A stretch of DNA of 64,000 nt from Paenibacillaceae bacterium GAS479 (GTDB taxonomy: Bacteria > Bacillota > Bacilli > Paenibacillales > Paenibacillaceae): positions 2,993,501-3,057,500 of the forward strand of contig LT629764.1 of assembly GCA_900105225.1 (NCBI GenBank). Reading direction: 5' to 3'. The notes below the pieces were generated by a model, which saw nothing but the letters and a program-made list of their open reading frames with translations, was not told the origin of the DNA and ran no database searches. This document shows positions 1 to 64,000 of the stretch, piece after piece; the first letter of the stretch is position 1, and every line of letters starts with the position of its first letter. The translations under genes and the position numbers were made by a program.

Positions 1-1
1 G

Positions 2-3000
2 CCACTTAAGTTGAAAAAGGGAAAGAACCTGGCCACAATCAAGGTGACGAACAACAATCAAACGGTTGAAACGACCCGTGAAATCGCATTTTACAACGGC
101 GAGGTTACGTTTTACGACCTAAACCTGAACGAGCTTGACAGTACGGATAAAGTGACCAAGAACGCCGCTCTGGAATACTCGCCAGATTTTGCGACCAAAC
201 AAGCGGGTTCTCCGGGTAATCTGAGTATTACTGGCACGGTCATCGTACCGAATAACAAAAAAGTGGTCAACGGAAAAACGGTGCCGAACCCGAATCCGTC
301 TGAGCCCATCGATATTAAGCCAAGGCTGGACGGCATAGCTGGCACAGCGTTTGAGGCAATTCCGACAGTGACCGCGGACAATTATAATCCCGAGGACGCA
401 TTTTACATTTACAAAGTTGATATTAAGCTGAACCAGCTAAGCTCCACGTACAGCTATGATAAAGCCTACTATTTCTCGCTCGAAGCATTAAACTCGGTAG
501 ATAACGAATCACAGGGCGTATACAATCTGAAATTTACTTTCCGTGATTCCTCCAAGCCTTATATCAGCGAAATTAACTACCTGCCAGGATACAAAAAAAT
601 AGGTGATCTGAACATTCCAAGCAGACCATTGTCAGGAGTGAATATTTATGACACTCCACTCGCTATGGAGGTATTGATCGGAAATCCTAATGATGCAACG
701 ATTGATGATCTTGCAGTGGATCAGATTACAGATATCAATGGCAATCCCGCAGGTCCACAGACAACGAACGTGGTGAGCACTACTAACGTAACTCGCACAG
801 TGAACGGCATCAACCAGACGTTCGTGCGTAAAATCGTTGTGTTTGACAAGCTGCCGTTTGAAGGAACACAGACGGTGACATTCAAGCACAGCACGAACCA
901 GTTCGGATCGGTGACATTCAACATGCTGTTCGGACCGTTCCTGGAGTACACGAGCATTTATGACTCGATGAAGATCGACTATGATTCCACGAAGCCGAGC
1001 GAGCTGAACAAGATCATAACCGGTACGCTCAGCAACTTCGAGGCAACATTGAAAAATATGAACGATCTGTCGGATATTCGTTATGCTCCAGTTGACGGTA
1101 AGCCGCAAACAATGTTTTTCTACATCAACAACACGCCTATCGAAATCACGAACAGCGATACGAACAACAAATTTAAAGCATCTCCAAAAGGCATAGAAGC
1201 TGCCGAGGCAATCATGGTTTCCGCAGGCGCTTTTAACCTGAAGTTCGTCTACAAGGGCAGCAAAAACAACTACGAGAACTCTATAACGGTTTTCTTGAAT
1301 CAAGTAAATCTGCCGGTCATTCCGACTGAAGCCGACAGCATCTATCCATACACCAGCGAATTGCCGGCCCCGCTTGTCAATGATCCGAACTTCCCTAAGC
1401 AGGGCAGTGTGTTCACGACCAAAGAGCCTTACATGAATATTCATGGAACATTCGATTTTATTGATTTGGGCATGACTCTGGGCGAGGCTGATAATGCACT
1501 GAAATCTAACAGTTTGAAGAAAAGTGACTTCATTCTCAAGATTGAAGGAAGCAATCTGTCCGATCCAATCAAATGGACACTGGACAATGAGTTGCGTGTA
1601 ACCGACGGCAGCCAATCCATCGGCGTGCTGAATGCAGGGAAGACCATCACGCCGGAAATTCCGAAACAAGGTGATCGGACTCCCAAGCTCACCGTCTCGT
1701 ATGATATCAAAACCCAATCCTTCTCCTGGGTGCTCAGTAACCAGTATTTGAGTAAGGATGGCACATCGAGCGTTTATAACTTCTTTGTGTACAATAACGG
1801 CGAAGCCGGTGCACGCGCCAGTTATCGGCTGGAAGTCGATCCAACTGCGTTACCTTACAAAATTCTTCGTCCGTTGAACAGCAAGCGCATCGTTAATCAG
1901 AACTTTGTCGAAGTGGTTATTGACGCGCCAAGCGCCAAGACGGTTACTGTGAACAAGCAAAATGGAGAGAAAATCGCCTACGACGCAGATAACAACGGCG
2001 TTATTGATTACACGACCGCTTATCGTGTCGTTATCAGCGGCTTAAAGGCGGGCAAGAACGATCTGAAGTTTACGATAGCCAACGAAAATGATTCCATTAA
2101 TGGCACAATCTCTGTCACTTACGCTCCGACGAATATTCCGGGCGCAGGCTTTATGGAAGAGATGAAGAGTTCGCACAAGCTGTTCGAGGGGCAGCTTCAG
2201 TTGACATTCCCTAAGGCGACTACGTTGATCCGGCGCGATTATAACGTACCGCAGAAGTTGAAAAACCAAGTGTTCACTGGCCATCGTCTGCTGTTTGGCA
2301 TTGCCAATCCTGCGGACGGCGTTGTCGACCGGCATGAATTCGAAGAAGAACCAGCAAACTTCGATAAGATTTTGGCTAGTCTTGGGAATGTATTTGGAAG
2401 TACGTTCTCCGGGAACTTCAACAAAACAAGCAATGTGTTCTGGATTGATGCAGGAATGGCGGATAATCCTCAAACCGGTGTTGAATACGATCCGCTGAAA
2501 TATGGCATCGATCCGTACCAATATCCTACGGTAGAGCTGCCGTCATATATAGACCGTCCAGAAAACCGAGAGCTGGTCGCATCTAAGGAAGGCAAGCTGA
2601 CAATGTCCTATGATCCCAACATTGTTGATGCCAACGGCACTTTTATTACCGTATTCCGTTTTGATCCGAAAAAGCCGGAATGGGTCAACATTGGCGGCGT
2701 TGTGGATACAAAGAAAAATACCGTCACCGTACCGTTTAGAGAGTTTGGTTACTATGTGGTTGGTCAGCTGAAGTATTCTTATTTGGATATCACTTCACAT
2801 CCATACGCGCGTAATTACCTGGAAGCGATGTATTCCAAAGGGTTTATGAACGCGGCTGGTACGGATGAATTCGGAGCCAATCTGTACACATCCCGCGCCG
2901 AGTTCGCCACGATGATGGTGAAATCGCTGGGTGTACCGCTAAACTACGACAGAGACCCACTCAAGAAGTTATTCGATGATGTTGAACTAATCAGCACGGC

Positions 3001-3394
3001 TCTATGGGACTACCGTTACATTGAGACGGCCTTCAATGAAGGGTATATTCGTGGCACGGCTCCAAGGGCGTTCGAACCGACGAAAAATCTGACCCGTGAG
3101 GACGCTGCAGTCATTCTGGCTCGCGCACTCAAGCTCAAGCTGGAAACTGATCCAGCCAAAATCGAAAAGGCGTTGCAGAAAGCCTTCAAAGACTATGCTC
3201 AGATCGATTACTATGCCCGCTCCTCGGTGCTGGCCATTTATCAGAAGGGCTATATTCAAGGTTCTCCTGTAGATAGCCAAAATCCTAAAAACGGGTATGT
3301 GTTCGAACCTAAAGCCAATTTGCTTCGATCGGACTCCAGCATTATCGTTGGCAAGGTGCTTGTTGGACTTAAACGCCTGCCGAAAATCAACTAA
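2..3394 (+). CDS. SLH-domain surface protein, 5' end outside the window
   Basis: The frame is open from base 2 with no ribosome site in front of the first possible start at 11, so the gene begins before the window. About 1130 residues are visible. Most of the protein is a long beta-rich stretch without a domain I can name with certainty. The last roughly 200 residues carry three S-layer homology modules (DITSHPYARNYLEAMYSKG; a second around ALWDYRYIETAFNEGYIRG with FEPTKNLTREDAAVILARAL; a third around IDYYARSSVLAIYQKGYIQG). SLH modules are known to bind pyruvylated secondary cell-wall polymer, so the protein is probably exported and anchored to the wall by its C-terminus. A hairpin with a short T-rich tail follows the stop. 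Its own signal peptide is not visible. Function beyond surface anchoring is unknown. Confidence 0.85.
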   Translation, partial: PLKLKKGKNLATIKVTNNNQTVETTREIAFYNGEVTFYDLNLNELDSTDKVTKNAALEYSPDFATKQAGSPGNLSITGTVIVPNNKKVVNGKTVPNPNPSEPIDIKPRLDGIAGTAFEAIPTVTADNYNPEDAFYIYKVDIKLNQLSSTYSYDKAYYFSLEALNSVDNESQGVYNLKFTFRDSSKPYISEINYLPGYKKIGDLNIPSRPLSGVNIYDTPLAMEVLIGNPNDATIDDLAVDQITDINGNPAGPQTTNVVSTTNVTRTVNGINQTFVRKIVVFDKLPFEGTQTVTFKHSTNQFGSVTFNMLFGPFLEYTSIYDSMKIDYDSTKPSELNKIITGTLSNFEATLKNMNDLSDIRYAPVDGKPQTMFFYINNTPIEITNSDTNNKFKASPKGIEAAEAIMVSAGAFNLKFVYKGSKNNYENSITVFLNQVNLPVIPTEADSIYPYTSELPAPLVNDPNFPKQGSVFTTKEPYMNIHGTFDFIDLGMTLGEADNALKSNSLKKSDFILKIEGSNLSDPIKWTLDNELRVTDGSQSIGVLNAGKTITPEIPKQGDRTPKLTVSYDIKTQSFSWVLSNQYLSKDGTSSVYNFFVYNNGEAGARASYRLEVDPTALPYKILRPLNSKRIVNQNFVEVVIDAPSAKTVTVNKQNGEKIAYDADNNGVIDYTTAYRVVISGLKAGKNDLKFTIANENDSINGTISVTYAPTNIPGAGFMEEMKSSHKLFEGQLQLTFPKATTLIRRDYNVPQKLKNQVFTGHRLLFGIANPADGVVDRHEFEEEPANFDKILASLGNVFGSTFSGNFNKTSNVFWIDAGMADNPQTGVEYDPLKYGIDPYQYPTVELPSYIDRPENRELVASKEGKLTMSYDPNIVDANGTFITVFRFDPKKPEWVNIGGVVDTKKNTVTVPFREFGYYVVGQLKYSYLDITSHPYARNYLEAMYSKGFMNAAGTDEFGANLYTSRAEFATMMVKSLGVPLNYDRDPLKKLFDDVELISTALWDYRYIETAFNEGYIRGTAPRAFEPTKNLTREDAAVILARALKLKLETDPAKIEKALQKAFKDYAQIDYYARSSVLAIYQKGYIQGSPVDSQNPKNGYVFEPKANLLRSDSSIIVGKVLVGLKRLPKIN

Positions 3395-4012
3395 AGGTTT
3401 ACTATTATAATAGTAGAATGAGTCTGCAAAGAGGCTTCCTCGGCAGACTCTTCTATTAAATTAAGGTGTAAAATTCGTTTCGACAAAAAGCGGGAGTTGG
3501 AAAAAGTTTCGAGTCGACGAATTCCGGTTATCCAAGTTATACTAGGACTGTGAGTGGGTATAGGCAATACATAGAAAAACATCACGAAAGAAAAACAGAA
3601 TTTTTTTTCAGCGTTTCGCAACTTTTCCGATTCCCCTGCGTTTAAATAACTGGAGTCACACGGGAATGGGAAAAAGGAGTGCTCAGTGATCTTCTTGAGA
3701 CGCTAGTCCCATTGTTTCGATATCTCTAATGGAAATGGAACATATTCTCATCTTTCTCTTTACTGCCTCTATTAGGCCATTGTATAATGGTTTAGTGGTT
3801 TGACAGATTTCCATTATTTTCTACTTGATTTTACAAGTTTCTGCGACATGTTTTTACACGTGTCTATCAGCATGAAGCAGACATTTTTCTATATTATACT
3901 GCTCCCACACTCTGGGAAGGGGGTGACACAACAGATGAGTACAAAGAGCACTCATAGTTTCACCGAACACTCTCATATATTTAAGCAAGTTAGAGGAGGA
4001 GACAAAAAGGTT
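3395..4012 (+). promoter_or_regulatory. Long AT-rich leader/promoter region of the S-layer gene
   Basis: About 620 bases precede the S-layer start without a convincing gene; the frame open from 3800 has no ribosome site and lacks the signal peptide expected at its front. Candidate promoter pieces are a TATAAT at 3783-3788, a TTGACA at 3800-3805 and a TATACT at 3895-3900, but no pair has good spacing. A GAGGAGG ribosome site lies at 3993-3999. Long untranslated leaders are common for S-layer genes in this group, so most of this may be transcribed leader; that is inference. Confidence 0.4.
3420..3457 (+). terminator. Probable intrinsic terminator after the first SLH gene
   Basis: GAGTCTGC (3420-3427) pairs perfectly with GCAGACTC (3443-3450), with an inner GAGG/CCTC pairing, followed by the T-rich TTCTATT. 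The T tract is weak. Confidence 0.5.
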
Positions 4013-6787
4013 ATGAAAAAAAGTATATCCCTGGTTGTTACAGGCGCACTTGTAACTTCCGTATTCGCTAGCTCCGCATTCGCGGCTGAACTGACAACTC
4101 AAGAGAAATTCGACGCTCTGAAACAAGCAGGTGTTCTGACGGGTTACCCAGACGGCACTGCAGGTCTTAACAAAAACATCACGCGCGCTGAGTTCTCCAA
4201 AGTACTGGTTCTGCTGAACGGCCTTACGCCTGACGCAGCAGCAGCTAACTACAAAGACGTAGCGGCTAAACATTGGGCTAAAAGCTTCATCGGCGCTGGC
4301 ACTAAAGCTGGCTACCTGAACGGTCTTGGCAACAACCTGTTCGGACCTTCCCAATCCTTGACGGTTGAGCAAGTTGCGAAAACTCTCGTTATCGCAGCAG
4401 GCCTGCAACCTAAAGCTGACGCAGCTGTTTCCGGCGCTGTAAGCGCATGGGCTAAAGGCTACGTAGCAGCAGCTATCGAAGCTGGTCTGATCGACCAAGC
4501 TGCTTCCTACAAAGTGGCTGCTACTCGCGGTCAAGTAGTAGAAGCTGCTTACGGCCTGTCCGACGCAGCTGTATCCGTTAAATCTGCTGTTGCTGTCGAC
4601 GCTAGCAACATCGAAGTTACTTTCTCCGACAACCAAGTCGTGAAGCAAGCTCTGACGACTCCTCTGGAAGCCGGTAAAGAAACTACGGTTACTGTTTCCT
4701 ACCAAGGTAAATCCTACGAAGTTAAAGTAACGCTCGAAGCTGTGAAAGCAGTTGAGGCGGCGCAATCCGGTGCGAAAACGATCACGGTTAAATTTAACCG
4801 CGTTCTGACGGCTACGGAAAAAACGTACTTTGACGGTAGCTACTCTTTGAAATCCAACATGGCTAATTACCCTGTAACAGCTAAGTATGCTGACGACAAC
4901 AAATCTGTTGTTCTAACGGCTGCTTACCTTCCAGTTGGTGACTACACGTTGGCAGTTAAGGATTCGTCTCCTTTTAACATCAAAGTCGCTGCTGCAGTAG
5001 CAACGAAGCTTGATGTTACGGTTACGGCTCTGATGTACGCTGACTCGCAAAACCCAAGCGTAAAACTGTACAATCAATTCAACGAAGAAATGACTACTGG
5101 CGATGTTCGTGTTCAAGCTTACAACGCTACTCAAGGTGGCGGTTTTGAAGCAGTTGACGTATCCGCTACGAACATCAACCTTAAAGCCAAGCTTACTAAT
5201 GGCAAAAACACGGTTATCGGCGATACAATCAACATCAACGCTGTGCATCCTGCAACTGGCCTGATCGCGAACAAAGCACTGAAGGTTCTGTCCGGTAGCT
5301 CTGCAACGGCGATTAAAGTTGATGCTGTTCAACCATTGAAAGACGAAACCCGCATTTCCGTTAACAAATCCGGTTATGTCCTGCCAGTAACACTGACGGA
5401 CGCAGCTGGTCAAGCGATCAAGTTGCCGCAAGGCACGATCAATTTTGACGGTACGGGCAATGCAACTTATGCCGGTCTGTACTTCTACTCCAGCGACAAA
5501 GACATCATCGGCTCCCTTAATGTAGACAAAGACGGTAAAGTGACATTCGCGACAAAAGCGAAACCCGGCAACGTAGTCATCGGTATCACTAACGGCGTTA
5601 CTGGTGCTGCTGCTAACACTTCGATCAACGTTCAAGGCGCTTCCAAGCTGAAAGAATTCCAACTTGGCAACCCTAATGAAATCGTTGTTCAAAACGAAGA
5701 AGTCGTGTTCCCGTTCAACGCAGTTGACACATTTGGTGTTAAAATCGAAGGCAAAGACCTGGACCTGAACCAGCTTGATCTGAGAGGCAACCTGGCATTC
5801 ACTAAGCGTATCAACGCTAAAGGTGAACTGGTTATTAAGTTCACTGAAGCTGGATCTGCTTACCTCTACGTGCAAGTGAAAGACAACTACACTTCCGCTC
5901 CAGGATCCCTGCCTGTTCGTGTAGAACTTGAGAAGAAAATTGCTGCTGTCAACGGCATTAAAGACCTGCCAACGACATTCGAAATTGGCGCTTCTAAAGG
6001 TATCACGAACGACAACATCGTTCTCGCTGACAACTACGGCCGCACTGCTACAGCAGCTGCTGGCACGTACGAGTTGCTTGCTCTTGAGGACAACAGCGAG
6101 GGTGCTTTCACACTCGACACAGCTACTGGTCAACTGACGGCACTGAAAGCTGGAACGGCTACAGTCAAAGTTGCTCCTAAAGGCAACCTTGTGAGCAATG
6201 CTGCTTCCTACACCTTCACTGTAACGGCTATTGAATCCAAAGACATCAAATCGTACTCCCTTGAGAAAATTGGTACGGTTTATGGTAAAGCTGGCGACGA
6301 TTCCCGCTACTATGCAGGCGTGAAGCTGCTTGGTAAAACGGCTTCCGGAACTGCTGTTGAGCTGAAAGCTCCACAAGCCGATATGGTAATTACGTCTACC
6401 AATGATTCGGTTCTGCAATTGGTAAACGGCAAGCTCAAAGGCCTCAAAGCTGGTGAGTCCACAGTTAGTGCCTTCCTGAACGGCAAGTCAGTAGCCGAGC
6501 AAAAGGTTACAGTTTCCGAAGATAAGCCGAGCACTACGAAAGCAGAAATCAAGCTTTCCAAAGATCTTATCAAAGTCGGCGCAGTTGCAACGGTTACTGT
6601 TAAAGAAACCGATCAGTACGGAGTTGAAACTACGGTTCCTGCTACTGGCAAGCTGTTCTCCAACGAGTCTAAGTACGCTACCGTGAGCGGCTCTTCCGTT
6701 ACAGGTGTAGCACAAGGCGTTGTCACCCTTACTTACGTTGCTTCCAATGGCGTAACGGCAACTGCTAGCCTGTCCGTAGAGAACTAA
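4013..6787 (+). CDS. Probable main S-layer protein, N-terminal SLH domains
   Basis: The ATG at 4013 follows GAGGAGG at a good distance and begins a textbook signal peptide (MKKSISLVVTGALVTSVFAS, cleavage near AFA-AE), giving 924 residues. Three SLH modules fill about residues 27-185 (KFDALKQAGVLTGYPDG with NITRAEFSKVLVLL; then HWAKSFIGAGTKAGYLNG; then WAKGYVAAAIEAGLIDQ). The rest looks like repeated Ig-like beta domains, with a Big_2-like module near the C-terminus (around GKLKGLKAGESTVSAFLNGK). Codon use is strongly restricted (GCT/GCA, AAA, GGT/GGC), which suggests very high expression. A very strong terminator follows. These traits fit the protein that forms the crystalline surface layer, although another abundant SLH protein cannot be excluded. 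Confidence 0.85.
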   Translation: MKKSISLVVTGALVTSVFASSAFAAELTTQEKFDALKQAGVLTGYPDGTAGLNKNITRAEFSKVLVLLNGLTPDAAAANYKDVAAKHWAKSFIGAGTKAGYLNGLGNNLFGPSQSLTVEQVAKTLVIAAGLQPKADAAVSGAVSAWAKGYVAAAIEAGLIDQAASYKVAATRGQVVEAAYGLSDAAVSVKSAVAVDASNIEVTFSDNQVVKQALTTPLEAGKETTVTVSYQGKSYEVKVTLEAVKAVEAAQSGAKTITVKFNRVLTATEKTYFDGSYSLKSNMANYPVTAKYADDNKSVVLTAAYLPVGDYTLAVKDSSPFNIKVAAAVATKLDVTVTALMYADSQNPSVKLYNQFNEEMTTGDVRVQAYNATQGGGFEAVDVSATNINLKAKLTNGKNTVIGDTININAVHPATGLIANKALKVLSGSSATAIKVDAVQPLKDETRISVNKSGYVLPVTLTDAAGQAIKLPQGTINFDGTGNATYAGLYFYSSDKDIIGSLNVDKDGKVTFATKAKPGNVVIGITNGVTGAAANTSINVQGASKLKEFQLGNPNEIVVQNEEVVFPFNAVDTFGVKIEGKDLDLNQLDLRGNLAFTKRINAKGELVIKFTEAGSAYLYVQVKDNYTSAPGSLPVRVELEKKIAAVNGIKDLPTTFEIGASKGITNDNIVLADNYGRTATAAAGTYELLALEDNSEGAFTLDTATGQLTALKAGTATVKVAPKGNLVSNAASYTFTVTAIESKDIKSYSLEKIGTVYGKAGDDSRYYAGVKLLGKTASGTAVELKAPQADMVITSTNDSVLQLVNGKLKGLKAGESTVSAFLNGKSVAEQKVTVSEDKPSTTKAEIKLSKDLIKVGAVATVTVKETDQYGVETTVPATGKLFSNESKYATVSGSSVTGVAQGVVTLTYVASNGVTATASLSVEN

Positions 6788-6800
6788 TTTGAATCAAATC

Positions 6801-6840
6801 AAGCAAGCAGCCTAGCGCTGCTTGCTTTTTTTTTTTTTTT
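6801..6840 (+). terminator. Strong intrinsic terminator of the S-layer gene
   Basis: AAGCAAGCAGC (6801-6811) pairs perfectly with GCTGCTTGCTT (6817-6827) around a 5-base loop, followed by an unbroken T run to 6840. Confidence 0.95.
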
Positions 6841-7080
6841 ATGGACACATCACGAGAGATAAAGGATCAGAAGCTTTTGATTTTAATAAACTACTCATGT
6901 TGAATTCATCTTCGTTCTTTAGAATGAAATATATACAGTTTTTATTTTAAGGATATAGTCGGAAAACTACGTCGTTTAATTTCTTTAAAATCGAGCTGTA
7001 ATGAGAAGTTGTTAGAAATCGAAACAAAGTGCTGTTAAGTAACGTCTAATATGTCATATACCTGATCAGGAGGAATGAAC

Positions 7081-9636
7081 GTGAAACACAAGTGGCTTAA
7101 GGCAAGTTTGGTTTCTATGACAGCTCTATCTCTGTTAGCTTCTGCAGCTACGGTTTACCCGATCTCAACATCTAGTGCCGCAGCAGCGCAGAAAACATTG
7201 GCTGGGCAGGTTGTGAGCTTAAAAGGGACTGGATCGGTCCGTGTAACTAATGCACAATTTCTTATGCAAGAGTCCGGTAAGGTGCTGGCTTTCACGGTTG
7301 CCTATACCAACAACAAATCAACTTCACTTGATTTATCTGATTATATGGTAAGGTTGAAAACAAAGACTGGTCGTGTTTTCAAAACACAAACTACAGAGGC
7401 GGACAAGCTAAAGACTACGGTTTCCTCTAAGTCCACACAGTACATAACCTATTACGCGACAGTTGATAATGCTACAAGTTTGGATGCTTTGCAGTTCCAA
7501 ATTGTTACTTGGGATTTCAGTGCCTCTAATTATGAGCGTACTTTAGGAGTCATTTCTGTTCCATCCGGCACGAGCAACCAGGTCGCAGCTTTCAAAGGTT
7601 ATACGATGATGTATAACAACAATAAGCTGAAGGGGGCCGTTAAGCAGGCTTCCATGACAAAGGACCAGAGCAATGCTTATGTGACCATTCAGTTTTTGCT
7701 GGAGAATCAAAGCTTGCAATCTATTGATCTGTCCAAGATGACATTTAACCTGCAGACTCAAAACATGTCTTCCTATACGGTGACGACAACAGATCTGGCG
7801 ACTAGCTCGATCCAACCGAAAGAGCGGAAGATCATTACTCTGCGCAGTACGATCCCTCTCACTGTTGCCAACAAGCCGCTTAATTTGGTTATTTCCCAGA
7901 ATGATGAGACTGCCAAAGTCAAGCTAGCAGCAGGTACGTTCAAGCTACCTGCTACAATGACATCGGCTGCTGTAGGCGCTGGTAAAGCACAAACGGTTTA
8001 TCTTTCAGGTAACTCGGTTAAAACTTCTGCTGGGCAGGCATTTTTGACTTCGGGTGCAGAAAGTAATTCGTTGGCAATGGAGTTTTCCCTGACAAACACC
8101 GGAGTTTCCGCAGTTTCTGGACCTAACTTGGAGTATTATTTCCGTTCCAAGTCTGGAGCGATGTATCCTCTTACGTATACAAAAGAAGAGAATGGCTCTT
8201 TATTGCCCAATATTGAGAAAAAGGTTGCACTAAGCGGAAGTCTTCCAACGTCCCTGAGTTTGGACTCGAGTCAGCTTGTCGTAAAGACGGCGGCGACAGA
8301 GAAAGAAGCTTCTTATGTACTTTCCGTTTATAATCTTCAATCATCAACACAAAGCGGAGGAGTAGGCGCAGCGTTTAAATATGGTGACTACAGTGTAAAA
8401 CTCAATTCTGTTCAACGGTTCCCACAATCTAACAACGATGTCTTAGTGGCAAACTTGAGCATTTCGAATCAAGGAACTAACTCCAAGTCAGTCCCTCCAC
8501 TCAGCGGCTATTTTATGATAAATGGTGTAAAAGTTGGAATTGAAAACAAGTTGAGCGGAATGGATCAGTCGGTAACGATAGGAACGGGACAAAGTTATGA
8601 TGCCGTAGTATATTCTGAGATCCCTTATTCAACGGCGATTGATGAAATTACATTCGTTTTGACAGAACCATTGGAAGAGAATAAGCCTGGTAAACAGCTT
8701 TATCAATTCAAGTCCCAGAATTTATCGCCAATTCGCTCTACAAGCTCCATTGAGCCTTACTTGATTACGAATGCGGGACGGAAGGCAACTGTTAACATGG
8801 TACGTAGCGGCATTTTCGAAGGTGATACAAGTAATACTTTCTATGCAGAGTTTTCAGTAACGAATGATGAGAGCCGAGCAAATGCCATTGCAGCTCTTGG
8901 CGGCTATATCCAAGATAAGAATGATACTGTTGTCCCAGTTAAATTCACAGAGGTGAAAGAACGCATTACAGCCAATGGTAAAGTGCTTGTATCGGCGTGG
9001 GCTAATATATCCAAGCGTTTTGATGCTTCTCAGCCTTATGAATTTGTCTTAGGCCAAGCAGTATCTACAAAACCCAACCCCGATTCTGGAAACAATCCTA
9101 ATGGTCAGAGCGGATCTGGTAATGAAGGTGCATTAGAGGAGACCAAGTCGATTCTGGTAAAACCCATTTCCTACCAGCTCGCATCCAAGGGAATTGAAGA
9201 GGCGCAGTCTTCCTTGAAAGAGATTAAGTTTGGGGGCTATACTCTGGACCTGCAACGTGTTAAAGCATACTTGAATGTTGAAGGTATCTATGATGTTAAA
9301 GGCTTGTCCATCTCCGCAGACTATACTCTTACCCGCGACGAACAATACGAGGCTATAGCAGGTGATCATAAAGTTCTATTCGAGTTTGTCAATGGAGATA
9401 GCATGCAAACGAAGTATTCCAAACAATATGCCATTGGTACAGCAGGTAAGGATGAGGAAGTGTTGAAAGAAACAGCTGGAGTAAATAACCAGATTGTTTT
9501 AAATATGGATGATGCTTCTATTCAAAGGAAACTGAATAAATACGAGGGATATACACTCAATATTTACGATGTATTCCAAAATTCTAAGCTTCTTGTTGCA
9601 AGTGTTCCTCTCAAATGGTTTGAAGAATCGAAATAG
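7081..9636 (+). CDS. Large secreted protein of unknown function
   Basis: I do not recognise this family. An ATG at 7075 is only one base from AGGAGG (7068-7073), so the GTG at 7081, seven bases away, is the better start, giving 851 residues. A signal peptide is clear (KHKWLKASLVSMTALSLLAS, cleavage near SSAAAA). The mature part shows several similar 120-150-residue beta-rich segments (for example residues about 45-160 and 170-290, each with a pattern of FTVAYTNNKS or IQFLLENQSL followed by DLSDYMVRL or DLSKMTFNL), suggesting repeated Ig-like or DUF4352-like folds. A glycine/proline/serine-rich linker lies near residue 665-685. No SLH or LPXTG anchor is seen. It lies between the S-layer gene and a small secreted protein, so a surface or extracellular role is likely. 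Confidence 0.75.
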   Translation: MKHKWLKASLVSMTALSLLASAATVYPISTSSAAAAQKTLAGQVVSLKGTGSVRVTNAQFLMQESGKVLAFTVAYTNNKSTSLDLSDYMVRLKTKTGRVFKTQTTEADKLKTTVSSKSTQYITYYATVDNATSLDALQFQIVTWDFSASNYERTLGVISVPSGTSNQVAAFKGYTMMYNNNKLKGAVKQASMTKDQSNAYVTIQFLLENQSLQSIDLSKMTFNLQTQNMSSYTVTTTDLATSSIQPKERKIITLRSTIPLTVANKPLNLVISQNDETAKVKLAAGTFKLPATMTSAAVGAGKAQTVYLSGNSVKTSAGQAFLTSGAESNSLAMEFSLTNTGVSAVSGPNLEYYFRSKSGAMYPLTYTKEENGSLLPNIEKKVALSGSLPTSLSLDSSQLVVKTAATEKEASYVLSVYNLQSSTQSGGVGAAFKYGDYSVKLNSVQRFPQSNNDVLVANLSISNQGTNSKSVPPLSGYFMINGVKVGIENKLSGMDQSVTIGTGQSYDAVVYSEIPYSTAIDEITFVLTEPLEENKPGKQLYQFKSQNLSPIRSTSSIEPYLITNAGRKATVNMVRSGIFEGDTSNTFYAEFSVTNDESRANAIAALGGYIQDKNDTVVPVKFTEVKERITANGKVLVSAWANISKRFDASQPYEFVLGQAVSTKPNPDSGNNPNGQSGSGNEGALEETKSILVKPISYQLASKGIEEAQSSLKEIKFGGYTLDLQRVKAYLNVEGIYDVKGLSISADYTLTRDEQYEAIAGDHKVLFEFVNGDSMQTKYSKQYAIGTAGKDEEVLKETAGVNNQIVLNMDDASIQRKLNKYEGYTLNIYDVFQNSKLLVASVPLKWFEESK

Positions 9637-9667
9637 TAAAAATAGTAGAGTTAAGGAACCACAGGCA

Positions 9668-9700
9668 GGCTCTGTCTAAGAGGACAGAGCCTTCTTTTAT
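9668..9700 (+). terminator. Intrinsic terminator
   Basis: GGCTCTGTC (9668-9676) pairs with GACAGAGCC (9683-9691) around a 6-base loop, followed by TTCTTTTATT. Confidence 0.85.
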
Positions 9701-9739
9701 TCTGATTCTTGTCGTTGGAAGAGAAGGGAGATAGCATTA

Positions 9740-10348
9740 ATGAAAAGCAAAAAAGTCGTTTTCTTTGGAATTCTATCAATAGCAGCTGGCATTGTAATTG
9801 GAGCCAATTGGTCTTCTATATCAGACAACCTCGGAGGCCAAGCCTGGGCGGCCGAGGCGACAAATACCCCGTCTTCTGTCCCCGGTACGGTGGATGATCC
9901 TGTCGTAACTAAAAGTTATGTGGATCAAAAGATTGCCGAGCTTAAAAACGGCGGAGGCGGCACGGGAAGCACTCCGGCAGCCACGGCAACTCCTAAGCCT
10001 TCAACACCTCCACCATCAACAACCCCAAGCCCTGGAGACAGCTCCGAGCCCGCTGACAGCGGCATCAAAGTAATTAACGTGCCAATCGGCAAAACGCTTA
10101 TCGCAGCAGATGGAGCCGAGGTCGTCGTGCGCGGAGGCAAAGCGGTCGCTTACAGTCCGGACAGCAACGGAATCGCAGATGTAACGGCCGGTGTAGATAT
10201 TAAATCCGGCTCCAGTGTGCCTCAGAACCATCTCATTCTGTTCCCGCGTGGCGGGCGTGGCGTTGGCTCGGCTGAGGGGATGAAGAGCGGCCTCACGGTC
10301 ATGGTGCGCGGAGAATACGAAATTAAAACGGTCGAGAAGTCGAAGTAG
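9740..10348 (+). CDS. Small secreted or membrane-anchored protein of unknown function
   Basis: The ATG at 9740 follows AAGGGAG (9724-9730). The 202 residues begin with a signal peptide or anchor (KKVVFFGILSIAAGIVIGANW) and an AWAAEA cleavage-like site near residue 38. A short conserved-looking helix (SYVDQKIAELKN) is followed by a Gly/Ser/Pro/Thr linker (about residues 73-105). A compact C-terminal domain of about 95 residues begins IKVINVPIGKTLIAADGAEVVVRGG and holds SGSSVPQNHLILFPRGG and MVRGEYEI. It has the look of a small beta domain displayed outside the cell on a flexible stalk. I cannot name the family. Confidence 0.65.
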   Translation: MKSKKVVFFGILSIAAGIVIGANWSSISDNLGGQAWAAEATNTPSSVPGTVDDPVVTKSYVDQKIAELKNGGGGTGSTPAATATPKPSTPPPSTTPSPGDSSEPADSGIKVINVPIGKTLIAADGAEVVVRGGKAVAYSPDSNGIADVTAGVDIKSGSSVPQNHLILFPRGGRGVGSAEGMKSGLTVMVRGEYEIKTVEKSK

Positions 10349-10451
10349 TTATAATTTTCCCATAGTGACAATATGTTATGCGCTTAACGTTCAGGGAGGA
10401 GCGGCATTCTATAAGCACATCCTTACTAATCATATCCGGAGGTGCTCTTCC

Positions 10452-10724
10452 ATGGCTAAGTCTAAACGTATTGTCGTTCCCGCTTGTAAAGAAATGATCA
10501 ATCAGATGAAATACGAAGTTGCTACAGAATTAGGTCTGTGTTCCGCATCAACTTCAAGTGAATTAGATACCGAATTTGCTGGAGATCTAGGATCCCAAGC
10601 TCCTGCTACTGGATACGGAAGCATCCATTGGTCCTCGCTGGCTACTCGTCAAGCAGGGTCGGTTGGTGGGGAGATCACAAAGCGTCTTATAGCCAAGGCC
10701 GAGCAGTCCATGCTGGGGCTTTAA
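10452..10724 (+). CDS. Divergent alpha/beta-type small acid-soluble spore protein
   Basis: The ATG at 10452 follows GGAGGTG (10438-10444). The 90-residue product has the SASP signatures MINQMKYEVATELG and GSVGGEITKRLIAKAEQ. Family members coat spore DNA and are degraded at germination by the GPR protease; an EFAGDL segment resembles a GPR site. Two features are odd: two cysteines (VPACKEM and GLCSAS), which are rare in this family, and about 20 extra residues between the two conserved helices. It is monocistronic and presumably forespore-expressed, but I cannot see a clear SigG promoter. Confidence 0.85.
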   Translation: MAKSKRIVVPACKEMINQMKYEVATELGLCSASTSSELDTEFAGDLGSQAPATGYGSIHWSSLATRQAGSVGGEITKRLIAKAEQSMLGL

Positions 10725-10851
10725 GGGTTTTAACCCGCAGAGGCATCGAATAAAGCGATTACTCCTCTAATGCTCAAGACTAGTCAACATGATTGGTGCA
10801 AAAAAACGTCCAAAGGCATGTTAGCCAAGATGTGCCAAGGACCTCTATCCA

Positions 10852-10880
10852 TTGACACTATGCGACAGTTCCGCTATTAT
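10852..10880 (+). promoter_or_regulatory. Strong SigA-type promoter of metK
   Basis: TTGACA (10852-10857), a 17-base spacer and TATTAT (10875-10880). It predicts a transcript start near 10887 and a leader of about 100 bases. Confidence 0.8.
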
Positions 10881-10884
10881 AGTG

Positions 10885-10987
10885 TCCTAGAAGAGTTGTC
10901 TACCCGACCTTTTCCAATGGGAAAAGGTTGATTTTTTGTTAAGACATCATCCTTTTCTCATTCCATGGTTCTAGGAGGTCGATCAGC
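10885..10987 (+). promoter_or_regulatory. metK leader with terminator and SD-covering pairings
   Basis: ACCTTTTCC (10907-10915) pairs perfectly with GGAAAAGGT (10920-10928) and is followed by TGATTTTTTG, forming an intrinsic-terminator shape before metK. The right arm GAAAAGG (10921-10927) can instead pair with CCTTTTC (10951-10957). TCCTAGAA (10885-10892), at the very start of the predicted transcript, is fully complementary to TTCTAGGA (10969-10976), which overlaps the metK Shine-Dalgarno AGGAGGT (10973-10979). No S-box (SAM-I) core is visible. The pairings are seen in the sequence; a regulatory switch is inference. Confidence 0.5.
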
Positions 10988-12190
10988 TTGTCCCTTAAAG
11001 GAAGACACCTGTTTACTTCGGAATCCGTAACGGAAGGCCATCCCGATAAAATATGCGACCAGATTTCTGACGCAGTTCTCGACGCTTTCCTTGAAGTGGA
11101 TCCCTATGCTCGCGTAGCCTGTGAAGTGTCCGTAGCTACTGGTCTCGTGCTTGTTATTGGTGAGATTAGCAGCCGCGCTGATTATGTCGATATTTCGGCT
11201 ATTGCGCGCCGCACCATCAAGGAAATTGGATATACCCGTGCCAAATACGGCTTCGATTCCACTACTTGCGCCGTGTTGACTTCGCTTAATGAGCAGTCTG
11301 CGGACATCGCTCAAGGCGTCAACGCTGCGATCGAGACTCGTGAAGGCAAGGACGTGCAACTAGAAAATGAAGACATCGGTGCTGGTGACCAAGGTCTGAT
11401 GTTCGGTTTCGCTACAAACGAAACGCCTGAGCTCATGCCTTTGCCAATCGCGCTGTCTCATCGCATTGCTCGCCGCTTGGCTCAAGTTCGTAAGGACGGT
11501 ACGCTGGACTACCTGCGTCCGGACGGCAAAACCCAAGTTACGATTGAGTACTTGGACGGCAAGCCTGTACGTGTTGACGCAATTGTCGTTTCTACACAGC
11601 ATGACGAGCGCGCTACGCTGGAGCAGATCCAGAGGGATATTCGCGAGCATGTTATTGCACCGGTTGTTCCAGCTGAATGGCTGGATGCCGACACCAAATA
11701 CTTCATCAACCCAACGGGCCGCTTTGTTATCGGCGGACCTCAAGGCGATGCTGGTCTGACAGGCCGCAAAATCATCGTTGACACCTACGGCGGCTACGCT
11801 CGTCATGGCGGCGGTGCTTTCTCCGGCAAGGATCCAACGAAGGTTGACCGTTCTGCGGCTTACGCTGCACGTTACGTAGCCAAGAACATCGTTGCTGCAG
11901 GCCTCGCTGACAAATGCGAGATTCAACTTGCATATGCCATCGGTGTTGCTAACCCAGTTTCCATCAGCGTTGATACCTATGGAACAGGTAAAGTTGAGGA
12001 AGAGAAGCTCGTTGAGCTTATCCGTGCCAACTTCGACCTGCGTCCTGCCGGCATTATCAAGATGCTGGACCTGCGTCGCCCGATTTATGGACAAACCGCT
12101 GCTTATGGCCACTTCGGCCGTACGGACATCGATTTGCCTTGGGAGCGCGTGGACAAAGCTTCCCTGCTGAAACAGGAAGCGCTGGTTTAA
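10988..12190 (+). CDS. metK: S-adenosylmethionine synthetase
   Basis: This enzyme makes S-adenosylmethionine from methionine and ATP in the cytoplasm. The start is a TTG at 10988, eight bases after AGGAGGT. The 400-residue length is normal. The N-terminal signature [20 protein letters not shown], the ATP-binding [12 protein letters not shown], the methionine-loop region and the [23 protein letters not shown] motif are all intact. A TTG start plus the unusual leader suggest expression is held down or controlled after initiation. It stands alone between its own promoter and a strong terminator. Confidence 0.98.
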
Positions 12191-12202
12191 TCCCTTTCAC
12201 AT

Positions 12203-12238
12203 AAGCCTCTGACTCCATAGGAGTCAGAGGCTTTTTTT
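12203..12238 (+). terminator. metK terminator
   Basis: AAGCCTCTGACTCC (12203-12216) pairs perfectly with GGAGTCAGAGGCTT (12220-12233), loop ATA, followed by seven T. Confidence 0.95.
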
Positions 12239-12368
12239 GCTTTGAGGACCAGTAATGACAGCGAATTAACAAGAAGCAAGTATCGCTTTATCCATTTCTC
12301 CTAAACATTCCCTATCCAAAAACCGACAAAGTAACTACGAATGTTCAACTCGGGGAGTGAAATGAGCA

Positions 12369-15300
12369 ATGCGGTTTTGGTTCAAATTCCTTTTGGTGTT
12401 TTTTGTCCTTATCCAGGCGGTTCTTCCCGCCGCAGGTTTTACTGAAGGCAAAGTTAATGCCGCTCAAGGCGGACCGGTCATAGCCGGCAAATATCCGGCT
12501 GACAATGCAGAGGCAGCCCCTGCGAATGCCCGGCTGACGCTTACGTTTGACGAGCCGGTCGTTAAAGGCGGCGGTACCGCAGCCGTGTCCATCCGTAAGG
12601 TGTCCGATAACACGGAATGGGCTCGCTACACCGTAGCTACGGACAGCAGGATTCAAATTGATCCGTCCAATCCGGCTCTAGTTACGATCGCTCCAGATCG
12701 TTCCTTTGAATCGGGACAATCCTATTATGTGCTAGTGGAAGCGGGTAGCTTCTCCAGCGCTTCGGGAAGCGGTTCTTTTGCCGGGATCTCCAGTGCTGCA
12801 GAATGGAACTTCACCGCAGCTGATCCGGACACGACTTCCCCTCATCCGACGGAGTACGGTCCACAAGGCGGAGAAGTATCGGTATTTTCTCTCCTTCGTA
12901 TTTACTTCAATGAATCGGTATATCCAGCTTCCGGTTCACTGCAGCTGACGAACCAATCCAGCGGAGACAGTGTTCCCATCAGCATCACCTCCCAGCAGGT
13001 GACTGGAGGCGGTAGCAAGGTCATTACGATCATGCCTCCGAACGGGCTCTTGCCGGGACAATCCTATCGGGTGACCAGCCCTGCTGGTTTGCTGCAGGAC
13101 GCATCGGGCAATCGCACGGCTGAGATCAGCTGGAGCTTCCAGACGGGGGCTTCTCCGGTTGGACTCACGGCGCTGACACCGCCTAACGGCTCGCAGGGAG
13201 TCAATGTGAACGCGCCGTTTGAGCTGACCTTTGACAAGGCCGTAACCTCGGGCAGTACGTCGGCAGCTCCTAAGTATCTTTATCTCAAAAAAGTGGCTGA
13301 CAACAGCACGGTAAAACGTTGGGACGCTAATGAACTAGGCTATAACGGCAATAAGGTTAGTCTGCCACATGAGACTTTGAGCGGTAGCACCTCTTATTAT
13401 GTACTTGCAGATGCAGGCTCATTCCGCAGTGGCGATCTCCTGTTCGCCGGTATTAGCGATGCATCCGCTTGGTCTTTTACGACGCAAGCGGTCAGCGACA
13501 ACCGGGGCCCGGCGGTAACAGGACTCTGGCCTGCCAATGGCGGAACCATTGGCACGTCGGATGTCAAGCTAAGCCTAACCTTTGATCGGGCTGTTTTCCC
13601 GGGTACAGGCAGTATCGTTATCCGCAAATCGTCCGACCAAGCAATCGCGGCATCAATTCCGATTACTTCGGATCAAATATCCGGCTTCGGAGGCAATGTG
13701 CTGACGGTGGACACCCGCATAGCTTTTGGGGAAGGCTCAAGCTATTATGTCGAGATCGGATCTCAAGCGATACTTGATGCAGCTGGATCGCGCTTTGCTG
13801 GCATCTCGGGCAGCTCAGTCTGGAGTTTTACGGCGACACGCGATACAACGCCACCTTCTATTTTGACGCTAAGTCCAGCGGCAGGCAGCAGCTCGGCTTC
13901 GACGCTGTCCTCCTTTCAAGCGGTGTTCACGGAGCCAGTAAGACTGGTCGAGTCTTACCGGATTATTTTGCATAAAAGTGGGACTACCGATACTTACGCC
14001 GTAAAGGCTCATGTACCGGCTGATCAGCCCAACACCATTGTCATCAAGCCTGAAAGCCCGCTCCCTGGTAATACGTCCTTATATATGGAGATTGGTGTGA
14101 ACAGCATCCGTGATGCGGCAGGAAATGGCTTCGGAGGCATCCTTAATGAATACGAGTGGAAGTTCACGACGCTGCGCAGCAGCTCGGCCGCGCCTGTACT
14201 AGGCAAGGTAGCGATGATCAGCTCGACGAAGCTGTTGTTGACCTATGATAATGAGCTTGATCCGGCTGGCGTTCCGTTCCCGGCGAGCTTTTATGTCATG
14301 GTGAATGAAGCTTCGGCGGCAAGAGAGATCAGTCATGTGACGGTGTCTGGCAATACGGCGACGCTGAATCTGCGAAGTGGTATTCTTAATGGGCAAAAGG
14401 TGACCGTCGCCTATACGGCTCCAGCTGATGTCGACAGCCCGCGCGCCATTCGCGGTCTTGGCGGGGCCCGCGCAGCCGGCTTCTCCGGCCGTGAGGCCGT
14501 TTACGACGCTGAAGCGGCTCAGCCGAAGCTGACCGGCGGAACTCTGTCTGGCAGCCAGCTGCGGCTTCAGTTCAGCGAGCAGTTGGATGCACCGAAGGCG
14601 GAGTGGGCAACACAATTCGCCCTCTATGTTAATGGAAGCAATATTTCGCTGTCAGAGCCATCTGTCAACGGAAGCACGCTGATGCTCAAGCTGAGCTATC
14701 CGGCAGGCGGCGAAGGCGGAGCTTACGTCAACTATACGCCAGGTACGAATCCAGTCATCGATCGTTCGGGCAATCCGCTTGCGGCGTTCAGCAATGCTTA
14801 TATTCAGAATCTGCTGGACACATCCAAGCCTGTGCTTAACAACATAACCGCCAGCGGCAGTAAGGTCACACTCAATTACAATGAGGGGCTCAACGCCAAA
14901 TTGCTGCCGCTGCGCAGTCAGTTTTCGGTATTGAGCGGCAACAACTCCCTCGGCATCAGCAGCGTGGCTGTTGAAGGCAGCAAGCTTATTCTGAGCTTGT
15001 CCAGCTCTTTGACTGCTGGAAGCACAGTCAAGGTCAGCTATGCCAAGGGAGTACCACCGCTTGCGGATCTTGCAGGCAATGCGGCAGACGCATTCAGTGG
15101 GATGGAGTCGAGTGTGACCGGTACGTTGCCTGTCTTTATTTCAGGTAATGTGAACGGGTCCGTCATGACGCTTCTATACAGCATGCCGCTCGATCCTTCC
15201 GCTGTTCCTGCACCTGGGCAGTTCTCCGTACGAGCTAGTGGAGTGCTGGTTCCAGTCAGCGGCGTAAGCGTGTCGGGAACAAGCGTTACCTTACAGCTCA

Positions 15301-16727
15301 GCACGGCCGTCGGAGTAGGACAGTCCGTTACTCTAACCTATAGCCCTCCGAGCTATAATCCGCTTCGCCTGGTTGGAGGCGATGCTGCAGTGGCTCTGTC
15401 CGCCGTGATTATCTCTAACGGGACGTCTGTCCCAGGGGTAGGAGGCAATATCGGCGGAGGCGGCAACACCGCTGGCGCTGGCAAACTGACAGAGTATGAT
15501 GTGAGCACAAGCCAAGACGTTTCGCCGGCTGGCCGCGTTGCAATTCGTTATACGGTACTGAATGAAAAGCTGGCAGCAGCCTACCAGGCGGCACGGGGCG
15601 CCGGGATGTCCAAGGTCAGCTTCAAGGTTCCAGACACGAATAAAGCCGGCATTGTCGCGATTCCGCTAGTTCCATTGCAGCAGGCTCTCGGTAGCGCCAG
15701 CAACGCATCATTCGAACTGCAATTCGACAATGTAACTGTGGAGCTTCCGCTGCAGGCGATTGATTTTGATAAAACGGCTTCGTTGCTTAACGCTGGAGGC
15801 ACTACCGGTTATCTGCTGCTCTCCATCGACACGACTGCAAGCTCCCTAGCGGGTTCCTTGCAGTTCGCGATGAGCCGCAGCAACGCCAGCCTGCTGTCCG
15901 GTCCGATCAATGTGGACCTATCGCTGGTCAGCGGCAGCAGCACGTCCAAAGCGGCCCTTACGGGCTTGAAACGTTATTTGACAACTACGATTCAGTCCGC
16001 GGCTCCAATTCCTGCGGCAGCGGCATCAGCGATATTCCTCGATTCGGAGACAAACGGAATCAGCTATACGCCGACGAAGATCGAAAGCTCCGGCAGCGGA
16101 TCTAAAATTACACTTAAGCACCGCGATGGCGGAGTGTTCGCTGTAGTAAGGGGAAGCTCAGTATTGAGCGACGTTAATGGCCACTGGGCCAAAAACGATA
16201 TCAGCACGCTGACCGCCAAGGGGATCGCTCGGCCTCGCAGCGGCTCGCTTTTTGAGCCGAAGAAGACGATTACGAGGGCCGAGTTCGCGGAACTCATCTC
16301 ACGCGGCCTTGGACTGAAAGGCAATACCGCAGGAGCCTCGTCTTATCGTGATACAGCTGGACTTGGAACAGCGGCAGCGTATATAGGAGCGGCCTCCGCA
16401 GCAGGTATTGTGCAAGGAAACGGCGGCCAGTTCCGGCCCCATGCTCCGGTATCCCGCCAAGAAATGGCGGCCATGATCGTCCGGGCTGTGGAGACAGCGG
16501 GATCAGCCGTTGTATTGCAGCAGCAGGAGCAGAACTACTTGACGAAGTTCAAGGATCGCGCCAAAATCGGCAATTGGGCCAAAACGTATGCGGCTAAAGC
16601 CGTCTTTATCGGCGTGTTGAACGGCCAGAAGGCAGATGCCTTTGGACCGGCGAGCAACGCGACCCGCGCCGAAGCGGTCATTATGGTCAAGCGGATGCTG
16701 CTATATTTGAACATGATTGATATTTAA
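12369..16727 (+). CDS. Large Ig-like/SwmB-type surface protein with C-terminal SLH domains
   Basis: The ATG at 12369 lies about 11 bases after GGGGAG (12352-12357) and opens a signal peptide (FWFKFLLVFFVLIQAVLPAA, cleavage near VNA). The 1452 residues are a mosaic. There are about five SbsA/Big_5-type Ig-like repeats (residues about 35-610, each starting like PADNAEAAPANARLTLTFDE and ending WSFT or WNFT). Several SwmB-like repeats follow (about 610-1015; KLLLTYDNELD, LRLQFSEQLD, VTLNYNEGLN, MTLLYSMPLD). Then come a Gly-rich hinge, a further domain, and three SLH modules (about 1264-1452; HWAKNDISTLTAKG, TITRAEFAELISRGLGL). It is probably a wall-bound adhesin or surface fibre; the ligand is unknown. 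A terminator follows directly. Confidence 0.88.
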   Translation: MRFWFKFLLVFFVLIQAVLPAAGFTEGKVNAAQGGPVIAGKYPADNAEAAPANARLTLTFDEPVVKGGGTAAVSIRKVSDNTEWARYTVATDSRIQIDPSNPALVTIAPDRSFESGQSYYVLVEAGSFSSASGSGSFAGISSAAEWNFTAADPDTTSPHPTEYGPQGGEVSVFSLLRIYFNESVYPASGSLQLTNQSSGDSVPISITSQQVTGGGSKVITIMPPNGLLPGQSYRVTSPAGLLQDASGNRTAEISWSFQTGASPVGLTALTPPNGSQGVNVNAPFELTFDKAVTSGSTSAAPKYLYLKKVADNSTVKRWDANELGYNGNKVSLPHETLSGSTSYYVLADAGSFRSGDLLFAGISDASAWSFTTQAVSDNRGPAVTGLWPANGGTIGTSDVKLSLTFDRAVFPGTGSIVIRKSSDQAIAASIPITSDQISGFGGNVLTVDTRIAFGEGSSYYVEIGSQAILDAAGSRFAGISGSSVWSFTATRDTTPPSILTLSPAAGSSSASTLSSFQAVFTEPVRLVESYRIILHKSGTTDTYAVKAHVPADQPNTIVIKPESPLPGNTSLYMEIGVNSIRDAAGNGFGGILNEYEWKFTTLRSSSAAPVLGKVAMISSTKLLLTYDNELDPAGVPFPASFYVMVNEASAAREISHVTVSGNTATLNLRSGILNGQKVTVAYTAPADVDSPRAIRGLGGARAAGFSGREAVYDAEAAQPKLTGGTLSGSQLRLQFSEQLDAPKAEWATQFALYVNGSNISLSEPSVNGSTLMLKLSYPAGGEGGAYVNYTPGTNPVIDRSGNPLAAFSNAYIQNLLDTSKPVLNNITASGSKVTLNYNEGLNAKLLPLRSQFSVLSGNNSLGISSVAVEGSKLILSLSSSLTAGSTVKVSYAKGVPPLADLAGNAADAFSGMESSVTGTLPVFISGNVNGSVMTLLYSMPLDPSAVPAPGQFSVRASGVLVPVSGVSVSGTSVTLQLSTAVGVGQSVTLTYSPPSYNPLRLVGGDAAVALSAVIISNGTSVPGVGGNIGGGGNTAGAGKLTEYDVSTSQDVSPAGRVAIRYTVLNEKLAAAYQAARGAGMSKVSFKVPDTNKAGIVAIPLVPLQQALGSASNASFELQFDNVTVELPLQAIDFDKTASLLNAGGTTGYLLLSIDTTASSLAGSLQFAMSRSNASLLSGPINVDLSLVSGSSTSKAALTGLKRYLTTTIQSAAPIPAAAASAIFLDSETNGISYTPTKIESSGSGSKITLKHRDGGVFAVVRGSSVLSDVNGHWAKNDISTLTAKGIARPRSGSLFEPKKTITRAEFAELISRGLGLKGNTAGASSYRDTAGLGTAAAYIGAASAAGIVQGNGGQFRPHAPVSRQEMAAMIVRAVETAGSAVVLQQQEQNYLTKFKDRAKIGNWAKTYAAKAVFIGVLNGQKADAFGPASNATRAEAVIMVKRMLLYLNMIDI

Positions 16728-16735
16728 CTTTTTGA

Positions 16736-16768
16736 AACGTCGGCCTGCTCATAGGCCGGCGTTTTTTT
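16736..16768 (+). terminator. Intrinsic terminator
   Basis: AACGTCGGCCT pairs with AGGCCGGCGTT with one T-G pair, followed by a run of T to 16768. Confidence 0.9.
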
Positions 16769-16987
16769 ATGCTGTCATAAATCAAGCTTGCTTGAATACA
16801 CCAATCTATTATTTTTTTAATAGAAAAAGTCGTTCAATGTCGAATAAGTGAACGGACTATTCTATCAGACGTAACTTTCCTGCTTTCTGGAAGTCTATTC
16901 ATTTATGTGATAGAGTCCGACTCCCTTGCTTTACTAGAGTCAGAGACTACTGAATGAAGGCAAATAGACAGGAGAGTTGTACATACT

Positions 16988-19765
16988 ATGAATAAAGTAA
17001 GCCGTATCAAACCTAGCCGCGCAGCCGAAAAAGCTAGCGGATCCAACCGAGTTGCAGGTGCAGCAGGAGCCCGAAGCTTCCTCACTCGCCGAGTACTCGT
17101 TAGCGCGCTAGGAGCAGCTCTGATCATTCAGCCATTGGCCGCCCTTGCTCCTCAGCTTCCCGGAGTGGCGAGCATTTTATCTCCCATAAGCATGGCAAGC
17201 GCAGCCACATCGGGCTTGACTGCTACGAATGAGGAGATGATCACTGCCGGCGCACAGCGGATCGATTATATCTGGAAGGGCACCCGCAGCGGCGCAGCCG
17301 TTCAGTCCAATGTTCATGTCATCAAAATTGATTTATCCAATCCATATGTGAAGCTGAATGCGATCAATAACAAGGAAGGCGTTGTCACGGATCGCGGCAG
17401 CGTTTTGAATATGACCAAAAACTCTGGTGCTGTTGCTGGCATCAACGCGGATTATTTTCAAACGGCTTCCTCGGATGGGGCTCCAATGGGAGCGCAAATC
17501 AATGGAGGCACGCTGCTGACGAGCCCGATGCAACTGACCGGCATGTACATGTTCGGCGTCACCAAGGACCGTAAGGCCGTCATCGATCGATACAGCTTTG
17601 AGGGCAGCGTGGCGTCAGGCAGTGGGAATACTTATCCGCTGGCAGGCATGAACCAGTCCTCTTACACGACAGAGTATCCTTCCAAAGGGCTTTCTCACGC
17701 CAATGCAATGTATATTTACACGAGTGCGTGGATGGATCCAAACCGCCCAGCTGGAGCGAGTTATGCTACGCCGACCGAGGTTTTGGTGCAGGGGGGCGTG
17801 GTGCAGCAGATTTCGGAAGGTACCGCTCTGACGGTGACCCCGCCAGCGGACGGTTATATTTTGCGCGCCCATGGCAAAGCGGCGCAGTTCGTTCGTGATA
17901 ATTTGCAGGTTGGCCAGCAGGTCAATGCAAACTATTCGCTAAAATCTTTGACAACTCAGCAGAACGTCGATCCGGCCAGCTTTGAAACAATGGTCGGCGG
18001 CCATACGATTCTCGTTGAGAACGGCAAAGCAGCTGCATTTTCACGCAGCGTGTCTTCTGTTAGCGGAACCTCGCCGCGTTCCCGGACAGCAGTTGGTTAT
18101 TCCAGGGATGGCGGTACGGTGTATATGGTGACAGCGGAGGATAACGGCACCAGCACGGGACTGACCTTGGCGGAGCTGCAATCCGTACTCGTCGAGCTTG
18201 GCGCTGCCAAAGCTGTCAATCTGGATGGCGGCGGATCAACAACGATGGTTAACCGTCCACTTGGTGAATTCGGACTGCAGCTGTCCCATCCGACAGAATA
18301 TGGCAGTACGATGCGTCAGGTTTCCAACGGGCTAGGCATCTTCACCACCGCGCCGCAAGGCTCGATCAAGGGCATCAAAGTAAGCGGACCTGGGGTGCTT
18401 TTCCTCGGCCAATCGGCTTCTTATGAGCTTAAGGCTTACGATCAATATTACAATCCACTCGATCCGGCTGGTCTTGGCGCGAGCTGGAGCTCAGCAGGAA
18501 TCGGCGGTAACTGGGGCGGCAACACATTCACGGCCTCTAAGCCGGGCACGGGCTCTATCACCGTCAAGTCGGGAGCCGCATCGGATAAGCTGGCGGTTTC
18601 GGTCGTCGGCGCGGAGGGGATTCAGTCGATGAGCATCGGCACCTCGCAGGCTGCTTTAGAGGTTGGCGCGCAAATTTCGGTACCGGTGACGGTGAAGCTG
18701 AAGGACGGCGGTACCTATACGCTACCATCCGATTCGGTGAAATGGGAATTCCAAGGACTGACCGCTGCTCGCAACGGAGACAAACTGACCGTTCAATCCG
18801 TTGTAGACGGCGCAGAAATCGGATATGCCATCGCGCGTTATGACGGTTTCTCGGCGCTGCTGACACTGGCCAAGAGCAGCGGCAGCAAGGGGCTGGCTGA
18901 CTTTGACAGTCTGTCGCCGACGTTTGCCTTCACGTCAACGACGGGTGTCACCGGCAGCACGGAGCTTGCAAGCGGCTTGGATGCAACAAACGGCACCAAT
19001 GCGCTCCGCCTGAACTATGACTTTACGGCAGGCACGACAGATACTCGCGCTGCCTATGCGGTGTTGCAAGGAAGCGGTCTTGCTATCGACGGCGAGCCAA
19101 CCTCGATCAGTGTAGACGTGCTGGGCGATGCCAGTCTGAACTGGGCACGCGCCGAGCTGACCGACGCAGCGGGAACCAAACATCTGCTCACGTTGTCCAA
19201 AGCAGTGGACTGGACCGGCTGGAGAACATTCAAGGTGCCGCTGGCGGAATCCGGCAAAGCCGTTAAGTATCCGGTCAAGCTGACGCGCCTTTACATCGCG
19301 AGTCTCAAGGAGGGCGCGGATGAGCGTACCGCGGCTGGCAGCATCGCTTTCGACAACATTCAAGCGGAAGCTCCATCATCGATCCCTGTTCCAGCCAAAG
19401 TTAAAATTGAAATGAAAGCCGGCAGCAAAACGGCCATGGTGGATGGCAAGACGACTTCCCTTGATTCCGCTCCTTATATTAAGGACGGTGTGACGTATCT
19501 TCCGCTCCGTTTTGTCGCCAGCTCGCTAGGCAGCTCGGTCAATTATGAAGCCGCAAGCAAACGCGTCTCCGTGTTGCGTGGCGGCAAGCTGTTAGAGCTT
19601 GTCATTGGCAGCAAAGAACTTGTTTCGAATGGTCAGCGCATAGCCGCTCCAGCAGCTCCGATTGAGCGTGGTGGAAGGACTTTAGTCCCTATTCGATTAG
19701 TGTCTGAGCAAATGGGCCTATCTGTAAAATGGGATAAAACGACTAAAAGGATTACCGTCGAATGA
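16988..19765 (+). CDS. Secreted phosphodiester glycosidase (NAGPA-like) with copper-amine-oxidase-type stalk domain
   Basis: The ATG at 16988 follows GGAGAG (16971-16976). The 925-residue protein has a basic N-terminus and a hydrophobic export segment (residues about 33-75). A NAGPA/DUF2233 phosphodiester-glycosidase domain spans about residues 130-455, with GINADYF, RTAVGYSRDG and the LDGGGSTTMV motif that marks the family. The middle is Ig-like and carbohydrate-binding-like. The last 120 residues form a copper amine oxidase N-terminal-type domain (YLPLRFVASSLG and LVPIRLVSEQMG repeats), common in Paenibacillus secreted proteins and thought to be structural. The family cleaves sugar phosphodiesters and is often tied to exopolysaccharide or wall-polymer turnover. 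The exact substrate is unknown. Confidence 0.88.
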   Translation: MNKVSRIKPSRAAEKASGSNRVAGAAGARSFLTRRVLVSALGAALIIQPLAALAPQLPGVASILSPISMASAATSGLTATNEEMITAGAQRIDYIWKGTRSGAAVQSNVHVIKIDLSNPYVKLNAINNKEGVVTDRGSVLNMTKNSGAVAGINADYFQTASSDGAPMGAQINGGTLLTSPMQLTGMYMFGVTKDRKAVIDRYSFEGSVASGSGNTYPLAGMNQSSYTTEYPSKGLSHANAMYIYTSAWMDPNRPAGASYATPTEVLVQGGVVQQISEGTALTVTPPADGYILRAHGKAAQFVRDNLQVGQQVNANYSLKSLTTQQNVDPASFETMVGGHTILVENGKAAAFSRSVSSVSGTSPRSRTAVGYSRDGGTVYMVTAEDNGTSTGLTLAELQSVLVELGAAKAVNLDGGGSTTMVNRPLGEFGLQLSHPTEYGSTMRQVSNGLGIFTTAPQGSIKGIKVSGPGVLFLGQSASYELKAYDQYYNPLDPAGLGASWSSAGIGGNWGGNTFTASKPGTGSITVKSGAASDKLAVSVVGAEGIQSMSIGTSQAALEVGAQISVPVTVKLKDGGTYTLPSDSVKWEFQGLTAARNGDKLTVQSVVDGAEIGYAIARYDGFSALLTLAKSSGSKGLADFDSLSPTFAFTSTTGVTGSTELASGLDATNGTNALRLNYDFTAGTTDTRAAYAVLQGSGLAIDGEPTSISVDVLGDASLNWARAELTDAAGTKHLLTLSKAVDWTGWRTFKVPLAESGKAVKYPVKLTRLYIASLKEGADERTAAGSIAFDNIQAEAPSSIPVPAKVKIEMKAGSKTAMVDGKTTSLDSAPYIKDGVTYLPLRFVASSLGSSVNYEAASKRVSVLRGGKLLELVIGSKELVSNGQRIAAPAAPIERGGRTLVPIRLVSEQMGLSVKWDKTTKRITVE

Positions 19766-19819
19766 TATAATTTCTCTTCAGGCAGCTATGGTATGATTAT
19801 AGATGACCTGTTAACGCGA

Positions 19820-19856
19820 GGCTCTGCCACCCGTTTGGGAAGGTAGAGCCGTTTTT
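19820..19856 (+). terminator. Intrinsic terminator
   Basis: GGCTCTGCC (19820-19828) pairs with GGTAGAGCC (19842-19850) through one G-T pair, with an inner CCC/GGG pairing, followed by GTTTTT. Confidence 0.85.
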
Positions 19857-19896
19857 CGCGGATCAAACGGGATTATCCAGCTATGGAAAGGCAGCT

Positions 19897-21066
19897 GTGA
19901 TGAATGTGGATAACCGAATTGTGGATATAGACCGGGTCATCAAAAACGCGATCCAGGTCATGGAAGAAAGCAAATATCAAATCTATGAAATTTGCGAGTC
20001 TGCCCGCAAGGAGATGCTGACGCTCGAGCAAGAGCTTAATCAAGTGCTCCAGGATACGGTCCAGACGATCGACAAAGTGGATAAGCTGGAAATGGAGTAC
20101 CGTCTTGCACGCATCCGTCTTACCGAGGTAAGCCGGGATTTCGTACGTTATAAAGAAGAAGATATCAAGAACGCCTACGAGAAAGCGACTCATCTGCAGC
20201 TCGATCTTATGGTTTACCGGGAAAAGGAAACCTATCTCAGGGCTCGTCGCGATGATCTGCAGAAACGGGTCAAAAATGTGGAGAGCTCGGTCGAGAGAGC
20301 GGAGACAATTCATTCTCAGATCAACGTTGTATTAGAGTATCTGGCAGGGGATCTGACTCAGGTGACTCGGATTTTGGAGTCGGCCAAAAATCGCCAGCTA
20401 ATAGGACTAAAGATTATTTTGGCCCAGGAAGAGGAGCGGAAGCGCATCGCCAGGGAAATTCACGATGGCCCTGCGCAATCGCTTGCCAATCTAGTTCTTA
20501 GGACGGAAATTGCAGAAAGAATGCTGGTAAAGCAGGAATTCCAGATGGTCCAGCACGAATTAATAGACTTAAAGGCGCAGGTTCGGTCCGGACTGGAGGA
20601 AATTCGTAAGATTATATTCAATTTGCGACCGATGGCGTTAGATGATTTAGGACTTGTTCCCACTTTGCGTAAGTACGTGCAGGATTTTGAGGAAAAAACA
20701 CGAATTCATACGGTGTTCGAAACGATTGGACGTGAGATCCGTCTTCCTTCCGCTATGGAGGCCGGCATTTACCGAATGGTTCAGGAAGCCTTCACCAACG
20801 CTTTGAAGCATGCGAGCGCCAGCTTTGTATCACTAGAGCTGACCTATCAGTCGCAAATGGCGAAGATTGTCGTGCAGGATAACGGAATCGGATTTGATGC
20901 CGAGCTTATTCAGGCAAGAGCTCAAATCAACTCGCATTTTGGCCTGATGGGGATGCGCGAGAGGGTCGAGCTGCTGGAGGGAAGGTTTGAGCTGGAATCC
21001 GCCAATGGACAGGGCACCAAGATAACGATCCATATTCCGACAGGCGTGGATCATCGAAAGGAGTAA
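19897..21066 (+). CDS. degS: Two-component sensor histidine kinase DegS
   Basis: DegS is a cytoplasmic kinase that phosphorylates and dephosphorylates DegU, which governs exoenzymes, competence and motility. GTG at 19897 and ATG at 19900 are adjacent; either fits the GGAAAGG ribosome site (19884-19890). The 389 residues lack membrane segments, as in DegS. They hold a long coiled-coil sensor region (about 20-175), the HisKA_3 box AREIHDGPAQSLANLVLRTE with the phospho-accepting His189 (numbered from GTG), and a HATPase domain with EAFTNALKHA, DNGIGFD and GLMGMRERVELLEG. degU starts eight bases after its stop, so the two form an operon as in Bacillus. Confidence 0.96.
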   Translation: MMNVDNRIVDIDRVIKNAIQVMEESKYQIYEICESARKEMLTLEQELNQVLQDTVQTIDKVDKLEMEYRLARIRLTEVSRDFVRYKEEDIKNAYEKATHLQLDLMVYREKETYLRARRDDLQKRVKNVESSVERAETIHSQINVVLEYLAGDLTQVTRILESAKNRQLIGLKIILAQEEERKRIAREIHDGPAQSLANLVLRTEIAERMLVKQEFQMVQHELIDLKAQVRSGLEEIRKIIFNLRPMALDDLGLVPTLRKYVQDFEEKTRIHTVFETIGREIRLPSAMEAGIYRMVQEAFTNALKHASASFVSLELTYQSQMAKIVVQDNGIGFDAELIQARAQINSHFGLMGMRERVELLEGRFELESANGQGTKITIHIPTGVDHRKE

Positions 21067-21074
21067 CATAGCTT

Positions 21075-21803
21075 ATGGACCTGAAGGCAGCAGGAGGCAA
21101 GCGCAAGATAAAACTGCTGATTGCCGACGATCACCAGCTTTTCCGGGAAGGCCTTAAACGGATTCTCAATATGGAAGAAGATCTGGAAGTGATCGGGGAA
21201 TGCAGCGACGGAATTCAGGTTCTGGAGTTCTGCAATCAGCATCAGCCTGAAGTCGTCCTTATGGACATTAATATGCCGATTGAGAACGGGGTCGTGGCAA
21301 CCGAGCGTTTACGCGATTTATTCCCGCATATCAAAGTCATTATCTTATCTCTGCATGATGACGAGAGTTATGTATTCGAGACGCTTCGCAAGGGAGCGAC
21401 CGGATATTTGCTCAAGGATATGGAGGCGGAGTCGCTCATCAATGCGATTCGTTCCGTCGTTCAGGGTCATGCTTACATTCATCCTAAAGTAACCGGCAAG
21501 CTGATCAATCAGCTGCGCCGCATGACTTATCTGGATGAGATGGGCTCTGGCACTGGTGCGGCCGCCAGCCGTGAGACCGGCGTGAAGTTTGTTGCCGGAG
21601 AGAACAACCCGCTTACTCGCCGCGAGGCCGAAGTGCTTCGCTTGATGGCAGAAGGCAAGAGCAATAAGATGATCGGGGAGTTTCTTTTCATTAGTGAAAA
21701 GACGGTCAAAAACCATGTGTCCAGTATCCTTCAGAAAATGGAAGTTGATGATCGGACGCAAGCTGTTATCAATTCCATCAAATATGGATGGGTCACGCTC
21801 TAG
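21075..21803 (+). CDS. degU: Response regulator DegU
   Basis: DegU is the DNA-binding partner of DegS. The ATG at 21075 follows AAAGGAG overlapping the end of degS. The 242 residues hold a receiver domain with the acidic pocket (LIADDH), the phospho-acceptor Asp64 in VVLMDINMP, and the conserved Lys in GYLLKDM. A LuxR/NarL helix-turn-helix follows ([35 protein letters not shown]). A linker (about 155-180) is slightly longer than in B. subtilis. A terminator follows, so degSU is a self-contained operon. Confidence 0.96.
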
Positions 21804-21824
21804 CCAGCCTAGCAGAGGGATGCT

Positions 21825-21852
21825 GCACAGGCCTTTAAGGCGTGCGGTTTTT
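21825..21852 (+). terminator. degSU terminator
   Basis: GCAC-AG-GCCT pairs with AGGC-GTGC (21838-21845), AG bulged, followed by GG and a T run. Confidence 0.7.
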
Positions 21853-21853
21853 T

Positions 21854-22337
21854 GAAAGCGAAAATTATTCATTTATATAAGATGAACTAAATTAGATGAG
21901 CTGGAATTATGAATGAAGAATCGTAGGGACCTATCTTGAACGAGCTATAGGTGATGGAACTACGGGAATTAGAACACGGGAATTAGAACACAGGAATTAG
22001 AACGATAGAATTGAATCTACATAAGACAAGCCCCAGCCTTTGCTGTGGGCTTTTTTTGCGTCCATGGATTCATGGTAAATTGGCCGACTGCTACTGAGGC
22101 TAGCTCTATGTCCTGCCTGTCGTAACGCCCAGACCGCCGCAAGCATATGGTACTGTATCTCAACAAGGGAGCCGAGAATCGGTTGTTTCAGCCAGGAGTG
22201 AATAGCTGAACCAGAGTGAGGCGACAGATAGCTGGAAGATGTTTATGAGAAAGCCGACGCTTGTATAGGTTCAAAAATCTGCTTCTTAAAAGAGCGAAAG
22301 GCCAAGACTGTTTTTCTGCGGCGGAGGAGGATGCAGG
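21854..22337 (+). other. Gap with 14-bp tandem repeats and a second terminator
   Basis: No gene is supported here. Three tandem 14-base copies (GGGAATTAGAACAC, last one altered and cut short) lie at 21964-22003. A terminator-like hairpin at 22028-22056 (AAGCCC-CAGC / GCTG-T-GGGCTT followed by a T run) ends this stretch, possibly for a short transcript starting downstream of degU. The ribosome site of the next gene is at 22323-22330. Confidence 0.5.
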
Positions 22338-23318
22338 ATGTATGAAATTTTGATCAGCGTCATTGCCTGTTACGGAACGGCAGCGGTAGTGGTTCATCTA
22401 GCCAAGCGTTCAACAGCTCGCAAAGCTCAGGCAGAAAGTCATTATATTCTCATGACCCAGGATGACGAATCGCAGCTGGAGCATTGCATCCGCTCGTTGC
22501 AGGCGCATTCACGACGCTCGGGCAAGTCGATGAGAATTACGATATGGGATCAAGGCTCCAAGGATGATACGGTATTGATTGCCCGCTACTGCGGCAACGG
22601 AGTTTCATGGGTCAGGGAACCGTCGGAGCTTCGCTCGCCGCAGGAAACGGTTATTACAGCGGGAGTGGAGCCGGAGCCGACGGCAGCGAAAGGGAGACTG
22701 GATTCGTTGTCAGCGGAAGGGGAGCTGGAGTCTACGGCAGTGAAAGGGAAGTTGGACTCGGTGTCTGTGGAAGGGAAGCGGGAGTCGACGGTAGTGAAGG
22801 GGAAGTTGGAGTCGGTGTCAGCGGAAGGGAAGCGGGATTCGGTACCAGCGGAAAGCTCATTTGAGCGGGAGTCAATATTAGCGGAAAGCTCATTTGAACG
22901 AGAGTCTCTGCATGATTTTGATGTAAGGGAGTTCGGAATATCGGGAGTGGGGCTGCCCGTAACGAAGCTGGACGATAGTGAGCGGGAGTTAATAGAAAGA
23001 AGTAGCGAGGGTGTTGAGCCGCTGGAGTCTACACCACAACCTCGGGGTGAGACGGAAGCTGGCCCTGATGCCCTTGGAGATACTCAAGGCCATGGAGCGG
23101 CAGATGGAAGTCGAATTGTCACCAGTCATGGTGGTACTCCACTGAGGTCAGGTAAGGTGCTCTCTTCGGAAGGTAAGGAAAAGATCCTTTGGTCCCTTCG
23201 TTTCTACGGAATAATAAGCGAGAGTGATCAGCCAGTTATGATCGATCTAAAGAATATAGAGGATTTGAACAAACTTCCTTTTCGAGCTAATCAGGAGGTT
23301 AAGGGCTACGGGCGCTGA
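22338..23318 (+). CDS. Glycosyltransferase-like N-terminus with repeat-rich tail, function unknown
   Basis: The ATG at 22338 is seven bases after GGAGGAGG. The 326 residues start with a membrane segment (YEILISVIACYGTAAVVVHL). A short alpha/beta region follows that resembles the front of a GT2 glycosyltransferase (ESHYILMTQDDESQLEHCIRSL, ITIWDQGSKDDT), but the rest of such a domain is missing. From residue 118 three 18-residue repeats (KGRLDSLSAEGELESTAV and relatives, 54 bp each, 22689-22850) and two copies of ESSFERES follow. The C-terminal 150 residues are acidic and low in complexity except for a short end segment (KILWSLRFYGIISESDQPVMI). It sits where other Bacillales carry yviA/comFA. 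It may be a decayed or rapidly evolving glycosyltransferase-like gene. Confidence 0.6.
   Translation: MYEILISVIACYGTAAVVVHLAKRSTARKAQAESHYILMTQDDESQLEHCIRSLQAHSRRSGKSMRITIWDQGSKDDTVLIARYCGNGVSWVREPSELRSPQETVITAGVEPEPTAAKGRLDSLSAEGELESTAVKGKLDSVSVEGKRESTVVKGKLESVSAEGKRDSVPAESSFERESILAESSFERESLHDFDVREFGISGVGLPVTKLDDSERELIERSSEGVEPLESTPQPRGETEAGPDALGDTQGHGAADGSRIVTSHGGTPLRSGKVLSSEGKEKILWSLRFYGIISESDQPVMIDLKNIEDLNKLPFRANQEVKGYGR
22689..22915 (+). repeat. Three 54-bp tandem repeats plus a short duplicated segment
   Basis: In-frame copies encode KGRLDSLSAEGELESTAV, KGKLDSVSVEGKRESTVV and KGKLESVSAEGKRDSVPA, followed by ESSFERES twice. Lengths are multiples of three, so the reading frame is kept. 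Confidence 0.75.
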
Positions 23319-23567
23319 TATGTTAATACTTGAATAGCTACTACTACTTGCGACGTCATTATTGCAGTTAAGGAGTAGCTAGTGTGGGGATTATTTCTCC
23401 TCATTTTTTCTCCGAAAAGGGAGAGTGGAGATTCGCCTACGATGCTGTTTCTGCTATAAAGAATTTCCGGCTAGGCATCTTCTCGCCACTTCACTGAATA
23501 TAAGGCTGGATGGTTTGTTCATAGAAATTGATCTCGTCTAGAGTAACTTTTCCTCCTGTTCTGCCTC

Positions 23568-23663
23568 TTGCAGATTTTCAGCATCTCAATGTATAATCAA
23601 GCCAAATAAGGCGCGGGTGAAGCACACTCTCGGCGGGAAACCGTCTGAGGGTGTGCTTTTTTT
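23568..23663 (+). promoter_or_regulatory. Promoter followed at once by an intrinsic terminator, upstream of comFA
   Basis: TTGCAG (23568-23573), an 18-base spacer and TATAAT (23592-23597) predict a start near 23604. Only about 17 bases later AGCACACTCTC (23621-23631) pairs with GAGGGTGTGCT (23647-23657), followed by seven T. This could give a tiny RNA of about 60 bases, or act as an attenuator before comFA. The rest of the 23319-23717 gap shows no gene, only a long-loop inverted repeat (AGCTACT near 23335 and AGTAGCT near 23375). Confidence 0.5.
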
Positions 23664-23717
23664 GTTTGCCGATATCAATGGATGGCAAGGGAAGCGCTGC
23701 GGCAAGGAGGGATGAAC

Positions 23718-25778
23718 TTGAAGGTAATGTTGTATGTATATTTGCAATCGGGCGTCGGTTGGAAAGCAGGCGTTAGCATGGCTCCGGAGATTGATTGCTT
23801 GTGGCGGCTTGATGCCGGGTGGGCAGAGGAGGCCGGGCGCGAAGCGGGACAGAGAGCTGATGGCGCTGCCGATTCGATGCTTGTATGTGAAACACTGCTT
23901 CCGCTAGGAAAGGCTTATGCTGCTAAGTTGAGCTGGAACTATGCTCAAACTGGGGTTGCCGATGCGAAGATCGGAGCGAGGCCATGGCATAGGGCGCGCG
24001 TGAGCGCCCTAAAAGCTGCTGCGCCAGCAGGCGCAGCCCTCAGCCGTCCGCAGGCGGCTGAGGCGCTGCGGCGCCTGGCGCATGCAGCGCTGTCCCCGGA
24101 CGGCCGTGCCGGCTCGTCCGGGGGGCTGATCGTGACGGAGGCAAAGCCCCGTCACGGGAGCCGCTTTGCGGCCGCGGCGCTGCCGCCGGCCGCAGCGCTG
24201 GCCCGCGAGGCGTGCTTCGCCGCCGCCTCGCTGCAGGGCCGCGCCTTGCTGCGCAGCGAGGCGCAAGCCCTGCTCGGCGCCGCCGGAGCGGCCGCGGGCC
24301 GCTGCGACGCCGCGCTGCAGCTGGCGGCGCTGCTTGGCCGGCTCCGCCTCGGCAGCGCCGTGGCCGCCGGGCAAGCGCCCCGGCGGAAGGGCGGCTTCGC
24401 CGCTCTCCGCTGCCAGCGCTGCGGCAGCGGAGAGGCGCAGTTGCTGCGCACGGCTTGCGCCACGTGCGGAAGCAGCAGCTGCGCCTGCTGCCAGGCATGC
24501 CTGACCATGGGCCGCAGCCGCGAATGCGGGCTGCTTGTGCTCGGCATGCCGGCCCAGAGCCGGCAGGGCGCTTCGCTGGCCCTGCCACAAGTTCTGCCCC
24601 CGGCGGCGGACAGACTTCGCCGCTGGGGACTAAGTCCAGCCCAAGCTGCCGCTACCACCGCGGCGCTTGCATTCCTAGAGCAGCTAGCCAGCTCAATCCA
24701 TGCTGCTCCGCACTTACGTTCGGTTTTACAGCCTCACTCCCATCCAGCCTTACAGTCTCACTCACGTCCAGCTTTACAGCCTGCCCCCCGCCCAGCCTTC
24801 CTACTCTGGGCGGTAACAGGCGCAGGCAAAACAGAGATGGTGTTCCCGCTGCTCGAGTCCGTGTTGCTCCGCGGTGGAAAGGCTCTGCTGGCCACTCCGC
24901 GCAAGGATGTAGTGCTTGAGCTTGAGCCGCGCTTGCGCCGGGCTTTCCCTAATATTCCGATCGTCACTTTATACGGAGGAAGTCCGCAGAAATGGGAGAG
25001 AGGCAGTCTCTTTCTAGCGACGACACATCAGCTACTGCGATTCCGTGAGGCGTTTGATCTCATTATTTTGGACGAGTTAGACGCCTTTCCTTTCGCCAAT
25101 AATGAGTTGCTTCATACTGCGGCGGCCAGAAGCTGCCGGCCTGATGCCAAAGTTCTTCTGCTCACGGCGACGCCATCCGTCCAACTCCAAAGGTTGGCGC
25201 GTACCGGTTTTTTACCGCATGCCAAAGTACCGGTGCGTTACCATAAACAGCCGCTTCCAGTTCCGCGCATGCTGAGTGTTCCAACCGTATCCCGGATGCT
25301 AGCCATCGGGAGACTGCCCCGCAAGCTTTTGCAGGCCATGCGGCAATCTCTGGAGCGTGGAGCGCAGGTGTTTGTTTTTATACCAGCAATTCGAGATGTG
25401 CATTCAATGGTAATGTTGCTCCGTAACAATTTCTCTGACTCAATCGAGATCGAGGGCACACATTCGCAAGATCCGGCCCGAGGTGAAAAAGTTCAGCAAT
25501 TCCGCGATCGTACGCTGCGCGTACTTGTGACTACGACGATTCTGGAAAGGGGGGTAACCATACCACGCAGCGATGTATTCATTTTGGATGCCAACTCAGG
25601 CGTATTTAATGAGGCTTCCCTGGTACAGTCGGCTGGGCGCGCCGGCCGCTCTGTCGAGGATCCGCATGGACGGGTGTGGTTTGCCGCCGCGGAGAGAAGC
25701 GCATCACAGAAGGGAGCCATTCGCCAAATCAAACTAATGAACCGAGCGGCCAGGCAGGGAGGCTATCTTCTGAAATAG
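23718..25778 (+). CDS. comFA: Competence ATP-dependent helicase/translocase ComFA
   Basis: ComFA helps drive single-stranded DNA into the cytoplasm during transformation. AGGAGG is one base from an ATG at 23712, so the TTG at 23718 is the better start (686 residues). The first 220 residues are an alanine/arginine-rich extension of very high GC. A zinc-binding cysteine cluster follows (CQRCGSG, CATCGSSSCACCQAC, about 230-260), then a short HSHPALQ repeat. The motor has Walker A (AVTGAGKTEM, about 365), a DELD Walker B (IILDELDAF, about 450), LLTATPS, and motif VI QSAGRAGRS. B. subtilis ComFA is about 460 residues, so the N-terminal extension is the odd part. comFC lies 100 bases downstream. 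Confidence 0.93.
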   Translation: MKVMLYVYLQSGVGWKAGVSMAPEIDCLWRLDAGWAEEAGREAGQRADGAADSMLVCETLLPLGKAYAAKLSWNYAQTGVADAKIGARPWHRARVSALKAAAPAGAALSRPQAAEALRRLAHAALSPDGRAGSSGGLIVTEAKPRHGSRFAAAALPPAAALAREACFAAASLQGRALLRSEAQALLGAAGAAAGRCDAALQLAALLGRLRLGSAVAAGQAPRRKGGFAALRCQRCGSGEAQLLRTACATCGSSSCACCQACLTMGRSRECGLLVLGMPAQSRQGASLALPQVLPPAADRLRRWGLSPAQAAATTAALAFLEQLASSIHAAPHLRSVLQPHSHPALQSHSRPALQPAPRPAFLLWAVTGAGKTEMVFPLLESVLLRGGKALLATPRKDVVLELEPRLRRAFPNIPIVTLYGGSPQKWERGSLFLATTHQLLRFREAFDLIILDELDAFPFANNELLHTAAARSCRPDAKVLLLTATPSVQLQRLARTGFLPHAKVPVRYHKQPLPVPRMLSVPTVSRMLAIGRLPRKLLQAMRQSLERGAQVFVFIPAIRDVHSMVMLLRNNFSDSIEIEGTHSQDPARGEKVQQFRDRTLRVLVTTTILERGVTIPRSDVFILDANSGVFNEASLVQSAGRAGRSVEDPHGRVWFAAAERSASQKGAIRQIKLMNRAARQGGYLLK

Positions 25779-25879
25779 CTATATGAACATGTCAATTTAG
25801 AAGGAGAAGACTGTTCATCGCTTTCCTGTTGAAAATGTACGTTTACTTATTTCCTATTCCCTTCAAGGAGAGTTGATAA

Positions 25880-26815
25880 ATGCCCGATAAACATCCCCTC
25901 AGTCGCCCGACCGGCACCGGTTCGCTGGCTGAAACCTCGCTGGATGCCACTCGTCTGTACCCAGCGGAGCGCCGCTCCGCCACTTTTCGCTGGTATAGCA
26001 AAATGCTCGAGCTGCTTTCGCCGGAGAAGACAGGTTGTTCTTTTTGCTCCAGAAGCTTTTCTGTCCGTTCAGATCTTCCCTCGAGTGTGCCCTGTGGGCT
26101 TCCGCATACCTGGAGTAGGGGAATTTGTCGACGCTGTTCCCAATCTGTCCCCTGGATCCGTCGGATCGAATGCTTCGTGTGCGGCCGCCCGGATCCTTGC
26201 GGCGACTGCTTGCGCCGTACCGAGGCTAGCTTCATCCGAAGCCGTAGCGCGGTCGCCTATACGCCGGAGATGCGGCAACTGCTTGCCCGCTACAAATACC
26301 GAGGCGAGGAACTTCTTATGCCCTGGCTGGCCGCGATGTTGCTGCCCGCCTATAGAGGGATTTCCGGGGAACTGGCCCTTGTGGACAACATGTCCCCTAC
26401 CCGGGCTGCTGCAGCTCCGGTATTCGATCTGATAACTTCTGTTCCGGTAAGCGAGGAGCGCTTGATTGAGCGCGGGTTCAACCAAGCGGAGCGGCTTGCT
26501 GCCTCGTTTTCGGTCCATGTAGGACTTACGTCCTGGCCCCTTTTGCTGCGTAATGGCGAGCGGGGCAAAATGAGTGGAAAGTCCCGGCAGGAAAGGCTGC
26601 GTTCCACCGCGGGATTGTTTGTGTCAGCGCCGGAAACGGCGGAAATTCTATCCATTATTGCAATGCGCACGGTCGACCGGCGGCGTCCACTCCGTTTGCT
26701 ACTGGTGGATGATATTTATACGACAGGGGGCACATTGGACAGTTGTGCTAGAGCTCTGCAGCAAGCGTCTCCCGTGCCCCTCGATATCTATGGCTTGACC
26801 TGGGCCCGCGCTTGA
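25880..26815 (+). CDS. comFC: Competence protein ComFC (phosphoribosyltransferase-like)
   Basis: The ATG at 25880 follows AAGGAGAG (25865-25872). The 311-residue protein has a double zinc ribbon (CSFC about residue 54, then CRRCSQ and CFVCGRPDPCGDC) and a type I phosphoribosyltransferase domain with the PRPP motif LLLVDDIYTTGGTL (about 272-285) and the ERGFNQAERLA signature. ComFC/GntX-family proteins act with ComFA in DNA uptake. The N-terminal 40 residues before the first zinc pair are longer than usual. The comFB gene that separates comFA and comFC in B. subtilis is absent here. Confidence 0.93.
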   Translation: MPDKHPLSRPTGTGSLAETSLDATRLYPAERRSATFRWYSKMLELLSPEKTGCSFCSRSFSVRSDLPSSVPCGLPHTWSRGICRRCSQSVPWIRRIECFVCGRPDPCGDCLRRTEASFIRSRSAVAYTPEMRQLLARYKYRGEELLMPWLAAMLLPAYRGISGELALVDNMSPTRAAAAPVFDLITSVPVSEERLIERGFNQAERLAASFSVHVGLTSWPLLLRNGERGKMSGKSRQERLRSTAGLFVSAPETAEILSIIAMRTVDRRRPLRLLLVDDIYTTGGTLDSCARALQQASPVPLDIYGLTWARA

Positions 26816-27044
26816 TTGTGCAGGCTTGTTTTTATTGGTTAACTGTCTGATTCCATTTTGATCTTCATCATGTGGGTAATACACTTTTCGCATGATACTC
26901 CTAAACAGAATTTTGGAAATCTCTTTTTTTGTTTTTTTCGGTTACTGGAATAATATTCAAACTAATATCATCTCCAATTATCTGCTGTATCAGCCGATAA
27001 ATATATGTAAGATTACGTCTGGTGACGTGAAGGGGGCTTGTCCC

Positions 27045-27443
27045 ATGAACCTAGATAATTGTCCGCGCTGCGGCAGAATTTTCGCAAAAAACTTCCGTGA
27101 GGTATGTCCTAACTGCATTCGTGAAATCGACCGGGAATACGAAGATTGTCGTGACTATCTCCGCAAAAATCGTGGAGCTACTATTAACGAGCTATCCGAG
27201 CAGACAAAAATCAGCATCCGTCAAATTACTAAATTCATCAAAGAAGGACGCATCTCGCTTATCGATGCTCCCAATCTCAGCTATCCCTGCGAGGTTTGCG
27301 GGATTCTGATTCGGGAGGACCATATGTGCGAGGCATGTCGACAGCGTTTGCGCAGCGATGTGCAGCGTTTAAATGAAGTACAGGCTGAATTAGAGCGTCA
27401 GACGCCCACTCAAAGGGCATATCGTATTAAAGATAAGCCTTGA
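27045..27443 (+). CDS. yvyF: Flagellar operon protein YvyF (TIGR03826-type)
   Basis: The ATG at 27045 is eight bases after AGGGGG and begins MNLDNCPRCGRIFAKN; the open frame upstream of it is AT-rich and not convincing. The 132 residues contain an N-terminal zinc ribbon (CPRC...CPNC), a helix-turn-helix-like middle (TINELSEQTKISIRQITKFIKEG) and a second Cys cluster (CEVCG...CEACRQ). In Bacillus the homologue precedes flgM in the late flagellar operon, as here, and is thought to be regulatory. Its target is unknown to me. Confidence 0.85.
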   Translation: MNLDNCPRCGRIFAKNFREVCPNCIREIDREYEDCRDYLRKNRGATINELSEQTKISIRQITKFIKEGRISLIDAPNLSYPCEVCGILIREDHMCEACRQRLRSDVQRLNEVQAELERQTPTQRAYRIKDKP

Positions 27444-27483
27444 GTTCGTGTCTGTGTTATTGTTTAATCGATAAATATAGGAC

Positions 27484-27535
27484 TTGACAAATAGTCCAAC
27501 TGTTCTATAAACAAAGGTTTCTAAAGGGCCGATAA
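27484..27535 (+). promoter_or_regulatory. Overlapping SigA and SigD promoters of flgM
   Basis: A SigD-type promoter TAAA (27508-27511), 16 bases, GCCGATAA (27528-27535) matches the flagellar consensus. Its -35 lies inside the -10 (TATAAA, 27506-27511) of a SigA-type promoter with TTGACA at 27484-27489 and a 16-base spacer. Both would drive flgM onward. Confidence 0.75.
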
Positions 27536-27592
27536 TAGGGTCAAGACAAATCGGCTGCATTCCTGCAGCAAACCTAACGAGGTGAATCAACG

Positions 27593-27856
27593 ATGAAAAT
27601 AAACGAGACCGGAAGAATTAATCCGATTAATACGTACCAGAAGCAAGGCGAAGCACGGGTTACGGAGAGCGCACGCACCCGCAAAACCGACCAGGTGCAG
27701 ATCTCCGAGGAGGCCAAAGCGATGTTAGCCAGCCGTCAGCCCGAAAGCGCAGAGCGCAAGCAGCGCATACAAGAGCTGAAGAACGAAGTGGCATCAGGTA
27801 AATATCATGTCGATGCCGACAAGCTTGCTGATAAGATGTGGGAATTTTTGAAATAA
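27593..27856 (+). CDS. flgM: Anti-SigD factor FlgM
   Basis: FlgM binds and silences the flagellar sigma factor SigD until hook completion. The ATG at 27593 follows GAGGTGA. The 87 residues start KINETGRINPINTYQ and end in the typical C-terminal binding helices (RIQELKNEVASGKYHVDADKLADKMWEFLK). It is followed by flgN, flgK and flgL in one apparent transcript, and it is preceded by a SigD-type promoter, giving the usual feedback loop. Confidence 0.95.
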   Translation: MKINETGRINPINTYQKQGEARVTESARTRKTDQVQISEEAKAMLASRQPESAERKQRIQELKNEVASGKYHVDADKLADKMWEFLK

Positions 27857-27881
27857 GCTGTACCCGAATACCCAGGAATGG

Positions 27882-28388
27882 ATGGGACGAATGACCATAC
27901 AAGAGCTGATTGATACGCTTCAGCAGCAAAGCGGGCTCTATCAAGAGCTGTTGGAGCTTGCTGTTGCTAAGACACCTGTGCTGGTAAAGGGCGACGTAGA
28001 TGCTTTGAGCGCTCTGCTGATGAAAGAACGCAAGCTTGCCAAGCGGCTCGAAGAGCTTGAGGTGCGTCGGCAGATGCTGGTGAATATTCATTTTTCCCGA
28101 CTTCAGTTGCGCCTTCGCAGCGGCAAGCTCTCCGATCTGATCCGGACGGTCAACCAGCCGGAAGAGAAACAGCTACTTACCGAGCTGCAAGAGGGGCTGT
28201 CGCAGATGCTTGATGGGTTAAGGCAGCATAACGATCATAATCAGCAGCTTACCGCTCAATCCCTCCAATTTGTTAATTACTCCATTGATCTTCTCACGGA
28301 AGATTCAGGAGAAGACTATATTTATAAAAACCCCATGACCCCTCAAGGGGATGCCAAGCGAGTTAGAATGTTCGATACCAAGGGATAG
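27882..28388 (+). CDS. flgN: Flagellar export chaperone FlgN
   Basis: FlgN is the cytoplasmic chaperone of the hook-junction proteins FlgK and FlgL, which are encoded next. The 168 residues are almost all helical with heptad patterns (TIQELIDTLQQQSGLYQELLELA, MKERKLAKRLEELEVRRQ). The start is uncertain: ATG at 27882 has only a weak AGGA site, and ATG at 27891 follows GGATGGG closely. flgK starts 11 bases after the stop. Confidence 0.88.
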   Translation: MGRMTIQELIDTLQQQSGLYQELLELAVAKTPVLVKGDVDALSALLMKERKLAKRLEELEVRRQMLVNIHFSRLQLRLRSGKLSDLIRTVNQPEEKQLLTELQEGLSQMLDGLRQHNDHNQQLTAQSLQFVNYSIDLLTEDSGEDYIYKNPMTPQGDAKRVRMFDTKG

Positions 28389-28399
28389 GGGGGCTGATC

Positions 28400-29947
28400 G
28401 TGGCTTCAACGTTTCACTCCATAGAAACCGCTAAACGCAGTTTGTTCACTCAGACCACTGCTCTCAACACAACTGGCCACAATATTTCCAACGCCAACAC
28501 CGAAGGCTATTCCAGACAGGTCGTCAATATGAAAGCGGCCAGTTCAATTGAAGCGTTCGGCGTAAACCGCTCCAATGCCCCCGGACAGCTTGGAACCGGC
28601 GTTGAATTCTCCAATATTGAACGCATTCGAGAGAGCTTTCTTGATGCTCAATTTCGGGAAGAAAACTCTATTAAGTCAGGCTGGGATATTCAATTAGGCA
28701 CGCTGGAGAAGCTGCAGACGATCTTCAATGAACCATCCGATTCCGGCATTCGAACCGTCATGCAAAACTTCTGGAACTCCTGGTCCGATCTCAGCAAGGA
28801 TCCCGAGAATATTACCGCGAGAACTATAGTCAAGGAGAATGCGCTGGCACTAACAGATGCGTTCAATCAAATTAGCCGTCAGTTAGGGCAACTGCAGAAT
28901 GATCTAACCTCCAATGTGGAGATGAAGGCGGGGGAAGTACAAAATCACCTGACTTCTATTGCAGATTTGAATCGCTCTATAGCTAAAATCGAAGGTTTGG
29001 GCGACAATGCGAATGATTTGCGCGATCAGCGTGATCTTTTAACAGACAAGCTGTCCAAAATCATCGGCATTACCGTAGCTAACGGTGAACAGGGATATTC
29101 AATCAGCATGGGCGGCCAAATTTTGGTCGAAGGCTTCGAAGTTGCCGCAACCGTTAACGGAGCGACGTTGACTGCCGCTTTTGCGGGTGGAGGACTTACC
29201 GGCGGAGAGGTATACGGCATGCTTCGCTCACGGGATGTTTACGTTTCCGACTACACCCAAAAGTTGGATCTTCTCGCACGCACAATGGCCGAGGGCGATG
29301 TAAAGATGACATTGCCCAAGGGATCCGTTTTGCCTGAAGGCACAGTGTTGGATGGTGTCACTTATACGGGCGTTTCTAGAGTCCTGACGGAAGATATCCA
29401 GGTTACGGTTAAAGGACTCAACGGACTTCATCAGCTTGGCTATTCCATGCAAAATGGCCCCGATGGAAAGCCGCTCACGGGACCGCCTTTCTTTTCTGCT
29501 TCTGGCGGAAGCTCTTTGATTACAGCAGGCAATATTTCTCTGAATTCCACTATTCTGGACAATCCCGCACTCATCGCTACTTCGCTCAAAACCTCGGGGG
29601 ATGGCTCCGTTGTGAAAGGTAATAACACGCTGGCGCTGTTGATGTCCAAGCTTAACACTGGCAAATTCAACGTCGGAACTTCCGGCACGCTGGACTCCGC
29701 CTATGCGGCCCTAATTGGCCAGCTCGGTGTTCAGACGCAGGAGGCGGCACGCCAGGCAGACAACTCGAATTCGCTACTCACCCAAGTTGATATGCGAAGG
29801 CAGTCGGTTAGCGGTGTGTCGCTAGACGAAGAGATGAGTGAGCTGCTCAAGTTTCAGCATGCCTATAATGCCGCAGCCCGGTTCATGACGACGTTCGACG
29901 AGTTGCTGAACAAGCTTATCACCGGCACCGGAGTCGTTGGCCGTTAG
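28400..29947 (+). CDS. flgK: Flagellar hook-associated protein 1 FlgK
   Basis: FlgK is the first junction protein between hook and filament. It starts with GTG at 28400 after a G-rich site. The 515 residues show the family N-terminus (STFHSIETAKRSLFTQTTALNTTGHNISNANTEGYSRQ) and C-terminus (SGVSLDEEMSELLKFQHAYNAAARFMTTFDELL), the paired helices that assemble in the axial structure. Middle domains are shorter than in enteric FlgK. It lies between flgN and flgL. Confidence 0.97.
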   Translation: MASTFHSIETAKRSLFTQTTALNTTGHNISNANTEGYSRQVVNMKAASSIEAFGVNRSNAPGQLGTGVEFSNIERIRESFLDAQFREENSIKSGWDIQLGTLEKLQTIFNEPSDSGIRTVMQNFWNSWSDLSKDPENITARTIVKENALALTDAFNQISRQLGQLQNDLTSNVEMKAGEVQNHLTSIADLNRSIAKIEGLGDNANDLRDQRDLLTDKLSKIIGITVANGEQGYSISMGGQILVEGFEVAATVNGATLTAAFAGGGLTGGEVYGMLRSRDVYVSDYTQKLDLLARTMAEGDVKMTLPKGSVLPEGTVLDGVTYTGVSRVLTEDIQVTVKGLNGLHQLGYSMQNGPDGKPLTGPPFFSASGGSSLITAGNISLNSTILDNPALIATSLKTSGDGSVVKGNNTLALLMSKLNTGKFNVGTSGTLDSAYAALIGQLGVQTQEAARQADNSNSLLTQVDMRRQSVSGVSLDEEMSELLKFQHAYNAAARFMTTFDELLNKLITGTGVVGR

Positions 29948-29967
29948 AGCCGGAGAGGGGAAGGACA

Positions 29968-30888
29968 ATGAGAGTTACGAATAATATGCTCAGCTCCCAG
30001 CTGCTGCTCAACTTGAATCGCAATACCGGTCGGATGGCGGAGCTGCAAAACCAGCTTTCTACAGGACGGCAGATCAACAAGCCTTCCGATAACCCGGTAG
30101 GCATTACCTATGCGCTCCGCTATCGCTCGGAGCTTGCTTATAACGAGCAATATCAAAAAAACGTCGATAGCGCCGTATCCTGGCTCGATTTCAACGATAC
30201 TGTACTTAACCAAGCCGGAGACATTATGCAGCGGCTTCGTGAGTTGACCGTTCAGGCTTCAAACGGCAGTAATCCGCAATCTGCTCTGGACAGTATTCGG
30301 GAGGAAGTACTTCAGTTGCAGGGGCAACTGATCGACGTTGCGAACAGTAAGCTGAACGGCAAATATGTTTTCAACGGACAACAATATGACAAGAAACCTT
30401 ATGACATGCCGCCGAATGCGGATGGAACCGTCAATACGACTTTAGCGGCGGCTATCGAAACGGATAATGGAACCGTCGACTATGTAGTTGGAGAGGACAT
30501 TCAGTTGCCTGTGAACATAAGCGGCAACACCGTGTTTGGTACCCCTGGAGCGAGTGACAATTTGTTTGCCGTCATGGGACGCATTACTAGCGCCCTCCAA
30601 TCGGGTAATTACGGAGCTCTTAGCAATGAGTTGGCCTCCATTGACAGCCGGCAGGAAGGACTGCTCAAGATCCGCGCTGAATCCGGAGCACGCTCTAATC
30701 GCATCGATTTGATGCAGAACCGTTTGGCGGATCTTGGCATCAATCTTACCGAGCTGCAGTCCAAGACCGAGGATGCGGATTATGCGGGCCTGTTAATGAA
30801 GTCCAAGATCCAGGAGAATATCTATAATGCTTCCCTTTCCGTGGGAGCGAAGATTATCTCACCCTCCTTGATGGACTTTCTGAGGTAG
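29968..30888 (+). CDS. flgL: Flagellar hook-associated protein 3 FlgL
   Basis: FlgL is the second junction protein and supports the flagellin filament. The 306 residues carry flagellin-like N-terminal (MRVTNNMLSSQLLLNLNRN, LSTGRQINKPSDNPVGITYALRYRSEL) and C-terminal (GARSNRIDLMQNRLADLGINLTELQSKTEDADYAGLLM) helices. The gene follows flgK by 20 bases with a good GGAGAGGGGAAGG ribosome site. Confidence 0.97.
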   Translation: MRVTNNMLSSQLLLNLNRNTGRMAELQNQLSTGRQINKPSDNPVGITYALRYRSELAYNEQYQKNVDSAVSWLDFNDTVLNQAGDIMQRLRELTVQASNGSNPQSALDSIREEVLQLQGQLIDVANSKLNGKYVFNGQQYDKKPYDMPPNADGTVNTTLAAAIETDNGTVDYVVGEDIQLPVNISGNTVFGTPGASDNLFAVMGRITSALQSGNYGALSNELASIDSRQEGLLKIRAESGARSNRIDLMQNRLADLGINLTELQSKTEDADYAGLLMKSKIQENIYNASLSVGAKIISPSLMDFLR

Positions 30889-30904
30889 AGAGGAGAAGGC
30901 AACG

Positions 30905-31474
30905 ATGGGCATGGCACCCGTTGTCGGCATCACTCAAAAGCCGGCGTTAATTGGCATAGACGGTGATTTGGGAAAATACTCGATCGTGCAGCGGCCTGCG
31001 GAGGTTACGCTGCGCACCGTGCCGGGCGAACTGACGATCCGCCAGTACCGACCAGAGCTGCAGATAGATTCAACTCGGGCCAGAGAAGCACTCTCAGGTG
31101 GTGCATTCTCATCCGTATTGAGCCGGATCTACTCCGGCGTCCAGCAGCTCTATCTGGAGGGGATCGCTCGTCGAATGGAGCAGGGAAGCCGGCTCGTGGC
31201 CATTCATATTCCGTCCAATACAATCGCAAACATCATCGGAACGGACAATTTGCCAATTTCTTTTCCGGAGACAAGAGGGCCGGCTTCAATGGACAATGTG
31301 GATGTTTCATTCAATGTCCGTCCTCCCGATATTTCCGTCACCCGCGCTCGCAGTGAAATGGAGGTGCAGGTGAACAAGCCTGAAATTCAATATACGCGTG
31401 GCAAACTGGACGTGTATATGAGACAATATCCGTCGGTGCAGTTTATTCCGCCGGAGATTGATACCGTGCGATAA
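30905..31474 (+). CDS. yviE: YviE/DUF6470 family flagellar-cluster protein
   Basis: The ATG at 30905 follows GAGGAGAAGG. The 189 residues include RPAEVTLRTVPGELTIRQYRPELQID, a pattern of repeated short beta strands, and a central helical region. The homologous gene lies between flgL and fliW in Bacillus; its function is not established. A terminator-like hairpin lies just after it, before fliW. Confidence 0.85.
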   Translation: MGMAPVVGITQKPALIGIDGDLGKYSIVQRPAEVTLRTVPGELTIRQYRPELQIDSTRAREALSGGAFSSVLSRIYSGVQQLYLEGIARRMEQGSRLVAIHIPSNTIANIIGTDNLPISFPETRGPASMDNVDVSFNVRPPDISVTRARSEMEVQVNKPEIQYTRGKLDVYMRQYPSVQFIPPEIDTVR

Positions 31475-31484
31475 TGATAGACTC

Positions 31485-31533
31485 AAAGCTGCAGGAACGT
31501 GTCATTCGGCGTTTCCTAGCAGCTTTCTTTTTT
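31485..31533 (+). terminator. Hairpin with T tract between yviE and fliW
   Basis: AAAGCTGC (31485-31492) pairs perfectly with GCAGCTTT (31519-31526). The stem extends inward through AGGAAC/GTTTCCT with small bulges, and is followed by CTTTTTTT. The fliW ribosome site AGGAGG lies just beyond. Confidence 0.7.
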
Positions 31534-31560
31534 TACATCTTTCAGGAGGCGAGATTACAC

Positions 31561-31989
31561 ATGTGGATTGAAACGGCGGTGCTTGGCCGAATCGAAATTG
31601 CTCCGGAGCAGGTTTACCTATTTCCCAAAGGGCTTCCCGGCTTTGAGGAGGAGCTGCGGTTTGCGATTCTTCCCGTCGAGGATACCGGCTTCTGTTATTT
31701 GCAGTCTTTGGCTAATGCGGAGCTTGCGTTCGTTTTGATTAATCCTTTTTCCATCGTACCGGAATATGAGTTCCGGCTTTCCGAGGAGGATCAGTTGGAG
31801 CTTGGCATTGAAGATCAGGTGATCGTATACAGCATCGTTACGCTGCGGGAACCGTTCAAGCGTTCGACGCTCAATCTGCTGGCTCCTATTGTACTGAGTC
31901 CGGCAACGGGAAGCGGCAGGCAGGTCGTCCTTCACCATAACGATTATGGTGCTCGCCATCCGCTGGCTGCAGCCGGGGAGGGTGCCTGA
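31561..31989 (+). CDS. fliW: Flagellar assembly factor FliW
   Basis: FliW binds both flagellin and CsrA; when flagellin is exported, FliW sequesters CsrA and releases flagellin translation. The ATG at 31561 follows AGGAGG (the frame open from 31474 lacks a ribosome site), giving 142 residues. Family features include GLPGFEEELRFAIL, AFVLINPFSIVPEYEF and LNLLAPIVL. csrA follows immediately, and flagellin with a CsrA-site leader comes next, so all parts of the circuit are adjacent. Confidence 0.95.
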   Translation: MWIETAVLGRIEIAPEQVYLFPKGLPGFEEELRFAILPVEDTGFCYLQSLANAELAFVLINPFSIVPEYEFRLSEEDQLELGIEDQVIVYSIVTLREPFKRSTLNLLAPIVLSPATGSGRQVVLHHNDYGARHPLAAAGEGA

Positions 31990-31990
31990 T

Positions 31991-32230
31991 ATGCTGGTAC
32001 TGTCCAGAAAAAAAGGCGAGAGCATCTTGATTCAGGAACAAATCGAGGTCACAGTGCTGGCGGTAGAGGGCGATACCGTCAAGCTTGGCATCCGCGCTCC
32101 GAGCGAAGTCGCTATTTACCGTTTGGAAGTGTATAAGGCGATTCAGCAAAGCAATTTGGAGGCGGCAGGAGCCGTTTCGATACAAGCATTGAATCTGCTG
32201 GCAGAGAGGCTGGCAGGAAAAAAGGAATAA
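31991..32230 (+). CDS. csrA: Carbon storage/translational regulator CsrA
   Basis: CsrA is a small dimeric RNA-binding protein that represses flagellin translation. The ATG at 31991 is one base after the fliW stop and seven bases after GGAGGG. The 79 residues begin MLVLSRKKGESILIQ and hold the RNA-contacting GIRAPSEVAIYRLEVY. The C-terminal tail of about 20 residues is somewhat longer than in E. coli, as usual in Bacillales. Confidence 0.96.
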   Translation: MLVLSRKKGESILIQEQIEVTVLAVEGDTVKLGIRAPSEVAIYRLEVYKAIQQSNLEAAGAVSIQALNLLAERLAGKKE

Positions 32231-32259
32231 AAAATATTTCCTCGCTGACAAAGTGCTAT

Positions 32260-32286
32260 TAAATGTGGTTATGTCCAATCCGATAA
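32260..32286 (+). promoter_or_regulatory. SigD-type promoter of flagellin
   Basis: TAAA (32260-32263), 15 bases, TCCGATAA (32279-32286), close to the TAAA-N15-GCCGATAT consensus. It predicts a leader of about 90 bases before the flagellin start. Confidence 0.75.
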
Positions 32287-32337
32287 TAACAATAGACGCT
32301 GCTGCTGAGGGGCGGCCGACCTCAAGGCGGCGGCGGA

Positions 32338-32376
32338 CCACATGGATGTGGGACATTTTAATTTCAGGGAGGAAAT
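32338..32376 (+). promoter_or_regulatory. CsrA binding sites in the flagellin leader
   Basis: CCACATGGATGTGG (32338-32351) forms a hairpin presenting GGA (32344-32346) in the loop, close to the ACAxGGAUGU CsrA consensus. A second GGA-containing site, AGGGAGGAAA, is the Shine-Dalgarno itself. The two-site layout matches the known hag leader of B. subtilis. Binding is inferred from motif and neighbours. Confidence 0.7.
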
Positions 32377-32381
32377 TTATC

Positions 32382-33473
32382 ATGATTATCAACCACAATA
32401 TCGCGGCGCTGAATACGCATCGCCAACTGAACGTCAACACGGGCAACACGAACAAAGCGATCGAGAAGCTGTCTTCCGGTCTTCGCATCAATCGTGCGGG
32501 CGACGACGCAGCAGGCCTCGCAATCTCCGAGAAAATGCGCGGCCAAATCCGTGGTCTGGACATGGCTTCCAAAAATGCTCAAGACGGCATTTCCTTAATC
32601 CAAACGGCTGAGGGTGCACTGAGCGAAACACACAGCATCCTGCAACGTATGCGCGAGCTGGCTGTTCAAGCTGGCAATGATACTAATAACGATACCGACC
32701 GTGCAGAGCTTCAAAAAGAAGTAGTTCAATTAAAGTCCGAAATCGACCGAATTTCCACGGACACAGAATTTAATACCAAGAAGCTTCTGAATGGTTCTCT
32801 TGGCGGAGCAGTTGACCAAAGCGCTACCGCATCATCGGTTCTTGCTAAAACTGGTGTAGCTGATGTCTCGACTTCCGGAGCAAAAGCAGGCACTTACACG
32901 ATCGCTGCTACTGCAGGCAAATTGACGATGAGTTTCACGGACGCTTCTGGAACGAAAACTCAAACAATTGACAATGCCGCCGGCGCACAAGAACTGAATT
33001 TCTCCAACTTTGGCATCACGATTAAGACCAATGCTGGTTACGCCGCCGATGCTGCAACTGGCACGGTTGAGATAACCGCTGGATCCGCGACATTCCAAAT
33101 CGGAGCAAATAAAGATCAAGTAGTTGACTTGAGCATCGGGGACATGAGTGCAGCTGCATTGGGTGCAAACACCGTCGACATCAGCACGAAGGCAGGTGCC
33201 GGTACGGCTATCACGACGATTCAATCGGCGATCGATAAAGTTTCCACCCAACGTGCTTCCCTGGGTGCTTACCAAAACCGTCTGGAGCACACGATCAACA
33301 ACCTGAACACGTCCTCCGAGAACCTGACGGCTGCCGAGTCCCGTATCCGTGACACGGACATGGCGAAAGAAATGATGAATCAAACGAAAAACAGCATTCT
33401 GGCGCAAGCTGCTCAAGCGATGCTGGCACAAGCGAACCAACAGCCGCAAGGCGTTCTGCAACTGCTTCGTTAA
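32382..33473 (+). CDS. hag: Flagellin
   Basis: The main filament protein. The ATG at 32382 follows GGGAGGA; the frame open upstream is leader. The 363 residues have the conserved N-terminal D0/D1 (IINHNIAALNTHRQLN, KLSSGLRINRAGDDAAGLAISEKMRGQIRG) and C-terminal D1/D0 (NRLEHTINNLNTSSENLTAAESRIRDTDMAKEMM, ILAQAAQAMLAQANQQPQGVLQLLR). The variable centre (about residues 145-285) is short and rich in Ala/Thr/Ser, compatible with O-glycosylation but not proving it. A terminator follows, so it is monocistronic. Confidence 0.98.
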   Translation: MIINHNIAALNTHRQLNVNTGNTNKAIEKLSSGLRINRAGDDAAGLAISEKMRGQIRGLDMASKNAQDGISLIQTAEGALSETHSILQRMRELAVQAGNDTNNDTDRAELQKEVVQLKSEIDRISTDTEFNTKKLLNGSLGGAVDQSATASSVLAKTGVADVSTSGAKAGTYTIAATAGKLTMSFTDASGTKTQTIDNAAGAQELNFSNFGITIKTNAGYAADAATGTVEITAGSATFQIGANKDQVVDLSIGDMSAAALGANTVDISTKAGAGTAITTIQSAIDKVSTQRASLGAYQNRLEHTINNLNTSSENLTAAESRIRDTDMAKEMMNQTKNSILAQAAQAMLAQANQQPQGVLQLLR

Positions 33474-33492
33474 TTTCATCTTCAGTTTACGA

Positions 33493-33524
33493 ACAAGTCC
33501 TCCCTCGGAGGGCTTGTTTTTTTA
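33493..33524 (+). terminator. Flagellin terminator
   Basis: ACAAGTCCTCC (33493-33503) pairs with GGAGGGCTTGT (33507-33517) with one T-G pair, followed by a T run. Confidence 0.92.
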
Positions 33525-33545
33525 TGCTTTTGAGTCCAGAGTCCC

Positions 33546-33573
33546 TAACCGAATTCTATACAGGCTCCGATAT
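33546..33573 (+). promoter_or_regulatory. Possible SigD promoter of flaG-fliDST
   Basis: TAAC (33546-33549), 16 bases, TCCGATAT (33566-33573). The -10 is good and the -35 is off by one base. Confidence 0.5.
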
Positions 33574-33612
33574 AAGGAATAATTACTAAACCGTCGTTAA
33601 GGGGGGGTTGGC

Positions 33613-33990
33613 ATGAACGTTGAATTAACCTTATCCGCTTCCGTCAGCCAGGCGCCTGTCCTGCAGGAGAGCGGGTCGCTCAGGTTTGCGCAGGAGAAGA
33701 TCGGTTCCGTATCCAGCGTTAAGGAGATGGATCAGCTGCAGAGGCAAGGTGTAGCGGTCCCTCCGGGCTCGGAGCAATTAATTCGAAACATCGACCGGGC
33801 AATCCGCTCGATGCAGGGACCGGAGACGGTACTGGACATCTCCATTCATGATAAGACGCATCAACTGCTTGTGAAGGTGATCAACAAGGAGACGGGAGAT
33901 CTCATCCGGGAAGTGCCGCAGGAAAGAACGCTGGAGCTGGTTGCTCATATGATGGAGCTCGCGGGAATTATGATCGACAAGAAAGTGTAG
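33613..33990 (+). CDS. flaG: FlaG family protein
   Basis: The ATG at 33613 follows a G-rich site. The 125 residues end in the FlaG domain (LDISIHDKTHQLLVKVINKETGDLIREVPQERTLELVAHMMELAGIMIDKKV), the part that defines the family. FlaG affects filament length in some bacteria. The N-terminal half is variable. fliD starts 12 bases after the stop, so it leads a flaG-fliD-fliS-fliT operon (yvyC position in Bacillus). Confidence 0.92.
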   Translation: MNVELTLSASVSQAPVLQESGSLRFAQEKIGSVSSVKEMDQLQRQGVAVPPGSEQLIRNIDRAIRSMQGPETVLDISIHDKTHQLLVKVINKETGDLIREVPQERTLELVAHMMELAGIMIDKKV

Positions 33991-34001
33991 GTGAACCGAA
34001 C

Positions 34002-35513
34002 ATGACCATTCGAGTAAGTGGAAGCTCAGGCATTGATGTTGATTCTATGGTAAAAGAACTAATGAAAGCCCGACGAATTCCTGTCGACAAGCTAAATCAG
34101 CAAAAGGAACTGGCCCAATGGCAGCGCGAGAGCATTTTGGAACTGAACAGCAAGGTCGTCGATTTTCGGATGAACAAGCTAAGCAAATACGCCCAGTCGT
34201 CCTCGATGAATGCGCAGCAGGCTGTTGTGAGCGGAGAAGCAGGCGTGCTTACGGCGCAAGGCAGCAGCAGCGCGAGCGGCACAACGATGAATGTAAAAGT
34301 AACCCAGCTGGCGACCAGAGCGCAGCTATCGTCCGGCGGCTGGAGCGGTGCGGCTAATTCTTCCATTACGTTGAAATCAAGCCTGGCCGATCTAAAAGCA
34401 GCTCAAACAGGTCAGCCTGTCTCGGATTTCGCAAGCGACACATACAAGCTTAGCATCAATGGGAAAACGTTGGATTTTAATAGCGGAGAGAGTATAAGCG
34501 CCGTTCTTTCCAAAATTAACGGAACGTCTGATCTTGGGGCCACGGCAAGTTATGATGAACTGACGGGGAAGCTTCTCCTTCAATCCAAAGAGTTTGGCTC
34601 GACAGCGAAAATAACGGTCGGGGCGGACAACAGTCTGCTGAATGTTTTTGACAGCTCTGCTACTCCCCCACCCTTGCAGCCGGAATACAAAGGGGATAAT
34701 GCTAAACTGAGCATTAACGGCACAGCTCTCGAAAAAGCCTCGAATACATTCACGGTGAACGGCATTCAATTGACATTAACCGGGACCAGCACTGCAACCG
34801 GCACGACGAATATTAAAACCGAGGTTAATAGTGAGAACGCCTTTAATACGATCAAGACGCTGGTCAACGAATACAACGAATTGCTGAATTTATTCAATAC
34901 GAAGGTCGGCGAGACGAAGTACAGGGATTTTCAGCCTCTTACGGATGAACAGCGTGGAGCAATGAAGGAAGATGAGGTCAAAAGATGGGAAGAAAAGGCT
35001 AAAAGCGGCCTGCTTCGGAATGACGATTCGCTGCGCCAGACCATAACCTCCATGCGTTCTGCCATAACCGCCAAGCTCGGAGACTTGAGCGAAGTGGGCA
35101 TTACGACGGGCAATTATTTTGAAAACGGAAAATTGATTCTTAATGAGGAAAAACTGAAACAAGCCATTCAGGACGATCCCCAGAAAGTGATGGAGCTGTT
35201 CCAAGGCGCCCCTGACAAGCTGGGAGAGGGAATGGTCAATAAGCTAAGCGCATCGCTCGACACTCTCCTAGACAGATTTGTTCAGAAGGCAGGCACAAGC
35301 AAATTTTCCTCCAGCCAATCCGTAACGCTGAAGGAAGACAGCGTAATTGGAAGGCAATTGAAGGAATACAACAAACAGCTAGCACTCATGAATGCCAAAA
35401 TGAATGATTATGAGTCACGTTACTATCGGCAATTCAGTGCAATGGAACAGGCCATGAATACTTATAACGCGCAGTCCTCCAGTCTATCCAGTTACTTTAA
35501 TGCAGGAGGCTAA
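34002..35513 (+). CDS. fliD: Flagellar cap protein FliD
   Basis: FliD caps the filament and helps flagellin fold into it. The 503 residues have the N-terminal FliD helices (GSSGIDVDSMVKELMKARRIPVDKLNQQKELAQWQRE) and a C-terminal coiled-coil (EYNKQLALMNAKMNDYESRYYRQFSAMEQAMNTYNAQSSSL), with beta-rich middle domains between. Its C-terminal stop is four bases ahead of the fliS start, and the fliS ribosome site lies inside fliD. Confidence 0.96.
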   Translation: MTIRVSGSSGIDVDSMVKELMKARRIPVDKLNQQKELAQWQRESILELNSKVVDFRMNKLSKYAQSSSMNAQQAVVSGEAGVLTAQGSSSASGTTMNVKVTQLATRAQLSSGGWSGAANSSITLKSSLADLKAAQTGQPVSDFASDTYKLSINGKTLDFNSGESISAVLSKINGTSDLGATASYDELTGKLLLQSKEFGSTAKITVGADNSLLNVFDSSATPPPLQPEYKGDNAKLSINGTALEKASNTFTVNGIQLTLTGTSTATGTTNIKTEVNSENAFNTIKTLVNEYNELLNLFNTKVGETKYRDFQPLTDEQRGAMKEDEVKRWEEKAKSGLLRNDDSLRQTITSMRSAITAKLGDLSEVGITTGNYFENGKLILNEEKLKQAIQDDPQKVMELFQGAPDKLGEGMVNKLSASLDTLLDRFVQKAGTSKFSSSQSVTLKEDSVIGRQLKEYNKQLALMNAKMNDYESRYYRQFSAMEQAMNTYNAQSSSLSSYFNAGG

Positions 35514-35517
35514 CTCA

Positions 35518-35907
35518 ATGAGTACAGCAGCTTATGATAAATACAGGCAATCTGCCATTCAAACCGCAACTCCCGCTCAGCTTTTACTCTCTTTGTTTGA
35601 CGGGGCGATTCGCTTCACCAAAACGGGTCTCAAAAACATGGAAGATGGCCATATAGAGCGGATAAACCTTAATTTTGGAAAAGCTCAGGACATTGTCAGC
35701 GAATTAAGCGTATCTTTGGATCATAGCTATGATATTTCCAATTCGCTTGCTGCTCTTTACGATTACATCAAGTACTTGCTTATTGAGTCCAATATCAAAA
35801 AAGACCGTCTGCTCGCAGAGGAAGCATTAGGCTATTTAATCGATCTGCGGCAAACCTGGGCGGAGGCCAGCCGGAGCGCCGTGTCTCCTTTGGGTCAGCA
35901 TGGATGA
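35518..35907 (+). CDS. fliS: Flagellin export chaperone FliS
   Basis: FliS binds flagellin and prevents its early polymerisation. The ATG at 35518 is eight bases after AGGAGG (35504-35509); 129 residues. Family features are AYDKYRQSAIQTATPAQLLLSLFDGAIRF and the four-helix pattern ending YLIDLRQTWAEASRS. It overlaps the next gene by eight bases, indicating translational coupling. Confidence 0.95.
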   Translation: MSTAAYDKYRQSAIQTATPAQLLLSLFDGAIRFTKTGLKNMEDGHIERINLNFGKAQDIVSELSVSLDHSYDISNSLAALYDYIKYLLIESNIKKDRLLAEEALGYLIDLRQTWAEASRSAVSPLGQHG

Positions 35908-36235
35908 GCTGCTGAGCTCGCTGGAGCTACTTACGGACCGTATGGAAGAGAAGCTTGGTTCTGCAGGTTATACGGAGCTGGAACGTTTTGTAGAGGAACG
36001 CGGACTATTGGTTGAGGCAGTTGGACGATTAGCTGAAGCGGACTTTCCTAGCAGTGAGCAGAGATTGAGAGTCGGCAGGTTATTAGAGCGCGACATTAGA
36101 TTCATGCAGACGATGCGTTTGCTTCAAGAAGAGGCATCGCTCAAGCTGGAGCGCCGTACAAAAGCCCGCGTTCAATTAGCCGCCTATGAATCTTCTTATG
36201 ATGCGGAAGCTTTTTTGATGGATACCAAAAAATAA
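35900..36235 (+). CDS. fliT: FliT-like flagellar chaperone
   Basis: The start at 35900 overlaps the fliS end by eight bases. The 111 residues are almost entirely helical and charged (MDELLSSLELLTDRMEEKLG, ERFVEERGLLVEAVGRLAEAD, KLERRTKARVQLAAY). FliT sequences are poorly conserved; the assignment rests mainly on size, helical character and position after fliS. Confidence 0.75.
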   Translation: MDELLSSLELLTDRMEEKLGSAGYTELERFVEERGLLVEAVGRLAEADFPSSEQRLRVGRLLERDIRFMQTMRLLQEEASLKLERRTKARVQLAAYESSYDAEAFLMDTKK

Positions 36236-36374
36236 AACGATTCACAAAACGGAAAAGTAAATTAAGCATACAAAAGTCTATTATTTTGAGCAAAATTCGA
36301 CTCATTTCTGGCGGTGTTGTATTCATTATGACAAAAGAGGAAATTGCATGTCCTGAATCCGCTTCCATATCATA

Positions 36375-36404
36375 TTGACAACTGTTTGATTACGGTGCTA
36401 TAGT
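36375..36404 (+). promoter_or_regulatory. Promoter of the cold-shock gene
   Basis: TTGACA (36375-36380), 18 bases, TATAGT (36399-36404). The predicted leader is about 55 bases. Confidence 0.7.
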
Positions 36405-36466
36405 CAAAATGTGGGCCATGCACAAAAGGCGTCTCACAGCATTTGAAGATGAAGGGAATGTTCTGA

Positions 36467-36664
36467 ATGCAAGGTAAAGTGAAATGGTTCAACGCAGAAA
36501 AAGGCTATGGATTCATCGAGACTGAGCAAGGCGGCGACGTATTTGTTCACTTCTCCGCAATCCAATCCGAGGGCTTCAAAACCCTGGAAGAAGGCCAATC
36601 CGTCGAGTTCGACATCGTAGAAGGCGCTCGCGGTCCACAAGCTGCCAACGTAGTCAAACTGTAA
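36467..36664 (+). CDS. Cold-shock protein (CspA/CspB family)
   Basis: A 65-residue single-domain RNA chaperone that binds single-stranded nucleic acid through the RNP1 (KGYGFIET) and RNP2 (VFVHFSAI) motifs, both intact. It opens [18 protein letters not shown], standard for the family. The codon choice suggests high expression. A strong terminator follows. Which paralogue (CspB, C or D) it is cannot be decided from one gene. Confidence 0.96.
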
Positions 36665-36719
36665 TCATCCGGCCAATCGGCCATTTATAGATGATTGACG
36701 AGAAAGACAAAGACTTTAC

Positions 36720-36749
36720 GGGGTCCTGAATCCAGGGCCTCTTTTTTTG
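36720..36749 (+). terminator. Terminator of the cold-shock gene
   Basis: GGGGTCCTG (36720-36728) pairs with CAGGGCCTC (36733-36741) with two wobble pairs, followed by a T run. Confidence 0.85.
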
Positions 36750-36852
36750 TTTTCTCGGGACAATCATCCTGTGATTTTCTTTACAGAAGTCATTCATACT
36801 GAACAGTTTTATCTCTATTAATCTGAAAATTCGAAATACACAAATTAGTCTT

Positions 36853-36882
36853 TTGATTCATAGACGGGTAGCGTGGTATAAT
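36853..36882 (+). promoter_or_regulatory. Promoter of hpf
   Basis: TTGATT (36853-36858), 18 bases, TATAAT (36877-36882). Confidence 0.6.
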
Positions 36883-36909
36883 AAGACTATGTAAAAGGAG
36901 GAGTGCTAC

Positions 36910-37458
36910 ATGAAATACAACGTTCGAGGTCAAAACGTTCCGGTGACGGATGCCATGAGGGATTACGTCGAGAAGAAGTTGAACCGCCTGGATAAGTATT
37001 TTGATGCCCCCCCTGCCGCTGACACCAGCGTCACAATGTCGGTCCACAAGGGACGCCACGGCGTAGAGGTCACGATCCCGCTTCCGGGAGTGATTTTGAG
37101 AGCTGAGGAGAAGAGTCCGGATATGTATGCATCGGTGGATACGGTTGTTGACAAGTTGGAGCGTCAGATCCGCAAACACAAAACTAAAGCAAACCGCAAG
37201 TTCCGGCAGAGCGAAAGTATTAAAACGCTATTCCGCGAGGATGACGTAGCCTCGGTTGCCGTACAGGATCCAGAAGAGGACCTTGAGGTTGTAAGGATGA
37301 AGCGCTTCAAGCTGAAGCCAATGGATGTAGAGGAAGCAATTCTGCACATGGATATGGTCGGTCACAGCTTCTACGTCTTTAATAATATTGAAACGAAGGA
37401 AGTCAACGTAGTCTATAGAAGAAATGATGGCCGATATGGCCTGATCGAGCAGGAATAA
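36910..37458 (+). CDS. hpf: Ribosome hibernation promoting factor, long form
   Basis: Long HPF dimerises 70S ribosomes into inactive 100S particles in stationary phase. The ATG at 36910 follows AAAGGAGGAG. The 182 residues hold the N-terminal S30AE domain (YNVRGQNVPVTDAMRDYVEKKLNRLDKYF) and the C-terminal dimerisation tail (KRFKLKPMDVEEAILHMDMVGHSFYVFNN). In Bacillus the gene (yvyD) directly precedes secA; here the IS-like element below separates them. Confidence 0.96.
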   Translation: MKYNVRGQNVPVTDAMRDYVEKKLNRLDKYFDAPPAADTSVTMSVHKGRHGVEVTIPLPGVILRAEEKSPDMYASVDTVVDKLERQIRKHKTKANRKFRQSESIKTLFREDDVASVAVQDPEEDLEVVRMKRFKLKPMDVEEAILHMDMVGHSFYVFNNIETKEVNVVYRRNDGRYGLIEQE

Positions 37459-37475
37459 TTACATTCAAATGAACG

Positions 37476-37506
37476 AGCCCTTTCCTTAACGGGAGAGGGC
37501 TTTCCT
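37476..37506 (+). terminator. hpf terminator
   Basis: AGCCCTTTCC (37476-37485) pairs with GGGAGAGGGCT (37491-37501) with a bulge, followed by TTCCT. The T tract is modest. Confidence 0.7.
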
Positions 37507-38071
37507 GCGCTCACTTACCGAGTCTCCAGCTACATAATGTGGCAGGACATTCGACACAAATGAGGACTTCTCGGTCTTACAGAATCCGAGGCTAGAAAGC
37601 CCCCGGCTTCAGCCGTTGGATGAATAGACTCCAAGACGATTTGGAGGTTTCACCCTGCTTTAATCGTCTTGCCTTTTTTGCTTCTATTTGCTGCAGTAAA
37701 TGAAATAAATGGATACAATAGAATTATAGAAAACGGATACAGAACAACAAAACGAGCTGATTCACTACCACCTTGTAATTTGTCCACGATATATATGGAA
37801 AATTCTCGTCCGAAGAAATGGATCAGCAGCATGAATAGGGGATCGTTGCGAAGAGAATTCATGTCAGATTATGTTCATCTGTTGCTAAACGCTCTGCCAT
37901 CCAAATTCACCCACTGATAATATGACGAAAATCAACGAGATAACCTCTCGTCGCGTGCGCCAACAATTCAACCCTCTACCTTTGCTATGGACACGATTCT
38001 CGCAGCAAACATACCCGAATGAAACCATGAAGCGTTCTGTCGAAGGTCAGAAAATTAATGGGGTGAACAAC

Positions 38072-39130
38072 GTGCAACCTATAACGATTCAGATTCGCAT
38101 TTATCCGAGTGATCCTGCTCTACTGACACAAATGGGTAACGAGTACATCAACACCGTCAATCGCTTAACGGAACAAGCCCAATTACACGGTTCATTCCCT
38201 AGACTGACTTCCAAGACGGTGCAAGCGAATCTGCCATCCGCGATTAAGAATCAGCTTATTCGTGATGCGAAGAGTATCTATCAGAAATCCAAAAAGGACA
38301 AGAAACGTCCTGTACTGAAAAAACGGGTTTATTATGTCAACAATCAAAACTACTCGATTCGCAACGATGGAGTTGCTTTTCCCGTAGTGAGGGATGGCAA
38401 GGTACAGCGCATGACCATTCCTGCAACGTTAACAGACCGCGACAAGACTTTGCTTGCATCGGGTAAGCTGGGGTTACTTCGTGTTGTACAGAAGGCTAGC
38501 AAATGGTATGTGCAAGTAGCAATCGAACGCCCTGCAACCGGCCAAGACGGAGCCGAAACGATGGGCATTGACTTAGGGCTCAAGGTTCCAGCCGTTGCCG
38601 TGACGTCCACAGGTAAAACGAAGTTTGTCGGCAACGGCAGAAAGAATAAGTACATTCGCCGTAAGTACAATTCCAATCGCCGCAAGCTAGGAAAACTTAA
38701 GAAGTTACCTGCCATCCGTAAAGCTCGTGATAAGGAAAGCAGGTACATGAGGGACCAAAACCACAAAATCAGCCGTCAAATCGTTAATATGGCGATTGCG
38801 GAACGTGTGGGGGTCATAAAGCTTGAGAACCTTGCTGGTATTCGCAAAACGACAAGAACAAGTCGTAAAAACGCAACGAATCTGCACAACTGGGCTTTTT
38901 ATCAATTGCAATCGTTCATTCGCTATAAGGCGGCGTTGGCAGGAATCTCGGTGCAGGAAGTTGATCCTGCGTATACGTCCCAAACATGCCCTTCCTGCGA
39001 ACAACGGAACAAAGCAAAGGATAGAACATACCGGTGTTGTCAGTGCAGATATGAAGCGCACAGAGACAGAGTTGGAGCGATTAATATCATGCGACAACCT
39101 GTGTTCGATGGTCATAGTCGAACAGCCTAG
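38072..39130 (+). CDS. tnpB: TnpB, RNA-guided endonuclease of an IS605-type element
   Basis: A GTG at 38072 five bases after GGGGTGA gives 352 residues opening QPITIQIRIYPSD, the usual TnpB front; the frame is open back to 37922 but without a ribosome site. The RuvC-like nuclease residues look intact: Asp in MGIDLGLKVPAVAV, Glu in VIKLENLAGI and Asp in HRDRVGAINIMR. A zinc ribbon is present (CPSC...CRCCQC-type, TCPSCEQRN and YRCCQCRYEAHRD). TnpB proteins cut DNA next to a target motif using an RNA from the element's right end, and help retain the element. No stop or frameshift is seen, so it may be active. Confidence 0.9.
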   Translation: MQPITIQIRIYPSDPALLTQMGNEYINTVNRLTEQAQLHGSFPRLTSKTVQANLPSAIKNQLIRDAKSIYQKSKKDKKRPVLKKRVYYVNNQNYSIRNDGVAFPVVRDGKVQRMTIPATLTDRDKTLLASGKLGLLRVVQKASKWYVQVAIERPATGQDGAETMGIDLGLKVPAVAVTSTGKTKFVGNGRKNKYIRRKYNSNRRKLGKLKKLPAIRKARDKESRYMRDQNHKISRQIVNMAIAERVGVIKLENLAGIRKTTRTSRKNATNLHNWAFYQLQSFIRYKAALAGISVQEVDPAYTSQTCPSCEQRNKAKDRTYRCCQCRYEAHRDRVGAINIMRQPVFDGHSRTA

Positions 39131-39260
39131 TCAGCTAGATGCTCTGGACTAGGATGGGCTAATGAACGAGCCCCTAACTTAGCCGCTGGACAAAACGGAA
39201 ACGGCCTGCGTCCGTGAACGAGCTAAGAATCCCACGGATTCATCCATGTGGAGGTTCAAC
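39100..39260 (+). ncRNA. Probable omega RNA (reRNA) of the tnpB element
   Basis: The region from the 3' end of tnpB to the element's right end holds structured GC-rich sequence (GAACGAGCCCC, then AAACGGAAACGGCCTGCGTCCGTGAACGAGC-type segment at 39190-39222) and the end hairpin. In this family the RNA's guide is the flanking DNA just beyond the right end, here from about 39261. Exact ends are inferred. Confidence 0.5.
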
Positions 39261-39316
39261 TGGCAACACTCTGCCACAGGTGTACGTATATAATGTTGGA
39301 AAAGCCTGCACCTTGA

Positions 39317-39345
39317 TTGCGGCATGCTCTGACAACTGTTAAAAT
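39317..39345 (+). promoter_or_regulatory. Promoter of secA
   Basis: TTGCGG (39317-39322), 17 bases, TAAAAT (39340-39345), lying between the element's right end and secA. Confidence 0.55.
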
Positions 39346-39378
39346 TAAGGCAAAGTGGTGTCACGAAAGGGGAAAACC

Positions 39379-41889
39379 ATGCTCGGACTGGTGAAGAAAA
39401 TTTTCGGCGATGCGAATGAACGGGAAGTCAAACGGCTCATGCGGAACGTCGAGGTTATAAATGAGATGGAGCCGCAATTCGCGGCCCTTACGGATGAGCA
39501 ACTCTCGGCTAAAACGCAGGAATTCCGCGATCGTTTGGAAAAAGGCGAAGAGTTGGATGATCTTCTGCCTGAAGCTTACGCGACGGTACGCGAGGCCGGC
39601 AAACGTGTGCTTGGCATGCGCCACTTCGATGTGCAATTGATCGGCGGCATGGCATTGCATGAAGGCAAGATTGCAGAGATGAAAACCGGTGAAGGTAAAA
39701 CCCTCGTCGGTACGCTGCCTGTATTCCTGAATGCTTTGCTTGGCAAGGGTGTTCATGTCATTACGGTCAATGATTACCTTGCGCAGCGCGATAGTAATAT
39801 TATGCGTCCTCTGTACGAATTTCTCGGTATGACGGTTGGCTGCAACCTGAATTCCTTGTCCCATGAGGAGAAACAGGAAGCCTACGCTTGCGATATTACG
39901 TACGGCACTAACAATGAATTTGGCTTTGACTACTTGCGCGACAACATGGTGCTCTACAAGGAGCAAATGGTTCAGAAGCCGCTGTACTTCGCCATTATTG
40001 ATGAAGTGGACTCCATTCTGATCGATGAAGCTCGTACACCGCTGATCATTTCCGGCCAAGCCGCGAAGTCGACGGAACTGTACCATGCAGCGGACAAGTT
40101 TGTTGCCCGTCTCAAGCATGAGGAAGACTACACAGTCGACATTAAGCTGCGCAGCGTAACGCTTACCGATGAGGGCGTAGAGAAGGCCGAGCGCTCTTTT
40201 GGTATTGAGAACCTTTTTGACCATGCAAATGTCACGCTTAATCATCATATTCAGCAAGCATTGAAGGCTCGTGCCATCATGAAACGGGACGTGGATTATG
40301 TCGTTCAGGACGAAGAGGTTCTGATTGTTGATGAGTTCACGGGACGTATCATGTCTGGACGCCGCTACAGCGACGGTCTTCATCAGGCGATTGAAGCCAA
40401 GGAAGATCTCAAGGTTCAGAACGAGAGCATGACGCTGGCGACGATTACGTTCCAGAACTACTTCCGGATGTACCGCAAGCTGGCTGGCATGACCGGTACG
40501 GCAAAGACGGAGGAAGAAGAGTTCAAAAAGATCTATGGCCTCGATGTGCTTCAAGTACCTACAAACCGGACGATGATTCGCCAGGATACTCCGGATGTCG
40601 TGTACAAGACTGAAGCAAGCAAGTTCAAGGCTGTTGTAGAAGAAATCGTCGAACGCCACAAGAAGAATCAGCCTGTACTCGTTGGTACGGTATCCATTGA
40701 GAACTCCGAGAAGCTGTCCGAGTACCTCAAGAAAAGGGGCATTCAGCACAAAGTACTGAACGCCAAGTACCATGCTGAGGAAGCCGAAATTATTTCCCGC
40801 GCTGGACAAGCTGGATCCGTAACGATCGCCACGAACATGGCTGGTCGCGGTACGGACATTTTGCTCGGCGAAGGTGTAAATGAAGTCGGCGGCTTGCATA
40901 TTATCGGTACGGAGCGCCATGAGAGCCGTCGTATTGATAATCAGTTGCGCGGTCGCGCCGGACGTCAGGGAGATCCAGGCTCGTCCTCGTTCTACTTGTC
41001 GCTAGAGGATGAACTGATGCGTCGCTTTGGCGCTGAGAACATTATGGGCATGATGGAGAAGCTCGGTTACGAGGAAGACCAGCCGATTGAAAGCCGCCTC
41101 ATCACGAGGGCGATCGAATCGGCTCAAAAACGCGTGGAAGGCAATAACTTTGACACGCGGAAGGTCGTTCTACAATATGATGACGTGATGAACCAGCAAC
41201 GGGAAATCATTTATAAACAGCGTCGCGAGGTGTTGTTCAGTGAGAACATCCGTGACATCGTCATGGAGATGCTCCAGCCGGTCATCCAACGTATCGTAGA
41301 GGCGCATTGTCCTAAGGAAGAGGTTCCAGAAGATTGGGATCTGCAGGCTATCGTGGAATATGTCCAAGGCAATCTGCTTCCGGATGAATCCATTACGAAG
41401 GATGACCTGTGGGGCAAGGAGCCGGAAGAGATCGTTGAATATCTGTTCTCCAAGGTTACGGCGCTGTACGACGAGCGTGAGGCAGCTATGGGTGCAGAGA
41501 CGATGCGCGAATTCGAAAAGGTTGTCGTGCTGCGCGCTGTTGACAGCAAGTGGATGGATCACATCGATGCAATGGACCAGCTTCGCCAAGGTATCCATCT
41601 TCGCGCCTACGGCGGTACGGATCCGCTTCGCGAGTATCAGTTCGAGGGCTTTGAGATGTTCCGCGAAATGATCGATACCATCCAGGAAGAAGTTGCTCGC
41701 TACATCATGAAAGCCCAGGTTGAACAGAATCTGGAGCGTCAAGAGGTAGCCAAGGGCCAGACGGTTGAGTCCGGCGGCAGCAGCGAATCACGCGAAGCCC
41801 GTCCGGCCAAGCGCGAGGAGCGCGTCGGCCGCAACGATCCTTGCCCATGCGGCAGCGGCAAGAAGTATAAGCTCTGCCACGGCAAGTAA
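39379..41889 (+). CDS. secA: Preprotein translocase ATPase SecA
   Basis: SecA drives secreted proteins, including the S-layer and other surface proteins here, through SecYEG. The ATG at 39379 is six bases after AAAGGGG and opens [18 protein letters not shown]; 836 residues is normal. Walker A ([11 protein letters not shown], about residue 101), DEVD Walker B ([20 protein letters not shown]), the [11 protein letters not shown] helicase motif and the C-terminal zinc motif ([15 protein letters not shown]) are intact. prfB follows, as in most Bacillales. Confidence 0.98.
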
Positions 41890-42059
41890 GCTTACGAAGA
41901 TCGTAGCAAGCTTTTAACAAGGTGAATTATCCGCCGGGATGGGGGCGTTTATTGGCTTCGAGGCAGCGGATCGTCGTGAGGACGATCTCGCAGGCTTCGG
42001 GGTGCTCCTTTCCTGGCTCTCTTTTAACAAGAAGAAGAAATTTGAGGTGAAGCATTGTC

Positions 42060-43176
42060 ATGATCGACGTAACGGTGAAGCAAGACCTGCGTGAGGCGGC
42101 AAAGCGGCTCCAAGATCTCAGGGGGTCTCTTTGACTTAGATCTCAAGCAAGAGATCATAGCGAACTTTGAAGAGAAAATGACGGCTCTGGATTTCTGGGA
42201 TGACAACGAGAAGGCTCAAAAGGTCATCTCCGAGCTTAATGCCGTGAAGTCTGTTACAGATCAGTATGATAGGCTGAGCACGCAGCGCGAGGACCTTGAA
42301 ACGCTACTCGAGCTCGCAGCAGAAGAAGAGGATGAATCCTTGGACAGCGAGCTGACGGCTGGCGTAGCCGACCTAATGAACAAAATTGGTGATTTCGAGC
42401 TGCAACTGCTGCTCAACCAGCCGTATGACAAGCTGGACGCGATTTTGGAGCTGCATCCTGGAGCGGGTGGAACGGAGTCGCAGGACTGGGGCCAAATGCT
42501 GTATCGTATGTACACTCGCTGGGCTGAGAAGCATGGCTACAAGGTCGAGGTGCTGGATTACCTTGCGGGCGATGAAGCCGGTATCAAGAGTGTTACGATC
42601 AGTATCAAGGGACATAATGCCTATGGCTATCTGAAGGCTGAAAAGGGCGTTCACCGGTTGGTGCGTATTTCGCCTTTTGATGCATCCGGTCGCCGGCATA
42701 CGTCCTTCGCTTCTTGCGATGTCATGCCGGAAATCGATGACGACATCGAGATCGAGATCCGTTCCGACGATCTTAAGGTCGACACCTATCGCTCCAGCGG
42801 CGCAGGCGGCCAGCATGTCAATAAGACAGAATCGGCGATTCGGATTACGCATATTCCATCCGGCATTGTCGTTGCTTGCCAGACGGAGCGCTCGCAAATT
42901 CATAACCGCGATAGAGCGATGAAGATGCTTCGCTCCAAACTGTATGAGCGTAAGATCGAGGAGCAGCAGAAGCATTTGGCTGAGATTCGCGGGGAGCAGT
43001 CTGAGATTGCCTGGGGCAGTCAGATTCGCTCGTACGTATTCCATCCTTACAGCATGGTCAAGGACCATCGAACCTCAGTTGAGACGGGTAATGTAGGTGC
43101 GGTTATGGACGGCGACTTGGATAGCTTTATCAACGGTTATCTTCGCCATCAGATCCGGCAGCAGCCTGAATCCTGA
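42060..43176 (+). CDS. prfB: Peptide chain release factor 2, with programmed +1 frameshift
   Basis: RF2 ends translation at UGA and UAA. The ATG at 42060 follows GAGGTGA. Reading runs 24 codons to CTT-TGA at 42129-42134, preceded by the internal Shine-Dalgarno-like AGGGGG (42120-42125). A +1 shift at CTT skips base 42132 and continues GAC TTA GAT, giving 371 residues. This is the classical autoregulatory site: low RF2 lets the ribosome shift rather than stop. The GGQ peptidyl-hydrolysis motif is at residues 249-251 ([14 protein letters not shown]), and the stop-recognition SPF tripeptide is present ([10 protein letters not shown]). A simple ORF call would miss the first 24 codons. Confidence 0.97.
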
Positions 43177-43202
43177 GCGTCCTGTCAGGAATAGAAAAGA
43201 AG

Positions 43203-43239
43203 AAGAGTTCTTACACTTGTACAGTGGAGAACTCTTTTT
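43203..43239 (+). terminator. prfB terminator
   Basis: AAGAGTTCT (43203-43211) pairs with AGAACTCTT (43228-43236), with inner CACT/AGTG pairing, followed by a T run. Confidence 0.85.
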
Positions 43240-43315
43240 CGCGCGGAAAGAAAAGATGATGCGCGTTACCGCGGCAGAGCTGCGTTTGCGCGGGCTGACG
43301 GGATGAAAGGGGAAT

Positions 43316-44494
43316 ATGAACTCGGTGGACGAGCAGAGGCGGGGCAAAGATAAAGAGCATCCGGAGAAGAAGCAAGAAGAATCGAAAAGGCAAGAAGCGC
43401 TTGATGAGCTGAGATTTTTGGATGAAAACTATGGGCAGCCTAAAAGTAATGAGGATCGTAGCCGTGGAACACGGCTTGAAGAAATATGGCAAGGGGAACA
43501 GCCGATGCAAGCGGAGTTGGGAGCACGACACGAAACGGATTTGGAAACACTAAGCCAAGCGGATTGGTCACGAAACGAACAGAAAGCAGATCCTGGTAGA
43601 GTCGACGGGGGTGCAGGGAAAGCTAAACCCCGCAAGTACCGAAAGAGCAGGAAACCTTTGCTAAACCAGAGGGTGTCTAACCTGCTCTCGATCCTTGCTG
43701 GAGCGCTCGTCATTGCAGCCAGCTTCAATAGCTTCCTGCTGCCGAACGGCATTGCCTCAGGGGGAATATCCGGCGTGTCTGTACTGCTGGAGCATCTGTA
43801 CGGCTTCACTCCCGCCTATACACAATGGGCGCTCAACATTCCTCTGTTTTTGGCAGGCATGCTGTTGTTGGGACGCCGCTTTGGTTTGCAGACATTGTTC
43901 GGCTCAGCCGTTTTACCGCTGTTCGTACTGTTAACGGCTAACTTGGGCGTGCCGACAGAGAATCCATTGCTCGCATCAATCTATGGCGGCATTGGAGTCG
44001 GCCTTGGGCTTGGGCTCGTATTTAGGGGCAGAGGCTCCACTGGCGGCACAGACTTGGCAGCGCAAATTCTACATCGGTACACGGGTCTATCGCTCGGACT
44101 GTGCGTCGCCATTATGGATGGCCTAGTTATCGCTGCAGCCGGAATTTTACTTTCTCCTGAGAAGGCGCTATATGCACTTATCGGTCTGTTCGTGACGAGC
44201 AAAACGATCGATATCGTACAGACCGGGCTGGCGGTTTCCAAGGTGGCCTTTATTATCAGCTCCCGTTCCGAGGAGATCGCAGATGTCGTACTGAATGACC
44301 TGGATCGAGGTTTGACCCTCCTCGACGCTCATGGAGGTTATACGGGCGATGCTCGTGCGGTGCTGATGGTCGTTGTAAGCCAAAACGAGATTCCCGAGCT
44401 AAAGCGGCTCGTGCAGGGAGTCGACCCGGATGCATTTGTCATCATCAGCCATACTGCTGAGGTGCTGGGGCGAGGTTTTAAGTTTGAAGGTTGA
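43316..44494 (+). CDS. YitT family membrane protein with long charged N-terminus
   Basis: The ATG at 43316 follows AAAGGGG. Residues 1 to about 115 are hydrophilic and highly charged (many E, K, R, Q) with no clear domain. Five to six membrane helices follow (LLSILAGALVIAASFNSFLLPNGIASGGISGVSVLL, WALNIPLFLAGMLLLG, and others). A C-terminal DUF2179 domain closes it (GLTLLDAHGGYTGDARAVLMVVVSQNEIPELKRLV...DPDAFVIISHTAEVLGRGF). YitT proteins are usually about 280-290 residues, so the N-terminal extension is unusual; an internal start cannot be excluded, but none has a better ribosome site. Transport substrate unknown. Confidence 0.85.
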   Translation: MNSVDEQRRGKDKEHPEKKQEESKRQEALDELRFLDENYGQPKSNEDRSRGTRLEEIWQGEQPMQAELGARHETDLETLSQADWSRNEQKADPGRVDGGAGKAKPRKYRKSRKPLLNQRVSNLLSILAGALVIAASFNSFLLPNGIASGGISGVSVLLEHLYGFTPAYTQWALNIPLFLAGMLLLGRRFGLQTLFGSAVLPLFVLLTANLGVPTENPLLASIYGGIGVGLGLGLVFRGRGSTGGTDLAAQILHRYTGLSLGLCVAIMDGLVIAAAGILLSPEKALYALIGLFVTSKTIDIVQTGLAVSKVAFIISSRSEEIADVVLNDLDRGLTLLDAHGGYTGDARAVLMVVVSQNEIPELKRLVQGVDPDAFVIISHTAEVLGRGFKFEG

Positions 44495-44543
44495 TTGAGC
44501 GCTCTGAGTTTTCTTCAGCCGAAATCGATGAGATAGCATATTT

Positions 44544-44590
44544 GGCCGTCCGAAAAGTCATTATTAAATGACTTAGGGACGGCCTCTTTG
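44544..44590 (+). terminator. Terminator-like hairpin after yitT-family gene
   Basis: GGCCGTCC (44544-44551) pairs with GGACGGCC (44577-44584), with an inner AAGTCATT/AATGACTT stem. The following T tract (TCTTTGG) is short. Confidence 0.7.
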
Positions 44591-44685
44591 GCATGTTCCG
44601 TTATTTGGCAAGATTCAGCGGTGGAGGGGCGAGTGTAAGAAGAAACTAGACAACCGAGATGAAACCTTGAGAGGAGCACCGCCCG

Positions 44686-45966
44686 ATGAGCAAAAATGTA
44701 AAGGAGCAGAGCCGCCCATATGGCAAGCTTATTTTGGTACTGCTTCTGGCGGTGCTGCTGCTAGGGGCGTTCCTGCGACTGGACTTCCTCCGAAGTGTGG
44801 AACACCAAGTCCCCCATGACGCGCAGAACTACGACATTATGGTCCGGCAATTGCTGGAGCAAGGCGTTTACGCCTATAAAAGCACGGAGCCAAACGCCCA
44901 AGTGACGCCGGGTTACCCATTGTTCCTGGCTGCAATTTATGGGATAGCGGATTATGAGGAGCGGAACCCATTCCCGCTCATCCGTTATATCCAGGTTGGC
45001 ATCAGCATGGCGATGCTTGTCCTAATCTACGCGCTTGGCAAGCAACTTGCGGGCCGATGGGCCGGACTATCCGCAGTGGCACTGGCTGCGATCTATCCGC
45101 CCTTTATCTGGTCCGCAGGAGGTATTTTGACAGAAACGCTCGCAGCTTTTCTGCTAACGCTCTACGTTTATCTCCAGTTGCTGGCTTTTCGCTCCGAAAG
45201 GAAGCTGCTTATGCTGCTGGCGGGGGCGGTGCTCGGTTTGACCGTACTGACACGAGCGGAGTTCCTGCCGCTCATTCTGCTCTCTCATGTTGTACTGCTG
45301 CTCTGGACGCGCAGCTGGCGGCAGACGCTGAGACAGCTCGCGCTATGCGGCGCGGGGTTAGCGCTGGTGCTTTCGCCGTGGGTGATTCGTAACGTGGTGA
45401 CGCTGGGCGAGGTTGTAATTACTTCGACGCAGCAGAACCCTTTTACCGCAGGGACCTATCCAGACAAAAACTACGGGGACGGTCTAGTCGACCGCGAAGG
45501 CAAGACGCAGATGGAGGTAGCCCGCGAGCGTCTGAGCATAGGCTTCACGGAGCATATGGGAACCTACTTGAGATGGTATACGATCGGCAAGCTGGAGCAT
45601 ACGTACGGACGGATGTTCTACGGCAGCGGACATGATCCTGACTATCCGGTGCTTCCTCTGCCTTTGGAGCAGCGGAATCTGTACCATCGATTGCTCGTAG
45701 GAGCGGGCGCGATGTCCATCATTCTACTGTTGTGGAGATGGAGGCATCCCGCGCTGCTGCCGGCGGCGATCATCGTCGCGATGTCGGGTTTAAGACTGCT
45801 ATTCGTTCCGGAATATCGATATAACTTTACCGTCATGCCCCTGTTCATCGTTATCGACTGTGCCGTGGCAGCCTTGGTTTGGCAGCTGTGGCGAAATCGC
45901 CGCAGAGAGCGCACAAGCTTGCAGGAAAGCGTAAAAGGAGGTACAAGCAGATGGCAAAGAAACTAA
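44686..45966 (+). CDS. GT39-like integral membrane glycosyltransferase
   Basis: The ATG at 44686 is nine bases after GAGGAG. The 426 residues show about nine or ten membrane helices. A periplasm-facing-type loop near the first helix has an acidic motif (VPHDAQNYDIMVRQLLEQGVYAYKS), as in ArnT/PMT-type transferases that use polyprenyl-linked sugar. The C-terminal part has further helices (MSIILLLWRWRHPALLPAAIIVAMSGLRLLF). It overlaps the next gene by 16 bases. Likely role: transfer of a sugar from undecaprenyl phosphate to an envelope acceptor outside the membrane. The acceptor is unknown. Confidence 0.8.
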   Translation: MSKNVKEQSRPYGKLILVLLLAVLLLGAFLRLDFLRSVEHQVPHDAQNYDIMVRQLLEQGVYAYKSTEPNAQVTPGYPLFLAAIYGIADYEERNPFPLIRYIQVGISMAMLVLIYALGKQLAGRWAGLSAVALAAIYPPFIWSAGGILTETLAAFLLTLYVYLQLLAFRSERKLLMLLAGAVLGLTVLTRAEFLPLILLSHVVLLLWTRSWRQTLRQLALCGAGLALVLSPWVIRNVVTLGEVVITSTQQNPFTAGTYPDKNYGDGLVDREGKTQMEVARERLSIGFTEHMGTYLRWYTIGKLEHTYGRMFYGSGHDPDYPVLPLPLEQRNLYHRLLVGAGAMSIILLLWRWRHPALLPAAIIVAMSGLRLLFVPEYRYNFTVMPLFIVIDCAVAALVWQLWRNRRRERTSLQESVKGGTSRWQRN

Positions 45967-46709
45967 TACCTAAACGGGAGAGCGAGCGTAATGTGCTTGT
46001 TATCGTCCCTGCTTACAATGAAGCGGCTGCTCTCCCTGACACAATTGCTAGAATCCGGGAGCATGCTCCTTATGCTGATGTGGTCGTCATCAACGATGGC
46101 TCCACTGACAATACAGGAAGACTGGCCCGCGCCAGCGGGGTGGCAGTGCTTGAGCTGAGCTGTAATCTCGGCATCGGTGGAGCGGTGCAAGCCGGCTACC
46201 GTTACGCGGTGGAGGAAGGTTATGCCTATGCGGTGCAGATCGATGCGGACGGCCAACATGATCCTCGCGAGCTGTCTCGCATGATGGAAGCCATGAAGCG
46301 ACATGAGGCAGATATGGTGGTCGGATCACGATTTTTGGAAAAAGAGGGCTTCCAATCCTCCTTCGCCCGCAAGCGAGGCATCGAACTGCTCGCGGCGCTG
46401 GTAACCGCGTTGACCGGCCGTCGTGTTACCGATCCGACTTCGGGCTACCGTTTATGCAGCCGCAAGGCAGCGGAACTGTTCGCTCGCGAATACCCGACGG
46501 ACTATCCCGAGGTGGAGGCGCTCATTCAACTGGACAATCACCATGGGCGCTTCGTGGAGCTTCCAGTCGTTATGCAGGAGCGGCAAGGCGGGGTATCGAG
46601 CATTTCTCCGCTGAAGTCCGGTTATTATATGGTAAAGGTCATCTTGGCCGTGCTTATTGCCAAAACGAAGAAGAAAAAGAGGGACTGGAGCTTTGGCTAT
46701 GAAAGCTGA
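45951..46709 (+). CDS. GT2 family glycosyltransferase (polyprenyl-phosphate type)
   Basis: The ATG at 45951 follows AAAGGAGGT, inside the end of the previous gene; 252 residues. GT2 features are VLVIVPAYNEAAALPDTI, VVVINDGSTDNTG, the DXD-like IDADGQHDP, and VVGSRF. A C-terminal segment resembles the family that charges undecaprenyl or dolichyl phosphate (DPTSGYRLCSRKAAELFA). It most likely makes the lipid-linked sugar used by the GT39-like neighbour. It overlaps the next gene by 11 bases. Confidence 0.87.
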   Translation: MAKKLIPKRESERNVLVIVPAYNEAAALPDTIARIREHAPYADVVVINDGSTDNTGRLARASGVAVLELSCNLGIGGAVQAGYRYAVEEGYAYAVQIDADGQHDPRELSRMMEAMKRHEADMVVGSRFLEKEGFQSSFARKRGIELLAALVTALTGRRVTDPTSGYRLCSRKAAELFAREYPTDYPEVEALIQLDNHHGRFVELPVVMQERQGGVSSISPLKSGYYMVKVILAVLIAKTKKKKRDWSFGYES

Positions 46710-47178
46710 AATCTATGAATTCGGCTTCGCCGTCAGTCTGCTGTTCGTCGGTACGATTTTGTATCTTATTCGCAAGCGTAAGCTGAGGGAGCAGTACGCG
46801 TTGCTCTGGTTGGTGCTTGGCACGGCGATGATGGTGCTCTCACTGTTCCCCAGCCTGCTGGAGGATATGGCCAAGACGCTCCACGTCGTTTATGCACCGT
46901 CGCTGCTTTATTTTATTGGGTTGATGGGCGTATTGTTCCTGTTGTTGCATCAGACCATTGCGGTATCCTCCCTAACGCATAAGCTCATTTCGCTCACGCA
47001 AACGACTGCGCTGAAGCAGGAGGAGCTTTATCGGCTGCAACTGCGGGTCGAGGAGCTTGAAGGACTGTCTGGTCAAGGGCGAGGGGGCGGCAGCCTGCAA
47101 ACTCTTGAAGAGTCAACTGATTATGAACGGCGGGCCGGCAGCCGGCATAATCCGTCCAACTTCAGGGAGGTACGTTAA
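46699..47178 (+). CDS. DUF2304 family membrane protein
   Basis: The ATG at 46699 lies within the end of the GT2 gene after GGAG; 159 residues. Three hydrophobic helices (YEFGFAVSLLFVGTILYLI, YALLWLVLGTAMMVLSLF, SLLYFIGLMGVLFLLLHQTIAV) are followed by a coiled-coil-like tail (LISLTQTTALKQEELYRLQLRVEELEG) and a polar end. DUF2304 proteins usually travel with polyprenyl-phosphate glycosyltransferases. Their precise role is not established. Confidence 0.8.
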   Translation: MKAEIYEFGFAVSLLFVGTILYLIRKRKLREQYALLWLVLGTAMMVLSLFPSLLEDMAKTLHVVYAPSLLYFIGLMGVLFLLLHQTIAVSSLTHKLISLTQTTALKQEELYRLQLRVEELEGLSGQGRGGGSLQTLEESTDYERRAGSRHNPSNFREVR

Positions 47179-47522
47179 TGCCGTATCTGCTGCTTGGAGC
47201 GAATATTTTTTGCCTCGTTGCTGGTCAAATGCTGTGGAAGCTCGGACTTGATCGGCTGGGCGGACTGACGGGAGGTAACTGGCTGCAGGTGCTCCTGTCG
47301 CCATTAATTCTCGCCGGTATTGGCCTGTATGGGGTGGCGACTGTGCTTTGGCTGGCGGTGCTGTCCCGGCTGCCGCTCAGCGCGGCTTACCCGCTGCAGA
47401 GCTTGGCCTATGTATTGGGGCTTGTTCTGGCATGGCAGCTGTTTGGCGAAGCTATTCCGCTCAACCGCTGGATCGGCTGTGCTGTCATTGTAGCGGGAGT
47501 GATGATCGTCAGCTGGAAGTAA
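47178..47522 (+). CDS. EmrE/ArnE-like small membrane transporter
   Basis: The ATG at 47178 overlaps the previous stop by one base (TAATG). The 114 residues form four membrane helices (LLLGANIFCLVAGQMLWKLGL, LLSPLILAGIGLYGVATVLWLAVL, LSAAYPLQSLAYVLGLVLAWQLF, WIGCAVIVAGVMIVSW). It belongs to the small multidrug resistance/EamA fold, with the ArnE-like pattern of flippase subunits. In this context it probably flips undecaprenyl-phosphate-sugar across the membrane. A strong terminator closes the four-gene module. Confidence 0.82.
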   Translation: MPYLLLGANIFCLVAGQMLWKLGLDRLGGLTGGNWLQVLLSPLILAGIGLYGVATVLWLAVLSRLPLSAAYPLQSLAYVLGLVLAWQLFGEAIPLNRWIGCAVIVAGVMIVSWK

Positions 47523-47533
47523 AGACAAAGGCC

Positions 47534-47572
47534 AGGCATGAAGCGTCAAAGCTTCATGCCTGTTTGTTTTTT
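47534..47572 (+). terminator. Terminator of the glycosylation module
   Basis: AGGCATGAAGC (47534-47544) pairs perfectly with GCTTCATGCCT (47551-47561), followed by GTTTGTTTTTT. Confidence 0.95.
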
Positions 47573-47642
47573 CGCCGGGCGGCCCTTTGAAATGGGAGGA
47601 AAAGGGAATTTAGAAATCGAATAGATAGGATACAATTTATCT

Positions 47643-47672
47643 ATTGTATTTTTATTAATATAAACGTATAAT
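47643..47672 (+). promoter_or_regulatory. argC promoter overlapped by an ArgR box
   Basis: TTGTAT (47644-47649), 17 bases, TATAAT (47667-47672) form a promoter. ATTGTATTTTTATTAA (47643-47658) on the opposite strand reads TTAATAAAAATACAAT, a close match to the ArgR/AhrC box. A repressor there would cover the -35, giving arginine repression of argCJBDF. Confidence 0.75.
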
Positions 47673-47754
47673 GATTCGGAAATCGGTTGGTCTGAGACGG
47701 CCGGACCGAAACTAGCGGCAGTGTTGCTGCGGGACAGGATGGGAGCGTGCGGCG

Positions 47755-48804
47755 ATGGAAAGCAAGGTTAAAGTGGCGATTGTAGGATCAACGGGTTATG
47801 GCGGGGTAGAGCTCATCCGATTGCTCCAAGCTCATCCTTATGCGGAGGTCAGCTCCGTTATTTCCTCCTCCAGCGCAGGCGAGCCGATTGCTAGCGGCTA
47901 TCCGCATCTGAGTGAAATCCGCAGGGATCTACTGGACGACGTCGACCCTGCGGCCATTAGGGCCAAGGCTGATGTCGTGTTCCTCGCAACACCGGCAGGC
48001 GTTGCCTCCAAGATGGCTCCGCAGCTGCTGGAGCAGGGATTGAAGGTCATCGATCTGTCGGGCGATTTTCGTTTGCCGCAGCCAGGACTGTATGAGCAGT
48101 GGTACGGCAAAACTGCCGGGGATCCAGCTTATCTGGAGCAAGCGGTGTATGGCTTGTCCGAAATTTATGGTGACCAGGTGAAGGATGCATCGTTCATTTC
48201 CAATCCGGGCTGTTACCCGACAGCGACGCTGCTAGGTCTCTTGCCGGCGATCAAGGCGGGCTGGATCGACCCGGACACAATTATCATCGACGCGAAGAGC
48301 GGTGTATCTGGAGCGGGCCGAGGCGCCAGCCTGGGTACGCATTACTCGGAGCTTAATGAAAGTTTAAAAGCCTACAAACTCAATAAACATCAGCATACTC
48401 CCGAGATTGAGCGTTTTGTCTCTGACGCGGCGGGTCGCGAAGTCATTACTACGTTCACGCCTCATCTCGTGCCTATGTCGCGGGGCATCATGTCCACCAT
48501 GTACGCCAAGCTGACCGAGGAGCGCAGTGATGAGGAGTTCGTGGAGCTGTATCGGGAGTTCTATCGCGGACGCTCATTCGTGCGTATCCGTCCTGTAGGC
48601 GTTTGGCCCGCAACCAAAGAGGTTAGCGGCTCCAATTACTGCGACATCGGCTTCGCTGTCGACAAGCGCACCGGGCGCGTTACGTTCGTGTCGGTCATTG
48701 ACAATCTCGTCAAGGGAGCAGCCGGTCAGGCGATTCAGAATCTTAATCTGATGATGGGCTGGGAAGAGAGCGCAGGTTTGCAATTCATACCCATGTATCC
48801 ATAA
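47755..48804 (+). CDS. argC: N-acetyl-gamma-glutamyl-phosphate reductase
   Basis: Third step of arginine synthesis: NADPH reduction of N-acetylglutamyl phosphate to the semialdehyde. The ATG at 47755 is nine bases after GGGAG. The 349 residues have the NAD-binding GSTGYGGVELIRLL, the catalytic Cys153 in NPGCYPTATLLGL, and SGVSGAGRGASL. The gene is first in the arg operon and lies directly behind the ArgR-type operator. Confidence 0.98.
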   Translation: MESKVKVAIVGSTGYGGVELIRLLQAHPYAEVSSVISSSSAGEPIASGYPHLSEIRRDLLDDVDPAAIRAKADVVFLATPAGVASKMAPQLLEQGLKVIDLSGDFRLPQPGLYEQWYGKTAGDPAYLEQAVYGLSEIYGDQVKDASFISNPGCYPTATLLGLLPAIKAGWIDPDTIIIDAKSGVSGAGRGASLGTHYSELNESLKAYKLNKHQHTPEIERFVSDAAGREVITTFTPHLVPMSRGIMSTMYAKLTEERSDEEFVELYREFYRGRSFVRIRPVGVWPATKEVSGSNYCDIGFAVDKRTGRVTFVSVIDNLVKGAAGQAIQNLNLMMGWEESAGLQFIPMYP

Positions 48805-48843
48805 TGAAGACGCGTCAGCGCCAGAAGGAGAGGCAAGCGTAGG

Positions 48844-50091
48844 ATGGCACAATCACAGCATTCGGCAGTACAGCGATTCACCGTCGTGGAGGACGGCTCC
48901 GTGACGACTCCAGCGGGATTCCGGGCGGGCGGCTTGCATTGCGGATTGAAAAAAACAGACCGTCATGATTTGGGCGCCATCCTCTGCGAGGTGCCGGCGG
49001 CCGCTGCGGCGGTCTATACGACGAGCAAGGTCCAAGCGGCGCCGCTCAAGGTGACGCGCGAGAGCTTGGCCGCAGGCGGCCGCCTGCGTGCGTTGCTCGT
49101 CAACAGCGGCAACGCCAATGCTTGCACCGGCCGGCAAGGCGAGGCCGATGCATATGAGATGCGCGCCGCCTTTGCGGACGCGGCGGGCGTGCCGCTTGAG
49201 CAGGTCGCCGTCGCCTCCACCGGCGTCATCGGCGAGCTGCTCAAGATGGACCGCGTGCGTACCGGCATCGCGGCGCTGCCCCAGCGGCTGAAGGATGGCC
49301 GCGAGGGCTCGGATGATTTTTGCCAGGCGATCCTGACGACGGATCTCGTGCAGAAGTCCGTGTGCGTAGCCGCTCAGGTGAACGGCCGGACCGTGCATGT
49401 CGCAGGAGCCGCCAAAGGCTCCGGCATGATTCATCCCAATATGGCGACGATGCTCGGCTTTGTCACTACGGATGCGCCGGTCGGCAGTGAAGCGCTGCAT
49501 GCGCTGCTGCGACAGGCGACCGACAAGACGTTCAACATGATTACGGTTGACGGCGATACGAGCACGAACGATATGCTCGTCGCGATGGCGAGCGGCCTCG
49601 CCGGCGGCGACGAGCTGACGCCTGGGCATCCCGACTGGGAAGCATTCGCTTCCGCGCTCATTTATGTGTGCGAGGTGCTCGCTAAGGCAATCGCCCGCGA
49701 CGGCGAAGGCGCAACGAAGCTGATCGAGGTACGGGTAAGCGGCGCCGAAAGCGATGCTTCCGCTGCCGCGATCGCCAAGACGATCGTCGGCTCCTCGCTC
49801 GTGAAGTCGGCTGTATTCGGAGCCGATGCCAACTGGGGCCGCATTATTGCGGCTGCCGGCAGAGCCGGAGAGCCGCTGGACCCGGACACGGTGGACATTG
49901 CGCTTGGACCTATTTTGACGCTGGAGCACTCTCGGCCTGTTGCTTTCGATGAGGAGGCGGCGCTGGAGTATCTCAAAGGCGATACGGTGGAAATCATCGT
50001 TGATCTCAAGCTCGGCGATGGCCATGCAGTGGCATGGGGCTGCGATCTGACTTATGACTATGTACGCATCAATGCGGCTTACCGCACTTAA
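48844..50091 (+). CDS. argJ: Bifunctional ornithine acetyltransferase/N-acetylglutamate synthase
   Basis: ArgJ recycles the acetyl group from acetylornithine to glutamate and, in bifunctional forms, also uses acetyl-CoA. This explains the absence of argA and argE nearby. The ATG at 48844 follows AAGGAGAGG; 415 residues. The self-cleavage site is Thr202 in HPNMATMLGF, which yields alpha and beta chains. Also present are NSGNANACTG, GDTSTNDM and GANWGRIIAA. The region is noticeably GC-rich. Confidence 0.97.
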   Translation: MAQSQHSAVQRFTVVEDGSVTTPAGFRAGGLHCGLKKTDRHDLGAILCEVPAAAAAVYTTSKVQAAPLKVTRESLAAGGRLRALLVNSGNANACTGRQGEADAYEMRAAFADAAGVPLEQVAVASTGVIGELLKMDRVRTGIAALPQRLKDGREGSDDFCQAILTTDLVQKSVCVAAQVNGRTVHVAGAAKGSGMIHPNMATMLGFVTTDAPVGSEALHALLRQATDKTFNMITVDGDTSTNDMLVAMASGLAGGDELTPGHPDWEAFASALIYVCEVLAKAIARDGEGATKLIEVRVSGAESDASAAAIAKTIVGSSLVKSAVFGADANWGRIIAAAGRAGEPLDPDTVDIALGPILTLEHSRPVAFDEEAALEYLKGDTVEIIVDLKLGDGHAVAWGCDLTYDYVRINAAYRT

Positions 50092-50237
50092 TACATTTCC
50101 GGACTTAGACACCAATTGGGCTGCCGATAGTGCAGTGTCGCAGACCGAGTGAGATTGGAGCACGGAAACAAGCAAGGACTGGCGGCATTCCGCCCGCGTA
50201 CAGGCGCGGGGCTGGAAAGCCGAGCGGAAGGAGCATG

Positions 50238-51038
50238 ATGAATCGGATGGCGAAGGAACAACGTTTTGTGATGAAATGTGGAGGCAGCACGCTTGCGGCG
50301 CTGCCTGCCGCCTTTTTCGAGGACCTGCGTCAGCTGCAGGAGAGCGGTGTGCGTCCGGTCATCGTGCATGGCGGCGGCCCGGCCATCTCCGGTACGTTGG
50401 AGAAGCTGGGCATCGAGACGGAATTCGTCGGGGGCCTGCGGCGGACGACGGAGGAAGTGTTGGACGTTGTGGAGATGGTGCTGTCAGGCACGATCAACAA
50501 GGAGGTCGTTCGGCGCATTCAGGGAGCGGGCGCGCGGGCGATCGGTCTGTCTGGCGTGGACGGCATGCTCATTGAGGCAAAACCGGTGGCCAATGCCGAT
50601 GAGATCGGTTATGTCGGCGAGGTAACGGAAGTTAATGCAGCGGTCATCGAGGGCGTGATGGGGATGGGTTACATCCCGGTTATCGCACCTGTCGGCATTG
50701 ACGGAGCCGGCCAGCGCTACAACATCAACGCCGATACGGCAGCGGGTGCAGTAGCCTCGCAGCTTGGCGTGGAACGAATGATCGTTGTCACGGATGTGCC
50801 GGGTATTCTGCGCATCGTGGACGGCGAGCGGCAAGTGATGCCGCGCATCACTGCGGTGGAGATTGAGGCAATGATCGCTAGCGGCGAAATTTACGGCGGT
50901 ATGATTCCTAAAGTGCGGGCGGCGCTGGCTTGCCTGCACGGCAATGTGCGTGAGGTGGCCATCGTCAGCGGCACGGAGCCGAATGTGCTCAGCCGCGCCG
51001 TCCTGGAAGGCGGCGTAGGCACGATTATTGAGGCTTAA
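50238..51038 (+). CDS. argB: Acetylglutamate kinase
   Basis: Second step: phosphorylation of N-acetylglutamate, the usual point of arginine feedback. The ATG at 50238 is four bases after AAGGAG; a start further upstream has no ribosome site. The 266 residues begin KEQRFVMKCGGSTLA and show VIVHGGGPAISGTLEKLG, GLRRTTEEVLDVVEMVLSG and DVPGIL, all intact. It lies between argJ and argD with short gaps. Confidence 0.96.
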   Translation: MNRMAKEQRFVMKCGGSTLAALPAAFFEDLRQLQESGVRPVIVHGGGPAISGTLEKLGIETEFVGGLRRTTEEVLDVVEMVLSGTINKEVVRRIQGAGARAIGLSGVDGMLIEAKPVANADEIGYVGEVTEVNAAVIEGVMGMGYIPVIAPVGIDGAGQRYNINADTAAGAVASQLGVERMIVVTDVPGILRIVDGERQVMPRITAVEIEAMIASGEIYGGMIPKVRAALACLHGNVREVAIVSGTEPNVLSRAVLEGGVGTIIEA

Positions 51039-51106
51039 CGCGAAGAGCCGGGCGCGATGCGCTGCGGTTGTGGCGAAATATTTTGAACCGGAGAGGCGGA
51101 GAAGAG

Positions 51107-52291
51107 ATGAGCGGAGAGGCATTATTCCCAACCTACGCCAGGTACCCACTGGCACTCGTCAAGGGTGAAGGCAGCTGGCTGTGGGACGACGCAGGTAACA
51201 AGTATCTGGACTTCATGTGCGGACTGGCCGTTACGAACCTGGGCCACGCGCCCAAGGTGATCAAGGAAGCACTGATCCAGCAGCTGGATCAGGTATGGCA
51301 TGTATCCAATCTGTTCCGTATTCCGGTACAGGAAGAGGCGGCCCAACTGCTCGTTCAGCATACTTGCGCCGATGCGGTCTTCTTCTGCAACTCCGGTGCG
51401 GAAGCCAACGAAGGTGCGATTAAACTTGCTCGTCGTTATTTTCAGAAGGTGAAGGGCGAGCATCGCTACGAGATTATCACGTTTGAACAATCATTCCACG
51501 GACGGACGCTGGCGACGCTGACGGCAACCGGCCAAGATAAGGTCAAGGAAGGCTTCTTGCCGCTGCCGGAAGGTTTTGTGACGGTGCCGATGCATGATCT
51601 GGACGCTGTCAAAGACGCGATGAATGAACGCACGGCGGCGGTTATGCTGGAGGTAGTGCAAGCTGAAGGCGGCGTGCTGCCGGTGAAGCCGGAGTTCCTG
51701 CATGACCTGTCGAAGCTATGCCGCGATAGGGGTATTCTGCTTATCGTCGACGAGGTACAGACGGGAATGGGACGCACTGGCAAGCTTTTCGGACATGAGC
51801 ATTACGGTGTGCAGCCGGATATTTTCACAGCGGCAAAAGGGCTCGGCAGCGGCTTCCCGGTTGGCGCGGTGCTGGCCAAGGAGTTCCTGCGCGAGGCATT
51901 CACGCCGGGCTCCCATGCCACGACGTTTGGCGGTACACCGCTTGCTTCGGCAGTCGTCAAGGCGACGGTGCAAGAGATTGCTGGCAAAAGGCTGTCCGAC
52001 CGCGCGGCGGGCGCAGCCAGCTATCTGACGGGCCAGCTTCGCGAGAAGCTCGCGGGCAACCCATGGGTGAAGCAAATTCGCGGGCTCGGCCTGCTGATTG
52101 GCATCGAATGCGCGGGTCCAGTCGCCGAAGTCATCGCTACGATGCGGGAGCGTGGGCTGCTCGTCGTACCCGCTGGACCGAACGTTGTGCGGCTGCTGCC
52201 GAATCTGCTCGTTTCCCATGAAGAAATCGATCAAGCAGTAGGCATTATTGCAGCGGTCCTCAAAGAGAAAACAGTAACGGCTCCCAAGTAA
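51107..52291 (+). CDS. argD: Acetylornithine aminotransferase
   Basis: Fourth step, PLP-dependent, converting N-acetylglutamate semialdehyde to N-acetylornithine. The ATG at 51107 follows a GGAGAAGAG site; 394 residues. Features are CNSGAEANEGAIKLARR, SFHGRT, LIVDEVQTGMGRTG, and the PLP lysine K244 in FTAAKGLGSGFPVGAVLA. argF follows 39 bases downstream. Confidence 0.97.
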   Translation: MSGEALFPTYARYPLALVKGEGSWLWDDAGNKYLDFMCGLAVTNLGHAPKVIKEALIQQLDQVWHVSNLFRIPVQEEAAQLLVQHTCADAVFFCNSGAEANEGAIKLARRYFQKVKGEHRYEIITFEQSFHGRTLATLTATGQDKVKEGFLPLPEGFVTVPMHDLDAVKDAMNERTAAVMLEVVQAEGGVLPVKPEFLHDLSKLCRDRGILLIVDEVQTGMGRTGKLFGHEHYGVQPDIFTAAKGLGSGFPVGAVLAKEFLREAFTPGSHATTFGGTPLASAVVKATVQEIAGKRLSDRAAGAASYLTGQLREKLAGNPWVKQIRGLGLLIGIECAGPVAEVIATMRERGLLVVPAGPNVVRLLPNLLVSHEEIDQAVGIIAAVLKEKTVTAPK

Positions 52292-52330
52292 GGGAAGCTC
52301 GATTTTCATAGAAAAGCAGGTGTTCATCCC

Positions 52331-53311
52331 ATGAGCATGCAGGAAACTTCCATTCTAACCGGAGCCGCCAGCGAGGAGCTGGCCGCCAGCCTCAAGGGGC
52401 GCGACTTCCTCGCGCTCGCTGACTATACGCCGCAAGAGCTGCGCTACCTAATCGATCTCGCAATTGAGCTGAAGCGCCGTCAGAAGAGCGGCGAGGTTTA
52501 TCATCCGTTGAAGGGCAAGACATTAGGTATGATCTTTGAAAAGTCTTCGACCCGTACGCGCGTCAGCTTTGAAGTAGGCATGTATCAGTTGGGCGGACAC
52601 GCGCTGTTCCTGAGCGGCAACGAGCTGCAAATCGGGCGCGGCGAGCCAATTCTCGATACGGCGCAGGTGCTCTCACGCTACCTCGACGGTATTATGATCC
52701 GTACTTTTGCGCACCGCACAGTCATTGATCTCGCTCGTGGAGCGACGATTCCGGTCATCAACGGCTTGACCGATTCCGAGCATCCATGCCAGGTGATGGC
52801 GGACTATCAGACCGCGCTAGAGCATAAAGGCAAGCTCGAAGGCCTGAAGGTTGCTTACATCGGAGACGGCAACAATATGGCGCATTCGCTGCTCATGGGC
52901 GCAGCCAAGCTCGGCATGCATATGAGTGTAGCAACGCCGGAAGGTTATGAACCGGACGCCGGCATCGTAAGCCAGACCAAAGCGGTTGCGTCCGAGACCG
53001 GCTCAAAAATTCATGTGTGCCGCGACCCGCGCGAAGCGATCGAGGGAGCGGACATCGTGTACACGGATGTGTGGGCGAGCATGGGCCAGGAAGCAGAGCA
53101 GCAAGAGCGCATCAAGGCATTTGCCGCCTATCAGGTCAACGAGGAACTGGTTAAGCATGCCAAGTCCGACTATCTGTTCATGCACTGTCTGCCCGCGCAT
53201 CGTGGCGAGGAAGTCAGCGAAGGCGTCATCGATGGCAAACATTCCATCGTGTTCGACGAGGCGGAGAATCGCCTGCATGCTCAGAAGGCCATTATGGCCG
53301 CACTGATGTAG
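52331..53311 (+). CDS. argF: Ornithine carbamoyltransferase
   Basis: Makes citrulline from ornithine and carbamoyl phosphate. The 326 residues carry the carbamoyl-phosphate motif SSTRTR, EHPCQ, DGNNMAHSL and the ornithine-binding HCLPAHRG. The start at 52331 follows a modest AGGTG site. No carAB genes for carbamoyl phosphate lie in the window. Confidence 0.97.
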   Translation: MSMQETSILTGAASEELAASLKGRDFLALADYTPQELRYLIDLAIELKRRQKSGEVYHPLKGKTLGMIFEKSSTRTRVSFEVGMYQLGGHALFLSGNELQIGRGEPILDTAQVLSRYLDGIMIRTFAHRTVIDLARGATIPVINGLTDSEHPCQVMADYQTALEHKGKLEGLKVAYIGDGNNMAHSLLMGAAKLGMHMSVATPEGYEPDAGIVSQTKAVASETGSKIHVCRDPREAIEGADIVYTDVWASMGQEAEQQERIKAFAAYQVNEELVKHAKSDYLFMHCLPAHRGEEVSEGVIDGKHSIVFDEAENRLHAQKAIMAALM

Positions 53312-53439
53312 GCAGTGAGTTTACAGCGGCTTTATCCATGTACGTTTCATGGCAGAAGCCTTTAGCGATAGTTATCATTCACCGGGTCAACTGTTGACTC
53401 GGTTAACTTTTCATATAGGGAAGGAAGGGTGAGCAACCC

Positions 53440-54678
53440 ATGGCTAAAGAAAAAATCGTACTCGCCTATTCGGGCGGCCTGGATACATCGGTCATTCTAA
53501 AATGGCTTAAGGAAACCTATGACGCCGAAATCATCGCTTTCACGGCTGACATCGGTCAGAAAGAAGAGCTAGACGGCCTGGAAGAGAAGGCTCTCGCCAC
53601 TGGCGCTTCTAAGGTATACATCGACGATCTCCGTGATGAATTCGCCAAAGACTTCATCTACCCGATGTTCCAGTCGGGCGCTCTTTATGAAGGACAGTAT
53701 CTGCTTGGCACATCTATCGCGCGTCCGCTCATCGCTAAGCGTATGGTAGATATTGCACGCGCTGAGGGTGCAACGGCGATTGCACACGGCGCGACGGGCA
53801 AAGGCAATGACCAAGTCCGTTTCGAGCTGACGGCCGCTGCGCTGGCACCGGACATCAAGGTTATCGCGCCTTGGCGCAGCGAGGAGTTCCGTGCGGAGTT
53901 CCCGGGCCGCGCGGAGATGATCGCCTATGCGGAGAAACATGGCATTCCGGTGCAGGCTTCTGCGTCGAAGCCTTATTCCATGGACCGCAACCTGCTGCAT
54001 ATTAGCTTTGAGAGCGGCATGCTGGAGGACCCGTGGTTCGACCCGAGCTCCGAGGAGAATGAGGGCATGTATGTGCTCAGCGTGTCTCCCGAGCGTGCGC
54101 CGGACAAGGCGGAATATGTGGAGCTGACGTTCGAGCAGGGCGACTGCACGGCGATCAACGGCGAATCGCTAAGCCCGCTGGAAGTGATGGATAAGCTTAA
54201 TGAGCTTGGCGGCAAACATGGCATCGGACGCGTTGACATGGTCGAGAACCGTTTTGTCGGCATGAAGAGCCGCGGTGTGTACGAAACCCCTGGAGGCACA
54301 ATTCTGTTCACGGCCCATCGCAAAATGGAATCGCTGACGATGGATCGCGACGTCATGCATCTGCGTGATTCCCTGATCTCCAAGTACGCAACGCTTGTGT
54401 ACAATGGCTTCTGGTTCGCGCCCGAGCGGCTTGCCATGCAAGCTCTCGTGAACGAAAGTCAGAGGAACGTCAGCGGCACGGTTCGCTTGAAGTTGTACAA
54501 GGGCAATGTGATCGGCGCTGGCGTTAAAAGCCCGGTCAGTCTGTACAATCCCGACATCGCTACGATGGAGGCCGATCCTTCGCAAGCATACGACCAAGGC
54601 GATGCGACAGGCTTTATCCGCCTTAACGCACTGCGTCTGAAGGTATCCTCCGGCGTGGAGCAGAGCCGCAAGGGCTAA
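53440..54678 (+). CDS. argG: Argininosuccinate synthase
   Basis: Joins citrulline and aspartate with ATP. The ATG at 53440 lies after GGAAGGAAGGG; 412 residues. The N-type ATP pyrophosphatase loop [15 protein letters not shown], the citrulline/aspartate segment [14 protein letters not shown], and [12 protein letters not shown]-type features are intact. It is separated from argF by 128 bases that hold a palindrome (GTCAACTGTTGAC, about 53386-53398), a possible regulatory site. argG and argH probably form their own transcript. Confidence 0.97.
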
Positions 54679-54827
54679 CACAGCGAAGCGGTCGATGGTG
54701 GAGCAGAGCCGCATCAGCATGGCGAGCAGTCGGCGCTGCGTTGAGCTGAGCATAATAGATGGGCTTGCAGGACGTACAGGCGTCTGCAGGCCCGTTGCCA
54801 TTTACAATGGGGAGGCACGGAAAGAAT

Positions 54828-56243
54828 ATGAGTAAACTATGGGGCGGACGGTTCACGAAACAGACCGACCAGTTAGTTGAGGAATATACGGCGTCGATTA
54901 CGTTCGACAAGGAGTTGGCCGAGGAAGATGTGCGCGGCAGCTTGGCGCATGTAACTATGCTCGGCAAACAGGAGATTCTGCCAGCCGAGGATGTTGAAAC
55001 GATTAAGGGCGGCCTGAAGCGGGTGCTGGAGCGCATTCGTAACGGCGAGCTGGAATATAGCGTGTCCGACGAAGACATTCATATGAATATTGAAAAAGCG
55101 TTGATCGAAGACATCGGTCCTGTCGGCGGCAAGCTGCATACAGGCCGCAGCCGCAACGACCAAGTCGCGACGGATATGCATTTGTACCTGCGCACGCGGG
55201 TCGTGGAATTCGTTGGACTGCTTCGCAATTTGCAAGAGGCGCTGATCGGTCAGGCTCGGGAAAACCTGGACACGATCGTACCTGGATATACACATTTGCA
55301 GCGCGCGCAGCCGATTCTATTCGCCCATCATCTGATGGCGTATGTGAGTATGTTAGGCCGCGACATCGAGCGGCTGCAGGACAGCTACAAGCGCATTGAT
55401 ACGCTGCCGCTTGGCGCAGGTGCGCTGGCGGGAACGACTTTTCCGATTGACCGGCATTTCGTGGCGGAGCAGCTCGGATTCGGCCGTGTGTATGAGAACA
55501 GCCTGGATGCGGTAAGTGATCGTGACTTTATTCTGGAGTTTCTGTCGCATGCCTCCATCATCATGATGCATCTGTCGCGCCTGTCGGAGGAGCTGATCCT
55601 CTGGTCGAGCACAGAATTCCGCTTCGTGGAGCTGGATGATGCGTTCTGCACCGGCAGCAGCATCATGCCCCAGAAGAAAAACCCCGACGTGCCGGAGCTT
55701 GTACGCGGCAAAACGGGACGGGTATACGGCAATCTGGTCGGCTTGCTGACTGTGCTCAAATCGCTGCCGCTTGCCTATAACAAGGACATGCAGGAAGACA
55801 AGGAAGGCATGTTCGACACAGTGAAAACGATGTCCGGCGCGCTGCGCCTGTTTGCCCCGATGATCGCTACGATGAAGGTCAATAAGGGCCAGATGCGCGA
55901 GGCGGTCAACAAGGACTTCTCCAATGCGACCGATATTGCCGACTTCCTCGTTGGCAAAGGGCTGCCGTTCCGCCAGGCGCATGAGGTCATCGGTAAGACG
56001 GTGTTGTACTGCATCGAGAACAATAAGTTCCTGCTGGACCTGACGCTGGACGAGTTCAAAGACTTCTCGGAGCTGTTCGACGAGCGTATCTACGAGGTGC
56101 TGCAGCCGGAGACGGTCGTTAACGCGCGTAACGTGTATGGCGGTACGGCTCGTCCGCAGGTCGAGGCCGCTATCGGCCGCGCCACGCTGGCGCTGGACAG
56201 CGTAGCTGTCTGGGTAGAAAAGCATACACAGGCTGAGGCGTAG
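54828..56243 (+). CDS. argH: Argininosuccinate lyase
   Basis: Last step, releasing arginine and fumarate. The ATG at 54828 opens [20 protein letters not shown], the standard front; GGGGAGG lies about 12 bases upstream. The 471 residues include [16 protein letters not shown], the signature [20 protein letters not shown] with the catalytic serine, and [12 protein letters not shown] strong terminator follows, ending the arginine block. Confidence 0.97.
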
Positions 56244-56260
56244 AAGCCTCGGTAATAATC

Positions 56261-56305
56261 AAACAAGCTCCCGTCCGATTAAAGCGGCGGGGGCTTGTTT
56301 GTTGT
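56261..56305 (+). terminator. argH terminator
   Basis: AAACAAGCTCCCG (56261-56273) pairs with CGGGGGCTTGTTT (56288-56300) with one T-G pair, inner CCG/CGG, followed by a T-rich tail. Confidence 0.92.
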
Positions 56306-56358
56306 AAACCCGTGTGCCGGGTATGGACAGTGGGCAACCTTTCAAAGTGAATATCTAG

Positions 56359-56817
56359 CTAAAGTGTTCCGTTATTTGAAGCTGAGATAGGAATATATTT
56401 TTTAAATCCTTTGCTAACACTTCCACTATAACCATTGTTCATGAAGAACTCATGTGCCTCGATCCTATTTGCATTGCTGAATAACATTATCTTCGTACAG
56501 CCTTTTGAAATACATAATTGTTCCACATATTCTAACAGTTTTTTACCGATCCCAGTCCCTCTAAGGTCTTTATCTACAATAATATTTTCTACAACTGCGT
56601 ACGGTCTATATTCGTACATTGGGTCAAGGCATATAGTCACAAATATTGTTCCAATAAGGATCTCGTTTTGTTCAAATACAAATAGAAAATTGTTTAGGTC
56701 ATCCATGATTTGCTTTATTCTTTCAGGCATTACTTTAATATTATTACTATTTGGAGCTAAGGCTTTATATAGGTCCTCAAGGGCATAAGCATCCTTTGAT
56801 TCCGCTTCACGAATCAT
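56359..56817 (-). CDS. GNAT family N-acetyltransferase, AT-rich
   Basis: Read on the minus strand from ATG at 56817 after AAGGAGG; 152 residues. GNAT features are ENIIVDKDLRGTGIGKKLLEYVEQLCISKGC (acetyl-CoA loop) and ANRIEAHEFFMNNGY. The substrate is unknown. The gene is clearly more AT-rich than the neighbouring arg and traX genes and is flanked by AT-rich DNA, which suggests it arrived by horizontal transfer. It is convergent with argH. Confidence 0.88.
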   Translation of the reverse strand: MIREAESKDAYALEDLYKALAPNSNNIKVMPERIKQIMDDLNNFLFVFEQNEILIGTIFVTICLDPMYEYRPYAVVENIIVDKDLRGTGIGKKLLEYVEQLCISKGCTKIMLFSNANRIEAHEFFMNNGYSGSVSKGFKKYIPISASNNGTL

Positions 56818-57133
56818 GAAACAGCCTCCTTAATTCAAATATAACCCAAGGTTAAACCATGCAGTTGCTTTAAACTAGTCGTTCGTTCAGCGCCGCCTTG
56901 TGAGTGAGTCTAAACTTTTCCTAGTTTACAACTTAATTTTTCAGTCTAAAACTATATTTTCTTTAAAAACAAATCATTGCTATTGACTCAGAGCAGGGAA
57001 TGGATGGAAGCCAACCGAGTGTGATGGCAGGCGCAGCAAGGGATTGTTATACTGTAGACAGCAAGGCGGCCGAACTGAAACGGAAACGTTTGGAGCGGCT
57101 GCAAATCCAGGAATCCAGGAAAGGAGGCCGTTC
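56818..57133. other. Divergent intergenic region between GNAT and TraX genes
   Basis: The first 160 bases are AT-rich like the GNAT gene. A possible extended -10 for the TraX gene, TGT-TATACT, lies at 57045-57053, without a clear -35. No further gene is supported. Confidence 0.4.
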
Positions 57134-57799
57134 ATGCAACTTCTAGCCATCGTTACAATGTTAATCGATCACGTTGGGCTGATGTTTTTCCCCGATTCGC
57201 AAGTATGGAGAATGATTGGCCGAATTTCCTTTCCCATCTACGCCTATTTAATTACGGTTGGGTATCGTATGACCTCATCCCAACCTAAATATCTGTTGCG
57301 CCTGGCGGTACTAGCGTTGTTGACACAGCTCCCGTACATACTGGCATTCGATACAACGGGTTACAATAATATCTTTACCCTGCTCGTCTCGGTTCTCGTG
57401 TTATATGGGATTGACTGGTTATTGGCAGGGAAAATGCCTCGGATTGCGGCTTGGCTCATTGTTGTACCGCTTGTTTTGTTTGCCTTTGTTGTCATGACTG
57501 AACTGCCATTCGACTACAATGGATACGGTCTGTTGCTGATTCTCATCTATCGTTACTCACAGCGTGGTTGGACCGTTCTGCTGCATCTGCTGCTCAACGT
57601 TATGTATTTGGTGTTGCTCGGACCGAGTTGGGGACTTCAGCTGTATAGCATTGTTTCGACTATACTGCTCGTGTACGGCGCAGAGTTGCGTGATGAGCTG
57701 AACAAGCTACGAGTTCCGCGCTGGTTATGGCGCTCATTCTATCCGGCGCATTTGGGGGCTCTCGCCGCTGTGGAATTCCTGTTGGCCTCGGCAAGGTAG
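57134..57799 (+). CDS. TraX family membrane protein
   Basis: The ATG at 57134 is six bases after AAGGAGG; 221 residues with about eight hydrophobic helices. The N-terminus MQLLAIVTMLIDHVGLMFFP and RMIGRISFPIYAYLITVGYR are the TraX hallmarks. TraX acetylates F-pilin in enterics, but chromosomal Firmicute members have no known pilin partner; an acyltransferase acting on an envelope component is plausible. It is followed by a very strong terminator. Confidence 0.88.
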   Translation: MQLLAIVTMLIDHVGLMFFPDSQVWRMIGRISFPIYAYLITVGYRMTSSQPKYLLRLAVLALLTQLPYILAFDTTGYNNIFTLLVSVLVLYGIDWLLAGKMPRIAAWLIVVPLVLFAFVVMTELPFDYNGYGLLLILIYRYSQRGWTVLLHLLLNVMYLVLLGPSWGLQLYSIVSTILLVYGAELRDELNKLRVPRWLWRSFYPAHLGALAAVEFLLASAR

Positions 57800-57846
57800 A
57801 GAAGGGTTAGTTGTCATATCGGGTATTCCGATACTGATATAATTGC

Positions 57847-57893
57847 AAGGCCCGCCCGGGTCCCATTGATGGGACACGGGCGGGCCTTCTCGT
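57847..57893 (+). terminator. Very long intrinsic terminator after the TraX gene
   Basis: AAGGCCCGCCCG (57847-57858) pairs perfectly with CGGGCGGGCCTT (57877-57888), with an inner GTCCCAT/ATGGGAC stem. The T tract is only TTCTCGTTTT. The near-symmetry lets it act on both strands. Confidence 0.85.
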
Positions 57894-58015
57894 TTTGTAA
57901 GGCATAAGTTTTCTGTACAAGGGAGGCAATTCGAGGCCGTATTGTTTGTCATACTATTTAGCTCAACGAGAGAACAAGAGAGTTGGAAGAGGAGGCAACA
58001 TGAGCCGACCGTCCC

Positions 58016-58680
58016 GTGAAGCTTGAGTTGAAGCTTTCAAGTAGCTTTTGTTACTTGGTGCGGGCCGTGGAGCTTGAGTTGAAGCATTCAAGTAGCTTTT
58101 GTTACTTGGTGCGGGCCGTGAAGCTTGAGTTGGAGCTCTCAAGTAACTTTTGTTACTTGGTGAGGGCAGTGTAGCTCGAGTTGAAGCTTTCAAGTAGCTT
58201 TTGTTACTTGGTGCGGGCCGTGGAGCTTGAGTTGAAGCATTCAAGTAGCTTTTGTTACTTGGTGCGGGCCGTGAAGCTTGAGTTGGAGCTCTCAAGTAAC
58301 TTTTGTTACTTGGTGAGGGCAGTGTAGCTCGAGTTGGAGCGCTCAAGTAGCTTTTGTTACTTGGTGCGGGCCGTGAAGCTTGAGTTGAAGCTCTCAAGTA
58401 ACTTTTGTTACTTGGTGCGGAGCGTGAAGCTCTAGTTGGAGCGCTCAAGTAGCTTTAGCTACTTGGTGCGGAGTGTGGAGCTCTAGTTGGAGCGCTCAAG
58501 TAACTTTTGTTACTTGGTGAGGGCCGTGGAGCTTGAGTTGAAGCTTTCAAGTAACTTTTGTTACTTGGTGAGGGCCGTTGAGCTTGAGCTGAAGCTTTCA
58601 AGTAGCTTTTGTTACTTGATTCGGGCCGTGGAGCTTGAGTTGAAGCTTTCAAGTAGCTTTAGCTACTTACTGCGGGCTGC
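58016..58680. repeat. Array of thirteen 51-bp tandem units with conserved hairpins
   Basis: CAAGTA begins at 58038, 58089, 58140, 58191, 58242, 58293, 58344, 58395, 58446, 58497, 58548, 58599 and 58650: thirteen units of exactly 51 bases with no indels. Each unit holds hairpin 1 (CAAGTARC-TTTW-GYTACTTG) and a weaker hairpin 2 (GCTY-NAGTTG-RAGC). Variants at the second loop-proximal pair of hairpin 1 are A-T in five, G-T in six and G-C in two, so + strand pairing holds in all thirteen. Units 1-3 and 4-6 form a nearly identical 153-bp duplication. Minus-strand frames look open because 51 is a multiple of three, but units 9 and 13 create TAA stops. Units are contiguous, so this is not CRISPR. 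Confidence 0.9.
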
Positions 58681-58701
58681 AAAACCCGGGCTCAACCTGT
58701 T

Positions 58702-61140
58702 TCAAGCGCTCATTGAACCAAGCAAGCCCGAGATGTTATCAGGTGGAACTGGCTTGCTGAAGTAATATCCCTGCGCTTCATTGCAATGACGTTGCAGAAG
58801 GTATTGCAGCTGCTCCCCGGTTTCGACGCCCTCGGCGATGACTTTTAGTCCGAGGTTATGCGCCATGTTGATAATGGTGTGCACAAGTGCCTCGTCCTTG
58901 GCATCCTCCATGAGGTTGCGGGTGAAGCTTTGGTCGATTTTGAGGCTGTCGATCGGAAACAACTTCAGGTAACTGAGCGAGGAGTAACCCGTCCCGAAGT
59001 CATCGATCGATAGAAATATACCCATCTCCTTGAGTTTATGCATGATGGTTATTGCATGCACCGAGTTCTGAACGATGCTCTCCGTCAGCTCCAGCTCCAA
59101 ATACTTCGGCTCCAACCCGGTATCATTGAGCGCACGACTAACCACCTCTACAAAGCCGCTCTGTTGAAATTGCCTCGTCGAGATATTGACTGCAATTCGC
59201 ATTGGAGGGAGATTCGCATCTTGCCATTCTTTGTTCTGGCGGCAAGCCTCCCGCAGCACCCATTCTCCGATTGGAATGATAAGTCCAGTCTCCTCAGCCA
59301 ACGGAATGAACTCCGCCGGGGAAATAAGGCCAAGCTGTGGATGCTGCCACCGGAGGAGCGCCTCGACACCGACTACCGTGCCCGAGAGGATGTCCACTTG
59401 TGGCTGATAATGTACGGTGAATTCATTTTTAATGATTCCTTTGCGCAGTCCGATCTCCAGATTCATGCGCCGGCTGACAACCTCGTTCATATCCGATGTA
59501 TAAAACTGATAGTTGTTTTTACCTTGCTCTTTGACCCGATACATCGCGGTATCCGCATTTTTAATCAGAGTATCACGATTGTTGCCATCATTCGGGTACA
59601 GGCTCAAGCCGATCGAAGGCGTGACGAACATTTCTTGTCCACCAACAAGCACCGACTGACTGAATGTTTGCAAAATCTTCTGCGCTTTCCGCGTCATGTC
59701 CTCTTGAGACGTGCCTGGCAACAGTACGATGAATTCATCGCCTCCCTGGCGGGAGACGGTATCCTGTTTATCGACGCATTCGCGTAGCCGAATGGAGACT
59801 TCAACCAGCAGCAGATCGCCCATCGTATGACCGAGCGTGTCGTTGATGTATTTGAAACGATCCAGATCCAAAAACATAATACCGATCATCAGGTCGGACT
59901 CATCCGCTTGATCCATTGCTTCCTTGAGACGATCATGGAGCAGATGGCGGTTGGGCAGGCCGGTTAATGGGTCGAGGTAGATCATCTGATTGATTTTATG
60001 CTCGGCTTTTTTGCGCTCGGTAATATCCCGGATAATGCTGCTGAAAAAGGGATGCCCTTCCTCTTCCCAGCCGGCTAAGGACAGCTCCATCGGAAATTCG
60101 GTGCCGTCCTTGCGCAGGCCGTATAGCTCCAGTCTTCGTCCGGCTCCGGGAGAAAGATGGGGCTCCTGCATGAGGTAGGGATATAGACCGTCGGCATGAA
60201 CCTGCTTGAATCGGTCGGGAATCGTCATGTCGAGCGGCTTGCCAATGGCTTCTTTGTCCGTGTAGCCGAACATTAGTTGGGCACCCCGGTTCCAAGATCG
60301 AATAATTGAATGGCTGTCGGCAAGGATGATGGCGTCGGTGGCGGATTCGATGACGGAGCGGAATTTGCGTTCGGATTCAAGTGATTGAGATTCGAAACGT
60401 CGATTTACATATGTGCTGGTGAACATCATGCCGAGGATGACTAACATGCCAATGCTTATCGCATAAGCGAGAATGGTGTTGCTCAGCGTAGTGTCATCAG
60501 TATGCTGCATGCTATGGCGATTATGGAATGAAGCGGCGGCCATACCGGTATAGTGCATGGTAGAAACTGCGGCGCCCATGATCAGAGCGGCTATTGCTTT
60601 ACGACGCCATAGGCGGGGTTGACCGGCTCTTTTTTTGACGGAATACATTAGGTACAAAGCTGTTAGTGATGCAATAAAGGCAATAAGCGCGGAAAGTCCC
60701 CATAGGAGCGGATTGTAGCGCACAATCGCTTCCATCTGCATGGCCGCCATGCCGATGTAGTGCATCGAGACAATGCCGGTAGCCATTAGAAATGCACTAA
60801 GAATAGCTCGGGGGCGCTTCAATTCGGGACGGCTGATGATGTGCAAGGCCAGGAAGGAGGCGGAAATTGCCGGAATGATCGACACTAATACGATCCAAGT
60901 ATTGTAGGTTACATGGATTGGCATGCGGAAGGCGAGCATAGCGATGAAATGCATCGACCAGATGCCCATACCCATTGATAGCGCGCCGCAGGCTATCCAC
61001 ATATTTCGTGTTTTGCCTCTCGACTTGTGAATATGTATGCCAAGGTCCAGCGTGGAGTAAGAGGCAAGAATGGGGATAAGTAGCGACAATAACACGAGAA
61101 AAATATTGTAAGAGCCGTCAACAGGCTGGTGATTCATCAT
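58702..61140 (-). CDS. Membrane c-di-GMP protein, MHYT-PAS-GGDEF-EAL
   Basis: On the minus strand AAGGAG precedes ATG-ATG-AAT-CAC, so the start is 61140 (812 residues), not the ATG at 61173. Seven or so membrane helices form an MHYT sensor with three motifs (MHFIAM, MHYIGM, MHYTGM), thought to sense a diatomic gas through copper. A PAS domain follows (about 260-385), then GGDEF (SRQGGDEFIVLL; cyclase motif intact) and EAL (GVEALLRWQHP, DDFGTGYSSLSYLK; phosphodiesterase motif intact). Both catalytic signatures look competent, so it could make or degrade c-di-GMP. No RxxD inhibitory site is evident five residues before GGDEF. Its 3' end abuts the 51-bp array. Confidence 0.95.
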   Translation of the reverse strand: MMNHQPVDGSYNIFLVLLSLLIPILASYSTLDLGIHIHKSRGKTRNMWIACGALSMGMGIWSMHFIAMLAFRMPIHVTYNTWIVLVSIIPAISASFLALHIISRPELKRPRAILSAFLMATGIVSMHYIGMAAMQMEAIVRYNPLLWGLSALIAFIASLTALYLMYSVKKRAGQPRLWRRKAIAALIMGAAVSTMHYTGMAAASFHNRHSMQHTDDTTLSNTILAYAISIGMLVILGMMFTSTYVNRRFESQSLESERKFRSVIESATDAIILADSHSIIRSWNRGAQLMFGYTDKEAIGKPLDMTIPDRFKQVHADGLYPYLMQEPHLSPGAGRRLELYGLRKDGTEFPMELSLAGWEEEGHPFFSSIIRDITERKKAEHKINQMIYLDPLTGLPNRHLLHDRLKEAMDQADESDLMIGIMFLDLDRFKYINDTLGHTMGDLLLVEVSIRLRECVDKQDTVSRQGGDEFIVLLPGTSQEDMTRKAQKILQTFSQSVLVGGQEMFVTPSIGLSLYPNDGNNRDTLIKNADTAMYRVKEQGKNNYQFYTSDMNEVVSRRMNLEIGLRKGIIKNEFTVHYQPQVDILSGTVVGVEALLRWQHPQLGLISPAEFIPLAEETGLIIPIGEWVLREACRQNKEWQDANLPPMRIAVNISTRQFQQSGFVEVVSRALNDTGLEPKYLELELTESIVQNSVHAITIMHKLKEMGIFLSIDDFGTGYSSLSYLKLFPIDSLKIDQSFTRNLMEDAKDEALVHTIINMAHNLGLKVIAEGVETGEQLQYLLQRHCNEAQGYYFSKPVPPDNISGLLGSMSA

Positions 61141-61407
61141 AGTTGCTTCTCCTTCAAATGAGTCTTTATTCATTATAACGGCATAACAACTAGGTCTTTT
61201 TACCCTGTAAAAATGTTTATTTATATGGATTCATCTTCCAATGGCTGGGGTAGGAGTGGATTTACCTGCCTTGATGTTCGAAGCCTGTGGAAGTGGAGTA
61301 GGGGAAAGCAGCGCTAAGCGGCGGCAGTTGCGGCGGTGGAGCAAGTCGAAGCTTATACTGTGCTACGGCAGCTGGAAGCTCTACAAGGCGATTAATAAGC
61401 TTGAAAA

Positions 61408-61450
61408 AGCCAGCCCCCGCTTCCTCGTAGGAGAGAAAGAGGGCTGGCTT
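61408..61450 (-). terminator. Terminator of the VanW-family gene
   Basis: AAGCCAGCCC (61408-61417) and GGGCTGGCTT (61441-61450) form a perfect 10-bp stem; on the minus strand it is followed by TTTTTC. The remaining sequence between 61141 and 61586 shows no convincing gene; open frames there lack ribosome sites. Confidence 0.75.
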
Positions 61451-61586
61451 ATTGCTGACTTGAAGTTGGTTGATAACAGATGATTTATCCCGAGGAGAGG
61501 CTGGATGTTTCACTCCATGTTCCTACGCGGGCTGCAGTTGGATCAACAGTCATTTAATAAATGATAATCCGCGAAGCCAGCTAAGG

Positions 61587-63575
61587 CTAGTCAAGCAGGC
61601 GGATGCCATCTTCCAGCAGGGGCTGTTCGCCAAATGGCGAGAATAGATCGCTCATCGCATCGCGCTCCTGACCGTGGATGTCTCCGCTGTTTGGTGACGG
61701 CTGTGGTACTGCGCTGCTTCCGGCTGGCCCGGCTTCTTCCGCGCCATGCGGATATGCGTCCGGCCCAGGCCCAGGGGCAGGCGATGATGAGAAGGGGGCG
61801 GATGCGGGACCTTCCATAATAATGGAAGGCTTCGGTTTGTACGTATCGCGGGAGATGCGCGTCCGGGATTCCTCTCTGCCGTTCACGTAACGGATTCGGT
61901 ATGTTTCAACCACATATCCGGTACGGCCTTGATTCAGCACAATCTGCTGTCCTGGCGCTAATCCTGAGCTGCGACGCAATTGAATGGGTGCCTGTAGCGT
62001 ACGGACGGTGCGAGAAACGATGCTGTAACGGACCTCTTTGGGCATCGTGCCGAATAATTTGATCGTGAGCTGTCCATTCCCTGTGTAGGTGCGGATGAGT
62101 AGATGTTTGCCGCTCGTATTGCGGAATCGAAAGTTGATAGATCCTTCTGCGAACGTTGCGTCCTGGCCTTTGGGCAAATAAGAAACCGGCAGGGAGTGGT
62201 TGCGCCGCTCCACGATTTCGAGGCCAGCCCGCAGGGCCACATTGTACAGCGTACTCGACACCTGACAGATGCCGCCGCCGATGCCGCGAGTGAACTGGCC
62301 GTTCAGGATGACCGGAGCTTCCCGGTAGCCGGTTTCGCGCTCTGTGATGCGGATTATTTCTCCATAGTCAAAAACTTCTCCCGGCTTCATCATCCAGCCG
62401 TTCAGCGTGCGTGCAGTCTCCGATACATTAAAGGCCCTGCCCTGTGAACTGGTCCGGTAATCGGTCGAGAAGGTGGCAATCAGCCGCTCGATGCCCTCCT
62501 CTTTCAGCGAAGCCAGCGTCACCTTCGGGGGGACGGCGCGGAACTGCAGCGCCTCCTGCCTGCTGGTCTCCAGGCCGAGAGTGGAGAGCAATTTGGAGCC
62601 GCTCAAGCTGATAAGCTGGGCGGATGATGGCTCAGCGGAGCTTCCAGAGCTGCGTGAGTTGCCTGGCTTTACGTAGGCGGGATGGGGCACGCTTCTTTGT
62701 CCTGTGGTCCTTGAACCGAGCTTTCCGGAAGCGGGATTGGGTTCGCTTCCTTGTCTTGTGATCTCGGAATCGGGCTTTTCGGAAGCAGTCGCTCCGATTT
62801 CCATACGTAAGGCTTCATTTTCGGACAAGGTCGTTGTTGTCGTGACAGCATCGGCAGCGCCTAGCCCCTTGGCAGCCCAATGACGAATGCTTTCGTACTG
62901 GCGGTCGAGATCAAGATGAAGCACGTTGCGTCCGGGAGTGTAGACGACTTGGTCATAGGGTGTGATTATCCGGACGGCATCCACCGGTTTGCGCTCATCG
63001 TAGAAGCCCCATTCAGAGCGGATCGTGGCATCAAACGCCGCCCGGTCGGACCGCAGTTTTGCAGGCAGCTGTTTGTCCCATTTCCAGCGATATTTAGCAC
63101 TCTCTATAACGGAACCGGTACCGAGACGGGCTACGGCTGCTTTTGCTTCCTCTAGGTCAATGCGCAGCCCAAGCTGGGCAAGCGTCCAGGCTGCGCTGCG
63201 CTCGGCTTGAACAGGGAGCAAGGGAACTCCTCCCCCGGAATACGTCTTGCTTGATTTGGAATTCGGCTCAGCACTTCCGGTTGCTGCTTGAGCTGCTGTT
63301 TCATTCACTCCGGAAGCTACAGGCTTGTCCTTGCTGGAAGAGGCGGACGGGGTCCCGTCCGCCAGAGTAACGATGCGGCTATCCAGCGCTAACTGGTAAG
63401 ACTCCAACAACTGCAGCGCCTCCGCTTGGCGGAGGCCGCCGAGCGGCAGTCCCGCCGCATTGGTGCCGGAGGGCACCTTTGTTTTGGAGCCATAGATCCA
63501 GAGCATGCCCCATAAAATAGTCGCCACCAGCAAAAGGCCAAGAACGACAATGAGCAGCAAATGCAGCCTTTTCAC
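61587..63575 (-). CDS. VanW family protein with G5 domain
   Basis: On the minus strand GGGAGG precedes a GTG at 63575 (662 residues, KRLHLLLIVVLGLLLVATILWGMLWIY membrane anchor); an ATG at 63590 overlaps the ribosome site. An N-terminal extracellular domain (about 35-230) is broken by Ser/Gly-rich low-complexity inserts (about 60-105 and 250-310, with imperfect repeats such as SEITRQGSEPNPASGKLGS). The VanW domain follows (about 375-525; LNGWMMKPGEVFDYGEI, GGGICQVSSTLYNVALRAGLEIVERRNHS), then a G5 domain (about 525-585; VVETYRIRYVNGREESRTRIS) and a Pro/Gly-rich tail. VanW/YoaR-like proteins are exported and may act on the wall or on sporulation; exact function unknown. Confidence 0.9.
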   Translation of the reverse strand: MKRLHLLLIVVLGLLLVATILWGMLWIYGSKTKVPSGTNAAGLPLGGLRQAEALQLLESYQLALDSRIVTLADGTPSASSSKDKPVASGVNETAAQAATGSAEPNSKSSKTYSGGGVPLLPVQAERSAAWTLAQLGLRIDLEEAKAAVARLGTGSVIESAKYRWKWDKQLPAKLRSDRAAFDATIRSEWGFYDERKPVDAVRIITPYDQVVYTPGRNVLHLDLDRQYESIRHWAAKGLGAADAVTTTTTLSENEALRMEIGATASEKPDSEITRQGSEPNPASGKLGSRTTGQRSVPHPAYVKPGNSRSSGSSAEPSSAQLISLSGSKLLSTLGLETSRQEALQFRAVPPKVTLASLKEEGIERLIATFSTDYRTSSQGRAFNVSETARTLNGWMMKPGEVFDYGEIIRITERETGYREAPVILNGQFTRGIGGGICQVSSTLYNVALRAGLEIVERRNHSLPVSYLPKGQDATFAEGSINFRFRNTSGKHLLIRTYTGNGQLTIKLFGTMPKEVRYSIVSRTVRTLQAPIQLRRSSGLAPGQQIVLNQGRTGYVVETYRIRYVNGREESRTRISRDTYKPKPSIIMEGPASAPFSSSPAPGPGPDAYPHGAEEAGPAGSSAVPQPSPNSGDIHGQERDAMSDLFSPFGEQPLLEDGIRLLD

Positions 63576-63590
63576 AGGCAGTCCTCCCAT

Positions 63591-63795
63591 CTGGCAAGCC
63601 TTGTCTACTAGGTCTATGCTGGGCTGCGCTGAAATATATCCTTTATCGCAGGATGTCTCCTAGTTAATAATGCGATTGAAGAAGATATCCGCGTAGTATC
63701 GCAGGTCCGACACTACTTTCTCCAGGACAAGAGACTGACTCAGGGACTATATGGGAATAAAAGGATATATCTGTATCCATTCCAAGGAGGCCCTT
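63591..63795. other. Divergent intergenic region
   Basis: Holds the upstream regions of the VanW-family gene (minus) and the oxidoreductase gene (plus). No clear promoter pair was identified. AAGGAGG at 63784-63790 is the ribosome site of the next gene. Confidence 0.4.
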
Positions 63796-64000
63796 ATGAA
63801 AAATATCGATCCTGCTGCTGCCAGCCAATTACCTCAACTGCCGGAATCGCTTTGGCGGGCGACAGCGGAGCTGCCATCATTCTCCTCGCTCAAAGGTACG
63901 ACCAAAGTAGATGTAGCGATTGTCGGCGGCGGAATCGCCGGCATTACGAGCGCGTACCTGCTGAGCAAGCAGGGACTGAAAGTTGCGCTGCTGGAAGCCG
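63796..64000 (+). CDS. FAD-dependent oxidoreductase, N-terminal part only
   Basis: The ATG at 63796 is five bases after AAGGAGG. The visible 68 residues include ESLWRATAELPSFSSLKGTTKVDVAIVGGGIAGITSAYLLSKQG, with the GxGxxG FAD-binding fold followed by VALLEA. This front resembles DAO-type oxidoreductases, some of which carry a C-terminal Rieske domain. The gene runs off the window, so substrate and full length cannot be judged. Confidence 0.85.
   Translation, partial: MKNIDPAAASQLPQLPESLWRATAELPSFSSLKGTTKVDVAIVGGGIAGITSAYLLSKQGLKVALLEA

Follow-up and report, generated by a model that had tools for sequence, protein, structure and literature searches.

What kind of element is a tandem array of thirteen hairpin units lying between two genes of Paenibacillaceae bacterium GAS479, and what keeps its palindromes? 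The array sits in a window of 64,000 nucleotides (the whole stretch of DNA that was analysed, counted from its first letter). The original prediction, made from the letters of this window, took the base changes in the stems to be compensatory and the array to be under structural constraint. The features that we refer to throughout are the following.

58014..58677, strand not applicable: tandem array of 13 units of 51 bp (TRF score 943, 0% indels)
58038..58057, + strand: first 20-bp interrupted palindrome, CAAGTAGC-TTTT-GTTACTTG, with half-site CAAGTARY in both arms; it recurs every 51 bp up to the 13th core
58650..58669, + strand: 13th core, CAAGTAGC-TTTA-GCTACTTA, in which the outer pair 1/20 is lost (G to A)
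58058..58088, strand not applicable: first 31-bp array-specific spacer, which contains the second hairpin of the original prediction
58038..58343, strand not applicable: 153-bp higher-order duplication, units 1-3 copied as units 4-6
57134..57799, + strand: TraX-family gene, start codon inferred (Pfam TraX, 1e-25), ending 214 bp to the left of the array
58702..61173, - strand: MHYT-PAS-GGDEF-EAL gene (Pfam), converging on the array from the right

TRF finds 13.0 copies at a period of 51 and a core search finds 13 cores at 51-bp steps, which bears out the thirteen-unit array with an exact period and no indels. A unit consists of an interrupted palindrome of 20 bp, CAAGTARC-TTTW-GYTACTTG, and the 31-bp spacer after it. 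Recounting the pair formed by core positions 7 and 14 reproduces the earlier tally exactly (A-T in 5 units, G-C in 2, G-T in 6, with + strand pairing intact there in all 13). A comparison of the spacers of units 1 to 6 confirms the 153-bp duplication, since those of units 1 and 2 recur exactly in units 4 and 5 and that of unit 3 recurs in unit 6 with 3 changes; the recent expansion proposed for the array is likewise supported. The predicted position between a TraX gene and a c-di-GMP gene agrees with Pfam, the latter being the convergent MHYT-PAS-GGDEF-EAL gene, for which a match is found in 8/8 genus genomes searched. Leftward, beyond the TraX-family gene, lie argF, argG, argH and a GNAT-like gene (GNAT matches below cut-offs). 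Two other tandem repeats in the window have a 54-bp unit, one at 22657-22841 (3.4 copies) and one at 62665-62786 (2.3 copies), the second inside a gene whose VanW-like match stays under the curated cut-off.

The array was predicted to be non-coding, and this too is supported. Read on the reverse strand, the array contains a stop that leaves frames of 161 and 65 aa, and the 161-aa frame has no Pfam match above the cut-off. We reject a protein-coding repeat because many sister arrays, described below, combine units of 51 and 52 bp, so that no frame could run through them. A CRISPR array is also rejected, the spacers being near-copies of one another within an array.

The window array is not a structured RNA standing alone: a search of the same genome for the unit core brings the number of such arrays to at least 31. 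Matches to the core pattern number 183 in the 5.52-Mb window genome (G000) and 0 for a reversed control, which excludes chance. These arrays hold 3 to 27 units each, with a period of 51 or 52 nearly throughout, and their count is a lower bound, since the G000 stretches examined contain 315/384 exact cores. Paenibacillus herberti (G003) has 45 array pieces with 629 units, amounting to 44 arrays: L076 and L096 are one array split by a tile edge, L081 and L095 are maybe a second such pair, and the P. herberti statistics are computed on pieces, not on joined arrays. Arrays of both genomes share the palindrome CAAGTARYNNNNRYTACTTG with array-specific 31-bp spacers, where cores were collected with up to 3 mismatches over the outer 12 positions. 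P. daejeonensis has one CAAGTA-core array, and six other genus members searched have neither the 20-mer core nor the arrays. Beyond these, a scan of 84,980 species, from which very near genomes were possibly excluded, returns solely a Bacteroides MAG, and we reject this match as a CAAGTA-core array because it is a different AT-rich repeat with a period of 26 bp (L071:2148-2220, with AAGTAATGNAAATTACTT; the period is unrelated). Single matches in G221 and G232 are rejected as family members on account of their period of 49, and a phage origin is rejected as well, the two-unit pattern giving 0 stretches in viral contigs.

The two large sets of CAAGTA-core arrays are orthologous, and their counts are non-independent. 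A matching P. herberti array stretch over at least 800 bp is found for 27/30 G000 array-bearing stretches, identity being 85-97% for the most part and 75-84% in some short pieces; L017, L025 and L027 have none. Across 25 orthologous array pairs (L009 and L037 excluded, as well as L039, a copy of L009) identity is 99.7% in the outer core and 78% (range 42-100%) in the spacer consensus, for which non-orthologous arrays give 54%. Whole units come and go at a fixed locus: just 2 of these 25 pairs have equal unit numbers. The G000 contig ends that carry L009 and L039 overlap at 98.4-98.8% identity, probably an untrimmed circular overlap. One contig-end copy of this array counts 27 units and the other 18, a difference that may stem from misassembly or may be genuine heterogeneity.

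Two measurements show that core sequence and spacing alike are conserved. Over 66 arrays the within-array diversity comes to 0.015 for the twelve outer positions of the core and 0.173 for the spacers. Where the period changes, it does so by ±1 bp in 39 classes and by at least 2 bp in 5, whereas flanking indels not divisible by three split 65:62 between the same size classes (Fisher 5e-6 against the period changes).

Is it then pairing or sequence that is conserved? Within the CAAGTA-core family the stem does not covary, and its outer six pairs are fixed as sequence. Not one Watson-Crick swap occurs at these pairs among 984 cores of the two species, and on this ground the reading of compensatory changes as structural constraint finds no support within the family. 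The 7/14 pair is G-T or A-C in 493/984 cores. Watson-Crick pairs at 7/14 exceed within-array shuffles when all units are taken (73 vs 61, p 0.001) and, with duplicates removed, number 25 vs 20.5 (p 0.11, 8 informative arrays). Arrays that hold both G-T and A-C number 0/31 in G000, which favours the compensatory reading, and 3/44 among the P. herberti array pieces, which counts against it. As for the second hairpin, its letters are present as described, but across 31 arrays the spacers are not generally structured and have no clear advantage over shuffled sequence (mean z about -0.2, p 0.07 and 0.10).

These results weigh on the idea of a transcribed structured RNA, a 3'-UTR or non-coding RNA with tandem hairpins, which we consider very unlikely. 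An RNA element with compensatory stems is rejected within the CAAGTA-core family, given the missing covariation and the unstructured spacers. The predicted fold of 150 nt, at -65 kcal/mol on the + strand versus -34 on the - strand (a pair of values without shuffled control), speaks for an RNA, as does the frequent position of arrays after gene 3' ends. Against it, no Rfam match on the arrays reaches the gathering score (weak sub-threshold matches are seen), and a scan of 57700-58800 gives 0 promoter-like sites; weak terminator-like sites there number 3 against 1.6 expected.

The half-sites tell us more about what the core may be. Counting them individually gives, from a total of 1968, CAAGTAGC 673 times, CAAGTAAC 623 times, CAAGTAGT 530 times and CAAGTAAT 7 times, so that the two halves vary largely separately. 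We note that CAAGTAAT is scarce although CAAGTAAC and CAAGTAGT are common, which may point to a rule of recognition at positions 7-8. Two half-sites that vary separately, combined with leading-strand-biased transitions, are in keeping with the wobble pattern. The wobble strand goes with the G-rich strand, at 8:1 against 3:8 in G000 (p 0.01, 11/31 arrays dropped) and 23:4 against 3:9 in G003 (p 0.0005, 5/44 dropped), the dropped arrays being those in which wobble is absent or mixed or skew is weak; a wobble kept to one strand is equally what leading-strand C-to-T changes would give. In G000 the wobble strand follows the chromosome half 19:5 and the flanking tandem genes 9:7, and we reject a sense 3'-UTR on the latter ratio, which also argues against the structured RNA more generally.

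A protein-binding array, one of the options first listed for this locus, is supported as a possible reading, as is a replication-linked element. In its most concrete form, the array would offer phased double-stranded sites to a dimeric DNA-binding protein for chromosome organisation or segregation, with CAAGTARY as half-site and one dimer per five helical turns on a single face. The separately varying half-sites suit such sites, as does a sequence that is fixed beyond mere pairing, and so does a 51-52 bp period that stays constant across differing cores, as seen below. A symmetric site, however, has no reason to be oriented with replication, the 20-mer is missing from six relatives and close species differ in core, and no single core stands beside a regulator in the stretches examined. 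We therefore treat phased protein sites as unlikely, though deserving of real weight.

Arrays of similar period with other palindromes are found well outside the CAAGTA-core family. Intergenic arrays of period 50-52 occur in 8/9 further genomes, sampled over 40-240 kb each (the G232 sample has none), and the same sampling yields 17 arrays of period 50-52 against 8 of all other periods of at least 30 bp, a comparison biased by the choice of the G005 stretches, two G001 stretches and some from G284, G003 and G004 at known matches. A second family, GAGTTRCGCGG-AAAAA-CCGAGYAACTC with a period of 52, has 45 BLAST matches in G001 and 47 in G005; another palindrome of the class is ATAGTCGG-AAAAA-CCGACTAT. 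The sub-motif AAAAACCGA repeats at 50-53 bp in 45/394 family genomes and 7/19 genera, and its reversed control does so in 2 genomes. The best-ranked matches among open-licence PMC papers contain no description of these arrays, and this class of ~51-base hairpin repeats in Paenibacillus relatives is apparently both widespread and undescribed.

What the class shares is dyad symmetry, not one sequence. The A5-loop class comprises 28 arrays in 16 genomes, spaced by 51 or 52 in 129/133 single steps, and its arms vary by lineage (ATAGTCGG/CCGACTAT, AATGTCGG/CCGACATT, AATGTAATCG/CGATTACATT). An array's own arms pair at 7.9/10 positions, compared to 5.6 for arms taken across genomes; taking one A5-loop array per genome gives a sum of 126, which 0/2000 shuffles reach (95 ± 5). 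Across lineages one arm changes along with the other, so that the symmetry itself is preserved. Two core families also lie in matching intervals at three loci (L017 with L149 and L148, both flanks; L011 with L215, both flanks; L046 with L144 and L218, one adjacent flank). By our own, uncomputed estimate roughly one such locus would arise by chance, and the result is suggestive only. L094 with L119/L224 is ambiguous, and the pairs L061/L213 and L021/L217 are near each other in different gaps.

Now we consider orientation. Arrays of the class mostly point the way the chromosome is copied. In G209 the A-loop strand agrees with the G-rich strand at 26/26 loci (16 plus, 7 minus, 3 plus along the sequence), with skew sign changes at 3.56-3.76 Mb and 6.95-7.2 Mb, within which the loci at 3.70 and 6.98 Mb fall; in G171 it agrees at 17/17 (13 plus, 4 minus; skew change at 4.0-4.4 Mb). 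Loci of these two genomes were grouped by eye, and two 1 kb apart were counted as one. Agreement is 4/5 in G018 (exception at 7.62 Mb) and 2/3 among the loci listed for G211 (exception at 5.31 Mb), the scored loci in all four genomes being A-loop motif arrays. By chromosome half, 23/25 loci agree in G001, with L224 and L225 as exceptions. The trend is weaker in G000, where the A-loop strand gives 20:8 beside the 19:5 of the wobble strand. In the window array the G-rich strand carries the T-loop, contrary to the A-loop trend, though the wobble strand is concordant.

Could this polarity merely reflect the direction of the genes? The A-loop strand matches tandem genes 15:3 in G001 (L133 dropped as the same array as L170) and 35:17 over three partly related sets, so that gene direction is not fully separated from replication, and these ratios are a further point for a structured RNA. 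Where tandem genes and replication conflict, the array sides with replication in 2/2 cases in G000 and 2/2 in G001 (L229, L169), which goes against an RNA, in 4 cases only. Local GC skew was dropped as a proxy in these conflicts because it tracked the gene strand in 18/18 tandem cases of each CAAGTA-core set; chromosome halves or wider skew sampling took its place. Coding DNA lies on the leading strand for 43 to 100% of bases across 21 samples, by which measure the arrays look stricter than genes.

The gaps that hold arrays are intergenic: 26 are convergent, 7 divergent and 55 tandem, against 31:42:112 in a background of other gaps of 100-3000 bp (15 stretch-edge arrays dropped, genes called by a home-made codon score). 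This count includes the two orthologous CAAGTA-core sets; G000 and the A-loop set alone give convergent:divergent 17:6 (p 0.016). We saw no clean empty site with a target duplication, a near-empty site having been inspected by eye. Of two isolated core matches in the stretches examined, L077 falls inside an array and L028 resembles a decayed one.

The preference for convergent gaps (26:7 vs 31:42), the orientation and the variable unit number are all what one would expect of a neutral minisatellite whose wrong-way arrays are deleted by slippage and whose core is kept by hairpin-templated correction. Under such correction the pairs should become perfect, but G-T or A-C makes up half of those at 7/14, and correction alone cannot hold CAAGTA while spacer consensuses diverge by 22%. 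Orientation-dependent survival of a neutral repeat is, in our judgement, quite unlikely.

How do the arrays compare with known repeats? STAR elements of Staphylococcus, as given in the part of PMC3532100 consulted, are dispersed intergenic repeats, occupy 32-39 loci per S. aureus genome with an abundance that is species-specific and unrelated to phylogeny, and have a 14-bp GC-rich direct-repeat core, T(G/A/T)TGTTG(G/T)GGCCC(C/A), most loci having one motif and some up to 7. On that description the likeness lies in a short conserved core, ~50-nt tandem units and the combination of locus-specific spacers with variable unit number at stable loci, which the arrays here display. They differ from the same description in having a 20-27 bp palindromic core, up to 31 units and a period of 51-52 bp, in changing core between lineages, and in being oriented with replication in most loci tested. 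The STAR core TNTGTTGNGGCCC, searched with up to 2 mismatches, gives 7 matches in the window against 15.3 expected, and 0 in the array.

BOX, RUP and SPRITE of Streptococcus pneumoniae resemble the arrays in placement. The sections of PMC3049150 consulted describe dispersed hairpin-forming repeats that are, like the arrays here, enriched between convergent genes; 61-63% lie on the leading strand, mirroring coding bias, whereas 49/51 loci are oriented with replication in four genomes here (the G211 loci being those listed). BOX and RUP have, in the same sections, terminal inverted repeats and target duplications, with boxB absent to several copies, and in our arrays we saw neither terminal inverted repeats nor target duplications.

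A precedent for such orientation is given by IS200/IS605 elements, which are acted on in the lagging-strand template and whose orientation recapitulates replication (PMC5371812, in the portion consulted); the orientation of the arrays here likewise follows replication, more weakly in G000. Unlike the elements of that account, they are tandem arrays, not paired ends, and have no transposase gene in the unit. The Y1 transposase domain (Y1_Tnp, PF01797) is found 0 times in G000, G001, G004, G005, G007 and G284, and elsewhere once in G003, 4 times in G002 and twice in G006. REP/RAYT are single-strand systems, grouped with IS200/IS605, and we reject RAYT/REP mobilisation because G000 is without Y1 transposase. 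The MIRU of Mycobacterium are minisatellites at many loci with variable copy number, in which they resemble the arrays; MIRU are not known to have a palindromic core, a fixed 51-52 bp period or replication polarity. We therefore place the arrays among dispersed intergenic repeats, outside STAR, BOX (compared by description) and REP.

Taken with the evidence above, the reading that we tentatively favour, at somewhat short of an even chance, is that the arrays form a dispersed minisatellite, STAR-like and coupled to replication, and that a factor acting in trans recognises the hairpin core, probably on the lagging-strand template. The palindromic core of each ~51-bp unit would fold when single-stranded, for instance on that template, and slippage at the fork could add or remove whole units. 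We place recognition in trans because the core sequence is conserved, and such recognition would be what keeps it; we place recognition or insertion at the fork or on the lagging-strand template because orientation follows replication. From lineage to lineage the genome-wide core differs, with the 51-52 bp period, the dyad symmetry and, where tested, the orientation retained. Several points stand against this replication-coupled minisatellite: no mobilising or binding protein was found, a solely selfish repeat is not expected to retain its core so well after species split, there are loci that break the rule in G001, G018 and G211, the A-loop polarity of the window array is contrary and that of G000 only 20:8, the A-loop strand also matches tandem genes, and no clean empty site with a target duplication was seen.

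One might instead suppose that the arrays are polar marks, replication-oriented and helically phased hairpin arrays read at or behind the fork, each mark co-evolving with its reader. In such a family-wide chromosomal system the reader might be a translocase, primase or condensin-type factor, and a lineage would exchange the core in every one of its arrays, with the period of 51-52 bp, the symmetry and the orientation unchanged. We hold polar marks to be improbable, if well worth entertaining.

A bacterial chromosome is expected to shed repeats that have no function. This class nonetheless persists among relatives of Paenibacillus; its period is kept, its palindrome is conserved and, in the best genomes, its orientation agrees completely with the direction of replication. 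It offers a natural and testable case of how dispersed satellites in bacteria are maintained, spread and re-sequenced, and the same tests may suit STAR-like repeats, for which the consulted part of the 2012 paper (PMC3532100) describes no function.

Some arrays of the wider class add further variety. At L213:3708-4560 two A-loop core types are adjacent, and the period of 51-52 bp runs by eye without visible change. Arrays of 52-bp period with the palindromes CCAAGGCANNNNNNTGCCTTGG and AAYCCTGCANNNNTGCAGGRTT occur at L115:13579-13863 (G001) and L125:8942-9144 (G002). Finally, L152:14189-16173 (G007, 52 bp) and L162:3210-3783 (G006, 51 bp) both have arms with AATAAG ... CTTAT, possibly a third shared core type.
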